The notes beneath the pieces were generated by a model. The model was not told the DNA's origin and did no database searches. It worked only from the letters and a program-made list of their open reading frames with translations. From Pseudomonadota bacterium (GTDB lineage: Bacteria; Pseudomonadota; Alphaproteobacteria; Acetobacterales; Acetobacteraceae), in contig JAKBAD010000001.1 of assembly GCA_021809435.1 (NCBI GenBank), positions 62,001 through 126,000 on the forward strand: 64,000 nt of DNA. The letters run 5' to 3'. Positions 1-64,000 of the stretch are shown here, piece by piece. The first letter of the stretch is position 1. Every line of letters starts with the position of its first letter. The translations under genes and the position numbers were made by a program.

Positions 1-53
1 TTGGGCGGGGTGATCAGCTTGACCTCGGGGATCTGGAGGGGCTGGATGGTCAT
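1..53 (-). CDS. rfbC: dTDP-4-dehydrorhamnose 3,5-epimerase, N-terminal fragment
   Basis: Only the first 17 codons lie in the window; the rest runs off the left edge. They read [17 protein letters not shown], which matches the usual opening of RfbC proteins (beta strand, then 'dVklItP'). The ATG at 53 overlaps the rfbA stop codon in an ATGA arrangement, so translation is probably coupled. RfbC epimerises C3 and C5 of dTDP-4-keto-6-deoxyglucose on the way to dTDP-L-rhamnose. The call rests on the short N terminus plus the rfbB-rfbA order. Confidence 0.75.
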
Positions 54-934
54 GCCTGGGCGGCTCCGTTGGCGATGTCTTTGAGTACCCGGCCGAGTTC
101 GGTTTTGGCGACCGTGTCGGCGCGGCTGACGAGTTGGGCGGCGGAGATGTAGCCCATGCGGAAGGCGACCTCGGACGGGCTGCCGACCAGATTGCCCTGG
201 CGGCTTTGGATGGTTTGCACGAAGGTGGCGGCTTGCAGCAGGCTGTCGGGGGTGCCGGCGTCGAGCCACGCGGTGCCGCGGCCCAGCCGCTCGACCTTCA
301 GCGTGCCTTCCTGGAGGTACATGTTGTTGAGGTCGGTGATTTCGAGCTCACCACGCGCCGAGGGTTTGACCTGCTTGGCGAGCTCGACCACCCGGTGATC
401 GTAGAAATAGAGTCCGGTGACCGCCCAGTTGGATGTGGGCGCCTGCGGTTTTTCGACGATCGAGATCGCCTTGGCGTCGCTGTCGAAGGTGACCACGCCG
501 TAGCGCTCGGGGTCGCGCACCTGATAGGCGAACACGGTGGCGCCCTCGGCACGCGCGCCAGCGGCGCGCAGCAGGGTGGAGAGATGATCGCCATGGATCA
601 GATTATCGCCCAGCACCAGGGCGCAGGGTTCGCCATCGATCCATTCCTCGCCAATGAGGAAGGCCTGGGCGAGGCCGTCGGGCGAGGGTTGGACGGCGTA
701 GGAGATGCGGATGCCGAGCTGGGAGCCGTCGTGGAACAGGCGTTGGAAGAGCGACATATCCTGGGGGGTTGAGATGATCAGCACATCCTGGATGCCCGCC
801 AGCATGAGCGTGCAGAGGGGGTAGAAGATCATTGGCTTGTCGTAAACCGGCAGCAGCTGCTTGGAGGTGGCCAGCGTGAGCGGGTGCAGGCGCGTGCCCG
901 AGCCGCCGGCCAGGATGATGCCTTTTTTGATCAT
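50..934 (-). CDS. rfbA: glucose-1-phosphate thymidylyltransferase
   Basis: A 294-residue nucleotidyltransferase that makes dTDP-glucose from dTTP and glucose-1-phosphate, the first step of dTDP-L-rhamnose synthesis. The signature [11 protein letters not shown] loop lies at about residues 8-18, followed by the conserved [13 protein letters not shown] segment and the sugar-binding VLGDN motif near residue 110. The start at 934 is preferred to the longer frame because it directly precedes the nucleotide-binding strand ([11 protein letters not shown]), has a GGGGAG ribosome-binding site and overlaps the rfbB stop codon (ATGA). The length is normal for RmlA. It is the third gene of a minus-strand operon with the large glycosyltransferase, rfbB and rfbC. 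It feeds rhamnose into cell-surface polysaccharide. Confidence 0.96.
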
Positions 935-1986
935 GTGTTGCTCCCCAGGCGTTCGCCGCCATAACGCTTGGCGCGGATGGCTTCCCACCAGGCGCGGTTA
1001 TCGAGATACCATTTCACAGTGGCGCGCAGACCGCGTTCGAAATCATGGTCGGCGCGCCAGGAGAGCGCGGTCTCGGCCGAGGACGGGTCGATTTCATAGC
1101 GGTGATCATGGCCTGGCCGGTCGGTGACATAGGTGATGAGCCGCTCGCGGGCGCCGTTTGGGGTGCCGAGCTGTTCATCGACGATGGCGCAGATGGTTTT
1201 GACCACGTCGATATTGCGCCGCGGCTGGCGGGCGCCGATGCAATAGGTTTGCCCCGGCACGCCCTGGCTGACCACTTTGAGCAGCGCCTCGGCATGGTCA
1301 TCGACGAACAGCCAGTCGCGGGTGTTCTGGCCGGCGCCATAGACGGGCAACGGGTTTTCGAGGATGGCGTTGAGGGTGATGAGCGGGATCAGTTTTTCGG
1401 GGAACTGCCAGAAACCGTAATTATTGGTGGTGTTGGAGACGATCACCGGCAGGCCATAAGTGTGCATCCAGGCGCGGGCCAGATGGTCGGAGGCGGCTTT
1501 GGAGGCTGAATAGGGGCTGCGGGGGTCGTAGGGCGTGTGTTCGGTGAAGGGCGGGTCGTTATCCGCGAGGGCGCCGAACACTTCATCGGTGGAGATGTGA
1601 TGGAAGCGGAACCGTTCGCGGCGCGCGCCTGACAATGTCATGAAATAATCACGCGCGGCTTCGAGCAGGGTGAAGGTGCCGGTGACGTTGGTGTGCACGA
1701 AGGCGGCGGGGCCGTCGATCGAGCGATCGACATGGCTTTCGGCGGCGAGGTGCATGACCACATCGGGCTGATGGGCGGCGAAGGCGGCGCGCATGGCGGC
1801 GGCGTCGCAGATATCGGCGCGGATGAGCGTGTGGTTGGGGTGGTGGCGCGTGTCTTCGAGCGCATCTTCCGAGGCGGCGTAGGTCATTTTGTCGATGTTG
1901 ACGATTTCGTGACCCTCACGCCGGATGGCGCGCCGGACCACGGCGGAACCAATGAACCCGCAGCCGCCTGTAAGAAATATGCGCAT
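931..1986 (-). CDS. rfbB: dTDP-glucose 4,6-dehydratase
   Basis: A 351-residue short-chain dehydrogenase of the extended type. It converts dTDP-glucose to dTDP-4-keto-6-deoxyglucose using tightly bound NAD. The Rossmann motif [12 protein letters not shown] is at residues 5-16, the STDEVFG segment (catalytic Asp/Glu) is near residue 135, and the YSASKAASD Tyr-x-x-x-Lys pair is near residue 160. The ATG at 1986 has an AGGA about 8 bases upstream. The frame is open further to a TTG at 2028, but that extension is not RfbB-like. The gene follows the glycosyltransferase by about 42 bp and overlaps rfbA by 4 bp. Confidence 0.96.
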
Positions 1987-2028
1987 GAAAAAACGATCCT
2001 GCTCGATGGCTTGATGGGAGGGGTTCAA

Positions 2029-5000
2029 TCAGAACTTGCGGCGTCTGGCAACGGGGCGTTTCGCGGAGATGTTCAGCCGCTCGGCCACGCGGGCGAGGTC
2101 GGCGGCCTGGGCTTTGCGGGAGTTTTGGTCAAGGCCGAGCGCCTGGGCGGCGAAGGCCTGGGCGCGGGCGATTTCGGCAATGTGATCGGCGGGGGAGAGC
2201 TGGTGCGTGATGCCGCCGGCATGGCGGCGATGGATGTTGAGCGGGGCTGAGACATAGGCGATCTCGCCCGTTTGGCCGGTGAGCAACGCGAGATAGAGCC
2301 GCCAGTCTCCGGCGAGGCTCCAGCTTTCAAGGTCGGGCGTGGCCTCGAGCGCCTTGAGCAGGGCGGCGCGCCGCCAGAGCACCGCGCTGACATTGGGGAT
2401 GAGGTTGCGGCGGGTGAGGAAGTGGGCGGCGAAGTCTCGGGCGGGCCAGAGCCCGTCGGCCAGCAGGGCTTGGGCGCCGGATTCGAAATAATAGGATTTA
2501 TAATCAGGCATCACCTGGGCGCCGGTGTCGTCGATGGCTTGAGAATCGGCGAAGGCGAGCAGGGGGGCGCTGGCTTGGTCGAGGGCGGCGGCGAGGCGGG
2601 CGAGTAATGTGGGGTGGGCGAGGTCATCGGCTTCGGCCAGCCAGATATATTCGCCCGTGGCGGCCTCGGCCGCGCGCCGCCATTGCGCGAATACGCCCTG
2701 GTTGGTGGTGTTTTCGAGGATGGTGAGGCTGCGCCCGGCGCGGGCGGCGGTCTCGCGCGCGGTGGTGAGGGAATGATCGCGCGAGGCGTCATCGAGCAGC
2801 AGCACCTCGCTCACCGGGTAGGTTTGGGCGAAGATGCTTTCGAGCCGCGCGGGCAGGTGACGGGCGTAATTGTAATTGAGCACCGCCACCGAGATGGATT
2901 TGAGGCCGGGCATGGCGAGGTGCAGCAGGCGGGCGCTGTAGGCATCGAAATCAAACGCGGCGGCGGCCTGGGCGGCCAGACGCGGGCGGGCGGCGGCGAG
3001 CGCTGGGTGGTTGAGCAACGAGGTGAGCGCGGCCTGGAAGCTGTCGAGATCGCCCGCTGGGGCGGTCAGGCCGCCCTGGTGGGCGCGCAGCAGGTCAGGC
3101 GTGCCGCCGGCGCCTTCGAATGCCACCACCGGCGTGCCGGCGCAGAGCGCTTCCATGACCACCGTGGGCAGAGGGTCTTCCCGCGAGGGCAGGGCCAGTA
3201 TGTCGGCCGCCGAGACATACTCATCGGTGGCTGTGGTGAAGGGCAGATGGGTGAAGTAGCCGGCCTCGGTCAGGGCGGCCATTTCGGGTTCCAGATAGGT
3301 GTGCAGCGTGGCGTCGATATCGCCGACCCAGAGGCAATGCACATCGCCCCGGCTGGCGCCGAGCCGGCGGGCGAGTTGGAGGAACAGATCGAAGCCTTTG
3401 CGGATGTCGCCATAGCCCAGGCCGAGAATGAGGAAGGCTTGGTCATCGAGCCCCAGGGCATGGCGAATTTTGGCCCGCGCGGCGGGGGAGAATATGGTTT
3501 GGTGGTAATTGCCCTGGGGCAGGATGAGGGCATCGGGGCGGGTGACAGTGGTGGCGGCCAGAAACCGCTCGGCGCCGAAGCGCGAGGAGAAAACCAAGGT
3601 GGCCGCCGCTTCGGCGCCGGCGCGGGATTCGATTTCGAGTTTGTAATGCTTCAGCGCCTGCGGCAGTTCGTGCACGAGCAAAGTGGTGCGGATGCCGCGC
3701 GCCTCCAGCCAGGGGACCACGCGTGCCGAGACCGCGGAATTGACGATGGCGTGTTTGACGCCCATGGCCTGGTATTGGTCGAGATGGCCGGTGATGATGG
3801 ATTTGACATAGGCGATGGTGATGTCGCCCAGTTCGAAATATTTGCCGAGCAGCTGGCCGACGCCCAGCAGCAGCACATGGATTTTGACGCCATGGCGGCG
3901 TGCGAGCTGGCGGGCGAGGTTGAGCAGCAGCATTTGCGCGCCGTGGGGAGCGGCATCATGGCCAACCAGCAGCAGGCCGGCGGTGAGGTCGTTTGGTTCA
4001 TGAGCGACCACGGCGCGCGCCGTGGCGTTGAGATAGGCGCCACCGGAATGAAGATCGGGCTCGAGATAGGCGCCCTCGGCCCATTCATTCCAGGCGTTGA
4101 TGCACACCAGCCGCTCGCCGTGAAATGGGTTTTGCTCGCTATAATCTATGAGTTTTTCAAGCCATGCCTGGTATTTGGCGGGCGTTGAGCCGTGAATGAC
4201 CAGCCCCTTGCCTTCGCGGCGGGGGTCGTTGTCCCAGCTGGGCACGATGGTTTTGATGAGCGGGAAGGCGGGTGGCGGCAAGCGCAGAGAGGTTTCGGCG
4301 ATGTCGGCATAGTCATGCACGGTGGCGTCGAAATCCTGGTCGAGCAGGTCGAGCGTGGCGTTCAGGCAGGGGGTGGATTGGCTGAGCTTGTGGGGCGGGA
4401 ATTCGACCGCGCCATCGAGCCCATAGGGCGTGGGGTCGTATTCGTCCGAGAGGCTTTGGGCCATCACCAGCAGCGGCGCTTCTTGGTGATTATTTTTGAA
4501 AATTTCGCGCCATTTGCGGATGCGCCGGCGGGCGTCGGGGATCAGGCCGGGGCGGTAGAGCATGAGCAGCGGGCGGTTTTGCACGCGGATATAGCGCGGA
4601 TCGGCGAACATTGCCGCGAAATGGGCGATGAGGGCGTCATCGTCGCGCTCGAGATAATCCTGCGCGATCAGGATTTCGCTATCGAGCCCGTCCCAGCGGC
4701 GGGTCCAGTTTTCGTTCGCCCACATGGCGCAAAAGCCAAATTCGAGCGATTTGTCTGCCATGAAGCGCGCGAGCGGGGTTTCGAGCAGCGTGTGGCCATT
4801 GAACCAGTAGCTGTAGAACACGAACCCCTCGAGCCCGGCGCCTTTGGCCAGGGCGATTTGGCGAGGCAGGATGCGCGGGTCTTCGAGGGAATAAAAGCCG
4901 AGATCGCGGGGCACGCGGGGTTGGAGATGGCCGACGAACCGGGGCAGGGCGCGGGCGAGGTTGGTCCAGTCGGTGAAGCCTTTGCCCCACCAGGCGTCGT

Positions 5001-5760
5001 TTTCGGGGATAGGGTGGAACTGGGGCAGGTAGAAGGCGAGCAGGCGGGCGCGGCGCGGGGCGTGGGCGGGCGCGGGGCTGACCTCCTCGAAATGCGCGGC
5101 GGGGCGGGTGGCGCGCTTCACGGCGACGGGAATCAGCCCTTCCTGCTCGGGGCGTTTGGGCAGGAAGAGGCCGGTATCGCGGTGGGTGAGATAGTGGAGC
5201 AGCGGATTCTGGCCGCCAATGAGCGCGCCGTAGCGGTTGGTGTAGAATTTGACGTCGAATTCCGGGCTGGGATCGCGCCCCTCGCGTGCGCCGAAGCTGC
5301 AGAAATGCTCGAACGGATCGGCTTGACCGGCGGCGACGTCCTTGTTGGCGTCGAGGTACCAGGCGGCATCGAACAGTGGCACGGGGTTGACCTGGCCGCT
5401 CAGGCGCCGCGCGAGGTAATGTTTGAGGGCAGGCTCCCTGGCGGCGAGGTGATAGGTCTCGCGGTACCAGAGTGTGTGGAACCAGGGGGAGGGGTCGCGC
5501 CCTTCGGCTTCACCAAACGCGATGTAGTGCAGCAGAGGATTGACGCTGGCGGTGGCCACCTCGGGGTAGCGGGTGAGATACCAGGCGGGGTCGAAATAGG
5601 GGTTGGGGCGTGCACCCTCGCGCCAGCCCTGAAGGCAGAAATGCTCGACGCCATCCGCGCCCTGGGCGGTGAGGGCGGGGCGCTGGCTGGTGTACCAGGC
5701 GAAGAAAAACAGCCCGCTGGCGCGGATGGCATGGATTTCGGCTTGCAGACTGGACGACAA
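2029..5760 (-). CDS. giant multidomain glycosyltransferase (repeats, WbsX/GH99-like, GT4, GT2)
   Basis: A 1243-residue protein with at least four parts. Residues 1-205 hold five degenerate repeats of about 38 residues, best seen as FDxAWYL..Y.DV....NPLLHY..FG..EGRDPSP at about 54-92 and 129-167. Residues 238-585 are a WbsX/glycosyl-hydrolase-99-like domain, starting LLAFYLPQFHPIPEND and ending with the AWNEWAEGAYLEP motif. Residues 593-950 are a GT-B, GT4-type domain with the EDPLPTVVMEALCAGTPVVAF donor-site signature. Residues 955 to the end are a GT-A, GT2-type domain (SVAVLNYNYARHL, LLLDDASRD). There is no signal peptide or membrane segment. Initiation is probably TTG at 5760 with GGGAG upstream; no in-frame ATG fits. 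It heads the rhamnose operon, so a role in rhamnose-containing surface polysaccharide is likely; acceptor and linkage are unknown. Confidence 0.88.
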   Translation of the reverse strand: MSSSLQAEIHAIRASGLFFFAWYTSQRPALTAQGADGVEHFCLQGWREGARPNPYFDPAWYLTRYPEVATASVNPLLHYIAFGEAEGRDPSPWFHTLWYRETYHLAAREPALKHYLARRLSGQVNPVPLFDAAWYLDANKDVAAGQADPFEHFCSFGAREGRDPSPEFDVKFYTNRYGALIGGQNPLLHYLTHRDTGLFLPKRPEQEGLIPVAVKRATRPAAHFEEVSPAPAHAPRRARLLAFYLPQFHPIPENDAWWGKGFTDWTNLARALPRFVGHLQPRVPRDLGFYSLEDPRILPRQIALAKGAGLEGFVFYSYWFNGHTLLETPLARFMADKSLEFGFCAMWANENWTRRWDGLDSEILIAQDYLERDDDALIAHFAAMFADPRYIRVQNRPLLMLYRPGLIPDARRRIRKWREIFKNNHQEAPLLVMAQSLSDEYDPTPYGLDGAVEFPPHKLSQSTPCLNATLDLLDQDFDATVHDYADIAETSLRLPPPAFPLIKTIVPSWDNDPRREGKGLVIHGSTPAKYQAWLEKLIDYSEQNPFHGERLVCINAWNEWAEGAYLEPDLHSGGAYLNATARAVVAHEPNDLTAGLLLVGHDAAPHGAQMLLLNLARQLARRHGVKIHVLLLGVGQLLGKYFELGDITIAYVKSIITGHLDQYQAMGVKHAIVNSAVSARVVPWLEARGIRTTLLVHELPQALKHYKLEIESRAGAEAAATLVFSSRFGAERFLAATTVTRPDALILPQGNYHQTIFSPAARAKIRHALGLDDQAFLILGLGYGDIRKGFDLFLQLARRLGASRGDVHCLWVGDIDATLHTYLEPEMAALTEAGYFTHLPFTTATDEYVSAADILALPSREDPLPTVVMEALCAGTPVVAFEGAGGTPDLLRAHQGGLTAPAGDLDSFQAALTSLLNHPALAAARPRLAAQAAAAFDFDAYSARLLHLAMPGLKSISVAVLNYNYARHLPARLESIFAQTYPVSEVLLLDDASRDHSLTTARETAARAGRSLTILENTTNQGVFAQWRRAAEAATGEYIWLAEADDLAHPTLLARLAAALDQASAPLLAFADSQAIDDTGAQVMPDYKSYYFESGAQALLADGLWPARDFAAHFLTRRNLIPNVSAVLWRRAALLKALEATPDLESWSLAGDWRLYLALLTGQTGEIAYVSAPLNIHRRHAGGITHQLSPADHIAEIARAQAFAAQALGLDQNSRKAQAADLARVAERLNISAKRPVARRRKF

Positions 5761-5835
5761 TTCCCGCGCATCTCCCGGTTGGCGTGCGCTTGTATCATGG
5801 ACCCATGCGCGCGGGTTTGTCGATCCGAGGGCGGG

Positions 5836-7380
5836 TTAATCTTGGAGCAGTGGCGGGGCCATGGTGGATGGGGTGGGCGGGCGGCGCATGAGCAGAATGC
5901 ACAGCGCGCCCGGCAGCACGGTGAACAGCATGAATTTGTAATCATCGCCATAGGCGATGATTTGCGACTGGATGTTGAGCAGCGTGTTGAGCAGGGCGGC
6001 GCCGTGAGGCGTGGCGGGGTTGAGCAGCGCGCTCACCGTGCCGCCCGCCTGTAGCGGGCGCGCGAAAGGGGTGACGTAACCCGCCAGCACGGCGTGTTCA
6101 TATTGGGTCATGTGGGCGAGCAGCGCGGAGGTGAGCGAGATGCCGATGGCCGAGCCGATATTGCGCTGAAGCGCCAGCAGCGCCGTGCCCTGGGTGCGTA
6201 GCGCGCCGGGGATGGTGTAGAAGGCGACCACCTGCAGGGGCACGAAGATCATGCCCAGCCCCATGCCTTGCAGGGTGATGGTGAAGACCATCCACCATTG
6301 GGAGGTGTTGAGCGTCCAGCGTTCCTGGATGATGAGCGCGGCGGCCAGCATGACATAGCCCAGCAGCATCATTTTACGCGGGTCGAAGCGGTTGGTGAGG
6401 CGCCCGGCGATTTGCATGGTGATGAGAATGCCGATGCCGCGCGGCGCCATGAGCAGGCCGGCGGTGGCGACCGGGTAATTGGCCAGCGATTCGAGGAAGG
6501 GCGAGAGCAGGGCCGAGCTGGCGACCAGGATGATGCCCACCGAGAACATGGTGACCAGCCCGGCGAAGAAATTGCGGTCCTTGAAAATCTCACGCGGGAT
6601 GAAGCTGTTGCGGGCGGTGAACATGTGCACGCCGAACAGGTAGAACCCCAGCCCGGCGGCCACGAAACAGGCGGTGATGACGGGGCTGCCCAGCCAGTCC
6701 AGCTCCTCGCCGCGGTCGAGCGCGATTTGCAGCGCGGCCAGCGCGCCCGAGAGCAGGAGAAAGCCGGTCCAGTCGAATTTTTCCTCGGGGCGGGCGGGGG
6801 TTTTGGGCAGAAAGACCAGCAGCCCCAGAACGCCCGCGATGCCAAAAGGCAGATTGACGAAAAACACGTAGCGCCAGTCGAACGCGGCGGTGAGATAGCC
6901 GCCGAGCGTGGGGCCCATGATCGGCCCCACCATCACGCCCATGCCCCACATGGCCATGGCGGCGCCGCGTTTTTCGGGCGGGTACATATCCATCATGGTG
7001 GATTGCGAGAGCGGCACCAGCGCCGCGCCAAAGGCGCCTTGCGCCAGGCGGTAGGCGACGATTTGCGTGAGCGAGCCCGCTACCCCGCACAGCATGGAGG
7101 TGATGGTGAACCCGGCAAGCGCCAAGATGAACAGGTTCTTGCGCCCAAAGCGCAGCGCCAGCCAGCCGATGGGGGCGGTCATGATCGCGGCCATGACCAC
7201 GTAGGAGGTCAGCACCCAGGTGATTTCATCATACGAGGCGGAGAGCGAGCCTTGCATATAGGGCAGCGCGACATTGGCGATGGTGGAATCGAGCGCCTGC
7301 ATCAGCGTGGCGATCATCAGGCACACCACCACCAGCCCGCGATGCTTGACATGCAGCTCGACGCCGGCCTCGCGGGGCAT
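5836..7380 (-). CDS. DHA2-family multidrug MFS transporter (EmrB/QacA type)
   Basis: A 514-residue inner-membrane proton antiporter with the usual 14 hydrophobic segments of the DHA2 family. TM1 carries the family signature LDSTIANVALP (about residues 29-39), and the loop after TM2 has LALRFGRKNLF (motif A). The ATG at 7380 overlaps the stop codon of the emrA-like gene by one base (TGATG), so the two are translationally coupled. With the upstream membrane-fusion protein and MarR regulator this forms a standard EmrAB-type export operon. No outer-membrane factor gene is adjacent, so an unlinked TolC-like channel is presumably used. Substrates cannot be read from the sequence. Confidence 0.94.
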   Translation of the reverse strand: MPREAGVELHVKHRGLVVVCLMIATLMQALDSTIANVALPYMQGSLSASYDEITWVLTSYVVMAAIMTAPIGWLALRFGRKNLFILALAGFTITSMLCGVAGSLTQIVAYRLAQGAFGAALVPLSQSTMMDMYPPEKRGAAMAMWGMGVMVGPIMGPTLGGYLTAAFDWRYVFFVNLPFGIAGVLGLLVFLPKTPARPEEKFDWTGFLLLSGALAALQIALDRGEELDWLGSPVITACFVAAGLGFYLFGVHMFTARNSFIPREIFKDRNFFAGLVTMFSVGIILVASSALLSPFLESLANYPVATAGLLMAPRGIGILITMQIAGRLTNRFDPRKMMLLGYVMLAAALIIQERWTLNTSQWWMVFTITLQGMGLGMIFVPLQVVAFYTIPGALRTQGTALLALQRNIGSAIGISLTSALLAHMTQYEHAVLAGYVTPFARPLQAGGTVSALLNPATPHGAALLNTLLNIQSQIIAYGDDYKFMLFTVLPGALCILLMRRPPTPSTMAPPLLQD

Positions 7381-8465
7381 CAGAACAGATCCGCGAGGCT
7401 GTTATGGTGGTGGGTGTCGATGCTGACCTCGACGCTGAACCCGGCGCGCAGCGGCAGGCTGGGGCCGGAGAGGATTTTGATGCGCACCGGCACGCGCTGC
7501 ACCACTTTTACCCAGTTGCCCGAGGAGTTTTGCGCGGGCAAAATGGAGAATTCAGAGCCGGAGTTGGGGGCGATGCTCTCGACCTCGCCCTTCCAGCTTT
7601 CGCCGGGATAGGCATCGACGCTGATTTCCACCTCATCGCCCGGACGGACATAGGTGAGCTGGCTCTCCTTGGGCTGGGCGGTGATGAACACATCCTGGTC
7701 GGAGACAAGACCAAACGCCGCCTGGCCGGCTTGCAGGAACATGCCGGGTTGCAGAGCCTCGACATTGGAGACCGTGCCGGCATAGGGGGCGGTGACCACG
7801 CTGTTCTTTTGCGCGATCAGGGCATTGTCGAGCGTGGCCTTGGCGGCCTGCCATTCGGGGGTGGCTTGGGGGGCGATGTCGGGGTTGCCTTGCAGGCGGG
7901 CGAGATCGGCGGCGGCGGCGCTGGTGAGCGCGGCCAGCTTGGCCTGATCGGCGGTGAGGGCGAACTGGGCGTTTTGGTAAACCTCGCGGGTGATGCCGCC
8001 CTTGGCGACCACCGCGGCGTAGCGGGCGAGATCGGCCTTATCCTTGGCGATTTCGGCGCTCTGGGCGCTGACCTCGGCGAGGGCTTGGGCGTAGGCGCGC
8101 TTTTGCACCGCCACGTCCTGTTCAGCCTGGGCGAGCTGGGCGCGGGCGGCCTCTATGTTGGCGGTGAATGTGCCCTGGCGAAGCGCGAACAGGGGCTGGC
8201 CCTGGGTGACGTGCTCATTGTCGGTGACATAAACCTGGGCGACCAGGCCTGAGACATCGGTGGAGAGGGCGACATGGGCGGCGTCGATATAGGCGTCGTC
8301 GGTGTCGATATAGCGCCCGCCGAACAGCCACATGCCGCCAGCCGCCAGCGCCACCACCGCCACCCCGCCCAGCATGAGCGGCAGGCGCAGGCTTTGGGCG
8401 CGGGCGGAAGGCATGCCGGCCGGCTTGGCCGCGGTGCTGCCGGGGGTGATGGCCTGTTCGGACAT
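7380..8465 (-). CDS. EmrA/HlyD-type membrane fusion protein
   Basis: A 361-residue periplasmic adaptor. A cytoplasmic tail is followed by one membrane anchor (about residues 27-48). The first biotinyl-lipoyl half follows (YIDTDDAYIDAAHVALSTDV, a typical EmrA opening), then a long alpha-helical hairpin rich in Ala and Gln (about 90-200), the second lipoyl half (VTAPYAGTVSNVEALQPG) and a C-terminal beta-barrel. The ATG at 8465 was chosen over the upstream-extended frame because that extension is the antisense of marR coding sequence. The chosen start overlaps the marR stop by one base (TAATG). It bridges the EmrB-like pump to an outer-membrane channel. Confidence 0.93.
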   Translation of the reverse strand: MSEQAITPGSTAAKPAGMPSARAQSLRLPLMLGGVAVVALAAGGMWLFGGRYIDTDDAYIDAAHVALSTDVSGLVAQVYVTDNEHVTQGQPLFALRQGTFTANIEAARAQLAQAEQDVAVQKRAYAQALAEVSAQSAEIAKDKADLARYAAVVAKGGITREVYQNAQFALTADQAKLAALTSAAAADLARLQGNPDIAPQATPEWQAAKATLDNALIAQKNSVVTAPYAGTVSNVEALQPGMFLQAGQAAFGLVSDQDVFITAQPKESQLTYVRPGDEVEISVDAYPGESWKGEVESIAPNSGSEFSILPAQNSSGNWVKVVQRVPVRIKILSGPSLPLRAGFSVEVSIDTHHHNSLADLF

Positions 8466-8926
8466 TATGCATCCTCCTCGGCCGGGGCGGCCTCGAGCAG
8501 CCCGGCCAGATTGCGTTTCATGAGTTTGAACCCCGCCAGCATGGCGGCCTGGGTTTCGCTGGTCATGCCATTGAGCACCAGCGCCACCAGATGGTTGCGC
8601 CGGGCCATGATCTCGGCCAACACCGGCGTGGCGGCCGGGGTGAGATGCAGGCGCCAGATACGCCGGTCGGCCAGATCGGCCCGGCGCTCGACCAACCCGG
8701 CGGCTTGCAGCTTGTCGATCAGGCGGGCCAGGGAAATCGGCTCGATTTCGAGCGCGTCGGCCATTTCGCGCTGGGTGAGGCCGGGCGTGCGCGAGAGCTT
8801 GATGAGCACCACCCATTGCGCGCGGGTCATGCCCTGGAGACGGGCGCAACGGTCGGCCACCACACGGGTGAGGCGGGCGACGTCGTGCAGCTGGATCGAG
8901 AGATCCTGTTCGAAATCTACTTCCAT
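8465..8926 (-). CDS. MarR-family transcriptional regulator
   Basis: A 153-residue winged-helix regulator. The recognition region reads TQREMADALEIEPISLARLIDKLQAAG (in two parts, about 51-77), followed by the wing segment LVERRADLADRRIWRLHLT, which is typical of MarR proteins. It is the first gene of the efflux operon and overlaps emrA by one base. MarR proteins of this kind usually repress their own operon until a phenolic or drug-like ligand binds. A 6-bp inverted repeat spans its own start codon (see the operator entry). The ATG at 8926 is the only start that keeps the N-terminal dimerisation helix. Confidence 0.93.
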   Translation of the reverse strand: MEVDFEQDLSIQLHDVARLTRVVADRCARLQGMTRAQWVVLIKLSRTPGLTQREMADALEIEPISLARLIDKLQAAGLVERRADLADRRIWRLHLTPAATPVLAEIMARRNHLVALVLNGMTSETQAAMLAGFKLMKRNLAGLLEAAPAEEDA

Positions 8927-8953
8927 AACGAGCTATATAATAAGCCGCGTTAT
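8925..8953 (-). promoter_or_regulatory. candidate operator/promoter of the marR-emrAB operon
   Basis: The short gap between the MarC gene and marR contains the inverted repeat ATAACG (8925-8930) and CGTTAT (8948-8953), separated by 17 bases. An AT-rich stretch lies between the arms and could hold a -10 element for the minus strand. The arms reach into the marR start codon, as expected for a self-repressing MarR site. The assignment rests on symmetry and position only. Confidence 0.4.
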
Positions 8954-8975
8954 GATTTGCGAGGGGAGGTGGCGA

Positions 8976-13338
<4,363 letters not shown>

Positions 13339-13344
13339 GGTGGC

Positions 13345-14217
13345 TTAGAAGGGCCAGTACCAGTGATGGGCCGGCGGCGCGGGCGGCGCCGAGATGGCGT
13401 TTGAGTCGGCCGAGCTTTGCGCGGCCTGGGTAACCAGCCCGTGCGCTTGGAGCAACTCATAGGCGTGCTCGTAATAGGGGCTGCCGGGATAATTATATCC
13501 CAGCACCGAGGCGGCGCGGAGGGCGGCATCGGTCAGGCCGAGATCGAGGTTGGTTTCAACCAGGCGCTCGAGTGCCTCGGGGGTGTAGGTGGTGGTTTGG
13601 TAATTGGTCACCACATCCTGGTAGCGGCCAATGGCGGCGATGTAGAGATGCTGCTTCTGATAGAAGCGCCCGATGGCCATTTCGTGGCCGGCCAGACGGT
13701 TATAGGCCAGGCGCAGCTTGACCTGGGCGTCCTGGGCGTAGGCGCTGTCGGGGTAGCGGGTGATGACATCGTCGAGGGAGGCGATGGCCTGATTGGTGGC
13801 GGTCTGGTCGCGGTCCACATCCTCGATGCGCTCATAATAGCACAGCGCCTTCAGATAATAGGCGTAGGCGGCTTCCTGATCGGCCGGATGCAGGGAGATG
13901 AAGCGGTCGAGCGAGGTGACCGCATCGTCGTAATCCATCTCTTTATATTCGGCGTAGCCCGCCAGCAGCTCGGCGTGCTTCGACCAGGTGGAATAGGGAT
14001 AGGTTTCCTCGATGGCGTCGAAATCCGACACGGCATGGTCGTATTTTTCGTCTTGCAGCTGCTTGATGGCGACCGCGTAGGCCTGATCGGCCGGGGGCAT
14101 GGCGCCGGTGGCGAAATCGCTGTGGCTGTCCTGGCCGCCTTTGGCGGCGCAGGAGGCAAGGCCAAGAGCCAGGGCAAGGAGGGCCGCGCGGGCAAGGGTG
14201 GGGGCAAGATGTGTCAT
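13345..14217 (-). CDS. bamD: outer membrane assembly lipoprotein BamD
   Basis: A 290-residue lipoprotein of the BAM complex, which inserts beta-barrel proteins into the outer membrane. The N terminus is a lipoprotein signal with lipobox LASC, Cys at residue 23. The mature part is built from TPR repeats (for example AYAVAIKQLQDEKYDHAVSD and YAYYLKALCYYERIEDVDRDQ). The ATG at 14217 is preferred to the longer frame because it opens the signal peptide. bamD upstream of recN and ligA is a common alphaproteobacterial order. The C-terminal tail is Ser/Ala/Pro-rich and ends HHWYWPF. Confidence 0.94.
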   Translation of the reverse strand: MTHLAPTLARAALLALALGLASCAAKGGQDSHSDFATGAMPPADQAYAVAIKQLQDEKYDHAVSDFDAIEETYPYSTWSKHAELLAGYAEYKEMDYDDAVTSLDRFISLHPADQEAAYAYYLKALCYYERIEDVDRDQTATNQAIASLDDVITRYPDSAYAQDAQVKLRLAYNRLAGHEMAIGRFYQKQHLYIAAIGRYQDVVTNYQTTTYTPEALERLVETNLDLGLTDAALRAASVLGYNYPGSPYYEHAYELLQAHGLVTQAAQSSADSNAISAPPAPPAHHWYWPF

Positions 14218-14336
14218 CGCGAGGGGCTTATAGCAGCTAATCGGCGAACGCGAAGCCTGTGCCCGGCCTTCACGGGCGCGATGAAGCGGATTTGCGCGCG
14301 GGCGGCATAAAATCAGCGCGGGAGGCGGCAATTTGC

Positions 14337-14364
14337 TTGACTTCCGTGGCCGCGGGGCTAAACC
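14337..14364 (+). promoter_or_regulatory. candidate rpsA promoter
   Basis: A TTGACT hexamer (14337-14342) is followed after 16 bases by TAAACC (14359-14364). The first matches the -35 consensus at five of six positions; the second is a poor -10. It lies about 140 bases before the rpsA ATG, in the gap that separates rpsA from the divergent bamD gene. No better pair was seen in that gap. Confidence 0.35.
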
Positions 14365-14383
14365 ACGCGCCATCTTCAACCGG

Positions 14384-14412
14384 CCGCCCCACTCGCATTT
14401 GGGTTGGGGCGG
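14384..14412 (+). promoter_or_regulatory. stem-loop in the rpsA leader
   Basis: A perfect 8-bp stem (CCGCCCCA at 14384-14391 with TGGGGCGG at 14405-14412) encloses a 13-base loop. No T run follows, so it does not look like a terminator. It sits 90 bases before rpsA, inside the predicted 5' untranslated region. A role in S1 autoregulation is only inference, by analogy with rpsA feedback control in other bacteria. Confidence 0.4.
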
Positions 14413-14502
14413 TTAGACGTTGCGCGTGACCTGCCAGACCGGCGCGCGTGCGGCGCACACCCCACCGGGCATTTCGCCCGCCTGATAGGATATTAAAGCC
14501 AC

Positions 14503-16236
14503 ATGGCTTCTTCTTCTCTCGCTTCGCGCCATACCGATTCCCCCGTCTATACCGGCGGCGATGATTTCGCTGCCCTGCTCGATGCTTCCCTCGGCGCCGG
14601 TGGCGGCTTTGAGGGGTCTGTCGTTTCCGGCCGCGTGCTGCGCATCGACGATGATTTCGTGATTGTCGATGTCGGCCTCAAGTCCGAAGGCCGCGTGCCG
14701 CTGCGCGAGTTCGCCCCCGTTGGCGCCAAGCCCGAGGTGAACCCCGGCGACGTTTATGACCTGTTCATCGAGCGCTATGAAGACAAAGACGGCGCGATGG
14801 TGCTCTCGCGCGAGAAGGCTCGCCGCGAGGAGAGCTGGACCCAGCTCGAGAAGGCGTTCGAGGCCCAGACCCGCGTGAATGGCGTGATTCATGGCCGCGT
14901 CAAGGGCGGCTTCACCGTCGATCTGGGCGGCGCCACGGCGTTCCTGCCGGGCAGCCAGGTCGATATCCGCCCCGTGCGCGATGTCGGGCCCCTCATGGGC
15001 GTGGCCCAGCCGTTCCAGATTCTGAAGATGGACCGCCAGCGCGGCAACATCGTGGTGTCGCGCCGCGCGGTGCTCGAAGAGACCCGCGCCGAGCAGCGTT
15101 CCGAGCTTATCCATGGCCTCAAGGAAGGCCAGATCCTGGATGGCGTGGTCAAGAACATCACCGATTACGGTGCGTTCGTTGATCTGGGCGGCGTTGACGG
15201 CCTGCTGCATGTCACCGACATCGCCTGGAAGCGCATCAACCACCCCGCCGAGGCGCTGACCATTGGCCAGCCGGTGAAGGTGCAGGTGATCCGCTTCAAT
15301 GCCGATACCCAGCGCATCTCCTTGGGCATGAAGCAGCTCGAGGCCGATCCGTGGGAAGGCGTGGAAGCCAAGTATCCGCCGGGCATCAAGGTGTCGGGCC
15401 GCGTGACCAACATCACCGATTACGGCGCCTTCGTGGAGCTGGAAGCCGGCGTTGAGGGTCTGGTGCATGTCTCCGAGATGTCGTGGACGAAGAAGAACGT
15501 CCATCCGGGCAAGATCGTCTCGACCTCGCAGGAAGTCGAAGTGGTGGTGCTCGATGTGGATGCCTCCAAGCGCCGCATCTCGCTCGGCCTCAAGCAGGTC
15601 AGCCGCAACCCGTGGGAAGAGTTCGTCGACGAGCACCCGATCGGGTCGGTGGTCGAGGGTGAAATCCGCAACATCACCGAGTTCGGCCTGTTCGTGGCGG
15701 TTGGCGCCGAGATCGACGGCATGGTGCACATGTCCGACATCTCGTGGGAAGAGGCCGGAGAGGCCGCCATTGCCAAGTTCGCCAAGGGCGAGGTCGTCAA
15801 GGCCAAGGTGCTCGACGTGGACGTGGAGAAGGAGCGCATCTCGCTCGGCATCAAGCAGCTTGAGGTCGATCCGGCCGCTGGCGTGCTCGACCGTATCCAC
15901 AAGAACCAGGTGGTGACCTGCGTGGTGACCGCGGTGCAGAGCAACGGCATCGAGGTGAAGGTGGACGACGTGCTGACCGGCTTCATCCGCCGCGCCGAAC
16001 TGGCCCGCGACAAGGCCGAGCAGCGCCCCGAGCGCTTCGCCGTGGGCGACAAGGTGGATGCCAAGATCACCGCCGTCGACCGCGCCGCCCGCAAGCTCCA
16101 GCTCACCATCAAGGGCAAGGAGATTGACGAGGACAAGCAGGCGATCACCGATTACGGCTCGTCCGACTCGGGCGCTTCGCTCGGCGACATTCTGGGCGCG
16201 GCCATCCGCCGCCGCAACCAGCAGACCGAAGACTAA
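14503..16236 (+). CDS. rpsA: 30S ribosomal protein S1
   Basis: A 577-residue protein with six S1 RNA-binding domains, starting at about residues 35, 120, 205, 290, 380 and 465. The central repeats show the usual NITDYGAFVDLGGVDGLLHVTDI pattern in two versions. S1 unfolds mRNA and helps it onto the 30S subunit. Codon use is strongly biased to C/G third positions and to AAG and GAG, more so than in neighbouring genes, as expected for a highly expressed gene. The ATG at 14503 is the natural start. Unlike the common aroA-cmk-rpsA order, no cmk lies upstream here; the divergent neighbour is bamD. Confidence 0.98.
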   Translation: MASSSLASRHTDSPVYTGGDDFAALLDASLGAGGGFEGSVVSGRVLRIDDDFVIVDVGLKSEGRVPLREFAPVGAKPEVNPGDVYDLFIERYEDKDGAMVLSREKARREESWTQLEKAFEAQTRVNGVIHGRVKGGFTVDLGGATAFLPGSQVDIRPVRDVGPLMGVAQPFQILKMDRQRGNIVVSRRAVLEETRAEQRSELIHGLKEGQILDGVVKNITDYGAFVDLGGVDGLLHVTDIAWKRINHPAEALTIGQPVKVQVIRFNADTQRISLGMKQLEADPWEGVEAKYPPGIKVSGRVTNITDYGAFVELEAGVEGLVHVSEMSWTKKNVHPGKIVSTSQEVEVVVLDVDASKRRISLGLKQVSRNPWEEFVDEHPIGSVVEGEIRNITEFGLFVAVGAEIDGMVHMSDISWEEAGEAAIAKFAKGEVVKAKVLDVDVEKERISLGIKQLEVDPAAGVLDRIHKNQVVTCVVTAVQSNGIEVKVDDVLTGFIRRAELARDKAEQRPERFAVGDKVDAKITAVDRAARKLQLTIKGKEIDEDKQAITDYGSSDSGASLGDILGAAIRRRNQQTED

Positions 16237-16266
16237 TCACCCGGCCGCAAGGCCCGCGTGACACGA

Positions 16267-16297
16267 CCCCCGGCAGGGCAACCTGCCGGGGGTTTTT
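16267..16297 (+). terminator. rho-independent terminator of rpsA
   Basis: A perfect 11-bp GC-rich stem (CCCCCGGCAGG / CCTGCCGGGGG) with a GCAA tetraloop is followed by five T residues. It begins 30 bases after the rpsA stop codon. Confidence 0.95.
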
Positions 16298-16363
16298 GTG
16301 TTTAGCGGGGCGTTAAACTTTTTGAGATAGGCTTGGCCTGATTTGGCGCGGAGCGGCGGGGAA

Positions 16364-18061
16364 ATGGCGGGCGTGAGGAGCATGTTCAGAGACGCGGCGG
16401 CGCTGCGGGCGCTGCGGGCGGCGTTTGCGTTTGTTGAACTCTCGCCCGATGGCCGGGTGCTTGACGCCAATGAGGTGTATCTCGAGCTGATGGGGCTGGA
16501 GGCCGAGGCGGTGATTGGCCGGCCGCACCGCGAACAGGTGCCGGCGGATTATGCGGCCTCGCCCGAATATGCCGCGTTCTGGGCCCAGCTGGCGCATGGG
16601 GAGGTGGTGCACCGCGAGGTCTGCCGGGCGGGGCGCGATGGCCGCCGGCGTTGGCTGCACGCGGTTTATGCGCCCGAACGTGACCGCGCGGGGGCGGTGC
16701 GGCGCATCGTCGCCTTGGCATTTGACGTGACCGCGGAAAAGACCAGGGCGCTGCGCGATACGAGCATGATCGAGGCCGTAAACCGCTCGCAGGCGGTGGT
16801 GGAATTCGCGCTTGATGGCACCATTCTGGACGCCAACGAGAATTTTCTGGCGGCCATGGGCTACCGGCTGGAAGAGATTAAAGGCCGCAAGCACGCCATG
16901 TTCGTGACCCGCGATTATGCCGCCAGCGCCGACTATGCGCAATTCTGGCAGAGCTTGCGGGCGGGGGAGTATTCGTCGGGGGAATTTCGGCGTGTGCGCG
17001 GGGATGGCAGCGAGATATGGCTGCAAGCGGCCTACAATCCGGTATTCGATACGGACGGCAAGCTGGTGAAGGTGGTGAAGATCGCCTTCGATCTGACAGA
17101 GCGGATGCATGATGTGGGGTTAATCACCGCCGCCATGGGCCGGCTGGTGCGGGGCGAGCTGAACCAGGAAGTCACCACCCGGCTCATGCTCTCGCTCGAT
17201 CCTCTACGGCTTGATTTTAACGAGGCGGCGCGAATTTTACGGGACGCCATGCGCGCGATTGCGGGCGCGGGGGCGGCGGTACGGGATATGTCGGGGGCGG
17301 TGAGCGATTCGGCGGGGCAGCTGGCCGAGCGCACCGAGCGCCAAGCCGCCAGCCTGGAGGAGAGCGCGGCGGCCATTGCGGAAATTACCTCGATGGTCGG
17401 GCAGGCCGCCAACCGGGTGGAGGAGGTGCGGCGCGCGGTGGGCGGCGCGCAAACAGACACTGAGCGCTCGGAAGCGGTGGTGGCCGAGGCCGTGCAGGCC
17501 ATGGGGCGGATTGACGAGAGTGCCCGCCAGATTGGCCAGATTATCGGGGTGATCGATGAAATCGCCTTTCAAACCAACTTGCTGGCCTTGAATGCGGGGG
17601 TTGAGGCGGCGCGCGCGGGCGATGCCGGGCGGGGCTTTGCCGTGGTGGCCACCGAGGTGCGCGCCCTGGCTCAGCGTTCGGCCGATGCCGCGAAGGAGAT
17701 TAAGACATTGATTTCGGCCTCGGGCGCGCAGGTGGCCGCCGGGGTGAGCGCGGTGCAGAATGCCCGCGAGGTGCTAACAGGCATTGCCACGCATGTGGCC
17801 AGCATTAACCATACCGTGGCCAGCCTGGCCACCAGCGCGCGCGAGCAGGCCGAGGGGTTGAGGCAGGTGAATGAGGCCGTTTCGGAGATGGACAAGGTAA
17901 CCCAGCAGAGCGCCGCCATGGTTGAGGAGACCGCGGCGGCGGCCCAGTCTCTCGCGCAGGAGGGGCAGCGGATCATGGCGCTGTTGGCGAGGTTCGAAAC
18001 CGGCGAGGAGATCAAACCCGCGCCCCCGCCCGTGGGCCAACGTGAAGCCGCGTTGGTTTAG
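16364..18061 (+). CDS. soluble methyl-accepting chemotaxis protein with two PAS domains
   Basis: A 565-residue receptor without any membrane segment. Residues about 7-130 and 130-255 are two PAS domains in tandem, each with the [13 protein letters not shown] / [13 protein letters not shown] opening and a PAC-type end ([33 protein letters not shown]). A linker and a coiled-coil signalling domain follow, with the universally conserved hairpin tip around [20 protein letters not shown]. This is the tip that binds CheA and CheW. A cytoplasmic, possibly redox or energy-sensing receptor is likely, but no haem- or flavin-binding residues are evident. The ATG at 16364 is chosen over a TTG at 16343; ATG 16382 is also possible. 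No che or flagellar genes are adjacent. Confidence 0.92.
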
Positions 18062-18092
18062 GAGGCGGGGCCATCTCATATCATTTGGCGGT

Positions 18093-18737
18093 TTAGGCGT
18101 GGTCGATGACGAGGCCGTCGATCTCGTTGGCGACATCCTCGAACCGGTCGATCACGCGCTCGAGATGGTTGAATAACTCGCGGGCCACGATGAAGCCCAT
18201 GGGGTTGGTGGCGCCGTGGGTTTTAAAAGCGGTTTTCAGCCCCTTGGCGTGAATGTCATCCGCCTGATCTTCGAGCCGCACGAGGCGCCCGGTGAGCTCG
18301 TGGAGACGCGCGGCATTGGCGTGGATGTTGCGCAGGAGCGGCATGGCCTCGGCCAACAGGCGGGCCGAATCGACGATGATCGCCCCCATGTCGCGCATTT
18401 CGGGCGGGAATTCACGGAGTTCGTAGAGCCCCGTGGCGCGCGCTGTGTGCAGCATTTCGTCGATCGCGTCGTCCATGGCTGAGATCAGGCTGGTGATGGA
18501 ACCGCGATCGAAGGGCGGGAGAAAGCTGCGGCGCACGCTGCGCTTGACCTCGCGGGTGATGGTGTCGGCTTCGTCCTCGCGCTCGGTGATTTCGCGGATA
18601 TGCTGGTCCATGCCCGCGCCGCCCTGCAACAGGCGGGTGAGCGCGGCCGCCCCGGCGCTGAGGGTTTGGGCGTGGGCTTCGAACATGTCGAAGAACTGAT
18701 GCTTGCGGGGCAGCAGGGCCTGGAGCCAGTGAAACAT
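18093..18737 (-). CDS. DUF47 protein from an internal start within the NUDIX frame
   Basis: An in-frame ATG at 18737 begins MFHWLQALLPRKHQFF, which is where free-standing DUF47 proteins normally start. The resulting 214 residues are the usual family length. Directly upstream lies AAGGAGGAG, ending 6 bases before the ATG, one of the best ribosome-binding sites in the window. DUF47 may therefore be made both alone and as the C-terminal half of the NUDIX fusion. The sequence shows the site; actual use is inference. Confidence 0.65.
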   Translation of the reverse strand: MFHWLQALLPRKHQFFDMFEAHAQTLSAGAAALTRLLQGGAGMDQHIREITEREDEADTITREVKRSVRRSFLPPFDRGSITSLISAMDDAIDEMLHTARATGLYELREFPPEMRDMGAIIVDSARLLAEAMPLLRNIHANAARLHELTGRLVRLEDQADDIHAKGLKTAFKTHGATNPMGFIVARELFNHLERVIDRFEDVANEIDGLVIDHA

Positions 18738-19160
18738 GCGAAACTCCTCCTTGGCTGCCAGTAATCTGGTGAGCAGGGCGCCTTTGGTGTCCAGGGTTGC
18801 GAATTCAGCCGCGCGGAACCCGCGCATGAGCACGCGCAGGTCTGGTTCATCGACCAGTTTGGCGGCCTCGGGCAGGGGAAACCAGCGGCGCTCGCGCTGT
18901 GCGCGTTCAGGCCATTCAGCGAGTTCGGATGTGACCGCGAAGGGGTAGACATCCACATCCACCATCAGCGCGGCGCCGGTGCGCAACTGCTTGCGGTAGC
19001 GGTAACTGCCCAGGGCCGCCGGACAGGCCGCGCCTTCTATCCCCGCTTCTTCCAGTGCCTCGCGCGCGGCGGCGGCGTGGGGGCTTAGCCCCTTCATGCG
19101 GTTGCCCTTGGGCAGCACCCAGCGCCCCGTGCCGCGCGAGGTGACCAGCAGCACCTCCAC
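18093..19160 (-). CDS. NUDIX hydrolase - DUF47 (PhoU-like) fusion protein
   Basis: One open frame of 355 codons encodes two unrelated domains. Residues 1-141 are a NUDIX domain with WVLPKGNRMKG and REALEEAGIEG. The first conserved Glu of the NUDIX box is replaced by Leu25, as in a subset of alphaproteobacterial relatives. Residues 142-355 are a complete DUF47/PhoU-like helical protein of the kind that accompanies Pit phosphate transporters (FFDMFEAHA, FDRGSITSLISAMDDAIDEM). The first canonical start is GTG at 19160, but NUDIX-like sequence (QIAALPYRATSPALNAP) continues upstream in frame without ATG, GTG or TTG. No pit gene is adjacent. Function is open: the NUDIX part suggests nucleotide or inositol-pyrophosphate hydrolysis, the DUF47 part phosphate-related control. 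Confidence 0.8.
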   Translation of the reverse strand: MEVLLVTSRGTGRWVLPKGNRMKGLSPHAAAAREALEEAGIEGAACPAALGSYRYRKQLRTGAALMVDVDVYPFAVTSELAEWPERAQRERRWFPLPEAAKLVDEPDLRVLMRGFRAAEFATLDTKGALLTRLLAAKEEFRMFHWLQALLPRKHQFFDMFEAHAQTLSAGAAALTRLLQGGAGMDQHIREITEREDEADTITREVKRSVRRSFLPPFDRGSITSLISAMDDAIDEMLHTARATGLYELREFPPEMRDMGAIIVDSARLLAEAMPLLRNIHANAARLHELTGRLVRLEDQADDIHAKGLKTAFKTHGATNPMGFIVARELFNHLERVIDRFEDVANEIDGLVIDHA

Positions 19161-19387
19161 GGGGGCGTTGAGCGCCGGACTTGTGGCGCGGTAGGGCAGG
19201 GCGGCAATCTGGCGAACGGCACACCTCGGGCGGGAAACAGGGAGAGCGTGGGGGCTTATCGGAGGGAAGGGATGTCACGTCAATGTCATGAGAGGGGGCT
19301 GATGGGGGCGCATGGACAGGAGGGGCAAAGACCGCTACCACACTCGCCTTTGCCTGAATGAGATGAGCGAAAAGTGAGGAGCCCGAT

Positions 19388-19876
19388 ATGGCCGGTAGTG
19401 TGAACAAGGTGATCCTGGTTGGGAATCTCGGCAAGGACCCCGAGGTGCGCAATGCCCAGTCGGGCATGAAGATCGTCAATCTCACCGTCGCCACTTCCGA
19501 TAGCTGGAACGACAAGGCCTCGGGCGAGCGCAAGGAGCTGACCGAGTGGCACCGCGTGGTGATCATGAATGAGCGGCTGGCCGATGTGGCGGAGAAATAT
19601 CTGCGCAAGGGCTCGAAGCTTTATCTGGAAGGTAAGCTGCAAACCCGGAAATGGACCGACCAGTCTGGCCAGGACCGCTATACCACCGAGATTATGCTGG
19701 GCCGGTTTGGCGGCGAGCTGGTGCTGCTTGACCGCGCCGGTGGCGGCCAGGGCGCGCCCATGGGGGGCGATGAGTATGCGCCCCGCCCCGCCGCTCAGCC
19801 CAAGCAGGCGCCTCGCCAGGTGGGTGGCTGGGATGCCCGCCCCGGCCCGGACCTGGATGACGAAATTCCTTTCTGA
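19388..19876 (+). CDS. ssb: single-stranded DNA-binding protein
   Basis: A 162-residue SSB that coats single-stranded DNA in replication and repair. The OB fold spans about residues 1-110 and opens [19 protein letters not shown], with [22 protein letters not shown] in the middle. A flexible Gly/Pro/Gln-rich linker follows, ending in the acidic tip DLDDEIPF that recruits partner proteins. The ATG at 19388 is preceded by AGGAG. The gap of about 227 bp to the NUDIX gene holds the unassigned NUDIX extension and presumably the ssb promoter, which I could not pin down. Confidence 0.98.
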
Positions 19877-19880
19877 CCCC

Positions 19881-19927
19881 TTGGCGTAAACGCCAAAACC
19901 ACGCAACCTCCGGGTGTGAGCCCGGAG
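19881..19927 (+). repeat. two tandem hairpins after ssb
   Basis: Immediately after the ssb stop lie two perfect inverted repeats: TTGGCG/CGCCAA with a TAAA loop (19881-19896) and CTCCGGG/CCCGGAG with a six-base loop (19908-19927). Neither has a following T run. They could act as a weak terminator or as an mRNA 3'-end stabiliser. The next gene starts only 8 bases later. Confidence 0.5.
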
Positions 19928-19934
19928 ATGTGGA

Positions 19935-20402
19935 ATGCCAGATAATTTATCCTCCCCTGACCGTCCGCTGGTGCTGCGGCCCGCTCGGCTGCGAATTGGC
20001 GCGGCCCTGGGGCTCATGGCCGTGCTGGTGGCGGGCGGTGGCTGGCTGATGTTTCAGCCCGTGCTCGAGCTTGGCCTGTTCGGCGGGCTGCTGGCGCTGG
20101 TGGGGCTGGTGATTGGCGCGCTCCTGCTCTGGCGCGTGCGGCGCTCAGCGCTTGATTTGTGCATTACGCCAGAGGGCTTCGCGATTGGCGCGCGCCGCCA
20201 TGGCTGGGCGGAGGCTGAGCCCGGCTTTGTGGCCGTGCGCGCCAAGGGGGGCATGACCCTGACCGTGGCATTTGGCCCCAGGGCCTTGCGCGGCTTCGCC
20301 AATTTTTACGCCCTGCCGACCGAGGCGCTGGTTGAGTTGCTGAACGGGCATTTACGCGCGGCGCGCGCGGCGGCCTCGCGCCGTGGAGGTGACGATGCCT
20401 GA
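19935..20402 (+). CDS. small membrane protein with PH-like domain (STM3941-like), copy 1
   Basis: A 155-residue protein of unknown function. After about 20 residues there are two membrane segments (about 22-41 and 45-65). A C-terminal beta-rich domain of about 80 residues follows and begins LDLCITPEGFAIGARRHGWAEAE. The architecture and the xLxxxPEGFxIGxRxxxW pattern resemble the STM3941-type family, whose role is not known. The next gene encodes a clear paralogue with the same layout. Its stop codon overlaps the start of that gene, so the two are translationally coupled. Confidence 0.7.
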   Translation: MPDNLSSPDRPLVLRPARLRIGAALGLMAVLVAGGGWLMFQPVLELGLFGGLLALVGLVIGALLLWRVRRSALDLCITPEGFAIGARRHGWAEAEPGFVAVRAKGGMTLTVAFGPRALRGFANFYALPTEALVELLNGHLRAARAAASRRGGDDA

Positions 20403-20916
20403 CCTCAGGCCAGATGGAGAGGGGGTGGGCGAGGTGATCCGGCCATCTCTGGGCAAACTTTTGTTTTATATGGCGCTGGCGCTGGGGTTTGTGGCGGTGG
20501 GGGTGTGGGCCATGTCCACCCGCACGCCGAGGGGGATGATTATTGGGGTTTTGAATATTGGGTTCTTTGGCGGGCTGCTGCTGATGGCGGCCTATAAGGG
20601 CATGACGGAGGGGTATACGCTGCGCCTTCGTCCCGAGGGGTTCAGCATTGGGCGGCGGTGGTTTAGCTGGGCGGATGCGGGGGCGGGGTTCGCAGTGGTG
20701 CGCACGGGACGCAAGACTGTGCGGGTGGTGAGATTTGGCCCCGCTGGGCAATATAGCCTGAGCAATATTTACCCCCTCTCGCCCGAGGCTTTGGCCAATT
20801 TGCTCAATGGACGGCTGGTCGAGGCCCTGGGCGCTCGCCTGTTGCCCGCCGAACCGGACGGGCCATGGCCAAAGCCGGAAAAGCTTTGTAAAGCCGCCGG
20901 CAAACGAGCTGTTTGA
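20395..20916 (+). CDS. small membrane protein with PH-like domain (STM3941-like), copy 2
   Basis: A 173-residue paralogue of the preceding protein. It has two hydrophobic segments (about 20-40 and 49-67), then YTLRLRPEGFSIGRRWFSWADAGAGFAVVR, in the same register as copy 1 (given there as LDLCITPEGFAIGARR). FGPAGQYSLSNIYPLSPEAL corresponds to FGPRALRGFANFYALPTEAL of copy 1. The ATG at 20395 has GGAGGTGACG directly upstream and overlaps the copy 1 stop. The GTG at 20383 is less likely. A C-terminal Pro/Lys-rich tail is unique to this copy. Function is unknown; mtnP follows 15 bases later and may be co-transcribed. Confidence 0.7.
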   Translation: MPDLRPDGEGVGEVIRPSLGKLLFYMALALGFVAVGVWAMSTRTPRGMIIGVLNIGFFGGLLLMAAYKGMTEGYTLRLRPEGFSIGRRWFSWADAGAGFAVVRTGRKTVRVVRFGPAGQYSLSNIYPLSPEALANLLNGRLVEALGARLLPAEPDGPWPKPEKLCKAAGKRAV

Positions 20917-20931
20917 GAGAAGGGGTTGCGC

Positions 20932-21819
<888 letters not shown>

Positions 21820-21838
21820 ATGCGGGGTGGCCTTGGGG

Positions 21839-22294
21839 TCAGCCCAAGGTCAGCCGGGTTTCGAGGTCGAGGAACGCGGCCTCGGCCGCCTCGGCGGTTT
21901 TGCGCAGGCCGTCATTGCCAAAAAACCGCTCGGCGCGCAGCGCGGCCATGACGGTGGGCAAGCCTTGGGTGTGCAACATCCGGCCCAGCCGCTTCATGGC
22001 CTCGATATGCTCAGGCGTCAGGATTTGCTCGCTGAGGAATTCAACCCCCACACGTGGTCCGGCCGACCAGCGCAGCCGGGCCTTGCGGGGGCCGGCGCCG
22101 AAATAGAGGGTCATGATCTCGGGCAGCGCGGTGGGAGCGCCCAGGTCAAGCAAGGCGCCGCGCCAGGTTTCGTTCAGCACCAGACCATCGTGGAAACCAT
22201 GGTAAATATCTGAGCCGACGGCGATTTTCACGCTTTTGATGACGGGTTTACGGGCGTCCCGGCGACGCTCGACCGGGGGAGGCTGGCTGGTCAT
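21839..22294 (-). CDS. PilZ-like domain protein
   Basis: A 151-residue protein whose N-terminal part reads PVERRRDARKPVIKSVKIAV, a PilZ-type RxxxR opening. A beta-rich core follows with ARLRWSAGPRVGVEF, the usual PilZ C-terminal strand. The second c-di-GMP motif (D/NxSxxG) is poorly conserved; DLGAPTAL stands in its place, so ligand binding is doubtful. The C-terminal 60 residues are helical. The ATG at 22294 is preferred, but the frame is open to 22453 with two further possible starts. The gene is convergent with mtnP, 19 bases away. Confidence 0.7.
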   Translation of the reverse strand: MTSQPPPVERRRDARKPVIKSVKIAVGSDIYHGFHDGLVLNETWRGALLDLGAPTALPEIMTLYFGAGPRKARLRWSAGPRVGVEFLSEQILTPEHIEAMKRLGRMLHTQGLPTVMAALRAERFFGNDGLRKTAEAAEAAFLDLETRLTLG

Positions 22295-22486
22295 GTGTTT
22301 TGCCAACTCCTCAATAAAAGCCGCAATGCCCCTGGCGGCGGAGATAGGCCGGTATGTGGCTGTTGCTGGGATGGGCGGACAATCCGGCCATATCACACGT
22401 ATGAGTAGCGTTGTTTGCTTGGTAAGTGAACAAACATTGGCGTGATCGCCCATGAGCGGGGCGAGTGGGGTGGACGAGCGGGGCGT

Positions 22487-22513
22487 TCAGGGGGCGGTGG
22501 GCGCGCCCCCTGA
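22487..22513 (-). terminator. hairpin after ilvA
   Basis: A perfect 10-bp stem (TCAGGGGGCG / CGCCCCCTGA) with a seven-base loop lies 14 bases past the ilvA stop. No T run follows on the minus strand. It may terminate or stabilise the ilvA transcript. Confidence 0.5.
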
Positions 22514-22526
22514 TCTCAGGGCGCTT

Positions 22527-23723
22527 TTATGCGCGACGAATGGTGAAAACCTCAGCCAGAGAGGCCTCGATGGTGGCGCCGTGATTGGCATCGCGCGCTT
22601 CGATCATGATTTCGAGCTGGGCATCTTGCACGGAGGGGCTGGAGAACAGGCGGTGATGGGCAACCTCGAGGATGTTGCCGCCGAGCGCGCCAATGCGGGT
22701 CGAAACCTCGGCCAGCATGCCGGGGCGGTCGGGCATTTCGATGACCAGACGGAGCAGCCGGCCATCGCGCAGCAGGCAGCGCATGAGGGTATTGGCCAGA
22801 ATGCGCGAATCGATGTTGGCGCCGCAGATGGAGATGCCGACCTTCTTGCCCCGGAACAGCTCGGGGAAGCTGAGCACGCCGGCCAGCCCCGTGGCCCCCG
22901 CGCCCTCGGCCACTTGTTTGCAGCTCTCGACCAGCAGGCCGATGGCGCGCTCAACCTCGTGCTCGGAGACCACCAGCACGGGCACGTCGAGTTTTTTCAG
23001 CACATCGAGCGGCTGGAGGCCGATATCGCGGACCGCGATGCCCTCGGCGATGGTGGGGCCACCGACACGGATGGGCTCGCCCGCCAGGGCCTGGGCGAAG
23101 GCGGAATAATTCTCGACCTCGACACCATAAACCTTGCATCCGGGCTGGAGATGGCGCGCGACCATTGCCGAGCCCGCGACCAGCCCGCCACCGCCGGTGG
23201 CGACCAAAAGCGCGTCGAGGTCGGGGACCGCCTGGAACATTTCCAGCGCCATGGTGCCCTGGCCCGCCATCACGGCCGGGTCGTCATAGGGGTGGATGAA
23301 GAACAGCCCGTCCTCGGCCTCTAACCGCCTTGCCTCGGCGGCCGCTTCGGCCAGCGTGTCGCCGTGCAGCACCACCTGGGCGCCCCACGAGGCCGTGCGC
23401 GTGACCTTGGTGGCCGGGGTGTGCTTGGGCATGACTATGGTGGCCTTGATGCCCGCCAGTTTGGCGTGGCGCGCCACGGCCTGGGCATGGTTGCCCGCCG
23501 ACATGGCCACCACCCCCGCCTTGCGCTCAGAGGGCGAGAGCAGGGCGATGCGGTTGGCCGCGCCGCGCTCCTTGAACGCCCCGGTGGCCTGGAGATGGTC
23601 GTATTTGATGTAGATTTCGGCGCCCGTTAAGCGCGAAAGCCCATCGGCGCGCAGAAAGGGAGTGTTGAGGATCGAGCCCTCGATGCGTTTGGATGCCGCG
23701 AGAACGTCTTCAAAGGAGATCAT
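22527..23723 (-). CDS. ilvA: threonine ammonia-lyase
   Basis: A 398-residue PLP enzyme that converts threonine to 2-oxobutanoate and ammonia for isoleucine synthesis or threonine breakdown. The PLP lysine is Lys51 in ATGAFKERGA, the glycine loop is ATGGGGLVAG, and NHAQAVA binds the phosphate. The last 75 residues form one ACT-like regulatory domain (RLVIEMPDRPGMLAEVSTRIG), so this is the single-ACT form rather than the double-ACT biosynthetic form. The ATG at 23723 is preceded by GGAG. It lies downstream of greA on the same strand but is separated by a hairpin. Confidence 0.93.
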   Translation of the reverse strand: MISFEDVLAASKRIEGSILNTPFLRADGLSRLTGAEIYIKYDHLQATGAFKERGAANRIALLSPSERKAGVVAMSAGNHAQAVARHAKLAGIKATIVMPKHTPATKVTRTASWGAQVVLHGDTLAEAAAEARRLEAEDGLFFIHPYDDPAVMAGQGTMALEMFQAVPDLDALLVATGGGGLVAGSAMVARHLQPGCKVYGVEVENYSAFAQALAGEPIRVGGPTIAEGIAVRDIGLQPLDVLKKLDVPVLVVSEHEVERAIGLLVESCKQVAEGAGATGLAGVLSFPELFRGKKVGISICGANIDSRILANTLMRCLLRDGRLLRLVIEMPDRPGMLAEVSTRIGALGGNILEVAHHRLFSSPSVQDAQLEIMIEARDANHGATIEASLAEVFTIRRA

Positions 23724-23774
23724 GGTCCAAGCCTTTTGATGTGACGCGCGGACTTGCCATCAGCGCCCGCGCGC

Positions 23775-23804
23775 ATGCCCGCCGGCCTTGGGGCCGGCCG
23801 GCAT
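23775..23804 (-). terminator. hairpin at the 3' end of greA
   Basis: A 13-bp stem with one mismatch (ATGCCCGCCGGCC paired to GGCCGGCCGGCAT, loop TTGG) starts at the last base of the greA stop codon. It lacks a T tract. It separates greA from ilvA. Confidence 0.5.
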
Positions 23805-24277
23805 CAGCCGTAAGTGATTTTCAGGATCTCGTAGGATTTATCGCCGCCGGGAGCGGGGACCGAGACCGTATCCCCCACGCGCTTCGAGATGAGCGCTTTC
23901 GCCAGCGGCGAGGTAATTGAGAGCCGGGCGCGCTTGATGTCCGCCTCGTGCATGCCCACGATCTGGTAGGTGACTTCAAGCTCAGAGTCTTCATCGACCA
24001 GCTGAACGGTGGCGCCGAACTTCACCGTGTCGCCCGACAGCGAAGCGGGGTCGATGACCTCGGCGGCCGAGGTGATTTCCTCGAGCTCCGAGATCCGGCC
24101 TTCAATGAAGGATTGGCGTTCACGCGCGGCGTGATATTCGGCGTTTTCCGAGAGATCGCCATGGGCGCGGGCTTCGGCGATGGCGCGGATGATCGCCGGG
24201 CGCTCGACCGCCTTCAAATGCCGCAACTCGTCTTCAAGTGCCGCGAGACCTGCCGCGGTCATAGGGAATTTCTGCAC
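23804..24277 (-). CDS. greA: transcription elongation factor GreA
   Basis: A 157-residue factor that rescues backtracked RNA polymerase by stimulating transcript cleavage. The N-terminal coiled coil carries the acidic tip [20 protein letters not shown] (about 36-55; Asp and Glu are catalytic). The C-terminal FKBP-like domain includes [14 protein letters not shown]. The start is GTG at 24277 with GAGGAG seven bases upstream. The ATG at 24262 would give an unusually short N terminus. It follows carB on the same strand after an 86-base gap. Confidence 0.97.
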
Positions 24278-24363
24278 TTTTTCTCCTCAAGGGCATTCGC
24301 CCCCGATGGCGCGTGGATGAAACAAAAGCCGCCGGCGCCACCATGGCGGGCCGGCGGAAAACT

Positions 24364-27606
<3,243 letters not shown>

Positions 27607-27649
27607 GGTGGTATCCTGTCGTTCAGCCAGGTTTTAACGGTTTTTTGGT

Positions 27650-27739
27650 GCCGCTTTTTGTGCAAAAAGGCGGCCAGCTTTGTGGGGGCTTTTTGGGAAA
27701 AGCCCCCACATCCTCAAAAACTTTCGCGTGTTTTTGGGG
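27650..27739 (-). repeat. three consecutive hairpins between carA and carB
   Basis: The carA-carB spacer contains an imperfect stem GCCGCTTTTTG/CAAAAAGGCGGC (27650-27674). Next comes a perfect 12-bp stem GTGGGGGCTTTT/AAAAGCCCCCAC with a TGGG loop (27682-27709). The third is CCTCAAAAAC/GTTTTTGGGG with one G-T wobble (27712-27739). The mixed poly-A/poly-T and GC arms look like a dispersed bacterial interspersed palindromic element. Position inside an operon suggests an effect on the carA:carB ratio or mRNA stability; that is inference. Confidence 0.65.
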
Positions 27740-27746
27740 GTGGTGT

Positions 27747-29084
27747 TCAGGCCATCGCCTCGACAAAGCGTGTGAAGAGATAGGCGCTGTCTGACGGGCC
27801 GGGGCTCGCCTCGGGGTGGTATTGCACCGAGAACACGCGCTTGGCGGGGCAGGCTATGCCCTCGTTCGAGCCATCGAACAGCGAGACATGCGTGACCTCG
27901 ACGCCCGCGGGCAGGCTCTTCTCATCGACCGCGAAGCCGTGATTTTGCGAGGTGATCTCGACCTTGCCGGTGGTCAGGTCTTTCACCGGCTGGTTGGCGC
28001 CGCGATGGCCGCGATCGAGCTTATAGGTGCGCCCGCCCAAAGCGGTGGCCAGCAGCTGGTGGCCCAGGCAGATGCCGAAAATGGGCACGCCCGCCGCCAT
28101 GACGCCCTGAATGGCGGGCACGGCGTAAATGCCGGTGGCGGCCGGGTCGCCGGGGCCGTTGGAGAGGAACACGCCATCGGGCTTATAGGCCAAAATCTGC
28201 TCGGCGGTGGCGGTGGCGGGCACCACCGTTACATCGCACCCAGCCTGGGCCAGGCTGCGCAGAATGTTGCGCTTGGCGCCATAATCAACCGCCACCACTT
28301 TCTTGGTGGGCGCAGGGGCGGAGAAGCCGCTTTCCCAGCTCCAGGTGCCGCCCTGCCAATGATAGGGCTTGTCGCAGGTGACCTCCTTGGCGAGGTCGAG
28401 CCCTTCGAGGCCGCTCCAGGCGGCGGCCTGGGCGGCCAGGGATTTGAGGTCGAACTTGCCATCCTCGGGGAAGCAAAGCACGGCGCTCGGGGCGCCGAGA
28501 TCGCGGATGCGCAAGGTCAGCGCGCGGGTATCGACGCCGGCGATGCCGGGGATGCCCTGGGTTTTCAGCCAGGCGCCGAGATCGGCCGTGGCGCGGTAAT
28601 TGGAGGGGGCGGTGAAATCCTCCTTGGTCACCAGCCCGCGGGCGAAAATGCGCGCGGCCTCCTCGTCATCGGCATTGGTGCCGACATTGCCGATATGCGG
28701 GAAGGTGAAGGTGATGATCTGGCCGGCATAAGAGGGGTCGGTCAGGGTTTCCTGGTAGCCGGTGAGGCCGGTGTTGAAGCAGAGCTCGGAGGGCGCCGAG
28801 GTGCCAAAGGCGCCAAAGCCCCGGCCCCAGAACACCGAACCATCGGCCAGCACCAGCGCGGCGGTGGCGCCCACGGGCACCTCGGAGCTGGCGGGGGCGG
28901 AGAAATCTTCCATGGACAGGCCGGTGGCCGCGATGATCGCGGGCCAGTGGCGGGGGGGGACCGCGTTGGCGCTGCGCCATTTGCGCACGGCTTCGAGCGA
29001 GACACCGGTGAGGCTGGCCGCAGCCTCGTTGCCGCCGAGGCGGCGGAGGATTTCATCGATGGACATTTGCATGATATGATCCAT
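27747..29084 (-). CDS. carA: carbamoyl-phosphate synthase small subunit with N-terminal HTH-like domain
   Basis: The glutaminase subunit of carbamoyl-phosphate synthase, 445 residues. The CarA-specific N-terminal domain begins only at about residue 75 (AALVLADGSVFWGRGFGAFG), against the first few residues in ordinary CarA. The class I glutaminase domain has Cys339 in FGICLGHQLL, and His in QYHPEASPGP. Residues about 7-62 form an extra domain, IDEILRRLGGNEAAASLTGV then EAVRKWRSANAVPPRHWPAI, resembling the YdaS/'carph-isopro' helix-turn-helix family. Possible starts are ATG 29084, 29072 and 29066; none has a good ribosome-binding site. The gene is divergent from yqeY. Confidence 0.93.
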   Translation of the reverse strand: MDHIMQMSIDEILRRLGGNEAAASLTGVSLEAVRKWRSANAVPPRHWPAIIAATGLSMEDFSAPASSEVPVGATAALVLADGSVFWGRGFGAFGTSAPSELCFNTGLTGYQETLTDPSYAGQIITFTFPHIGNVGTNADDEEAARIFARGLVTKEDFTAPSNYRATADLGAWLKTQGIPGIAGVDTRALTLRIRDLGAPSAVLCFPEDGKFDLKSLAAQAAAWSGLEGLDLAKEVTCDKPYHWQGGTWSWESGFSAPAPTKKVVAVDYGAKRNILRSLAQAGCDVTVVPATATAEQILAYKPDGVFLSNGPGDPAATGIYAVPAIQGVMAAGVPIFGICLGHQLLATALGGRTYKLDRGHRGANQPVKDLTTGKVEITSQNHGFAVDEKSLPAGVEVTHVSLFDGSNEGIACPAKRVFSVQYHPEASPGPSDSAYLFTRFVEAMA

Positions 29085-29100
29085 ACTGGATATTTGATCC
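29073..29100 (-). promoter_or_regulatory. repeated GGAT/ATCC elements at the carA start
   Basis: On the minus strand the region just before and across the first carA start codons carries GGAT, ATCC and GGAT at a regular 9-base step. This gives two overlapping inverted repeats (GGATCAAATATCC and ATCCAGTATGGAT). A TTGAGG hexamer further upstream could serve as -35, with TATGGA about 17 bases later. Binding by a regulator, possibly the CarA HTH domain itself, is speculation. Confidence 0.35.
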
Positions 29101-29150
29101 GGCCTCAACGGGAGACTGGTGGGGCCGGAAATTTTTTCCGGAGTATGGAA

Positions 29151-29609
29151 ATGAGCGTAAGAGACGATTTGACCGCCGCCCTCAAGACCGCGATGCTGGC
29201 GCGGGACGCGGAGCGGACATCGGCCATCCGCCTGATCAATGCCAAGCTGAAGGACACCGACATTGCCGCGCGCCCCAAGGGCATCGACAAGGTCTCGGAT
29301 GACGAGGTGTTTGCCATGCTGCGCTCGATGATCAAATCGCGCCGGGATTCGGTGGCGCTCTACCGTCAGGGCGGGCGTGAGGATCTGGCCGCCAAGGAAG
29401 AGGCCGAAATTGCCGTGATCTCGGAATTTTTGCCCGCCACGCTGGAAGGCGAGGCGCTGGAAGCGGCGGTGAAGGCGGTGATTGCCGAAACCGGGGCGGC
29501 GAGCGTGAAGGATATGGGCAAGGTGGTGGGCGCGCTGAAGGCCCGCCATGGCGCGGCGCTTGATATGGGCGTGGTGTCGGGCGTGGTGAAGGCGCTGCTG
29601 GGCGCGTAA
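29151..29609 (+). CDS. GatB/YqeY domain-containing protein
   Basis: A 152-residue protein of the YqeY family, which resembles the tail domain of the GatB amidotransferase subunit and of some glutaminyl-tRNA synthetases. The family pattern is clear: LKTAMLARDAERTSAIRLINA, then KSRRDSVALYRQGGREDLAAKEEAEI and ISEFLPATLEGEAL. Its cellular role is not settled. The ATG at 29151 has GGAG seven bases upstream; the ATG at 29145 is the alternative. dnaG follows after two bases and rpoD after that, so the three probably form one macromolecular-synthesis operon. Confidence 0.93.
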   Translation: MSVRDDLTAALKTAMLARDAERTSAIRLINAKLKDTDIAARPKGIDKVSDDEVFAMLRSMIKSRRDSVALYRQGGREDLAAKEEAEIAVISEFLPATLEGEALEAAVKAVIAETGAASVKDMGKVVGALKARHGAALDMGVVSGVVKALLGA

Positions 29610-29611
29610 CC

Positions 29612-31444
29612 ATGGCGCTGCCCGCGCAATTCATGGATGAGCTGCGCCGCCGCCTGCCGATCGCCACCGTGATCGGCAGGACGGTGAAGCTCGCCCGCTC
29701 GGGGCGTGAGCGCAAGGGCTGCTGCCCGTTCCACGGCGAAAAAACGCCGTCTTTTTATGTGTATGACGACCATTACCATTGCTTTGGCTGCGGCGAGCAT
29801 GGGGATGTGATCACGTTCGTGATGAAAACCACCGGCTGTTCCTTCATGGAGGCGGTGGAGGAACTGGCCGCGCAGGCCGGGCTGGAGGTGCCAAAACCCA
29901 GCCCCCAGGCGGCGGAAGCCGAAAAGCGCCGGGCCGATCTGGCCGATGTGCTGGCCATGGCGGCCAGCACTTATGCGCGCTGGCTTTATGAACCCCAGGG
30001 GCGCGAGGCGCTGGCGTATTTGCACCGGCGCGGGCTTTTGGACGAAACCATCAGGCGTTTTGGGCTGGGCTGGTCGGGCGAGGGGCGCGGCCAGTTGGCG
30101 GCGGCGCTGAGGGGCCATGATGTGCGGCCCGAGCAGCTGAGTGAGGCCGGGTTGATGAAGCGCGGCGAGCAGGGGCCGGTGGATATGTTTTTCGGCCGGG
30201 TGATGTTTCCCATCCGCGACCGCAAGGGCGGGCTGATCTCGTTTGGCGGGCGGGTGCTGGGCGATGGCCAGCCCAAATATGTGAACGGCCCGGAGACGCC
30301 GGTATTTGCCAAGCGCCGGGCGCTTTATGGGCTGAACAGCGCCTATGAGGCCGTACGGCGCGGGCGGGAAAAGCTGATCGTGGTCGAGGGCTATATGGAT
30401 GTCATCAGCCTGGCCCAGGCCGGGTTTGGCGGCGCGGTGGCGCCCTTGGGCACGGCGCTGACCGAGGAGCATCTGGACGAGATATGGCGCCTGACGCCTG
30501 AGCCGGTGATTTGCTTTGACGGCGACAAGGCCGGGCAGCGGGCGGCGCTCAAGACCATCGAGATCGCGCTCGCCAAGCTCGATTCCGGCAAGGGGCTGCG
30601 GTTTTTGGCGCTGCCACCGAAAGACGACCCCGACAGCCTGGTGAAGCGCGAAGGCCCCCAGGCTTTTGCCCGCGCGCTCGAGGGCGCGAAGCCGCTCTCG
30701 GAGGTGATGTATGACATGGTGAAGAGCGCGATGGGGGCTGAGACGCCCGAGGCCCGCGCCAGCCTGCGCCAGCATCTCATCGACATGGCCGGGCGGATTC
30801 CAGATAAAGGGCTGGGCTCGGAATACCGCGCCTTGCTGCTCGAGCGGTTTTTCGCCGAGCGCCGCGCCCGCCAGACGCCCTTTACCCCGCGTGGCGGGGG
30901 CAGGCGGGCGATGGCGGGCGGGTTTGCGCCGCCCACCATTGCCCTGCCGCCGCGCCCCGAGCCCGACGTGGCGGCGGCCGACCACAAGCGTGCCCGGCTG
31001 ATGCTGGCCACCTTGCTGGAATTTCCGACTTTGTTCCATGACCTTGAGGAGGCGTTCGCCCATGTCGGGCTCGATGAGGAGGGCGAGGCCCTGCGCGCGG
31101 CGCTGCATGAGTTCGCGGCCGGGCATGGGGTGCTTGACAGGCAGAATCTCTTAACCCATCTCAAGGCGCATGACCTCGATGCGGTGGCGGGCCGTGTGCA
31201 GGCCGCCGCCGCGTCGGATTTCCGCTTTGCGCCCGATGCCAGCCCGTCGGAGGCGCAGGATGTATGGTGGAGCTGGTTTACGATGATGACATCGAGCCTC
31301 GATGCGCTGCGCGCCGACCGGGATAGCGCAGAAACCGATTGGAAGAGCCGTATGGATGACTTGGCAGCTTGGGAAAAGCTTAAGAAATACAATGAATTGC
31401 TGTCTCGCGCCCTGAGAGGCGAAACGGGCGCCCCCGAGGGCTGA
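29612..31444 (+). CDS. dnaG: DNA primase
   Basis: A 610-residue primase that makes RNA primers for replication. The CHC2 zinc finger is at about residues 37-66 (CCPFHGEKTPSF, then HCFGCGEHGD). The TOPRIM core holds VVEGYMDVISL and the FDGDKAGQRA metal-binding motif at about 250-320. The C-terminal helicase-binding domain is about 445-610. The ATG at 29612 is two bases after the yqeY stop. A long antisense frame on the opposite strand is a codon-bias shadow. Confidence 0.97.
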   Translation: MALPAQFMDELRRRLPIATVIGRTVKLARSGRERKGCCPFHGEKTPSFYVYDDHYHCFGCGEHGDVITFVMKTTGCSFMEAVEELAAQAGLEVPKPSPQAAEAEKRRADLADVLAMAASTYARWLYEPQGREALAYLHRRGLLDETIRRFGLGWSGEGRGQLAAALRGHDVRPEQLSEAGLMKRGEQGPVDMFFGRVMFPIRDRKGGLISFGGRVLGDGQPKYVNGPETPVFAKRRALYGLNSAYEAVRRGREKLIVVEGYMDVISLAQAGFGGAVAPLGTALTEEHLDEIWRLTPEPVICFDGDKAGQRAALKTIEIALAKLDSGKGLRFLALPPKDDPDSLVKREGPQAFARALEGAKPLSEVMYDMVKSAMGAETPEARASLRQHLIDMAGRIPDKGLGSEYRALLLERFFAERRARQTPFTPRGGGRRAMAGGFAPPTIALPPRPEPDVAAADHKRARLMLATLLEFPTLFHDLEEAFAHVGLDEEGEALRAALHEFAAGHGVLDRQNLLTHLKAHDLDAVAGRVQAAAASDFRFAPDASPSEAQDVWWSWFTMMTSSLDALRADRDSAETDWKSRMDDLAAWEKLKKYNELLSRALRGETGAPEG

Positions 31445-31523
31445 CCGGGTTTTTGGGCAAGCTTATTGCCTATCTTACAAGTTTTAAAATATAGACGCCG
31501 CTTCAATCGGAGTTCGAGAGATT

Positions 31524-33445
<1,922 letters not shown>

Positions 33446-33446
<1 letters not shown>

Positions 33447-34042
33447 TGGCCCACCCGAGCGACTATGCCCGGCCGCAACAGGGCGAGCCGGTGGAGCACG
33501 TGCAGGTGACCGTGGTGTTTCTGCGCATGCTCGAGCCGCCGCTGGGCCGGCCAGTGGCATGGCCCGCGGGTGTTAGCGTGGAAAAAGCCAGCCTGAGCGT
33601 GGCCGAGTACCGCCAGATTTATGATGCGGTGGGCCATGAGTGGCTATGGTGGATGCGCCGGCTGATGCCCGACGACATGCTGGCTGAGCATCTCTCGCGC
33701 GCCACGCTCGATATCAGGCTGCTCAAGGTCAACGGCCGGATCGCCGGGTTTTATGAGCTCGATGCCAGCTACTGGCCTTACGTGAACCTGAATTATTTCG
33801 GGTTGACCCCCGAATTCATCGGCCAGGGGCTGGGGGGCACGTTTTTGCGCCATGCCGTGCTGGCGGCGTTCGAGGGGGCGGTGGGGCTGCGCGGACTGCT
33901 GGTAAACACCTGCAGCGCCGACCATCCGCGCGCTTTGCCTGGCTATTTACGCGCCGGTTTCGTGGAATATCGCCGCGAGGTGGAGCAGTGGGATATTCCC
34001 ACCCGGCTCGGGCTGGCGGTGCCCGAGCATTTGCGCGGGTGA
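33446..34042 (+). CDS. GNAT-family N-acetyltransferase
   Basis: A 198-residue protein with the GNAT fold. The acetyl-CoA loop is FIGQGLGGTFLRHAV (about 128-142), preceded by LNLNYFGLTPE-like beta strands and followed by NTCSADHPRALPGYLRAGF, the usual C-terminal half. It begins at an ATG that overlaps the rpoD stop by one base (TAATG), so it is probably translated from the rpoD message. The acylated substrate is unknown. The first 20 residues precede the fold and include QVTVVFLRMLEPPLGRPVAW. Confidence 0.88.
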
Positions 34043-34689
34043 ACGGCGCGCCGGAAATTTTGTGGCGCGCGCGGGGCGCGCTGGTCATTAACAAGCCGGC
34101 GGGGCTGCCCGTGCATGCGGGGCGCGCGGGCGGGCCGAGTGTCGAGGATTTTTTCCCCCTGTGGCGGGTGGGGCGCAACGGCCCGTGGCTCGCCCACCGG
34201 CTCGATACCGACACCGCCGGGTGCCTGGTGGTGGCGCTCAAGAAAACCGCGTTGCTTGAAATCCAGGCGGAATTTGCTGGCCATGGTGTACGCAAAACCT
34301 ATTGGGCGGTGGTCAGGGGCGTGCCCGGCCATGCCGAAGGGGTGATCGACGCACCCTTGCTTAAGGTGACGCGGGGGCGGGCCTGGAACATGGCCGTCTC
34401 ACCGGGGGGGCAGGCGGCGGTGACGGCGTGGCGCGTGCGGGCGGTGGGGCAGGGGCAGGCGCTGGTGGAGTTTTGCCCCCGCACTGGGCGCACCCACCAA
34501 ATTCGTGCCCATGCGGCTCATATTGGCCACCCGATCATGGGCGACGCGGTTTATGGCGGCGGGCCGGGGGCGTTGCAGCTGCTGGCGCGTGGCATCAGGC
34601 TGGCGGCGCTGGGGGAGGTGATTGAGGCCGAAGCGCCGGTGCCCGCCCATATGCGCGCGGCGCTGGAGATGTGCGGTGGAGCGCTCTGA
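34039..34689 (+). CDS. RluA-family RNA pseudouridine synthase
   Basis: A 216-residue pseudouridine synthase. The catalytic Asp is in AHRLDTDTAGCLVVA (about residue 57), preceded by VINKPAGLPVHAG and followed by FCPRTGRTHQIRAHAAHIGHPIMGD. There is no N-terminal S4 domain, so it resembles the short RluA/TruC-type enzymes. Whether it acts on tRNA or 23S rRNA cannot be told. The start is GTG at 34039, overlapping the GNAT stop (GTGA). An earlier start at 33988 would overlap GNAT by 55 bases. Confidence 0.9.
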   Translation: MNGAPEILWRARGALVINKPAGLPVHAGRAGGPSVEDFFPLWRVGRNGPWLAHRLDTDTAGCLVVALKKTALLEIQAEFAGHGVRKTYWAVVRGVPGHAEGVIDAPLLKVTRGRAWNMAVSPGGQAAVTAWRVRAVGQGQALVEFCPRTGRTHQIRAHAAHIGHPIMGDAVYGGGPGALQLLARGIRLAALGEVIEAEAPVPAHMRAALEMCGGAL

Positions 34690-34855
34690 GTTTTTGCCGG
34701 GCGACCGGGTGCGCCACCCGCAAAAGCCCGAATGGGGGCCGGGGATGGTGCAAACGGCCATCGGCCACCGTGTCACGGTGATGTTTGAACAGGCTGGCAA
34801 GGTGCTGGTGGATACGCGCGTGGTGGCGTTGGAGGCAGCTGACGAAGATGAGTGA
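34676..34855 (+). CDS. DUF3553 domain-containing small protein
   Basis: A 59-residue protein beginning at GTG 34676, inside the end of the preceding gene. It is essentially one DUF3553 domain: FLPGDRVRHPQKPEWGPGMV followed by VTVMFEQAGKVLVDTR. This beta-rich domain resembles the small domain at the end of UvrD-like helicases; its role as a free protein is unknown. Its stop overlaps the moaA start. An upstream ATG at 34622 would add 18 residues without family similarity. Confidence 0.8.
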   Translation: MERSEFLPGDRVRHPQKPEWGPGMVQTAIGHRVTVMFEQAGKVLVDTRVVALEAADEDE

Positions 34856-35876
34856 GAAGACCCGTCTTGCGCTGAGGGCGGGGGCTGCCAACATCAGCGC
34901 CATGCAGGACGGTTTCGGACGCCATATCTCTTATCTGCGCGTGTCGGTCACCGACCGCTGCGACTTCCGCTGTACCTATTGCATGGCGGAGGAGATGAAT
35001 TTTTTGCCCCGCGCCGAGGTGCTGAGCCTGGAAGAGATCGGGCGCTTATGTGACGTGTTCGTTGGCTTAAAGGTGCGCAAGCTGCGCTTCACTGGCGGCG
35101 AGCCGTTGGTGCGCGCTGGCGTGACGGGGCTGATGGCCCAGGTGGGGGCGCGCAATTTCGGGCGGGGGCTCGAAGAGCTGACCCTCACCACCAACGGCGC
35201 GCGGCTGGCGCGTTTTGCCGATGAGCTGGTGGCGGCGGGGGTGAAGCGGGTGAATGTCTCGCTCGATTCGCTCAAGGAGGGGCGGTTCTCGGCCATCACC
35301 CGCATTGGCCATCTGAACGATGTGCTGACCGGCATCGAGGCCGCTGCCGCCGCGGGCTTGGCCGTCAAGATCAACATGGTGGCGCTCAGGGGCGTGAACG
35401 AGGATGAGATATCGCCCATGCTGGCCTGGTGCGGCGCGCGCGGGTTTGACCTCTCGCTGATCGAGACCATGCCGCTGGGCGAGATGAGCGGCCGGGGAGA
35501 GACGCATCTCAGTCTGGCGGTGGTGAAGGAGCGGCTTGCCGAGCGTTGGACGCTGCGCCCCAGCTCACATGCCACGGGCGGTCCCTCGCGCTATTGGGAG
35601 GTCGCCGAGACCGGTACGCGCATCGGCTTCATCACGCCGCTTTCCGAGCATTTCTGCGCCAGCTGCAACCGGGTGCGGCTGGATGTGCAGGGGCGGCTTT
35701 ATTTGTGCCTGGGCCATGACGCGGCGGTGGATTTGCGCGCCCCCCTGCGCGCCGGCGCCTCTGATGAAGAGCTGGCCGATCTGGTGCGCGCGGCCATGGG
35801 CATCAAGCCCGAGCGGCACGAATTTGAAATCACCCGCCCGGCGGTGGCGCGCTATATGTCGGCCACTGGCGGCTGA
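34848..35876 (+). CDS. moaA: GTP 3',8-cyclase MoaA
   Basis: A 342-residue radical SAM enzyme catalysing the first step of molybdenum cofactor synthesis. The N-terminal 4Fe-4S motif is CDFRCTYC (about residues 38-45). The S-adenosylmethionine site includes LRFTGGEPLVR. The second cluster is bound by CASCNRVRLD together with a later Cys (LYLCLGH). The last two residues are the essential Gly-Gly. The ATG at 34848 overlaps the DUF3553 stop; an ATG at 34902 is an alternative. It is the fifth gene of a chain of overlapping frames from rpoD. No other moa genes are in the window. Confidence 0.95.
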   Translation: MSEKTRLALRAGAANISAMQDGFGRHISYLRVSVTDRCDFRCTYCMAEEMNFLPRAEVLSLEEIGRLCDVFVGLKVRKLRFTGGEPLVRAGVTGLMAQVGARNFGRGLEELTLTTNGARLARFADELVAAGVKRVNVSLDSLKEGRFSAITRIGHLNDVLTGIEAAAAAGLAVKINMVALRGVNEDEISPMLAWCGARGFDLSLIETMPLGEMSGRGETHLSLAVVKERLAERWTLRPSSHATGGPSRYWEVAETGTRIGFITPLSEHFCASCNRVRLDVQGRLYLCLGHDAAVDLRAPLRAGASDEELADLVRAAMGIKPERHEFEITRPAVARYMSATGG

Positions 35877-36532
35877 CCCCGCTCGGCGCAGGGGCACAGC
35901 GCCTCGCATCCGGCCATGAACAGATCGACCGCCTGGGTGATGCGCTGGGCCAGCGCGGCGCGCGAGGGCGGCGTGTGAAACCCCAGCAACATGCCAATAT
36001 GGAATTCGCCGATGGCCATGCCCACCAGCATGTTCACTAGCTCCTTGCTGCTGGGAAAGCCGGGCGGGGGCTCGTGCATGGGCAGGCGGGCCGAGGTCAG
36101 CAGCGCCTCGGTCAGTTGGGTTTTGGCCTTGAGCATATGGCGGCGCAAAAACTGCCGGCCCAATTCCGGGCCGCGGGAAAATTCGGCCATGAACAGGCGG
36201 GTGAGCGCGATTTGGGGCGGGGCGAGCATGAAGCGGGCCAGGCCGAGCAAATTGGCGATCAGCGCGTCGCGCAGGCTCCAGCCATCTTCGTAGGGGGGGA
36301 GTTCGAGTTGGGTCTGACGGTGGCTGAGCAGGGCCGAGAGCAGCGCGGGCTTGGAGGGGATCAGCTCATAGACGGTCTTCTTCGACATGCCGGCGGCGCG
36401 GGCGACATCGTTCATGGTGGCTTCGTGATAGCCTTTAGAGAGAAACACGGCCTCGGCGGCGGCGAGGAGCTCGGTCAGGCGGGGCGGCTCGGGTGAAACG
36501 CTGGCGCGCGGACGGCGGGGGGATGCTGACAT
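35852..36532 (-). CDS. TetR-family transcriptional regulator
   Basis: A 226-residue regulator. The N-terminal helix-turn-helix is at about 18-64: AAEAVFLSKGYHEATMNDVA then AGMSKKTVYELIPSKPALL. The C-terminal ligand domain is diverged, as usual. It is divergent from an RND efflux operon with a 108-bp spacer containing an inverted repeat, so it almost certainly controls that operon. Its last 25 bases overlap the 3' end of moaA on the other strand. Confidence 0.94.
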   Translation of the reverse strand: MSASPRRPRASVSPEPPRLTELLAAAEAVFLSKGYHEATMNDVARAAGMSKKTVYELIPSKPALLSALLSHRQTQLELPPYEDGWSLRDALIANLLGLARFMLAPPQIALTRLFMAEFSRGPELGRQFLRRHMLKAKTQLTEALLTSARLPMHEPPPGFPSSKELVNMLVGMAIGEFHIGMLLGFHTPPSRAALAQRITQAVDLFMAGCEALCPCAERGQPPVADI

Positions 36533-36569
36533 GGGCCTGTTTTAAAAGCAGCGTTGAGAAACCCGCAAG

Positions 36570-36596
36570 TTTTTATTGGAATGGTTTTAATAAAAA
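36570..36596. promoter_or_regulatory. candidate TetR operator
   Basis: A perfect 8-bp inverted repeat, TTTTTATT (36570-36577) and AATAAAAA (36589-36596), with an 11-base spacer. It lies in the middle of the tetR-efflux divergent gap. The surrounding 60 bases are much richer in A and T than the rest of the window. The call rests on symmetry and location. Confidence 0.45.
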
Positions 36597-36640
36597 AGAC
36601 ACGCTTGACGTATGGGAGAAATGATCTTACCTCGGGAGGC

Positions 36641-38140
36641 ATGAAACCAACGGGTTTCCATTTTTCGTTCTCGACGCCGGTTCTGGCGCTGGCCCTCGCG
36701 GGCTGTGCCGTGGGGCCGGATTTTCACGCCCCCAAGGCGCCCGCTGTCCCCTTGACCGCCGATCCCCTGCCCGCGCGCACCGCGCAGGCGGGCGGCGTGG
36801 CTCAGGGGTTTGCGCAAGGCGCCGATATTGAAGGGGATTGGTGGCACCTGTTCCAGAGTCCGGCGCTCGATGCGCTGCTCAAGCAGGGGCTTGCCAACAG
36901 CCCGACCTTGGCGGCCGCCCAGCAGAATTTGGTGCTGGCCGAGGAGCAAGTGCGCGAGGGGGAGGGCGCGCTGCTGCCGACGATCAGTATCTCGGGCAAT
37001 TATCAGCACCAGGTAGCCTCGACCGCCGCCACCGCCGCCTTTGGCAATCCGCCCTCTAAAAATCCTTTTTCCGCCTACACGCTGTATCAGGGGAGCATCG
37101 GTGTCAGCTATGACATCGACCTGTTCGGCCGCGCGCGCCGGGGCATTGAGCAGCAGGAAGCGCTCGCCCAATATCAGCGTGAGGAGTTGGAGGCGGCGTA
37201 TCTGAGCCTCACCGGTAATTTGGTGCAGGCGGCCGTGCTCGATGCCCAGTACCATGACGAGATCGTGGCGACGCAAAAGATCATCGCCGATGAAGCCAGG
37301 ATGCTGGCCATTGTGCAGGCGCAAGTGGCTGACGGCGCGGCCGCCCCCGCCGCCGCCTTGCAGCAACAGGCCGCCTTGGCCCAGCAGCAGGCCGCCCTGC
37401 CGCCGCTGCAAGCCGCGCTGGCCGCCGAGCGCAATCAGATCGCGGCCTATGTCGGCGCGTTTCCAGGCGCTTTCCATGAACAGGATTTCACGCTGGCCAG
37501 CCTGACCCTGCCGGCCAACGTGCCGGTCAGCGTGCCCTCGCAAATTCTTCTGCAGCGCCCCGACATCCGTGCCGCCACCGCCACCCTGCACGCCGACACC
37601 GCCGCCGTGGGTGTGGCCGATGCCAATATGCTGCCCCAGATCACCCTCTCGGGCGATATTGGCCATGAGGCGATCAACACCGCCACGCTTTTCACCCCCC
37701 AAACGCTGCTGTGGAGCGTGATGGCGGGGGTTACCCAGCCAATTTTCGAAGGCGGTATTCTAAGCGCTCAGCGCAAGGAAGCCATCGCCACCATGAAGGC
37801 CGCGGGGGCGCAATATCAGGCGACCGTGGTCAGCGCTTTCCAAAATGTCGCCGATGCCCTGAGCGCGCTGGAGACCGACGCCGCCGAGGTGGCCGCGGCC
37901 GATGCCGCCAGCACGGCCGCCGCGCGCTCGCTCGCCGTGACCGAGGCGCAGTATAAGTTGGGCGGCCAACCGCTGACTGCCGTGCTGAACGCCCAGGTGA
38001 GCGCCGAGAGCGCCCAGATCAACGATATCAAGGCGCGCGCGGCCCGGCTCTCAGATACCGCCGCGCTGTATGTGGCGATGGGGGGCGGCTGGTGGCACCG
38101 CCAAGACGTGAACCAGAAATGTTGCGGGTTGATCCCATGA
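36641..38140 (+). CDS. RND efflux outer-membrane factor (NodT/OprM type lipoprotein)
   Basis: A 499-residue TolC-like outer-membrane channel. The signal peptide ends in the lipobox LAGC (Cys at residue 22) followed by AVGPDFHAP, the standard start of the NodT family. Two internally homologous halves each carry long periplasmic helices, for example LANSPTLAAAQQNLVLAEEQ and LAVTEAQYKLGGQPLTAVLNAQ. It is the first gene of the operon, an order that differs from the more common adaptor-pump-channel. The ATG at 36641 follows GGGAGGC very closely. Confidence 0.92.
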   Translation: MKPTGFHFSFSTPVLALALAGCAVGPDFHAPKAPAVPLTADPLPARTAQAGGVAQGFAQGADIEGDWWHLFQSPALDALLKQGLANSPTLAAAQQNLVLAEEQVREGEGALLPTISISGNYQHQVASTAATAAFGNPPSKNPFSAYTLYQGSIGVSYDIDLFGRARRGIEQQEALAQYQREELEAAYLSLTGNLVQAAVLDAQYHDEIVATQKIIADEARMLAIVQAQVADGAAAPAAALQQQAALAQQQAALPPLQAALAAERNQIAAYVGAFPGAFHEQDFTLASLTLPANVPVSVPSQILLQRPDIRAATATLHADTAAVGVADANMLPQITLSGDIGHEAINTATLFTPQTLLWSVMAGVTQPIFEGGILSAQRKEAIATMKAAGAQYQATVVSAFQNVADALSALETDAAEVAAADAASTAAARSLAVTEAQYKLGGQPLTAVLNAQVSAESAQINDIKARAARLSDTAALYVAMGGGWWHRQDVNQKCCGLIP

Positions 38141-38159
38141 TGATGGGCGGGGTTTGAGC

Positions 38160-39311
38160 ATGGCGGTAAGTGCGAAAAAACGGATGATCGTGATGCTCGC
38201 GGTCGTTGGTGGGTTGTTTGGCCTCGTGTTCGGGTTTGGCACCTTCAAGTCGGTGATGATCGCGAAATTCCTCAAGGGCTTCGCCAATGCCGAGCCGACG
38301 GTCGCGGCCATGGTCGCTCAGACATCGAGCTGGCAACCCCAGATCAGCGCGGTCGGCACCCTCACCGCCGTGCAGGGCGCGACGCTCGCCCCCGAAATCG
38401 CCGGCACGGTCGAGGCGATCAATTTCGACTCCGGCCAGCTGGTGCAAAAAGGCGCGCTGCTGGTGAGCTTGCGCCAAAACGCCCTGCCCGATCAGCTGGC
38501 CGAGCTCCAGGCTCAGGCGAAGCTCGACCAGATCAACCTGGCCCGCGACCTCAAGCAGTTCGCCGCTCAGGCGGTGTCGCGCGCGCAGATCGACACCGAC
38601 CGCGCGACGCTCGAGGCCGCCAACGCCCAGGTGAAGGCCCAACAGGCGCTGCTCGACCAGACGCTGATCCGCGCGCCCTTCGCGGGGCGGCTGGGCATTC
38701 GCAATGTCAATCCGGGCGAATATGTCTCGCCCGGCACGGGGCTGGTGACGCTGACCCAACTCAACCCGGTTTACGCCGATTTCTATTTGCCCCAGCAGGA
38801 TGTGAGCGCGGTGAGCGTTGGCCAGACGGTGAAGGTGACCGTGGATACCTATGCGGGCCAGAGCTTTACCGGCACCGTCTCCGCCATTGATTCGGCCGTT
38901 GATCAGGCGACCCGCTCGATCCGCGTGCGCGCGACCATCGATAACAAGGCGCTGAAGCTGGTGCCTGGCATGTTTGCCCAGGTGAGCGTGGCCAGCGGCG
39001 CGCCCGCCACCCACATCACGCTGCCGCAGGCGGCCATTACCTATAACCCTTATGGCGACACGGTCTATGTGCTCACCCCCCACGCCCCCGCGCCGGGCGC
39101 GGTGACCAGCGGGCCGAGCTATCTGGCGACCCAGGTGTTCGTGCAGCTTGGCGACACGCGCGGCGACCAGGTGGCGGTGCTGTCGGGCATTAAACCCGGC
39201 GACATGGTGGTGACCGCCGGGCAGATGAAGCTGCATAACGGCTCGCTGGTGATGGTGAACAACGCGATCGAGCCCGCCGACAACCCCGCCCCCACCCCGC
39301 CCAACGAATAA
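38160..39311 (+). CDS. RND efflux periplasmic adaptor
   Basis: A 383-residue membrane-fusion protein. An N-terminal anchor (about 10-28) is followed by a linker, the first lipoyl half (VGTLTAVQGATLAPEIAGTV), a short coiled-coil hairpin, the second lipoyl half (IRAPFAGRLGIRNVNPGEYV), a beta-barrel and a membrane-proximal domain. It joins the inner-membrane pump to the outer-membrane channel. The ATG at 38160 is used; a TTG six bases earlier is less likely. The gap to the channel gene is 19 bases. Confidence 0.93.
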   Translation: MAVSAKKRMIVMLAVVGGLFGLVFGFGTFKSVMIAKFLKGFANAEPTVAAMVAQTSSWQPQISAVGTLTAVQGATLAPEIAGTVEAINFDSGQLVQKGALLVSLRQNALPDQLAELQAQAKLDQINLARDLKQFAAQAVSRAQIDTDRATLEAANAQVKAQQALLDQTLIRAPFAGRLGIRNVNPGEYVSPGTGLVTLTQLNPVYADFYLPQQDVSAVSVGQTVKVTVDTYAGQSFTGTVSAIDSAVDQATRSIRVRATIDNKALKLVPGMFAQVSVASGAPATHITLPQAAITYNPYGDTVYVLTPHAPAPGAVTSGPSYLATQVFVQLGDTRGDQVAVLSGIKPGDMVVTAGQMKLHNGSLVMVNNAIEPADNPAPTPPNE

Positions 39312-39324
39312 GGGGCTAAGCCAG

Positions 39325-42300
39325 ATGAAGCGCTTTACCGATCTGTTCATCAGCCGGCCGGTGCTCTCGGTGGCCGTGAGCGTGCTCATCCTCGTGCTCG
39401 GCCTGCGCGCGGTGGGCACGTTGCCAGTGCAGCAATTTCCGCAAACCGAAAACGCCACCATCACCATCACCACCACCTATCCGGGCGCGGCGCCCGACAC
39501 GGTGGCGGGCTTCGTGACCACGCCCATTGAGCAGGCGGTCGCGCAGGTGAACGGCATTGACTACATGACCTCGCAAAGCCTGCCCAGCCAGTCGGTCATC
39601 ACGGTCAATCTCATCCTCAATCACAACCCCGATGCCGCGCTGACCGAAATTCAGGCTCAGGTGAATTCGGTGCTCTCGCAATTGCCCACCGGTACCCAGC
39701 AGCCAGTCATCACGCTGCAAATCGGTCAGCAGGTGGATGCGATGTATATTGCTTTCCGCTCCGACCAGCTGACGCCCAACCAGATCACCGATTACGTGTC
39801 GCGTGTCGCCCAGCCGGCCTTGCAGGCCGTGCCCGGTGTGCAGACGGCGGAAATTCTGGGGGAGCAGAATTTCGCCATGCGCATCTGGCTCGATCCCGCC
39901 AAGCTCGCGGCCTATGGCCTCACCGCCACCGATGTATGGAATGCGCTGGCGGCCAATAATTTCATCGCCGCGCTGGGCAACACCAAGGGCGAGACCACGC
40001 AGATCACGCTGGTGGCCTCGACGGAGCTGCATTCGGCGGATGCGTTCAAGCAACTCATCATCAAGCAGCAAAACGGCGCCATTGTACGGCTCAGGGATGT
40101 GGCGTCGGTCGAATTGGGCAGTGACACCTATGAGCAAGATGTCAGTTTTGACAACAAGCCGGGCATTTATGTGGGCATCAAGGTTGCCCCTGACGCCAAC
40201 CTGCTCAATGTCATAGGCGGTGTACGCAAGGTGTTTCCGAGTGTGGAAGCCTCGCTCCCCACCGGGCTGGCGGCGACCATTGTCTATGACAGTACCGATT
40301 TCGTGCATGCCTCGATCCGTGAGGTGGTGGAGGCGCTGGGTGAGGCGCTGGGCATTGTCACGCTGGTGGTGTTCGCCTTTTTAGGCTCGCCGCGCTCGGT
40401 GCTCATTCCGGTGGTGGCGATTCCGCTGTCGCTGATCGGGGCGTTCGCCATGATGGCGGTGCTGGGGTTCTCGATCAATCTGCTGACGCTGCTGGCGCTG
40501 GTTTTGGCCATTGGGCTGGTGGTCGATGACGCCATCATCGTGGTCGAGAATGTCAACCGCCATCTGGATTTGGGGGAAACGCCGCTGATGGCGGCACGCC
40601 AGGCGGCTGGCGAACTGGCCGGCCCGATTGTCGCCATGACCGTGGTGTTGATCGCGGTTTATGTGCCCATTGGCTTCCAATCCGGGCTTACCGGCGCATT
40701 GTTCACCGAGTTTGCTTTCACGCTGGCTGGGTCGGTGACCATTTCCGCGATTGTCGCGCTCACCCTCACGCCCATGCTCTCATCACGGTTTTTGCGGCAT
40801 ATCGACCGTGAGCAGCCCAATTGGGAAGGGCGGATGATCTCGACCATCGACCATATTTTCGAGGTCGTTCACAAGCGCTACACCAGGGCGCTGGGCTTGA
40901 GCCTGGATACGGTGCCGGTGACCATTGCCTTCGCCGCTATCATTTTGGGGTCCATCTATTTTCTGGCCTCCGGCGCCAAATCCGAACTGGCCCCCATCGA
41001 GGACCAGGGGCTGGTGCTGTTTTCCTCCACCAATGCGCCAGATGCCACGGTGCAAGCCGATGCGGTATGGGACCGCGCGATCAATGCGCGGATTCTCAAA
41101 ACTGATGGCGTGGCGCATACGTTTCAGTTCAACGTGCCTGGGCAGGATTTTCTGGGCGCCGTGCTCAAACCCTGGGGTGAGCGGCCCGACGCCACCACCC
41201 TTCAGACCGAGCTGCAAAACATCGTCAACAGAGACGATCCCGGCCAGCAGGTGGCGGCGTTTCCGTTGCCGCCTCTGCCCGGCTCGCAGGGGTTTCCGGT
41301 GCAGTTCGTCATCAAAACCACCGATGGGTTTGACGCCCTCTATCCCCGCGTCCAGGCGCTCCTGGCGGCCGCCAAGGCCAGCGGCAAGTTCGTGTTTCTC
41401 GACTCAGACCTCAAGCTCGACCAGCCTCAGGCCAGCGTGGTGATCGACCGCGACAAGGCCGCGGCGCTGGGGCTCAACATGAGCCAGATCGGCGCTGCCC
41501 TGGGCGAGGCGCTGGGCGGCGGTTATGTGAATTATTTCGATCTCGATGGCCGGTCCTACAAGGTCATTCCGCAAGTCAACCGCCAGGCGCGGCTCAATGT
41601 GGCTGATCTCAATAACTACTACATCGCCAACATCAACGGCGTGAATGTGCCGCTCTCCTCTGTCGCTCACATCAAAATGACTGTCATCCCCGAGAGCATC
41701 AACCATTTCCAGCAGCAGAATTCAGCGACCATCGAGGGCGTCATCGCGCCCGGCGTGGCGCAGGCCGATGCGCTGGAAACCCTGCAAACCCTGGCCGCGA
41801 AATATCTCTCCCCCGCCGACACGCTCGATTATGGCGGGCAGTTGCGCCAGTATATGCAAACCTCGAACGCTTTCGTGCTGACCTTCATCTTTGCCGTCAT
41901 CATCATTTTTCTGGCGCTCGCCGCCTTGTTCAACTCGTTCCGCGATCCGTTGATCATTCTGGTCAGCGTGCCGATGTCGATCGCGGGGGCACTGATTTTC
42001 ATCTATCTGGGCTTTAATAATCTCAGCCTCAACATTTACACCGAGGTGGGGTTGGTGACGTTGATGGGCTTGGTTTCGAAGCATGGCATCCTGATGGTCG
42101 AGGTCGCCAATGAGGCGCGCCAGACCGGTATGGAGAAGCGCCAGGCCATCGAATACGCCGCCAATATCCGACTGCGCCCGATTTTGATGACCACCGCCGC
42201 CATGGTGCTGGGCGTGGTGCCGCTGATTTTCGCCTCGGGCGCGGGCGCGGCGTCACGCTTTGCCATGGGCACGGTGATCGGCGCCGGGCTCTCGATCGGC

Positions 42301-42384
42301 ACATTGTTCACATTGTTCGTGGTGCCGGCCGTTTATATGCTGCTGGCTGGCGATCATAAGCCCGGCCAGGAAGCAGCCGGCTGA
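39325..42384 (+). CDS. RND multidrug efflux permease
   Basis: A 1019-residue AcrB-type proton-driven pump with 12 membrane segments and two large periplasmic loops. The start MKRFTDLFISRPVLSVAVSV is typical. The proton-relay Asp pair sits in TM4 (IGLVVDDAIIVVENVN) and the matching Lys in TM10 (GLVSKHGILMVEVANE). The loop FQSGLTGALFTEFAFTLAG is conserved. AAGGGG precedes the ATG. With the channel and adaptor it forms a complete tripartite exporter under TetR control; substrates are unknown. Confidence 0.95.
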   Translation: MKRFTDLFISRPVLSVAVSVLILVLGLRAVGTLPVQQFPQTENATITITTTYPGAAPDTVAGFVTTPIEQAVAQVNGIDYMTSQSLPSQSVITVNLILNHNPDAALTEIQAQVNSVLSQLPTGTQQPVITLQIGQQVDAMYIAFRSDQLTPNQITDYVSRVAQPALQAVPGVQTAEILGEQNFAMRIWLDPAKLAAYGLTATDVWNALAANNFIAALGNTKGETTQITLVASTELHSADAFKQLIIKQQNGAIVRLRDVASVELGSDTYEQDVSFDNKPGIYVGIKVAPDANLLNVIGGVRKVFPSVEASLPTGLAATIVYDSTDFVHASIREVVEALGEALGIVTLVVFAFLGSPRSVLIPVVAIPLSLIGAFAMMAVLGFSINLLTLLALVLAIGLVVDDAIIVVENVNRHLDLGETPLMAARQAAGELAGPIVAMTVVLIAVYVPIGFQSGLTGALFTEFAFTLAGSVTISAIVALTLTPMLSSRFLRHIDREQPNWEGRMISTIDHIFEVVHKRYTRALGLSLDTVPVTIAFAAIILGSIYFLASGAKSELAPIEDQGLVLFSSTNAPDATVQADAVWDRAINARILKTDGVAHTFQFNVPGQDFLGAVLKPWGERPDATTLQTELQNIVNRDDPGQQVAAFPLPPLPGSQGFPVQFVIKTTDGFDALYPRVQALLAAAKASGKFVFLDSDLKLDQPQASVVIDRDKAAALGLNMSQIGAALGEALGGGYVNYFDLDGRSYKVIPQVNRQARLNVADLNNYYIANINGVNVPLSSVAHIKMTVIPESINHFQQQNSATIEGVIAPGVAQADALETLQTLAAKYLSPADTLDYGGQLRQYMQTSNAFVLTFIFAVIIIFLALAALFNSFRDPLIILVSVPMSIAGALIFIYLGFNNLSLNIYTEVGLVTLMGLVSKHGILMVEVANEARQTGMEKRQAIEYAANIRLRPILMTTAAMVLGVVPLIFASGAGAASRFAMGTVIGAGLSIGTLFTLFVVPAVYMLLAGDHKPGQEAAG

Positions 42385-42395
42385 TATCGGTGTGG

Positions 42396-42584
42396 TTACA
42401 GCTCCGAGGCGACGCCGCTGAAACTCACCGAAAGGTGCGAGCCAAGTGTGCTGACCGCCCCGACAATGGCCACCGCGATGAGCGCGGCGATGAGCGCATA
42501 TTCAATGGCGGTCACCCCGCGCCGGTCAATGCCCATACGGGTAGCGGCCACGGCGAGGCAGAAGCGCGGAAAGGCAGCAAGCAT
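42396..42584 (-). CDS. Flp-family type IVb pilin, copy 1
   Basis: A 62-residue pilin precursor. The pattern RRGVTAIEYALIAALIAVAIV has the prepilin-peptidase site (Gly, then a Glu five residues later and Tyr after it) and the hydrophobic assembly helix. The C terminus is VSFSGVASEL, shared with the two neighbouring copies. The ATG at 42584 was chosen because the longer frame only extends into the leader. Flp pilins build Tad-type adhesion pili, but no tad, cpa or rcp gene is in the window. Confidence 0.88.
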   Translation of the reverse strand: MLAAFPRFCLAVAATRMGIDRRGVTAIEYALIAALIAVAIVGAVSTLGSHLSVSFSGVASEL

Positions 42585-42610
42585 GGATACGGCTCTCTGT
42601 AAGTTGTGAC

Positions 42611-42692
42611 GAACCGTAAATTTATCCTGCCTAGCGCGGGGGGCGACAAGTCGGGAGTGCGCGATGTCGCCCGTGGGGCGTTTGTGGTTTTT
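42611..42692 (-). repeat. duplicated leader, upstream of Flp copy 1
   Basis: This 82-bp stretch matches the region upstream of Flp copy 2 (43039-43122) in blocks. On the plus strand the shared words are GAACCGT, TTATC, AAGTCGGGA, GATGT, CCGTGGGG and TTGTGGTTTTT, in the same order and similar spacing. The conserved words probably contain shared promoter or leader elements. Confidence 0.6.
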
Positions 42693-42797
42693 AGCTGTGC
42701 GCGGTGAAGGGGTTAGAGTGGATGACATCAAATTACCCCGCCTCGCGGGGCGCTCTGGTGTCTGAATCCGTCTCTAGTGTCAGCTAAAACAATGTTG

Positions 42798-42826
42798 GAC
42801 GGTTTTTCATCATATGAAAAACCGTC
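42798..42826 (-). terminator. perfect hairpin after Flp copy 2
   Basis: GACGGTTTTTCAT pairs perfectly with ATGAAAAACCGTC around a CAT loop (13 bp). It touches the last base of the Flp copy 2 stop codon. It may end the transcript of copy 2 and so separate copy 1, which has its own leader. The U tract is inside the stem rather than after it. Confidence 0.55.
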
Positions 42827-43014
42827 TATAATTCAGAAGCAACCTGGCCGAAGCTCGAGGCCAGGGAGCCGCCGATGGATTTCGCGCCTCCCACGACGGC
42901 CACGACCATGACAGCCGCGATGATTGCATATTCGAGAGACGTTACCGCGCGCCGGTCAAGACCCAAGCGGGCGGTGGCCATGGCCAGGCGGGTACGCAAG
43001 AGGGAAACAAGCAT
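42826..43014 (-). CDS. Flp-family type IVb pilin, copy 2
   Basis: A 62-residue pilin precursor with DRRAVTSLEYAIIAAVMVVAV followed by VGGAKSIGGSLASSFGQVASEL. The Gly usually found at -1 of the cleavage site is Ala here (RRA-V-T), as in copy 3 but unlike copy 1 (RRG-V-T). The ATG at 43014 is used; a GTG at 43020 would add two residues. The middle gene of the tandem triplet. Confidence 0.85.
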   Translation of the reverse strand: MLVSLLRTRLAMATARLGLDRRAVTSLEYAIIAAVMVVAVVGGAKSIGGSLASSFGQVASEL

Positions 43015-43038
43015 AAGCACAGCTCACAAAATAAAAAT

Positions 43039-43122
43039 GAACCGTCAGCTTATCTTGTTGGTGCCAAGGCGGCGCAAGTCGGGAAAGTCTGATGTTTACC
43101 GTGGGGTGATTGTGGTTTTTTC
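43039..43122 (-). repeat. duplicated leader, upstream of Flp copy 2
   Basis: The second copy of the leader described at 42611-42692, with the same ordered sequence words. It ends 11 bases before the end of Flp copy 3. The region upstream of copy 3 (43322-43400) shows only weak similarity (AAATTTGCC..GCGCGGGG). Confidence 0.6.
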
Positions 43123-43132
43123 GCCCGAAACG

Positions 43133-43321
43133 TCAGAGTTCGGAAGCGACCTGGTTGAAGGTGACGCTCAGCGAGGGGCCGATCGTTTTCGCCCCTCCAA
43201 AAACGGCCACGGCCATGACAGCGGCAATGATTGCGTATTCAATGGCGGTGACCGCGCGGCGGTCAGCCCGCAGCATGTGTGCGAGCATGGGTAATCTGGT
43301 CAGCAGATAAGAGATCAGCAT
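43133..43321 (-). CDS. Flp-family type IVb pilin, copy 3
   Basis: A 62-residue pilin precursor, DRRAVTAIEYAIIAAVMAVAV then FGGAKTIGPSLSVTFNQVASEL. The ATG at 43321 is the only sensible start. By gene order it is the promoter-proximal copy. The 266 bp between it and radC hold an inverted repeat matching a CtrA site (43542-43562) and otherwise nothing I recognise. Confidence 0.88.
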   Translation of the reverse strand: MLISYLLTRLPMLAHMLRADRRAVTAIEYAIIAAVMAVAVFGGAKTIGPSLSVTFNQVASEL

Positions 43322-43541
43322 GTGGCTGTACCTATCGGGTAATGTTTATCAACTCATAAATTTGCCAGCGCGGGGTCTGCCACCTTAACGTCCTGCAACC
43401 GCCCTGGCTATTTATTGTTCATTGCAAGCCGCTGGCCGGTCGTGGGCGCCGGTCCTGCCAAGGCTCTAGGCGCGGGTTGGATGTGTGACAAGGGAATGGA
43501 GCCTGACATTTCCGTGAGGGGGATAAAGTATCTGTGAGCGA

Positions 43542-43562
43542 GGTTTAAGCTTTTCTTAAACC
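43542..43562. promoter_or_regulatory. perfect CtrA-type site upstream of radC
   Basis: The palindrome GGTTTAAG-CTTTT-CTTAAACC contains TTAA (43545-43548), seven bases, TTAA (43556-43559), an exact match to the TTAA-N7-TTAA box of the cell-cycle regulator CtrA known from Caulobacter and relatives. It is 26 bases before the radC ATG and about 220 bases from the first Flp gene. CtrA itself is not in the window, so function is inferred. Confidence 0.5.
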
Positions 43563-43588
43563 TGAAGTCGTGGCACGTTTGGCGTGTT

Positions 43589-44344
43589 ATGCGTGATAAA
43601 CGTGCAATTAATGGTTTTGCCGATGCTTCGGTGCCCGCTTCCCTCTCCCCCGAAATCCGGCCCGAGCGTCCGGCGGTCGGGGTGGAGGGGCATCGCGCGC
43701 GGCTGCGTCAGCGCCTGCTGGCCGCCGGCCCCGAGGCCCTGGCCGAGCACGAGCTGATTGAAATGGTGCTGTTTCTGGCTTTGCCCCGGCGTGATACCAA
43801 ACCCATCGCCCGCGAGTTGCTGGCGCGGTTTGGCTCGTTCGGCAATGTCATTTCGGCCAGCGTGGCCGAACTGCTGCAAACCGAAGGCCTGGGCGAGGCC
43901 GGGGTGGCGGCGCTCAAAATCGTGCAGGCCGCGGGCCAGAAGCTGGCCAAGGCCGAGGTGCTCTACCGCCCCGTGCTCTCCAACTGGGACCGGTTGATGG
44001 AATATCTCCAGGCCGTGCTGGCGCGCGAGAAGGTCGAACAATTCAGGGTTCTGTTTCTCGATAACCGCAACCGCCTGCTGGCCGATGTGCCCCAAGCCAA
44101 GGGTACGGTAAACCACACGCCTGTTTATCCGCGCGAAGTGGTGAAGCGCGCGCTCGAATTGCACGCCACCGCCATGATTTTGGTGCACAACCACCCCAGC
44201 GGCGACCCCTCTCCGTCGGAAGACGACATTGTCATGACCAAGGAGATCAAGCGCGCCGCCCAGGCCTTGTCGATCGTGCTGCACGACCATGTCATCGTCG
44301 GCAACGGCACTTGGCTCAGCTTCAGGAAGGCGGGGTTTTTATGA
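43589..44344 (+). CDS. radC: RadC-family JAB-domain protein
   Basis: A 251-residue protein. The N-terminal helix-hairpin-helix region includes HELIEMVLFLALPRRDTKPIA (in two parts) and FGSFGNVISA. The C-terminal JAB1/MPN metalloprotease-like domain has the metal motif VHNHPSGDPSPSEDD (about 200-214) with an upstream Glu. Despite the name, a direct repair role is not proven. The ATG at 43589 follows the CtrA-like palindrome closely. Its 3' end overlaps the convergent methyltransferase by six bases. Confidence 0.94.
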   Translation: MRDKRAINGFADASVPASLSPEIRPERPAVGVEGHRARLRQRLLAAGPEALAEHELIEMVLFLALPRRDTKPIARELLARFGSFGNVISASVAELLQTEGLGEAGVAALKIVQAAGQKLAKAEVLYRPVLSNWDRLMEYLQAVLAREKVEQFRVLFLDNRNRLLADVPQAKGTVNHTPVYPREVVKRALELHATAMILVHNHPSGDPSPSEDDIVMTKEIKRAAQALSIVLHDHVIVGNGTWLSFRKAGFL

Positions 44345-45118
44345 AGGCGCCCAGCCCGTGAGAATGCCGAGCTTGAGCGGCATGAGCACGCGACCTTCCT
44401 GCACGGGTAGCCGCGACAGCGCCAGCGGAAACAGCGCGCGGGGGGGAATGCGCCGCGAGCGGGCGCTGAGCGCATTGGTTTCCCCGGCCAGCCGCAAATC
44501 ATGCAGCAAGGTCAGTGGGGCGCGGTATGAGAGGGTAATCTCCTCGAGATCGGCCACCGGCAAGGCAAAACCGGCGCGTTGCAGCAGCCCGGCCACGTCG
44601 CGCAGCTCGGGATATGGCGAGACGCGCGGACTGACCCGCCCGGTCAGCTCCTCCTCGGCTTCGAGCAAGGCCTCGCGAAGCGGCTGGAGCGTGCCGAGCA
44701 GTGGCACGGAAGCCAGAAACAGCCCATCGGGGCGCAGCGCGCGGCGCAGCTGGATGAGCGCGCCAGGCAGATCATCGAACCAATGCAGGCTGAGCGGCGC
44801 GATGATCAGGTCAAACGCGGCCTGGGGCAGGGCAAAATCGGCCGGATCGGTGATCAGGTGGCGCGCGCCTGGGGCGTTTGCCAGCCAGGCGGGCGTGAAC
44901 TCGGCCGAGGTCACGCGCAGCCCGCGCGCCGCCAGCACCGGCGCGGTCAGGCCGCGGCCGCCAAAATCCAGCGCGTCCGTGAAGCGGCGGCTGGTGTCAT
45001 CGAGCCGCTCGAGCAGGCGGGCGGAAAGGTCTTCGAGCACCGGCGCGATGGCGGCAAAGCCGCGCGCGGCGCGTGCGCGGTGTTTGGTCAGGGCGTCGAA
45101 ATCAAAGAGTGGATGCAC
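44339..45118 (-). CDS. SAM-dependent methyltransferase (BioC-like)
   Basis: A 259-residue class I methyltransferase. After a helical N terminus (FDFDALTKHRARAARGFAAI), the motif I strand is degenerate (ALDFGGRGLTAPVLAARG), and FDLIIAPLSLHWFDDLPGAL is the conserved motif around the substrate pocket, as in BioC and NDUFAF5-like proteins. The GTG at 45118 is preferred because upstream sequence is antisense to comF. Its substrate may be a protein arginine of complex I or an acyl carrier ester, as in relatives; the sequence does not decide. Start codons of this gene and comF abut. Confidence 0.82.
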   Translation of the reverse strand: MHPLFDFDALTKHRARAARGFAAIAPVLEDLSARLLERLDDTSRRFTDALDFGGRGLTAPVLAARGLRVTSAEFTPAWLANAPGARHLITDPADFALPQAAFDLIIAPLSLHWFDDLPGALIQLRRALRPDGLFLASVPLLGTLQPLREALLEAEEELTGRVSPRVSPYPELRDVAGLLQRAGFALPVADLEEITLSYRAPLTLLHDLRLAGETNALSARSRRIPPRALFPLALSRLPVQEGRVLMPLKLGILTGWAPS

Positions 45119-45895
45119 ATGAAACCCCTGTTGAGATGGATGCTGGATACTGTGTTGCCGCCCTCTTGTCTCGCCTGCGATGCGCCGGTTGAGCGGGAGG
45201 GGCAGTTCTGCCTGAATTGTTTTCGCGCGGCCAACTTCATCACCGAGCCGGTATGCGCGCTGTGCGGCGTGCCCATGGGCCCGGGCGGCGGCGGGTGTTG
45301 CGCCCCCTGTCTTGCCCAGCCCCGCGCCTTTGCCAGCGCGCGCGCGGCGTTGAGTTATGATGACACGGCCCGCAAGCTGCTCTTGCCGCTGAAATATGCC
45401 GACCATACCGAGGCCGTGCGCGGCCTGGCCGAGTTGATGCGCCGGCCGGGCCGCGAGATGATCGCGGCCTGTACCCTGATTGTGCCGGTGCCGCTGCATT
45501 TATCGCGGTTGCGCGGGCGGCGTTTCAACCAGGCGGCGTTGCTGGCCGTGGCGCTGGCGCGCGCGGCCGCCCGGCCGGTGGATGTCGAGGCGCTGGAGCG
45601 CGTGCGCGCCACCGCCCCGCTCGAGGGGCTGGGCCTTTCGGCCCGCGCGGCTGAGCTGTCGGGGGCGATTCGGGCTCGGGCGGGGGCGCGGCTTGCCGGT
45701 CAGCGTGTGTTGTTGATTGATGATGTGATGACCTCGGGCGCCACCGCCGATGAATGTGCCCGCGCCCTGCTGGCGGGCGGCGCCGCGCGGGTGGAAGTGC
45801 TGACCGTGGCGCGCGTGGGCTTGCGCGACCTGCCGCCGCCCGAGCGGGCGCGCGCCGAGGGAATGAAGACCGCGCCAAGGTTGGGGCTTGCATAG
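45119..45895 (+). CDS. comF: ComF family phosphoribosyltransferase-like protein
   Basis: A 258-residue protein. The N-terminal zinc-finger-like part has CLAC...CLNC...CALCG...CCAPC pairs (about 17-63). The C-terminal PRTase domain ends with the PRPP loop VLLIDDVMTSGATADECARAL (in two parts, about 196-216). ComF proteins are linked to natural transformation, though also present in non-competent species. The ATG at 45119 abuts the divergent methyltransferase start; the ATG at 45140, opening MLDTVLPPSCLAC, is just as plausible and matches the usual ComF start. Confidence 0.9.
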   Translation: MKPLLRWMLDTVLPPSCLACDAPVEREGQFCLNCFRAANFITEPVCALCGVPMGPGGGGCCAPCLAQPRAFASARAALSYDDTARKLLLPLKYADHTEAVRGLAELMRRPGREMIAACTLIVPVPLHLSRLRGRRFNQAALLAVALARAAARPVDVEALERVRATAPLEGLGLSARAAELSGAIRARAGARLAGQRVLLIDDVMTSGATADECARALLAGGAARVEVLTVARVGLRDLPPPERARAEGMKTAPRLGLA

Positions 45896-45921
45896 TTTCG
45901 CGGCGACGCTAATTCAGGCAA

Positions 45922-46179
45922 ATGGCCAATATTGAAATTTATACCCAGCCTTATTGCCCCTATTGCGCGCGCGCTCTGGCGCTGCTGGCCGAAAAGGGCG
46001 TTGTGGTCACCGAAATCAATGCCCCCCACGGCACGCCCGAACGCCAGACGGCGATCGCGCGCTCCGGCGGGCGCACCACGGTGCCGCAGATTTTCATCAA
46101 GGGCCAACATGTGGGGGGCTGCGATGATTTGTTCGCCCTCGAGCGCGCGGGCAAGCTCGACGCGCTGTTGGCGCCATGA
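45922..46179 (+). CDS. grxC: glutaredoxin 3
   Basis: An 85-residue dithiol glutaredoxin. The active site is CPYC at residues 12-15, the cis-Pro segment is TTVPQIFIKG, and GGCDDLFALERAGKLD binds glutathione. It reduces protein disulfides and glutathione mixed disulfides in the cytoplasm. It follows comF by 26 bases, and its stop overlaps the start of the DUF1178 gene (ATGA), the usual pairing in alphaproteobacteria. Confidence 0.97.
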   Translation: MANIEIYTQPYCPYCARALALLAEKGVVVTEINAPHGTPERQTAIARSGGRTTVPQIFIKGQHVGGCDDLFALERAGKLDALLAP

Positions 46180-46634
46180 TTCATTACCAGCTCCGCTGCC
46201 CCGATAGCCACGAATTCGACGGTTGGTTCAAAGATGCCGCCGGCTTCGAGGCGCAGGTGGCGGCGGCGCTGGTAACGTGCCCCGTCTGCGGCAGTGCCCA
46301 GGTGACACGCGCGCTCATGGCCCCGGCCATTCCGCGCAAGGGCAAGCTGGTGGCCGCGACGGAAATATTGCCGCCCGAGCCGCCCGCCCAGCCGCATGCC
46401 GGCGGCGTGATGCCCGATGCGGTGCGTGCCGCCCTCTCCCGCTTGCGCGAAGAGGTGGAGAAAAACTGCGATTATGTGGGGGGTGATTTCGCCGAGGAGG
46501 CACGGCGCATCCATAATGGCGAGGCCGAGGCGCGCGGCATTTACGGCGAAAGCACCCAGGCTGAAGCCGAGTCCCTGGCCGAGGATGGTATCGGCTTCGC
46601 CCGTATCCCCTGGCTGCCGCGCTCGGAATCCTGA
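46176..46634 (+). CDS. DUF1178 family protein
   Basis: A 152-residue protein of unknown function. It opens MIHYQLRCPDSHEFDGWF, followed by a Cys-x-x-Cys pair in LVTCPVCGSAQVTRALMAP, so one zinc ribbon is likely (with Cys8). The C-terminal half is helical and carries the family pattern YVGGDFAEEARRIHNGEAEARGIYG, listed here only as a landmark across residues about 95-125. It overlaps grxC by four bases and is followed by hpnK after five bases. Confidence 0.9.
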   Translation: MIHYQLRCPDSHEFDGWFKDAAGFEAQVAAALVTCPVCGSAQVTRALMAPAIPRKGKLVAATEILPPEPPAQPHAGGVMPDAVRAALSRLREEVEKNCDYVGGDFAEEARRIHNGEAEARGIYGESTQAEAESLAEDGIGFARIPWLPRSES

Positions 46635-46639
46635 GCCCG

Positions 46640-47416
46640 ATGACGCGCGAGATCATATTTTCCGCCGATGATTTCGGCCTGACCCTGGGCGTGAACGAGG
46701 CCGTGGAGCGCGCCCACACCCAAGGCCGGCTGAACCAGGCCAGCTTAATGGTGGCCGCGCCCGAGGCCGCCGATGCGGTCGAGCGCGCCAAGCGCCTGCC
46801 GGGCCTGCGGGTGGGGCTGCATCTGGTGCTGGTCGAGGGCGATTCATGCCTCGGCCATGGGCGGTTACCTGATATCACCACTCCCGATGGCCGTTTTTCA
46901 GCGGACCAGGCGGCTTTGGGGGTAAAATATTTTTTTTCTCCCGCCGCGCGGCGCCAGTTGCGGGCCGAGATCGAGGCGCAGTTCGCGGCCTTCGCCGCCA
47001 CCGGGCTGGAACTGCACCATGCCGACGCGCATAAGCATTTCCACCTGCACCCAACCATCGCGGCCATGATGATTGAGGTGGGCAAACGCCATGGGCTAAA
47101 GCGCCTGCGCGTGCCCGCCGAACCGCCCGCGGTGATGAAGGCGCTGGGCGAGCGCGTGGGGCTGGCCGAGTATGCGCTATATGGCTGGACGAGGCTGCTG
47201 CGCTGGCAAGCCCGCGGGCTGGAACTGCCCGACCAGGTGTTTGGCCTCAAATGGTCGGGGCATATGACCCCAGAGCGCATGGCGCGGCTGCTCCAGATGC
47301 TGCCCGATGGGCGGACGGAGATTTATACCCATCCCGCCACATATCGTGACGACGCCCTGCGTACCCTGATGCCTGATTACGAACACGAGGCGGAGTTTGC
47401 GGCGCTGCTGCGGTAG
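46640..47416 (+). CDS. hpnK: hopanoid biosynthesis-associated deacetylase HpnK
   Basis: A 258-residue ChbG/YdjC-type carbohydrate deacetylase. The metal-binding Asp pair is in FSADDFGLTLGVNEA (about residues 7-21) and the His ligands in LHHADAHKHFHLHP. HpnK is known to deacetylate N-acetylglucosaminyl-bacteriohopanetetrol in cyclitol-ether hopanoid synthesis. The usual partners hpnI and hpnJ are not adjacent, and the other hopanoid genes lie 14 kb away. The family assignment is firm; the exact substrate is inferred. Confidence 0.88.
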   Translation: MTREIIFSADDFGLTLGVNEAVERAHTQGRLNQASLMVAAPEAADAVERAKRLPGLRVGLHLVLVEGDSCLGHGRLPDITTPDGRFSADQAALGVKYFFSPAARRQLRAEIEAQFAAFAATGLELHHADAHKHFHLHPTIAAMMIEVGKRHGLKRLRVPAEPPAVMKALGERVGLAEYALYGWTRLLRWQARGLELPDQVFGLKWSGHMTPERMARLLQMLPDGRTEIYTHPATYRDDALRTLMPDYEHEAEFAALLR

Positions 47417-47421
47417 CTTGA

Positions 47422-48522
47422 TCAGATATGCGCGGCTCTTACGGGGACGGCGTGTGATCGCCAGATCAGCATGGCTATGGCAGCAATGACTGGCGCTCCG
47501 ACAAGAAATAGCTTGATCGCAAAGAAGATGAACAGGCTTGTAAATATCCAGAATAAGGCCAACGGCGCTAACCTGCGCCAATTCTCCCCTGCCGCCTGTG
47601 CGGCGAGAGCTGCGCCAAGGGCGGGGAGATCATAAACATAGGCGTAAGGTGTTGCTAGAAAAACGAGGCAGAGCGTTAGTGCGAGGCGATTTAGAGGCGC
47701 AACAGACGCGGAAGGACGCCAGACCAGCCAGCAGAAAAGAGCCGCCGCCACACTCGCAACACCCTGACAGATATAGGTCGTGTACAAATCAACTCCCAGG
47801 CTGCGTAGTGTCAGAAAGACTGTGACGGCTGGATATTGATAAAATTGTGGCCAGGACTGATCGATGAAATGGCGGGCGACAATTGTGTTGTGGTCAAGGT
47901 AAGCGCGCCAGATGTCAGGGGTAAATATCAGACAAGGCAGGGCGATCAGCAGTACGGCGGTAACAGACGCGGAAATCAACGATCGCCAATTGCGACTGGC
48001 TAAAAAACAGATAGGCAGCAATAAGCCAAATTGTGGCTTGATAATCAGGAAGCCAGAAGCAATTCCCGCAAGAGTTGGTCGTCGATCTGCCTGAGACAGG
48101 GCAATCAAGAGTAGACCAGAGACGAATTCGCCTGTTTGGCCCATGGCCAGACAGTAGAGCGTCGCGGAGGAGACGAGTGTCAGCACGAGGACTGCGCGAC
48201 TATCGCTGAGGAAGAGCGTGGCTATCGCAAGGGTTGCGCTGCCGACCAGCATCCAAGCGAGATAGGCATCGGTCGGTGAGAGCCAGGAAAGCGGTAGCGC
48301 CAGAATTAAAAAGGGAGGTGGATACAGCAGATTTTTAGCGGCGATTGCCAATCCGTTATGAGCGTGGACGGCGAATGCCGCGATGGTACGGAACTGGGTG
48401 AGATCGCCGGGCACAAGCGTATGAGTTTGCAGGAGGCGCCTGTCCATGATCTGCATATCGAGGATCACGGCGCACAGACTGGCCAGGGCCATGACGGTCA
48501 AGGTCGGAAATAGTTTACGCAT
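47422..48522 (-). CDS. GT87-family (DUF2029) polyprenyl-phosphate glycosyltransferase
   Basis: A 366-residue membrane protein with about nine to ten hydrophobic segments. The early periplasmic loop has DLTQFRTIAAFAVHAHNGLA, then YPPPFLILALPLSWLSP, matching the GT87/DUF2029 pattern of an Asp in the first loop and a PPP motif. FLIIKPQFGLLLPICFL is also characteristic. Such GT-C enzymes transfer mannose or arabinose from polyprenyl carriers. The base composition is clearly lower in GC and codon use is more relaxed than in neighbours, suggesting recent transfer. The ATG at 48522 lies 16 bases past the rpsI terminator, and no separate promoter is visible. Confidence 0.82.
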   Translation of the reverse strand: MRKLFPTLTVMALASLCAVILDMQIMDRRLLQTHTLVPGDLTQFRTIAAFAVHAHNGLAIAAKNLLYPPPFLILALPLSWLSPTDAYLAWMLVGSATLAIATLFLSDSRAVLVLTLVSSATLYCLAMGQTGEFVSGLLLIALSQADRRPTLAGIASGFLIIKPQFGLLLPICFLASRNWRSLISASVTAVLLIALPCLIFTPDIWRAYLDHNTIVARHFIDQSWPQFYQYPAVTVFLTLRSLGVDLYTTYICQGVASVAAALFCWLVWRPSASVAPLNRLALTLCLVFLATPYAYVYDLPALGAALAAQAAGENWRRLAPLALFWIFTSLFIFFAIKLFLVGAPVIAAIAMLIWRSHAVPVRAAHI

Positions 48523-48537
48523 GTGTGTGGATGATAC

Positions 48538-48567
48538 AAAAAACCCCGGCATATGCCGGGGTTTTTC
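48538..48567. terminator. rho-independent terminator after rpsI
   Basis: The perfect palindrome CCCCGGCATATGCCGGGG is flanked by A and T runs on both sides, so it can work in both directions. It lies 10 bases after the rpsI stop codon and ends the rplM-rpsI transcript. Confidence 0.93.
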
Positions 48568-48576
48568 TGGTGCAGC

Positions 48577-49068
48577 TTAGCGCTTGGAGAACTGGAAGGA
48601 GCGGCGGGCCTTGGGCTTGCCGTACTTCTTACGCTCAACCATACGCGGGTCACGGGTAAGGAAGCCGGCCGCCTTGAGGATGCCGCGCAGCTCGGGCTCA
48701 TAGAGCGAGAGGGCGCGCGAGATGCCGTGGCGCACGGCGCCGGCCTGACCTGAGAGACCGCCGCCGGTGACGGTGGCGTACACATCGAACTGGTTGTAGC
48801 GGTCAGCCACCAGGAAGGGCTGGGTGATCAGCATGCGCAGCACGGGGCGGGCGAAATACACCGGCGCCTTCTTGCCATTGATGATGATCTCGCCCTTGCC
48901 GGGCTTCACCCACACGCGGGCGATGGCGTTTTTGCGGCGGCCCGTGCCATAGGAGCGGCCGAGCGCATCGCGCTTGGGCTCACGCTTGGGGGCTTCGGCG
49001 GGGGTGCCCGCGGCGGCGGCGGCGGTCAGGTCCTTCAGACCGGCGAAAGCGTTGTTGGTCGCGGACAT
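48577..49068 (-). CDS. rpsI: 30S ribosomal protein S9
   Basis: A 163-residue S9. The first 40 residues are an Ala/Lys/Glu-rich extension common in alphaproteobacteria. The conserved core starts [18 protein letters not shown] and includes [18 protein letters not shown]. The tail ends in the basic [10 protein letters not shown], which reaches the P-site tRNA. The gene follows rplM by three bases. Confidence 0.98.
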
Positions 49069-49071
49069 CGA

Positions 49072-49536
49072 TTAGGCCCTCTTGTTCTTGGAGTTCAGCG
49101 CGCCGACATCAAGCGACTTTGGCTGCTGCGCGGCGTGCGGGTGCTCAGGCCCGGCATAGACGTAGAGATTCTTCATCTGCTGACGCTGCAGGGGGCCGCG
49201 CGTGATCATGCGCTCAACCGCCTTCTCAACCACCGACTGAGGGTTCTTGCTGGCCAGCCGCTCCTTGATGGTGCGGCCCTTGATGCCACCCGCATAGCCG
49301 GTGTGATAATAAAACACCGAGTCGGTCAGCTTCTTGCCTGTCACCTTCACCTTTTCGGCGTTGATGACAATGATATTGTCGCCGCAATCGACGTGCGGGG
49401 TAAAGGTGGCCTTGTGCTTGCCGCGCAGGCGGTTGGCCACGATGGTGGCCAGGCGGCCCAGAACCAGGCCTTCGGCGTCGATCAGGACCCAGTCCTTCTG
49501 CACGTCCGCCGGTTTGATGGAGAGCGTCGTTTTCAT
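49072..49536 (-). CDS. rplM: 50S ribosomal protein L13
   Basis: A 154-residue L13 with the typical [20 protein letters not shown] opening (from about residue 16) and the [20 protein letters not shown] region. The length is normal. The ATG at 49536 is preceded by a recognisable promoter. It forms a two-gene operon with rpsI, as in most bacteria. Confidence 0.98.
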
Positions 49537-49564
49537 AATTCACCCAAGTAAACGAAGTGGCGGG

Positions 49565-49593
49565 CTTATGGGTGCAAAAGCCTCCCGGGTCAA
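49565..49593 (-). promoter_or_regulatory. promoter of rplM-rpsI
   Basis: On the minus strand TTGACC (-35, 49593-49588) is followed after 17 bases by CATAAG (-10, 49570-49565). The predicted start point is about 20 bases before the rplM ATG. A perfect AT-rich palindrome, GGTATTATAATACC (49608-49621), lies 14 bases upstream of the -35 box and could act as an UP element or factor site. Confidence 0.65.
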
Positions 49594-50513
49594 GGGGTTT
49601 TGATTGTGGTATTATAATACCGCGCCGCATCCGTGGCGGAAGTTGCAGGATTTTTCTGTGGATTCCAAAAGCCTTCGGCGCCGCTTGGCGGAGTGATATG
49701 AAAATTTTCGCCCAAAGACTGCCAAATTGCCGATTGCCCAAGCCCGCATAGCGTGGCTTTGAGCAAAATAGGGGGCGCTATCAGCAGGCGGACGGGCCGG
49801 CCGAGCCCTTGAGCGAGCGCGCGGCATAAATCTGGCGGGGTGAGGGGCACGGGGTGTGCGGCCAGAACCGGGGCTTCTGGCAGGGGGGCGATGAGCAGGC
49901 CCAGCGCCAAGTCGGCCAGATCCTCGACCGCCACGAAAGAGCGCCGGTTGGTGAGCGCGCCAAATGGCAGCGGCACATCTTGGGCAATCAACCGCATGAG
50001 CCGGGGCAGGTTACCCTTGGCGCCGGCGCCCAGCACGGGGGCGGGGCGTAAAATCACCAGCCCCGGGCCAAAGCCCGTGCGCACCGCCTGTTCACCGGCC
50101 AGCTTGCTGCGGGCGTAGAGATCGGCCGGCGCCGCTGGCGTGGCGCATGTCACCGGCCCGGGCTGTGCCCGGCCCAGCACATAAGCGCTGGAGAGGTGAA
50201 CAAACCGGGTCGCCCCGGCCGCGCGGGCGGCCCGCGCCAAGCGGGCGGGGGCGGTGACGTTCTGGGCCGTCCAAAGTTCACTGGGCAGGCCGCGCCGGTG
50301 GCCGAGTCCGGCGGCGTTGATCACGGCATCGAGCGGCGGCAGGGCCAGCGTGGCGTGGGCCAAATCGCCCAGCACCAGCGCCGTGGCGCCATCTGGCACC
50401 GGTGCCGGCGCGCGCAAACCAGCATAAAGCGTGGCGCCGGGCATGGCGGCCAGCGCCGCGCGCAGCACGGCCCTCCCAATAAAGCCGCCCGCGCCCGTTA
50501 CCAGCAGGCGCAT
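49590..50513 (-). CDS. NAD-dependent epimerase/dehydratase family protein
   Basis: A 307-residue extended short-chain dehydrogenase. The N-terminal TGAGGFIGRAVLRAALAAM is the NAD-binding motif (residues 6-24). The catalytic pair is Tyr/Lys in DLYARSKLAGEQAV, preceded by HLSSAYVLG. It resembles nucleotide-sugar epimerases and reductases of polysaccharide pathways; the substrate cannot be named. The stop codon lies inside the rplM promoter region. It is 5 bases downstream of the small membrane-protein gene. Confidence 0.85.
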   Translation of the reverse strand: MRLLVTGAGGFIGRAVLRAALAAMPGATLYAGLRAPAPVPDGATALVLGDLAHATLALPPLDAVINAAGLGHRRGLPSELWTAQNVTAPARLARAARAAGATRFVHLSSAYVLGRAQPGPVTCATPAAPADLYARSKLAGEQAVRTGFGPGLVILRPAPVLGAGAKGNLPRLMRLIAQDVPLPFGALTNRRSFVAVEDLADLALGLLIAPLPEAPVLAAHPVPLTPPDLCRALAQGLGRPVRLLIAPPILLKATLCGLGQSAIWQSLGENFHITPPSGAEGFWNPQKNPATSATDAARYYNTTIKTP

Positions 50514-50518
50514 GCGGG

Positions 50519-51046
50519 TCAGTCGAGCTTCGGCTCGGTCCGGCGGGGGCGCGGCGCCTGAGGCTGCGGGGTCAGCCGTTCCCGCGCATAAGGCTGCAGG
50601 GGCTCGCGCGCGGGGGCAAAGCGCTGGGCGGGCGGTTCGGCGGGAAGGGCGAAGCGCTTGGGTTCGGGCTCGGGCGCGGCGCGGCGTGGCGCGGCGGGTT
50701 GGTCCAAGCCTTGCGCATAGGCATCGCGCGGGGGCTGGGCCGCGCGCGGCTCGGGCGTGTAACTCGCGCGGGTTTTCTTGAGCAGTCCGAAATCGGGTAC
50801 ATCATCGACATAATCAGCGCGGGTGACGGGCGGCAGCGCGCCGCTCATGCGCATTCCCATAATCCGCAGATCATCCTGCATCTGATCGAGCTGGGCCTCG
50901 AGCGATTCGAGACGCGATTTCACCCCAAACACCGAGAAGGGCACCATGAGAAACGCCAACCCCCACAGCAGCACCGGCAGCGCCACCAGCACGATGGCCC
51001 AGCCGGGCAGCCAGTCGGGAAGCACGAAAGGCAAATTGAGTGGCAT
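50519..51046 (-). CDS. hypothetical membrane protein with coiled coil and Pro-rich tail
   Basis: A 175-residue protein without a recognised family. One membrane segment at about 15-40 (WLPGWAIVLVALPVLLWGLA) is followed by a short heptad-like stretch KSRLESLEAQLDQMQDDLRI. The last 100 residues are low-complexity, rich in Pro, Ala, Arg and Glu, and are probably disordered. It lies between purH and the epimerase with short gaps, so it is likely part of that operon. Function unknown. Confidence 0.7.
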   Translation of the reverse strand: MPLNLPFVLPDWLPGWAIVLVALPVLLWGLAFLMVPFSVFGVKSRLESLEAQLDQMQDDLRIMGMRMSGALPPVTRADYVDDVPDFGLLKKTRASYTPEPRAAQPPRDAYAQGLDQPAAPRRAAPEPEPKRFALPAEPPAQRFAPAREPLQPYARERLTPQPQAPRPRRTEPKLD

Positions 51047-51065
51047 GGTGCCCTTCTATAGCACG

Positions 51066-52622
51066 TTAGTGGCGGAAATGGCGCATATTCGTGAACACCA
51101 TGGCGATGCCCGCCTTGTTGGCGGCCTCGATCACCTCGTTGTCACGAATAGACCCACCCGGCTGGATGACCGAACTGGCGCCGGCGGCAATGGCGGCTTC
51201 CAGCCCATCGGCGAAGGGGAAGAAGGCGTCAGACGCCACCGCGCAGCCGGTGAAGTCGAGATTGGCGGCCTTGCCGCGCCAGGCGGCGATGCGCGCGCTG
51301 TCAACCCGGTTCATCTGCCCCGCGCCAACCCCCAGCGTCGCCTGGTTCTTGGCATATACAATGGCGTTCGACTTCACATGCTTGCCCACCCGGAAGGCGA
51401 ACAGCATGTCCTCGATTTCGGTGGGCGTGGGGGCGCGTTCGGTGACCACCTTGAGGTCGGCGGCCGTGATCCGCCCGGCATCGCGCGTTTGCACCAAAAA
51501 CCCGCCCGAGAGCGATTTGAAGGTGCGCGCGGCATCGAGCGGGTCGGGCACGCCGCCGGTGATCAGCAGGCGGAGGTTTTTCTTCTTCGCGAGCAGAGAT
51601 TTGGCGCCCTCGGTCGCTGCGGGGGCGATGATCACCTCGGTGAAGATGGTGGCGATCTTGGCCGCCGTCTCCTCATCGAGCGGGCGGTTGAGGGCGACGA
51701 TGCCGCCAAAGGCCGAAACCGGGTCGCAGGCGAGCGCGGCATCCCAGGCTTGCGCCGTGCTGGCCGCGCTGGCCACGCCGCAGGGGTTGGCGTGTTTCAC
51801 AATCACCACCGTCGGCGCGTCGAACTCGCTCACGCACTCAAACGCGGCGTCGGTGTCGTTGTAATTATTATAAGAGAGTTCCTTGCCCTGGGCCTGGGTG
51901 GCGGTGGCGACGCCAAAGCGGGCGGGCTGGGTGGTGTAGAAGGCCGCCGTCTGGTGCGGGTTCTCACCATAGCGCAGCTCTTGTTTCTTCTCGCCCGCAA
52001 AGCTCACGCGCTCGGGGTAGGCAACGCCGTTCTGGGCCGCGAACCAGCTGGAAATCGCGGCGTCATAGGCGGCGGTACGGGCGTAGGCGGCAGCCGCCAG
52101 CGTGCGGCGGGTGCCGCTGGTGGTGCCGCCATGCTCGGCCAGCTCGGCCAGCACCTGGGCGTAATGCGCGGGCTCGGTGAGCACGGCCACGCTCTCATGG
52201 TTCTTGGCCGCCGAGCGGATCATGGCTGGGCCGCCAATGTCGATATTCTCGATGCAGTCCTCGAACGGCGCGCCCTTGGCCACGGTGGCCTCGAACGGGT
52301 AGAGATTGACCGCCACCAGATCGATGGGGGCGATGTTGTGCGCATGCATCTGGGCGACATGTTCAGGCACGCTCCGGCGGCCCAGAATGCCGCCATGCAC
52401 CTGGGGCACCAGCGTCTTCACGCGGCCATCCAGAATTTCGGGGAAGCCGGTATGTTCGGAAACCTCGGTGACCGGAATGCCAGCCTCGCGCAGTGCCTTG
52501 GCCGAGCCGCCGGTGGAGAGGATCTTCGTGCCATGCGCCTCGAGCGCGCGGGCGAATTCGATCAGCCCGGTTTTGTCGGAAACGGAGATCAGGGCGGTCT
52601 TGATGCGCACAATATCGGTCAC
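51066..52622 (-). CDS. purH: bifunctional AICAR formyltransferase / IMP cyclohydrolase
   Basis: A 518-residue enzyme for the last two steps of IMP synthesis. The IMP cyclohydrolase (MGS-fold) domain is about 1-145 and opens [20 protein letters not shown]. The formyltransferase domain follows, with KHANPCGVA (catalytic Lys-His) and LRYGENPHQ. The GTG at 52622 is chosen: it is preceded by GGAG seven bases upstream and gives the family's usual start. A TTG at 52649 would add nine residues. The 188 bp upstream contain no gene I can support. Confidence 0.96.
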
Positions 52623-52810
52623 GGGGCGGCTCCAGTCTGTATCAACCAATAGAATGCCCAGGCGCGCGGCGGTTTCGGCCGCGCTCCCCGATGGTCTGCC
52701 ATCTCAGCGCCAGTCACGCGGCTGGCGCGCGATGTCGCACGGGCGGCACCGCTTAGCAAGGCATAGAGCGTAAGGCTGGGTTTCGGGAAATGGCCGCCGC
52801 CCGCGGCCGG

Positions 52811-53068
52811 TTAATGCTGCAGGGCGGGGGCGCGCTGGGCGCGGTTGGGCTCAGGGCTGGTGGTGTCGTTCATATCGTGACCGTGCGAGCCGAGGCCACT
52901 GAAAAAGCGGAGCTTGTCGCTGTTCGTGAGGGAGGTGCTGCTGTCTTTGGCGGGGGAGCCATCAGGGGTGGTCACGCCCCTGGTGTGGGCGTCAACCATA
53001 TTTTCGGCTTGCCGGTGAAAACGCGGCACAGCCCACAACATGAAACCGGGCTGGAATTTGGTCGGCAT
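52811..53068 (-). CDS. small hypothetical protein
   Basis: An 85-residue frame beginning MPTKFQPGFMLWAVPRFHRQ. The ATG at 53068 has a good GAAGG ribosome-binding site seven to eight bases upstream. Composition differs from antisense shadows: it contains an acidic/polar stretch (DGSPAKDSSTSLTNSDKL) and no long Arg/Pro runs. There is no membrane segment or known domain. A small stem-loop (GGGCT/AGCCC, about 53091-53103) lies just upstream. I do not recognise it; it could be a real but lineage-specific gene. Confidence 0.5.
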   Translation of the reverse strand: MPTKFQPGFMLWAVPRFHRQAENMVDAHTRGVTTPDGSPAKDSSTSLTNSDKLRFFSGLGSHGHDMNDTTSPEPNRAQRAPALQH

Positions 53069-53358
53069 TTTATCAACCTTCAAGTTGTGATGGGCTTTTA
53101 GCCCAACCCGTCGGGGCGGGCCAGACGGGAAATAGCGCAAAAGAGTTAATTTTTGCCTAGTTATATGAAATGTTTCTATCCATAACAGTTCTGTGACAGT
53201 ATTTTGGAAAAAATTTGTGCGTTGCGGCGTTTTTGTGCAATGCCGTTGTTGCGGCGCAAAAACTTATGACGGTATCGTTAACAATCTGCCCGCGAAGGCA
53301 GGCAGGGCGTTGGGGGGACATATCGCCAGCGGGGCAGGGGGGTGCTAAAAGGCGGTCC

Positions 53359-54276
53359 ATGACCGACCATGCACAAAATACCTCGCGCCTGTCGTCAATG
53401 ACCGGCTTCGCCCGCGCCACGGGCGAGCTCAGCGGCGCCAGCTTCGCCTGGGAGCTGCGCTCCGTGAACGGCCGCGGGCTGGATGTGAAGTTGCGCCTGC
53501 CTTCGGGCTTCGAGGCGCTGGAATTTCCCCTGCGTGAGCTGGTGGGCAAGAGCCTCAAGCGCGGCAATGTCAGCGGCGGGCTCACCCTCAAGCGCGAGCA
53601 GGCGGGCGCGATCATGCCCGATCTCGAGGCGCTTCACCGCATCAAGGAACTGGCCATCGCCCTGGCCGACGATATTCCCGGCGCTCTGCCGCCGCGCGCC
53701 GAGCTGATTCTCGGCCTGCCAGGCGTGATGAAAAGCGCCAACAGCCAGGAAGAGCTCTCCGAAGAGGCGCAGCTCGCCTTGCACGAGGCGCTCAAGACCA
53801 CGTTCCTCCAGGCCCTGCGCGCGCTCGATGAGGCGCGCCGCGCCGAGGGTGCCAAGCTTGCCGCCATCGTCGCCGCCAATGTCGAGGAGATCGAGCATCT
53901 GATCGCCGCCGCCAGGATCGAGGCCGCCAAACAACCCGAGGCCCACCGCGCCCGCCTGGCCGCGCAACTGGCTGAGCTGATCGGCGGCACGCCCAACCTG
54001 CCCGAGGAACGGCTGGCCCAGGAAATCGCCCTGCTCGCCACCAAATCCGACGTGCGCGAGGAGCTTGACCGGCTGAGCGCCCATATCGAGGCCGCGCGCG
54101 CCTTGCTGCGCGAGGGCGTCGCCGTGGGCCGCAAGCTGGATTTTCTGATGCAGGAATTCAACCGCGAGGCGAACACGCTGTGTTCAAAATCGGCGTCGCT
54201 GGCGCTCACCTCCATCGGGCTCGCGCTCAAGGCCGCCATCGAGCAGCTGCGCGAGCAGGTGCAAAACATTGAGTAG
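53359..54276 (+). CDS. YicC/YloC-family endoribonuclease
   Basis: A 305-residue protein of the YicC family, recently recognised as an endoribonuclease. The N terminus after 13 residues is SMTGFARATGE, the family hallmark, with WELRSVNGRGLDVKLRLPSG following. The C terminus has KLDFLMQEFNREANTLCSKS. The ATG at 53359 is preferred to an upstream-extended frame. It overlaps gmk, the usual neighbour. The upstream 290 bp contain several hairpins (for example GTTTTTGTGC with GCGCAAAAAC around 53230-53266) and no gene other than the one on the opposite strand. Confidence 0.93.
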   Translation: MTDHAQNTSRLSSMTGFARATGELSGASFAWELRSVNGRGLDVKLRLPSGFEALEFPLRELVGKSLKRGNVSGGLTLKREQAGAIMPDLEALHRIKELAIALADDIPGALPPRAELILGLPGVMKSANSQEELSEEAQLALHEALKTTFLQALRALDEARRAEGAKLAAIVAANVEEIEHLIAAARIEAAKQPEAHRARLAAQLAELIGGTPNLPEERLAQEIALLATKSDVREELDRLSAHIEAARALLREGVAVGRKLDFLMQEFNREANTLCSKSASLALTSIGLALKAAIEQLREQVQNIE

Positions 54277-54850
54277 GCGTGGGCTCTGCCTGGTGCTGGC
54301 CGCGCCCTCGGGGGCGGGCAAAACCACCCTCTCGCGCCTGCTGCTCGAGCAGGATGACGAGCTGCACCTCTCGGTGAGCGTGACCACCCGCGAGCGCCGC
54401 TTGGGCGAAAAAGAGGGCAAGCATTATTATTTCATCAGCCAGGAGCGGTTTGATGACATGGTTGCGCGCGATGAGCTGCTCGAATATGCGCGGGTGTTTG
54501 GCCGCTCTTACGGCACCCCGCGTGACAAGGTGGAAGCCGCGCTCCGCGCCGGCCAGGATGTGATGTTCGACATTGACTGGCAGGGCTTTCGCCAGATCAA
54601 GGCCGCCATGCCGAGCGATGTGGTGGGCGTGTTCATCCGCCCGCCCAACCTCGAGACCCTGCGAAACCGCCTGACCAAGCGCGGTGACACGCCCGAGCAG
54701 GTGGAACACCGCATGGCCCACGCGGAGGCCGAAATCTCCCATGCCCGGGAGTTTGACTATGTGGTCGAGAACCATGATCTCGATGTCGCGTTGGCCGATT
54801 TGCGCGCGATTTTGCGCGCCGCGCGCCTGGCCACCAGCCGCCAGGCGTAA
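54269..54850 (+). CDS. gmk: guanylate kinase
   Basis: A 193-residue kinase converting GMP to GDP. The P-loop APSGAGKTTLSRLL is at residues 12-25, and the GMP-binding segment includes SVTTRERRLGEKEGKHYYF. FDIDWQGFRQIK carries the conserved Asp. The start is TTG at 54269, overlapping the yicC stop by eight bases with AGGTG upstream; no ATG fits. The end is two bases from the convergent GT25 gene. Confidence 0.96.
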   Translation: MSRRGLCLVLAAPSGAGKTTLSRLLLEQDDELHLSVSVTTRERRLGEKEGKHYYFISQERFDDMVARDELLEYARVFGRSYGTPRDKVEAALRAGQDVMFDIDWQGFRQIKAAMPSDVVGVFIRPPNLETLRNRLTKRGDTPEQVEHRMAHAEAEISHAREFDYVVENHDLDVALADLRAILRAARLATSRQA

Positions 54851-54852
54851 AC

Positions 54853-55608
54853 TTACTCCGCCCCCAGGCGATAATGGCGCCAGTGGTAGAAAAACCGCGC
54901 GATGTCACTGGGCCATTTGCGCGGCATGATACGGTAAAACAACGCCCGCCCGTGGCGCGCTCCGCCCTGCGCGCGGGCGGGAATGGTGCTGGGCAGGGTT
55001 TCGTCCTCGCGCACCGGGTGGGGGAGCACGGAAAATGTGTTTAACCCGTGGAAATAATACTCATCGAGCAGAATGTCGATTTGCTGAGTCATGGGCAGCG
55101 CATAGCCGATGAACCGGCGTGCCGCTTCCCCGGTGATGACATAACCTTGCGTGCCACAAGCGCCGCCAAACAACCTCACCAGCTGGCGCCCGGCCAGCTG
55201 TTGCACGGGCTTGCATTTGCGCGCCCGCTTGCCCGCCAGGCGGATGATATCAAACGGCCGCTCGAGCGCCGCCACGGCATCCAGCACGGCGGGCAGGTCG
55301 GGGGCCAGCACCACGTCATCCTCGAGCACCACGCCCGCCCGCGCGGGGCCAGCCGCGATGGCGGCGCAGGCTTTCACATGGCTCAGCCCGCAGCCAATTT
55401 CGTGGGGGGAGAGTTCAGTGCCATAAACCCGCAGGCGTTTTTCACGGTCATAGGCCTGGGCGGCATTGGGCAGGGGCCGGGCGCCGTCGATCGCGTCGAT
55501 GAAGCTAAACGTCAGCCCCAGCGCCGCCAGCTGGGCGCTGATGGCCGCGCGCCGTGCGGGCGAGCGGGTCAGGGAAATCACATAAATGGGCAGCGCCGTG
55601 TGCGGCAC
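54853..55608 (-). CDS. glycosyltransferase family 25 (LPS type)
   Basis: A 251-residue GT25 enzyme. It opens with the strand LPIYVISLTRSPARRAAI and contains the donor-site GVVLEDDVVLAPDL (Asp-x-Asp-like EDD, about residue 93) and CGLSHVKACAAI. A GTG at 55608 with AAGGA seven bases upstream is preferred to the GTG at 55644. GT25 enzymes add galactose or related sugars to lipooligosaccharide; the sugar here is unknown. It stands alone, divergent from gyrA. Confidence 0.88.
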   Translation of the reverse strand: MPHTALPIYVISLTRSPARRAAISAQLAALGLTFSFIDAIDGARPLPNAAQAYDREKRLRVYGTELSPHEIGCGLSHVKACAAIAAGPARAGVVLEDDVVLAPDLPAVLDAVAALERPFDIIRLAGKRARKCKPVQQLAGRQLVRLFGGACGTQGYVITGEAARRFIGYALPMTQQIDILLDEYYFHGLNTFSVLPHPVREDETLPSTIPARAQGGARHGRALFYRIMPRKWPSDIARFFYHWRHYRLGAE

Positions 55609-55760
55609 CGGTTGGTCCTTAATCGTGAAACATCCAATTGACACGCTTGGGTTGTTGCCGATGATCCCGGCGGGCGCAAGTGGGGCAGGGGCTTTTGCAT
55701 GGAGGTTTGGGGTGAATTTGTAAACCCCTGCGTGCTGTGCTACAGGTGTTAGACAATGAT

Positions 55761-55769
55761 TGATATAAT
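55761..55769 (+). promoter_or_regulatory. extended -10 promoter of gyrA
   Basis: TGATATAAT is a perfect -10 hexamer (TATAAT, 55764-55769) with the TG extension. No good -35 lies upstream, as is usual for extended -10 promoters. It would give a leader of about 70 bases before the gyrA ATG. Confidence 0.5.
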
Positions 55770-55843
55770 TTACAGCTTTTTCAATGGCTTAAAAGTAACG
55801 CTGACGGACTCTCCGAAGGCAGGCGAAGGCTTGAACACCTGAC

Positions 55844-58570
55844 ATGACCGATACACCAGCAGAGCCCGGGGCGCCGATGCCGCCCGCGCGGGCGGGCGAG
55901 CCTGTCTCCATCGAATTGGAGATGCGCAAATCCTATCTCGACTATGCCATGTCGGTCATCGTCTCGCGCGCCTTGCCCGATGCGCGCGACGGGCTGAAGC
56001 CCGTGCACCGGCGTATTCTCTACGCCATGAACGAGGCGGGCAACACGCCCGATAAGCCATACCGTAAATCGGCGCGCATGACCGGTGATGTGATGGGTAC
56101 CTACCATCCGCACGGCGACTCGGCCATTTACCTCTCGGCCGTCCGCATGGCGCAGGATTTCTCCATGCGCCTGCCGCTCATCGACGGCCAGGGCAATTTT
56201 GGCTCCATCGACGGCGACGCGCCGGCGGCCATGCGTTACACCGAAATGCGCCTGGCGCCCGCGGCCATGCTGCTGCTGGCCGATATCGACAAAGACACCG
56301 TCGATTTCCAGCCCAACTACGATGAGAGCGAGCAAGAACCCAAGGTTCTGCCCGCCGCCTTCCCCAATCTGCTCATCAACGGCTCAAACGGCATTGCCGT
56401 GGGCATGGCCACCAACATCCCGCCCCATAATCCGGGCGAGATTCTGGATGCCGTGCTGGCCATGATCTCGAACCCCGAAATCACCCTCGATGAGCTGATG
56501 AAAATCGTACCCGGGCCGGATTTTCCGACCTCTGGCATCATTCTCGGGCGCTCAGGCATCCGCTCCGCCTTCGAGACGGGCAGGGGCTCGATTCTGGTGC
56601 GGGCACGTGCCGAGATCGAGGAAATCCGCAAGGACCGCCAGGCGATCATCGTCACCGAAATTCCCTATCAGGTAAACAAATCCACACTCCTCGAGCGCAT
56701 CGCCGAGCTGGTGCGCGCCAAGGAGATCGAGGGCATCGCCGATCTGCGCGACGAATCGGACCGCGATGGCATGCGCATCGTCATCGAGGTGAAGCGCGAC
56801 GCCACGCCCGAAGTGGTGCTCAACCAGCTCTACCGCCTGACCAACCTGCAATCGAGCTTTGGCATCAACATGCTGGCGCTCGACAAGGGCCGCCCGCGGC
56901 AGATGGGGCTGAAGGAATTGCTTGGCCTGTTCATCGAGTTCCGCGAAGAGGTGATTCTCCGCCGTGCGCGCTTCGATCTCTCCAAGGCCCGCGACCGCGC
57001 CCATCTGCTCATCGGCCTTGGCATCGCGGTCGCCAATATCGATGAGGTCATTAAAATCATCCGCGCCGCGCCCGATTCAAACAGCGCGCGCATCGCGCTC
57101 ATGGAACGCGAATGGCCGGCCGATGATGTGCTCTCTCTGCTCGCGCTGGTCGATGACCAGGGCAACCATGTCTCTGAGCGCAACACCATCCATTTGACCG
57201 ACGCCCAGGCGCGCGGGATCTTGGAACTCCGCCTCGCCCGCCTCACCGGGCTGGAGCGCGACAAAATCCACAATGAGCTGGGCGAGGTCGCGGTGCGGAT
57301 CGAGGAATATCTCGCCATCATCGGCTCGCGCATCCGCCGGCTCGAGGTGATGCAGACCGAGCTGCTGGCGGCGCGCGAGAAAATCGCCAGCCCGCGCAAA
57401 TCCTCGATTGAGGATACCGCCTCTGATCTCGACGATGAAAGCCTGATCGAGCCCGGGCAGATGGTCATTACCCTGACCCGCGACGGCTTCATCAAGCGCA
57501 CCCCGCTTGAAGTGTTCCGCGCCCAAAATCGCGGCGGCAAGGGGCGTTCGGCGGCCAGCACGCGCGGCGATGACATCGTCACCCGCTCGTTCAACGCCCA
57601 TACCCACCAGTTCGTGCTGTTCTTCTCCGAAAACGGCAAGGTGTTCCGCGAGAAGGTCTGGCGCCTGCCCGAGACCGCGCCCAACTCGCGCGGGCGCGCG
57701 CTGATCAATCTGCTGCCCGAGCTGGGCGGCGACCAGATCACCACCGTGCTGCCCCTGCCGCAAGATGAAACCCTGTGGGAGAGCCTGCATCTGGTGTTCG
57801 CCACCGCGTCGGGCAATGTGCGGCGCAACCGGCTGGCCGATTTCAGAAATGTCCGCGCTTCGGGGCTGATCGCCATGAAGCTCGACGAGGGCGATCACCT
57901 GATCGGCGTGGCCACCTGCCGCGAGGGTGATGACGTGTTCCTGGCCACGCGGGCGGGCCGCTGCATCCGCTTCCAGATCACCGATGAGACGCTGCGCGTG
58001 TTTTCAGGCCGCGATTCGACCGGCGTGCGCGGCATCCGCCTGCTGGGCGATGACGTGGTCATCAGCCTTTCGGTGCTGCGCCATGTCGAGGCTGGCATTG
58101 AAGAGCGCGCCGCCTACCTCAAGGCCCGCACCGCCGGCACCGAGGATGAGGGCGCCGAGACGGCCGAAGCCGATGAGGCGGTGGCCGAGGTCGTGCTCTC
58201 CGATGAGCGCCACGCCGAGCTGGCGGCCATGGAAGAGATCATCCTCACCGTCACCGACAGCGGGTTCGGCAAACGTTCGTCAGCTTACGAATACCGCGTC
58301 ACCGGGCGCGGCGGTCAGGGCGTGGCCAACATCACGCTCAACGCCAAGCGCAACGGCACGGCCGTGGCGGCCAGCTTTGCCGTGCGCCCTGGCGATGACA
58401 TCATGCTGGTGACGGATGGCGGCCAGCTCATCCGCGTGCCGGTTGACCAGGTGCGTGTCACGGGCCGCGCCGCCATGGGTGTCACGCTGTTCCGCGTCGG
58501 CGATGATGAGCGTGTGACCAGCGTGTTTCCGGTGCTGGAAGCAGAAGAGGAGACGACGGAAGATGGCTGA
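55844..58570 (+). CDS. gyrA: DNA gyrase subunit A
   Basis: A 908-residue type IIA topoisomerase subunit. The catalytic Tyr is Tyr132 in [12 protein letters not shown]. The quinolone-resistance region is at residues 88-106: [19 protein letters not shown]. Here Ser93 equals E. coli Ser83, but the position of Asp87 is Leu97. The C-terminal beta-pinwheel begins near 535 with a GyrA-box variant QNRGGKGR. It contains an acidic insertion at about 760-800 ([20 protein letters not shown]). The ATG at 55844 fits. Its end overlaps coaD. Confidence 0.98.
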
Positions 58571-59069
58571 GCGAATCGCCCTTTACCCCGGCACGTTCGA
58601 CCCGATCACCAACGGTCATATCGACATCATCTCCCGCGCGGCCAAGCTGGTCGACCGGCTCGTGGTCGGCGTGGCGGTGAATATCGGCAAAGGCCCGATC
58701 TTCGCGCTCGATGAGCGCGTGGCCCTGGTCAAGGCCGAAGTGGCGCCGATCGCCGAACGCCAGGGCATCGCCGTCGAGGTACGGCCCTTCTCGACCCTGC
58801 TCATCCAGTTCGCCCGCGAGGTCGGCGCCAAGATGATCGTGCGCGGCCTGCGCGCGGTCTCCGATTTCGACTATGAATTCCAGATGACCGGCATGAATTA
58901 CCGGCTCGACCCCGAAATCGAGACGGTGTTTCTCATGGCCTCCGAGCGCCACCAGTTCATCTCCTCGCGCTTCGTCAAGGATGTCGCGCTATATGGCGGT
59001 GATATTTCGAGCTTCGTGCCCGCTCACACCGCCGCCGCCACCATCGCCAAGCTGAAAGGCCATTCATAA
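58563..59069 (+). CDS. coaD: pantetheine-phosphate adenylyltransferase
   Basis: A 168-residue nucleotidyltransferase making dephospho-CoA from 4'-phosphopantetheine and ATP. The ATP-binding loop is [16 protein letters not shown] (T/HxGH), and the C-terminal [17 protein letters not shown] is conserved. It starts inside the end of gyrA (8-base overlap), and its stop overlaps the next ATG by one base. Confidence 0.98.
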
Positions 59070-59620
59070 TGCGCCGCCGCACCCTTTTAACCGCCGCAGC
59101 CGCGGCCCCACTCGCCACCACAGGATTAACCATGAGCGAAGCCCAAGCCGACACGGCCACCCCCACCACCCTGAAAATGACCCTGAAATATGGCGACGTG
59201 ACCATCACGCTGCGCCCCGACCTGGCGCCGCTGGCCTCGGCCCGCCTGGCCGAGCTGACCAGCCAGGGTTTTTATGACGGCTGCAAATTCTTCCGCGTCA
59301 TCGCCGGCTTCATGGCCCAGACCGGCGATCCCACCAACACTGGCATGGGTGGCTCGCAGCTGCCCAACCTGCCGGCCGAGTTCACCAACGATGCCAGCTT
59401 CCTGACCGGCACGCTGGGCATGGCCCGCACGCAAGACCCCAACTCGGCCAATTCGCAGTTCTTTATCTGCTTCGACCCCAGCCCCTGGCTGGACGGCCAA
59501 TATACCATCGTCGGCCAGGTCACGGCGGGCATGGATGCCGTCAACCAGATCAAGAAAGGCGCCGGCTCGAACGGTCAGGTGCAAGACCCCGATTCCATCA
59601 TCAAGATGGTCGTGGCCTGA
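59069..59620 (+). CDS. cyclophilin-type peptidyl-prolyl isomerase, exported
   Basis: A 183-residue cyclophilin. Residues 1-28 look like a signal peptide with a twin-Arg-like [13 protein letters not shown] start. The catalytic core includes FYDGCKFFRVIAGFMAQTGDP, GMARTQDPNSANSQFFICF (in two parts) and YTIVGQVTAGMDAVNQI. It probably folds proteins in the periplasm. A second ATG at residue 22 would give a cytosolic form. It is coupled to coaD by a TAATG overlap. Confidence 0.92.
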   Translation: MRRRTLLTAAAAAPLATTGLTMSEAQADTATPTTLKMTLKYGDVTITLRPDLAPLASARLAELTSQGFYDGCKFFRVIAGFMAQTGDPTNTGMGGSQLPNLPAEFTNDASFLTGTLGMARTQDPNSANSQFFICFDPSPWLDGQYTIVGQVTAGMDAVNQIKKGAGSNGQVQDPDSIIKMVVA

Positions 59621-59629
59621 CTTGACTTT

Positions 59630-59689
59630 GGGGGGCGAAAGATAGTTTAAGCCCCCCACGATGCGGGGCGCGCCAGTCGCGCCCTGTTT
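59630..59689 (+). terminator. two hairpins before tRNA-Lys
   Basis: GGGGGGC (59630-59636) pairs with GCCCCCC (59651-59657), and GGGCGCG (59666-59672) pairs with CGCGCCC (59678-59684) followed by TGTTT. They lie directly after the cyclophilin gene and probably end the gyrA-coaD transcript before the tRNA. A TTGACT at 59622 might belong to the tRNA promoter, but no good -10 follows. Confidence 0.45.
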
Positions 59690-59695
59690 GGTGAA

Positions 59696-59770
59696 GAGCC
59701 TGTAGCTCAGAGGTAGAGCAACCGACTTTTAATCGGTTGGCCGTGGGTTCGACCCCCACCGGGCTCACCA
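59696..59770 (+). tRNA. tRNA-Lys (anticodon TTT)
   Basis: A complete cloverleaf: acceptor stem GAGCCTG/CGGGCTC with one G-T pair, D arm GCTC...GAGC, anticodon stem ACCGA/TCGGT with the loop CTTTTAA (anticodon TTT), five-base variable loop and T arm GTGGG-TTCGACC-CCCAC. The CCA end is encoded (59768-59770). It reads AAA and AAG codons. Confidence 0.97.
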
Positions 59771-59788
59771 TTCAGTTCATCCCCTCCC

Positions 59789-60667
59789 ATGCGACACGCA
59801 CAGCTCACAAACGGTGGCTTCTGGATCATCGCGGCGCTCGGCTTGGCCGATGCGTTGTTGTTCGCCGTTACCGGCATGTCGCTGGCCTGGGTGCCAGTTT
59901 TTCATATTGGCATGGCGGCCCTGGCGCTGGGCGTGTTGGGCTGGGTCTATACGGGGCCACGCCCTGTTCCGCGCCTGGGCTTGCTGGCGTGGCTGGGCCT
60001 GCGGTTGATCCTGTTCACCGCCGCCGCCGAAACGCTGAACATGCTGCTCGATTCGTGGCTGCGCCTCCCCTTATGGGATTCCCGATTCGCCGCCGCCGAT
60101 GCCATGCTCGACTTTCACTGGCCCGCGCTCGATGGCTGGGTGCTGGCGCATCCCCCGGTTCATGCGGTGTTCTCGGTGGTTTATCTGCTGCTGGGGCCGG
60201 AATTCATTGCCCTCTTTCTGCTGCTCAGCCTGACCGGGCGGGGGGCGGCGGCGGTCAGGCTGTGGCGCCTGTTCGCGGTCACCGCGCTGGCCACCATCCT
60301 GCTCGGCGTTTTGCTGCCAGCCACGGGGCCGTTTGCCTGGTTTCACCCGCCGGGCGGGCTGGCGGTGCCTTATGTCGCCCAATATGCCGCCTTGCGTGAC
60401 GGTGCCCTGCGCACCATCAACCTCGCCACCGCCGAGGGGCTGATCTCTTTTCCCTCGTTCCATGCCTGCCTGGCGCTGCTTTGCATGCAGGCCGCCCGTG
60501 CCTTGCCGGGCCCAGCGCGCTGGCCGTTTCTGGCGCTTAATCTGGCCATCATCCTGGCCTCGCCCAGCACGGGCGGCCATTATCTCACCGATATTCTGGG
60601 CGGGCTGGTGTTGGCCAGTCTGGCCATGCGGGCCCTGGCCCCACGCAGGGCGACGGAAACAATTTAA
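59789..60667 (+). CDS. PAP2-superfamily membrane phosphatase (inositolphosphotransferase-like)
   Basis: A 292-residue membrane protein with about seven hydrophobic segments. The PAP2 core motifs are SFPSFHACLALL (motif 2, about 229-240) and STGGHYLTDILGG (motif 3, about 263-275). The first Lys-containing PAP2 motif is not evident, which fits the Aur1/IPC-synthase-like PAP2_C group. Such proteins transfer or remove phosphate-linked head groups on lipids. It lies 84 bases before hpnG, so a link with hopanoid or membrane-lipid metabolism is possible. The ATG at 59789 is 18 bases after the tRNA. Confidence 0.82.
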   Translation: MRHAQLTNGGFWIIAALGLADALLFAVTGMSLAWVPVFHIGMAALALGVLGWVYTGPRPVPRLGLLAWLGLRLILFTAAAETLNMLLDSWLRLPLWDSRFAAADAMLDFHWPALDGWVLAHPPVHAVFSVVYLLLGPEFIALFLLLSLTGRGAAAVRLWRLFAVTALATILLGVLLPATGPFAWFHPPGGLAVPYVAQYAALRDGALRTINLATAEGLISFPSFHACLALLCMQAARALPGPARWPFLALNLAIILASPSTGGHYLTDILGGLVLASLAMRALAPRRATETI

Positions 60668-60751
60668 AAACGCCGCCCCGCCAGCGGACAAATCCACCCC
60701 GCTTATGCTAAAGCCTGCGAGATATAACCGGAGCCTGAGAAAGCGCGAGCC

Positions 60752-61402
60752 ATGGAACGGGCAAAAATTGGCATTGTCACCGGGTTGCGGGCCGAGGCCG
60801 ACTGGCTGGCGCGCAGCGGTTTCATGGTGCGCGTTGGCGGCGGCACGCCGCTGGGAGCCGAGGCAGCCGCCCGCGCCCTCTTGGCGGGTGGCGCCCAGGT
60901 GCTCATCAGCTTTGGCCTCGCTGGTGGTCTGGCGCCCGGCATCGCACCTGGCACGGTGCTCATTCCCTCTTCGGTGCTCGAAGGCCGGATTATCTATCCG
61001 TGCGACTATAAGCTGATGGAATTTCTAGGCGGTTCAACCGGCGCGCCGATTCTGGCCGCGCCCAAGGTGGTAGCCACCGCCCGCGAAAAAACCATACTCC
61101 GCGCCCGGACGGGGGCGGCGGCGGTGGATCTCGAATCGGGCGCGGTGGCGCGTGTTGCCCAGTCGCGTGAAATCGCCTTTGCCGTGCTGCGCGCGGTGGC
61201 CGATCCCGCCGATCGCGACCTGCCCAGCGCCGCCATCGACGCGCTCGATGAACAGGGCAGGGTGCGGCTGGGCCATATCCTGCGCTCGCTCCTGCGTGAG
61301 CCGGGCCAGATCGCCGGGCTGATCAAGGTCGGGCGGGACGCCAACGCCGCCAAAACGGCGTTGCAATCCCATCTCGCCCGCCTGCCGGCCTTCAGCGCAT
61401 AA
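60752..61402 (+). CDS. hpnG: adenosylhopane nucleosidase/phosphorylase HpnG
   Basis: A 216-residue protein of the purine nucleoside phosphorylase/MTA-nucleosidase fold. The phosphate/substrate-binding segment LISFGLAGGLAPGIAPGTVL is at about 50-69, and AAAVDLESGAVARVA holds the conserved Met-Glu-like 'LES' acid and base site. HpnG is known to release adenine from adenosylhopane formed by HpnH, giving ribosylhopane. It converges on hpnH across a terminator. Confidence 0.93.
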   Translation: MERAKIGIVTGLRAEADWLARSGFMVRVGGGTPLGAEAAARALLAGGAQVLISFGLAGGLAPGIAPGTVLIPSSVLEGRIIYPCDYKLMEFLGGSTGAPILAAPKVVATAREKTILRARTGAAAVDLESGAVARVAQSREIAFAVLRAVADPADRDLPSAAIDALDEQGRVRLGHILRSLLREPGQIAGLIKVGRDANAAKTALQSHLARLPAFSA

Positions 61403-61417
61403 AGGCCGGCGTTTTTT
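61384..61417 (+). terminator. rho-independent terminator of hpnG
   Basis: GCCGGCCTT (61384-61392) pairs perfectly with AAGGCCGGC (61402-61410), followed by G and six T residues. The left arm lies inside the last hpnG codons. The T run reaches the convergent hpnH stop codon. Confidence 0.9.
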
Positions 61418-62588
61418 ACTCGGCGGCGGGCGCCGAGAGGGCGGCGGCCACGCGCGCCGCCTTGGCCTCATGAATTTCCGCCATTTTGGTCTCGACATGC
61501 CGCGAGAACACATACTCCGCCGGGCGGGCCTTGGTGAGGTCGATATCCTTGGTCATCGGGCCTTCGGTCTTGATGCCCTGGAGCGCGAATTTGGCCAGCT
61601 TCCAGGGGTGCTGAATGGAATCCATCACCGAGGTCGCCTCAAACCCTGAATGCACCATGCAATCGGCGCATTTCTCATAATTTCCCACCCCGTAGCGGTC
61701 CCACTCGGTGGTTTCCATCAGTTCCTTGAAGGTGCTGGCATAGCCTTCACCCAGCAGGTAGCACGGGCGCTGCCAGCCAAACACGTTGCGGGTCGGGTTG
61801 CCCCAGGGCGTGCAGGCATAAGTCTGGTTGCCGGCCAGGAAGTCGAGGAACAAGGGCGACTGGGTGAATTTCCAGCTAATCCCGCGCTTCTTGCTCTCCT
61901 TGCCGCGCTTGAACAGGGCGCGGAACAGTTCCTTGGTGCGCGTGCGGTTCAGGAAGTGCTGCTGGTCGGGCGCGCGCTCATAAGCATAGCCCGGAGAGGT
62001 GGTCATGCCCTCGACCCCCAGCTGGCTCACCGTGTCATAAAACGCCGCCACGCGGTCCGGGTCGGCGCCCTCGAACAGGGTGCAGTTGATCGAGGTGCGG
62101 AAGCCCTTGGATTTGGCGAGCTTAATGCCCTCCACCGCGCGCTCATACACGCCGTCCTGGTCCACCGCGTGGTCGTGCATCTGCTTGTCGCCATCGAGAT
62201 GGATGGACCAGCAGAAATTCTTATGCGGCTTGTACTGGTCGATCTTCTTTTCGAGCAGCAGGGCGTTGGTGCACAAAATCACATAACGGCCCATCTTGAG
62301 ATAGGCCTCCACGATTTGCGGCAAATCCTTGTGCAACAGCGGCTCGCCGCCGGCGATGGAAATGACCGGCGCCGGGCATTCCTCGGCCGCGCGCACGGCA
62401 TCCTCGACGCTCATGCGCTGATTGAGGATCTCGGCGGGATAATCGATCTTGCCGCAGCCCTGGCAGGCGAGGTTGCAGCGAAACAACGGCTCGAGCATCA
62501 GCACCAGCGGGTAGCGGCGGTTGCCCTTCAGATGCTGGGTAAGAACATATTTGCCAACGCCCACGGCCTGGCTGAACGGAACGCCCAT
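61416..62588 (-). CDS. hpnH: adenosyl-hopene transferase HpnH
   Basis: A 390-residue radical SAM enzyme. The 4Fe-4S motif is CNLACQGCG (about residues 38-46) after LVLMLEPLFR. ISIAGGEPLLHKDLPQI binds S-adenosylmethionine. Two further Cys-rich segments (YACTPWGNPTRN and CADCMVHSGFE) mark the SPASM-like C terminus typical of HpnH. It attaches the 5'-deoxyadenosyl group to diploptene, the first step of C35 hopanoid side-chain synthesis. It lies 19 bases after ispH and is probably co-transcribed with it. Confidence 0.97.
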   Translation of the reverse strand: MGVPFSQAVGVGKYVLTQHLKGNRRYPLVLMLEPLFRCNLACQGCGKIDYPAEILNQRMSVEDAVRAAEECPAPVISIAGGEPLLHKDLPQIVEAYLKMGRYVILCTNALLLEKKIDQYKPHKNFCWSIHLDGDKQMHDHAVDQDGVYERAVEGIKLAKSKGFRTSINCTLFEGADPDRVAAFYDTVSQLGVEGMTTSPGYAYERAPDQQHFLNRTRTKELFRALFKRGKESKKRGISWKFTQSPLFLDFLAGNQTYACTPWGNPTRNVFGWQRPCYLLGEGYASTFKELMETTEWDRYGVGNYEKCADCMVHSGFEATSVMDSIQHPWKLAKFALQGIKTEGPMTKDIDLTKARPAEYVFSRHVETKMAEIHEAKAARVAAALSAPAAE

Positions 62589-62607
62589 CGGATCACTCTC
62601 TCCGCGA

Positions 62608-63558
62608 TTACAGGCTGGCCACTTCGGCCGGCAGTTTAAATTTCACATCTTCGGGGGTGCCGTCGAGCAGCTCGATCTCCACCCGCCCGAACGCGCGCAA
62701 CCCCTCGATCACGCCTTGCACCAAAATCTCGGGGGCCGAGGCGCCGGCGGTCACCCCCACGCGGGTCACGCCCGCAAACCATTCAGCGCGCAGCGCCGCG
62801 GCATCGTCAATCAGGTAGGAAGGATGCCCAAGCTCGGCGCCGATTTCGCGCAAGCGGTTGGAGTTGGAGGAGTTCTTCGAGCCCACCACCAGCAGCAGAT
62901 CCACCACCTTGGCGAGGCTGTGCACGGCCTCCTGGCGGTTCTGGGTGGCGTAGCAAATATCCTTCACATCCGGCCCCGCGATTTCGGGAAACCGCTCCTT
63001 GAGCGCCGCGATGATGCCGCGCGTATCATCGACCGAGAGGGTGGTTTGCGTGATGTAAGCCAGCTTGGAAGGGTCATTGACCTCGAGCGTCTGGGCATCC
63101 TCGACGGTCTGCACCAGATACACCGTGCCATCGATCTGGCCGATCGTACCCTCCACCTCGGCGTGCCCGGCATGGCCAATAAGCACCAGCTCGCGCCCCT
63201 GGGCGGCGTAGCGGCGGCCCTCGGCATGCACCTTGGCCACCAGCGGGCAGGTGGCGTCAATCACCGGCAGGTCGCGGTCATGGGCGGCCTGCACCACCTT
63301 GCGGGCCACGCCATGGGCCGAGAACACGGTCCAGGCGCCATCGGGCACCTCGTCCAGCTCATCCACGAACACGGCGCCGCGGGCCCGCAAATCCTCAACC
63401 ACATGGCGGTTATGGACAATCTCATGGCGCACATAAATGGGCGGACCGAACTTCACCAGCGCGCGCTCGACAATGTCGATCGCCCGCTCGACCCCGGCGC
63501 AAAAGCCGCGGGGCTGCGCCAGAATGACGCGCAAGGTCTTGCTGTTTGATCCGTCCAT
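62608..63558 (-). CDS. ispH: 4-hydroxy-3-methylbut-2-enyl diphosphate reductase
   Basis: A 316-residue iron-sulfur enzyme catalysing the last step of the MEP isoprenoid pathway, giving IPP and DMAPP. The three cluster cysteines are in [10 protein letters not shown] (about 20), [11 protein letters not shown] (about 104) and [11 protein letters not shown] (about 202). The substrate-binding HxxxH and SxN (SSNSNRL) motifs are present. Adjacency to hpnH and, divergently, dxs links isoprenoid supply to hopanoid production. Confidence 0.97.
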
Positions 63559-63861
63559 CGATGGTCAATCCTGTTACCGGTCAGTCACGCCAAAAGGCAT
63601 TCTGGCTCTGCATTAGGTCATTGCCTCCACAATCCGCAAGCTCAACTCTGTACTTTCGCATTATAGTTTACCAGCGGGCCCGTGGGTCAGGCGGGGGATA
63701 TGAGCTTTTGGGCTGGCTTTTCGGGCGTGGTGGGCCTATGTGTCCGTGAATTTTCGGGTAACCAATGAGTCGGGCCGGGGCGAACCGGCATGTGGGGTTG
63801 AGTTGATATACGAGGCGATGATGCGGGTTTGTCGGGCGCGTTATGCGGGGGAACTGAACTG
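63559..63861. other. divergent ispH/dxs intergenic region
   Basis: A 303-bp spacer without any supportable gene. It must hold promoters for both ispH-hpnH (minus) and dxs (plus). A perfect TATAAT lies on the minus strand at 63665-63660, giving an ispH leader of about 95 bases; its -35 is poor. On the plus strand I see only a weak GATATAC near 63803-63811. No clear hairpin or regulator site was found. Confidence 0.4.
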
Positions 63862-64000
63862 ATGGCGCCGAAAACCCCCCTCCTGGACAGGGTCACTATT
63901 CCCGCCGATCTGCGTAATTTCTCCGCCGACCAGCTCAAGCAACTGGCCGATGAGCTGCGCGCCGAGACGGTCGACACCGTCTCCACCACCGGCGGACATC
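63862..64000 (+). CDS. dxs: 1-deoxy-D-xylulose-5-phosphate synthase, N-terminal fragment
   Basis: The first 46 codons of dxs; the gene runs off the right edge. The visible N terminus reads [20 protein letters not shown], then [12 protein letters not shown] and VSTTGGH, the last being the conserved DXS segment that precedes the thiamine diphosphate site. Dxs condenses pyruvate and glyceraldehyde-3-phosphate, the entry to the MEP pathway. GGGG lies about 12 bases before the ATG. It is divergent from ispH-hpnH. Confidence 0.95.

Follow-up and report, generated by a model that had tools for sequence, protein, structure and literature searches.

A NUDIX-PitR fusion gene with two candidate translation starts in Alphaproteobacteria

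Can a single gene supply both a NUDIX-DUF47 fusion and a free DUF47 protein? The question is raised by a locus in the window (the 64,000-nucleotide stretch of an Acetobacteraceae genome that was analysed), where a NUDIX frame on the minus strand, 19217..18093, continues into a complete DUF47/PitR protein. The initial annotation proposed that one gene could give both proteins, and comparison with relatives backs this proposal since the fusion is in frame and its inner start is conserved. The reading that we favor, with a probability of roughly 0.68, is of a fused gene, accessory to the PitR (DUF47)-Pit module for phosphate, that is translated from two starts and would yield a NUDIX-PitR fusion and free PitR. 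The comparison shows the fusion, an inner ATG with a Shine-Dalgarno (SD) sequence, and an outer start position that is mostly AUU, AUC or AUA (collectively AUH) in relatives.

The fusion gene and its distribution

The minus-strand frame 18093-19160 encodes 355 residues without a stop and matches both NUDIX (PF00293; 6.7e-10) and PhoU_div/DUF47 (PF01865; 4.8e-40) in Pfam, so the in-frame fusion is real. The left end of the gene had been placed at 19160, which is too short, as the GTG at 19160 lies within the NUDIX domain. A conserved RQIAALPYR segment (the first beta strand, model residues 2-11) is found in frame upstream of this GTG, indicating that the gene begins near 19217. As a start codon GTG 19160 was rejected: its SD pairing is just -1.7 kcal/mol and the first beta strand would be cut off. 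From the aligned start codon the fusion frame (18093..19217, minus strand) encodes 374 residues plus the stop. The NUDIX domain occupies 18834..19217, with its first strand (residues E2-11 of the model) upstream of GTG 19160 and its Pfam match at 18834-19154. An AlphaFold model of the 374 residues, built with 32 sequences, has two confident domains (mean pLDDT 86.4) and a linker of low confidence (pLDDT <50; residues 143-172, 18702..18791), inside which the inner Met (residue 161) sits. A product begun there would be a free DUF47/PitR-like protein of 214 residues (18093..18737, minus strand; PF01865). A search for sigma-70 promoters and terminators in 18000-19500 found none, which carries no weight either way.

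The NUDIX part scores 39.5 bits against a family cut-off of 21.1. Its nearest solved relatives are diphosphoinositol polyphosphate phosphohydrolases (DIPPs), followed by Ap4A hydrolase, and Foldseek likewise returns DIPP folds. The full Nudix box is GX5EX7REUXEEXGU. In the window the first Glu is replaced by Leu, and the Arg of REXXEE varies among relatives. The catalytic EXXEE (E53, E56 and E57 of 374; 19047..19061, minus strand) is invariant in the 32 sequences of the alignment, and its glutamates are present in 147 of 149 fusions, the other two (L168 and L170) having Asp. The DUF47 part scores 137.6 bits with the PF01865 profile (cut-off 24.4) and 55.3 bits with TIGR00153, which is below that profile's cut-off of 104.3. 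It has the PhoU-like helical fold, with 3l39 (PhoU-like BT4638, its best solved relative) as the first Foldseek match at 8.6e-11.

Genome contigs were scanned for relatives, of which 180 were obtained; the best 80 of these 180 all match the query over its full length, from residue 1-3 to residue 353-355. By their names these 80 are Acidocella, Sphingomonadales and a few unplaced metagenome bins, and isolates such as A. facilis ATCC 35904 and A. aromatica DSM 27026 are among them. Within the window's genus, the fusion is present in 7 of 38 genomes (as judged by frame, with the match displayed). The window's assembly is in 12 contigs, and a sequencing or assembly error might have masked a stop between two genes; with the same fusion in other assemblies, isolates included, this explanation is almost inconceivable. 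Among relatives with two genes in NUDIX-DUF47 order (L125 and L178), the genes are separated by a gap, and a frameshift at the junction, which was looked for in these forms, is absent.

Among 289 genomes drawn from across the class, 47 have a DUF47 match and the fusion is confirmed only in the window and three genomes of one group (f36); 14 unfused loci were retrieved from this draw, the remaining ones being classed by frame length alone. A second draw took 249 genomes from the family of Sphingomonas sp. TDK1 (genome G336, locus L042). Some match is present in 97 of them and a full-length fusion in 77, while DUF47 without an adjoining NUDIX match occurs in eight and separate genes in one (G471). 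Each of the 14 fused genomes tested contains no DUF47 match other than the fusion itself. In the second draw, one fused genome (G581) also carries a remote DUF47-like match, at 27% identity (G581:C2:563428-564003). One more fusion of that draw (L183, G580:C3) has its DUF47 part spread over two frames, error and decay not being told apart, and is followed by a pit gene matched along its whole length. Another locus (L139, G332:C19) has a 64% identical NUDIX with one stop within the match, and neither DUF47 nor pit is matched within 4 kb; it is perhaps a fusion that lost DUF47. A locus assigned to Sphingomonas palustris (L006) falls in a ten-row tree set with the window and Acidocella, through misnaming or transfer.

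For comparison of the two starts, 149 distinct fusions were taken from 233 sources (the window and L001-L232). Of the others, 56 did not fit the sequence pattern used for selection (most of these are unfused loci) and the remainder were duplicate sequences. The pattern also passed over six genuine fusions. Their outer codons are CTG in L043 (with TTG two codons upstream), ATC in L126, ATT in L127 and L141, ATC after a GTG in L231, and ATG just before the motif in L232. The loci are related, and therefore the counts given below are not independent.

The inner start

The inner start codon (ATG, Met161; 18735..18737, minus strand) is preceded at six bases by the SD sequence AAGGAGGAG (18744..18752, minus strand; -10.9 kcal/mol). 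The layout is AAGGAGGAG-TTTCGC-ATG, at the point where free DUF47 proteins begin, and pairing as strong precedes 1.2% of the other codons in the fusion frame. The initial annotation had placed an ATG and an SD sequence at the normal beginning of DUF47, and this matches the free DUF47 proteins of other Alphaproteobacteria, which start at or within one residue of the aligned Met in L118, L120, L121, L124 and L125; in L119 a TTG is near it. The codon is ATG in 124 of the 149 fusions. A canonical start lies within two codons of the DUF47 start in 148 of 149 (null elsewhere 0.27), L207 being the exception: all others of the 25 fusions lacking the exact ATG have GTG, TTG or ATG no more than two codons away. 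In Blastomonas-like loci (L013, L016, L019, L022, L025, L031 and L187) the exact inner ATG is lost; six of the seven have an ATG two codons upstream and L013 has a GTG in place.

Pairing with the SD sequence peaks 5-6 nt before the inner ATG and reaches -5 kcal/mol or stronger in 72% of the 124 ATG loci, compared to 17% of 1112 other in-frame ATGs; 36% of the 25 loci without the exact ATG reach this value. In linkers containing TG[VI], Thr is encoded by ACA in 44 of 53 (26 of 885 elsewhere) and Gly by GGG in 48 of 53 (187 of 1174 elsewhere), so that the linker reads ACAGGGG. These rare synonymous codons are retained for the inner ribosome-binding signal. When codons were resampled synonymously, the median fraction of resamples with an SD as strong was 0.13, a moderate effect per locus. 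In 102 of 124 loci the inner SD exceeds the expected mean in strength, and in 22 it does not; linkers of the VKEG (Acidocella-like) and KSKV classes have a weaker SD than codon usage predicts. In eight relatives the retrieved region shows no NUDIX match, and their DUF47 frames begin at the corresponding ATG or GTG. SD pairing is -5 or stronger in six of the eight, and in two of the eight (L172 and L174) the letters of the start region are nearly those of fused relatives. The inner start is conserved across the fusions.

The outer start

In the window, the interval between the upstream stop and GTG 19160 contains no in-frame ATG, GTG or TTG. The putative outer start codon is GTT (19215..19217, minus strand), which aligns with ATG, GTG, TTG, ATT, ATC or ATA in relatives. 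Four bases before it is the SD-like GAGGTG (19222..19227, minus strand), which forms the best duplex of the region (-9.7 kcal/mol). GTT also follows GAGGTG in L002, L004 and L005, and GUU is the probable start codon of the window. An upstream frame slip in the window was considered from its letters alone and rejected, as the GUU relatives keep the GAGGTG(n)GTT layout though their upstream frames differ.

The alignment of outer codons takes as its reference the ATG that most Sphingopyxis and Novosphingobium loci have there. Among the 149 fusions the aligned codon is ATG in 42, GTG in 8, TTG in 5, ATT in 50, ATC in 30, ATA in 5, GTT in 4 and another codon in 5; these last five are all preceded by a canonical codon no more than five codons away. 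AUH is therefore present in 85 of 149. Seven of these have a canonical codon at most six codons upstream and were removed, leaving a test set of 78 (48 ATT, 26 ATC and 4 ATA). In this set the protein is conserved from the outer codon onward, the identity of the codon itself following from how the set was selected. In the AUH loci, SD pairing peaks 5-6 nt before the outer codon (mean -6.0); it is -5 or stronger in 79% of the 78, compared to 17% at 30 nt upstream and 20% of shuffles. Of the 55 ATG, GTG or TTG loci, 31% reach this strength within the same range of spacing. This pattern has the look expected of a weak codon offset by a strong SD. A preference for ATT is weakened as proof of a start since Ile at +3 is also ATT in 30 of 68, compared to 9% in the rest of the frames. 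In a tree of the 149 rows (FastTree only), AUH occurs in both main branches and 12 changes are needed for the three states.

Isoleucine at the start position is also found in unfused PKGN-type NUDIX genes of the Sphingomonas family. It is encoded by ATC in L181, L182, L185 and L186 and known by translation in L244 and L245; in L181 and L186 the upstream part of the frame is free of canonical codons. The distant NUDIX set, of which 17 of 24 loci fitted the pattern, includes 15 other loci, and ATG, GTG or TTG is available in all of these. Because the unfused genes also carry Ile there, the Ile start seems to belong to this NUDIX branch and to extend beyond the fusion. In the available part of PMC13009471, AUU and AUA starts with an extended SD are described as conserved in Staphylococcus aureus infC, cvfC1 and ccpN, and the references include pcnB of Escherichia coli as a further case of a non-canonical start.

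The two starts could be read in other ways. Only the full-length fusion might be made, with the inner ATG and SD as relics of a former NUDIX-DUF47-pit operon. L125 has just such an arrangement (separate NUDIX, DUF47 and pit in one direction, with 17 nt between the first two), the Blastomonas-like loci retain the fusion without the exact inner ATG, and the SD of a single locus exceeds synonymous resampling only moderately. A relic should decay, yet the SD survives differing linker peptides by way of rare codons, within a linker that is otherwise poorly conserved and of low model confidence. We consider the relic explanation unlikely. The outer start might instead be the TTG six codons downstream, which is present in 36 of 85 AUH loci and in 3 of 64 others, or a canonical codon far upstream, as 35 of the 78 AUH loci have one more than six codons away. 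However, an SD of -5 or stronger precedes the +6 codon in 0% of the 78 loci, a start there would truncate the first beta strand of the model, and 43 of the 78 have no in-frame upstream canonical codon, 23 of these also being without TTG at +6. Upstream codons contain no conserved protein and the far-upstream canonical codons have such an SD in just 9 of 35 loci, making another outer start improbable.

The window's own lineage raises a separate issue. With GUU as its outer codon and an upstream interval empty of canonical codons, its outer start could be dead, free DUF47 being the sole product and the NUDIX part decaying. However, the NUDIX part with the linker is constrained, with dN/dS of 0.13 between the window and L002 (0.17 for DUF47) and 0.08 between L004 and L005; values are looser at longer distances (0.20 for window-L004 and 0.29 for L002-L003). 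EXXEE is intact, the SD of the window is strong, and a strong SD is retained in all four GUU loci. A dead outer start is thus slightly less probable again than a displaced one. The purifying selection and the retention of EXXEE suggest that even this GUU, pit-less lineage produces and uses the NUDIX part.

Phosphate context, proposed function and known systems

The locus had been described as phosphate related, which applies to its relatives and not to the window. In the window the neighbors are a divergent ssb gene (19388..19876, plus strand) and a convergent PAS-MCP gene (16343..18061, plus strand), the latter at the place of pit in most relatives. In 78 of the 80 relatives (the best 80 of 180), the fusion is followed, on its own strand, by a pit-type frame belonging to one cluster; the exceptions are L002, which lacks it, and L033, whose sequence stops near there. 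Spacing between fusion and pit is mostly 10-20 nt in the loci inspected and about 160 in L006. A Pit-like F-D-x-x-NG-x-[HN]D motif is present in 77 of the 78 downstream frames. A pit gene elsewhere in the window's genome had been suggested as a check, and no PHO4 (pit) match is found in that genome (100% complete); the same holds for genome G020 (99% complete). In the window's genus a PHO4 gene adjoins the fusion in 5 of 7 fused members. The window's genome has PstC and PhoU.

Association of NUDIX with DUF47-pit is also seen without fusion. A NUDIX gene is near DUF47-pit in 6 of the 14 unfused loci examined (L113-L125 and L132), and these six all belong to the nine loci with a pit more than 55% identical to the query. 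The order is DUF47-pit-NUDIX in L118-L121, from two family groups (f5 and f54), possibly as one operon; L125 has NUDIX-DUF47-pit with a 17-nt gap, the NUDIX gene of L124 is divergent, and none is near L117, L122, L123 or the five unfused loci with a distant pit. L178 has NUDIX and DUF47 as two genes. As unfused NUDIX genes adjoin DUF47-pit loci, NUDIX is tied to PitR-Pit beyond the fusion itself.

If the gene has two working starts, ribosomes would start weakly at the outer codon, giving the NUDIX-PitR fusion, and well at the inner AUG, giving free PitR. The fusion would then be the minor product and free PitR the major one, since non-canonical starts in S. aureus are given as ~10% of AUG in poor medium in the accessible portion of PMC13009471. 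In the part of PMC11705898 that is available, PitR of S. aureus is reported to form homodimers, and two-hybrid analysis is reported to have detected no PitR-PitA interaction. From this homodimerization, the two products would be expected to mix in dimers, so that PitR homo-oligomers hold a minor share of NUDIX-bearing subunits. Close to the importer, the NUDIX domain may act on a polyphosphate-type metabolite, with Ap5A/Ap6A, short polyphosphate and a diphosphoinositol phosphate as candidates, and the hydrolysis would pass phosphate or energy status to the control of import. The window's lineage no longer has pit, which leaves the gene there as an orphan that probably works via another partner, perhaps Pst-PhoU. 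A tentative extension, which we regard as doubtful, is that the ancient near-cognate outer start (AUH; GUU in Acidocella) and the strong inner AUG make the NUDIX-PitR to free PitR ratio follow initiation stringency (IF3 and initiator-tRNA supply), with translation state tuning a regulator of phosphate import. If so, Acidocella would have a natural GUU start codon.

PitR, DIPP-like Nudix proteins and AUU starts are known kinds. Their combination in a NUDIX-DUF47 fusion is not described among the literature matches listed, and one candidate, PMC12210691, was rejected because the part seen concerns DUF4743, a match to the start of the word. The gene is of interest since it ties a polyphosphate-type hydrolase (by similarity) to the control of phosphate import by PitR-Pit, which is poorly understood. 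Its fused, split, NUDIX-less and pit-less forms, with AUG, AUU and GUU codons, are a natural series for tests of dual initiation and non-canonical starts. Gene finders limited to ATG, GTG and TTG misplace the outer start, as did the list of open reading frames used here.

Like S. aureus infC, cvfC1 and ccpN and E. coli pcnB, the fusions combine a clade-wide non-canonical start with a strong SD. Compared with conserved AUH starts, the window has GUU in place of a near-cognate AUU, AUC or AUA codon and retains the strong SD at proper spacing (-9.7 kcal/mol; group peak at 5-6 nt). Here, unlike in those genes, the putative outer start stands at the front of a gene with two domains and an inner AUG of its own. 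The DIPPs (human DIPP1/NUDT3 and yeast DDP1) and Ap4A hydrolases are the best sequence and fold matches of the NUDIX part and share EXXEE, a likeness by similarity only; here the domain is fused to a regulator and the first Glu of its Nudix box is Leu. Mycobacterial MutT1, a two-domain Nudix protein among the Foldseek matches, also joins NUDIX to a second domain, which is histidine-phosphatase-like and not DUF47. The closest counterpart is the PitR-PitA pair. In the available text of PMC13170248, PitR is a single PF01865 domain that forms a pair with PitA and governs the phosphate response, PitA co-occurring with PitR in 97.8% of the survey; 3l39 also served as template for S. aureus PitR, according to the part of PMC11705898 seen. 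That survey set, as described in the same available text of PMC13170248, was restricted to proteins with PF01865 alone, so fusions would have dropped out of it. The fusion has NUDIX in front of PF01865, and the putative inner product has PF01865 as its only domain. Like PitR, the gene has PF01865, is in single copy (14 of 14) and precedes pit in 78 of 80 relatives; it differs in its leading NUDIX domain and, in the window, in a pit-less state that is rare in the survey as far as its available text describes it.
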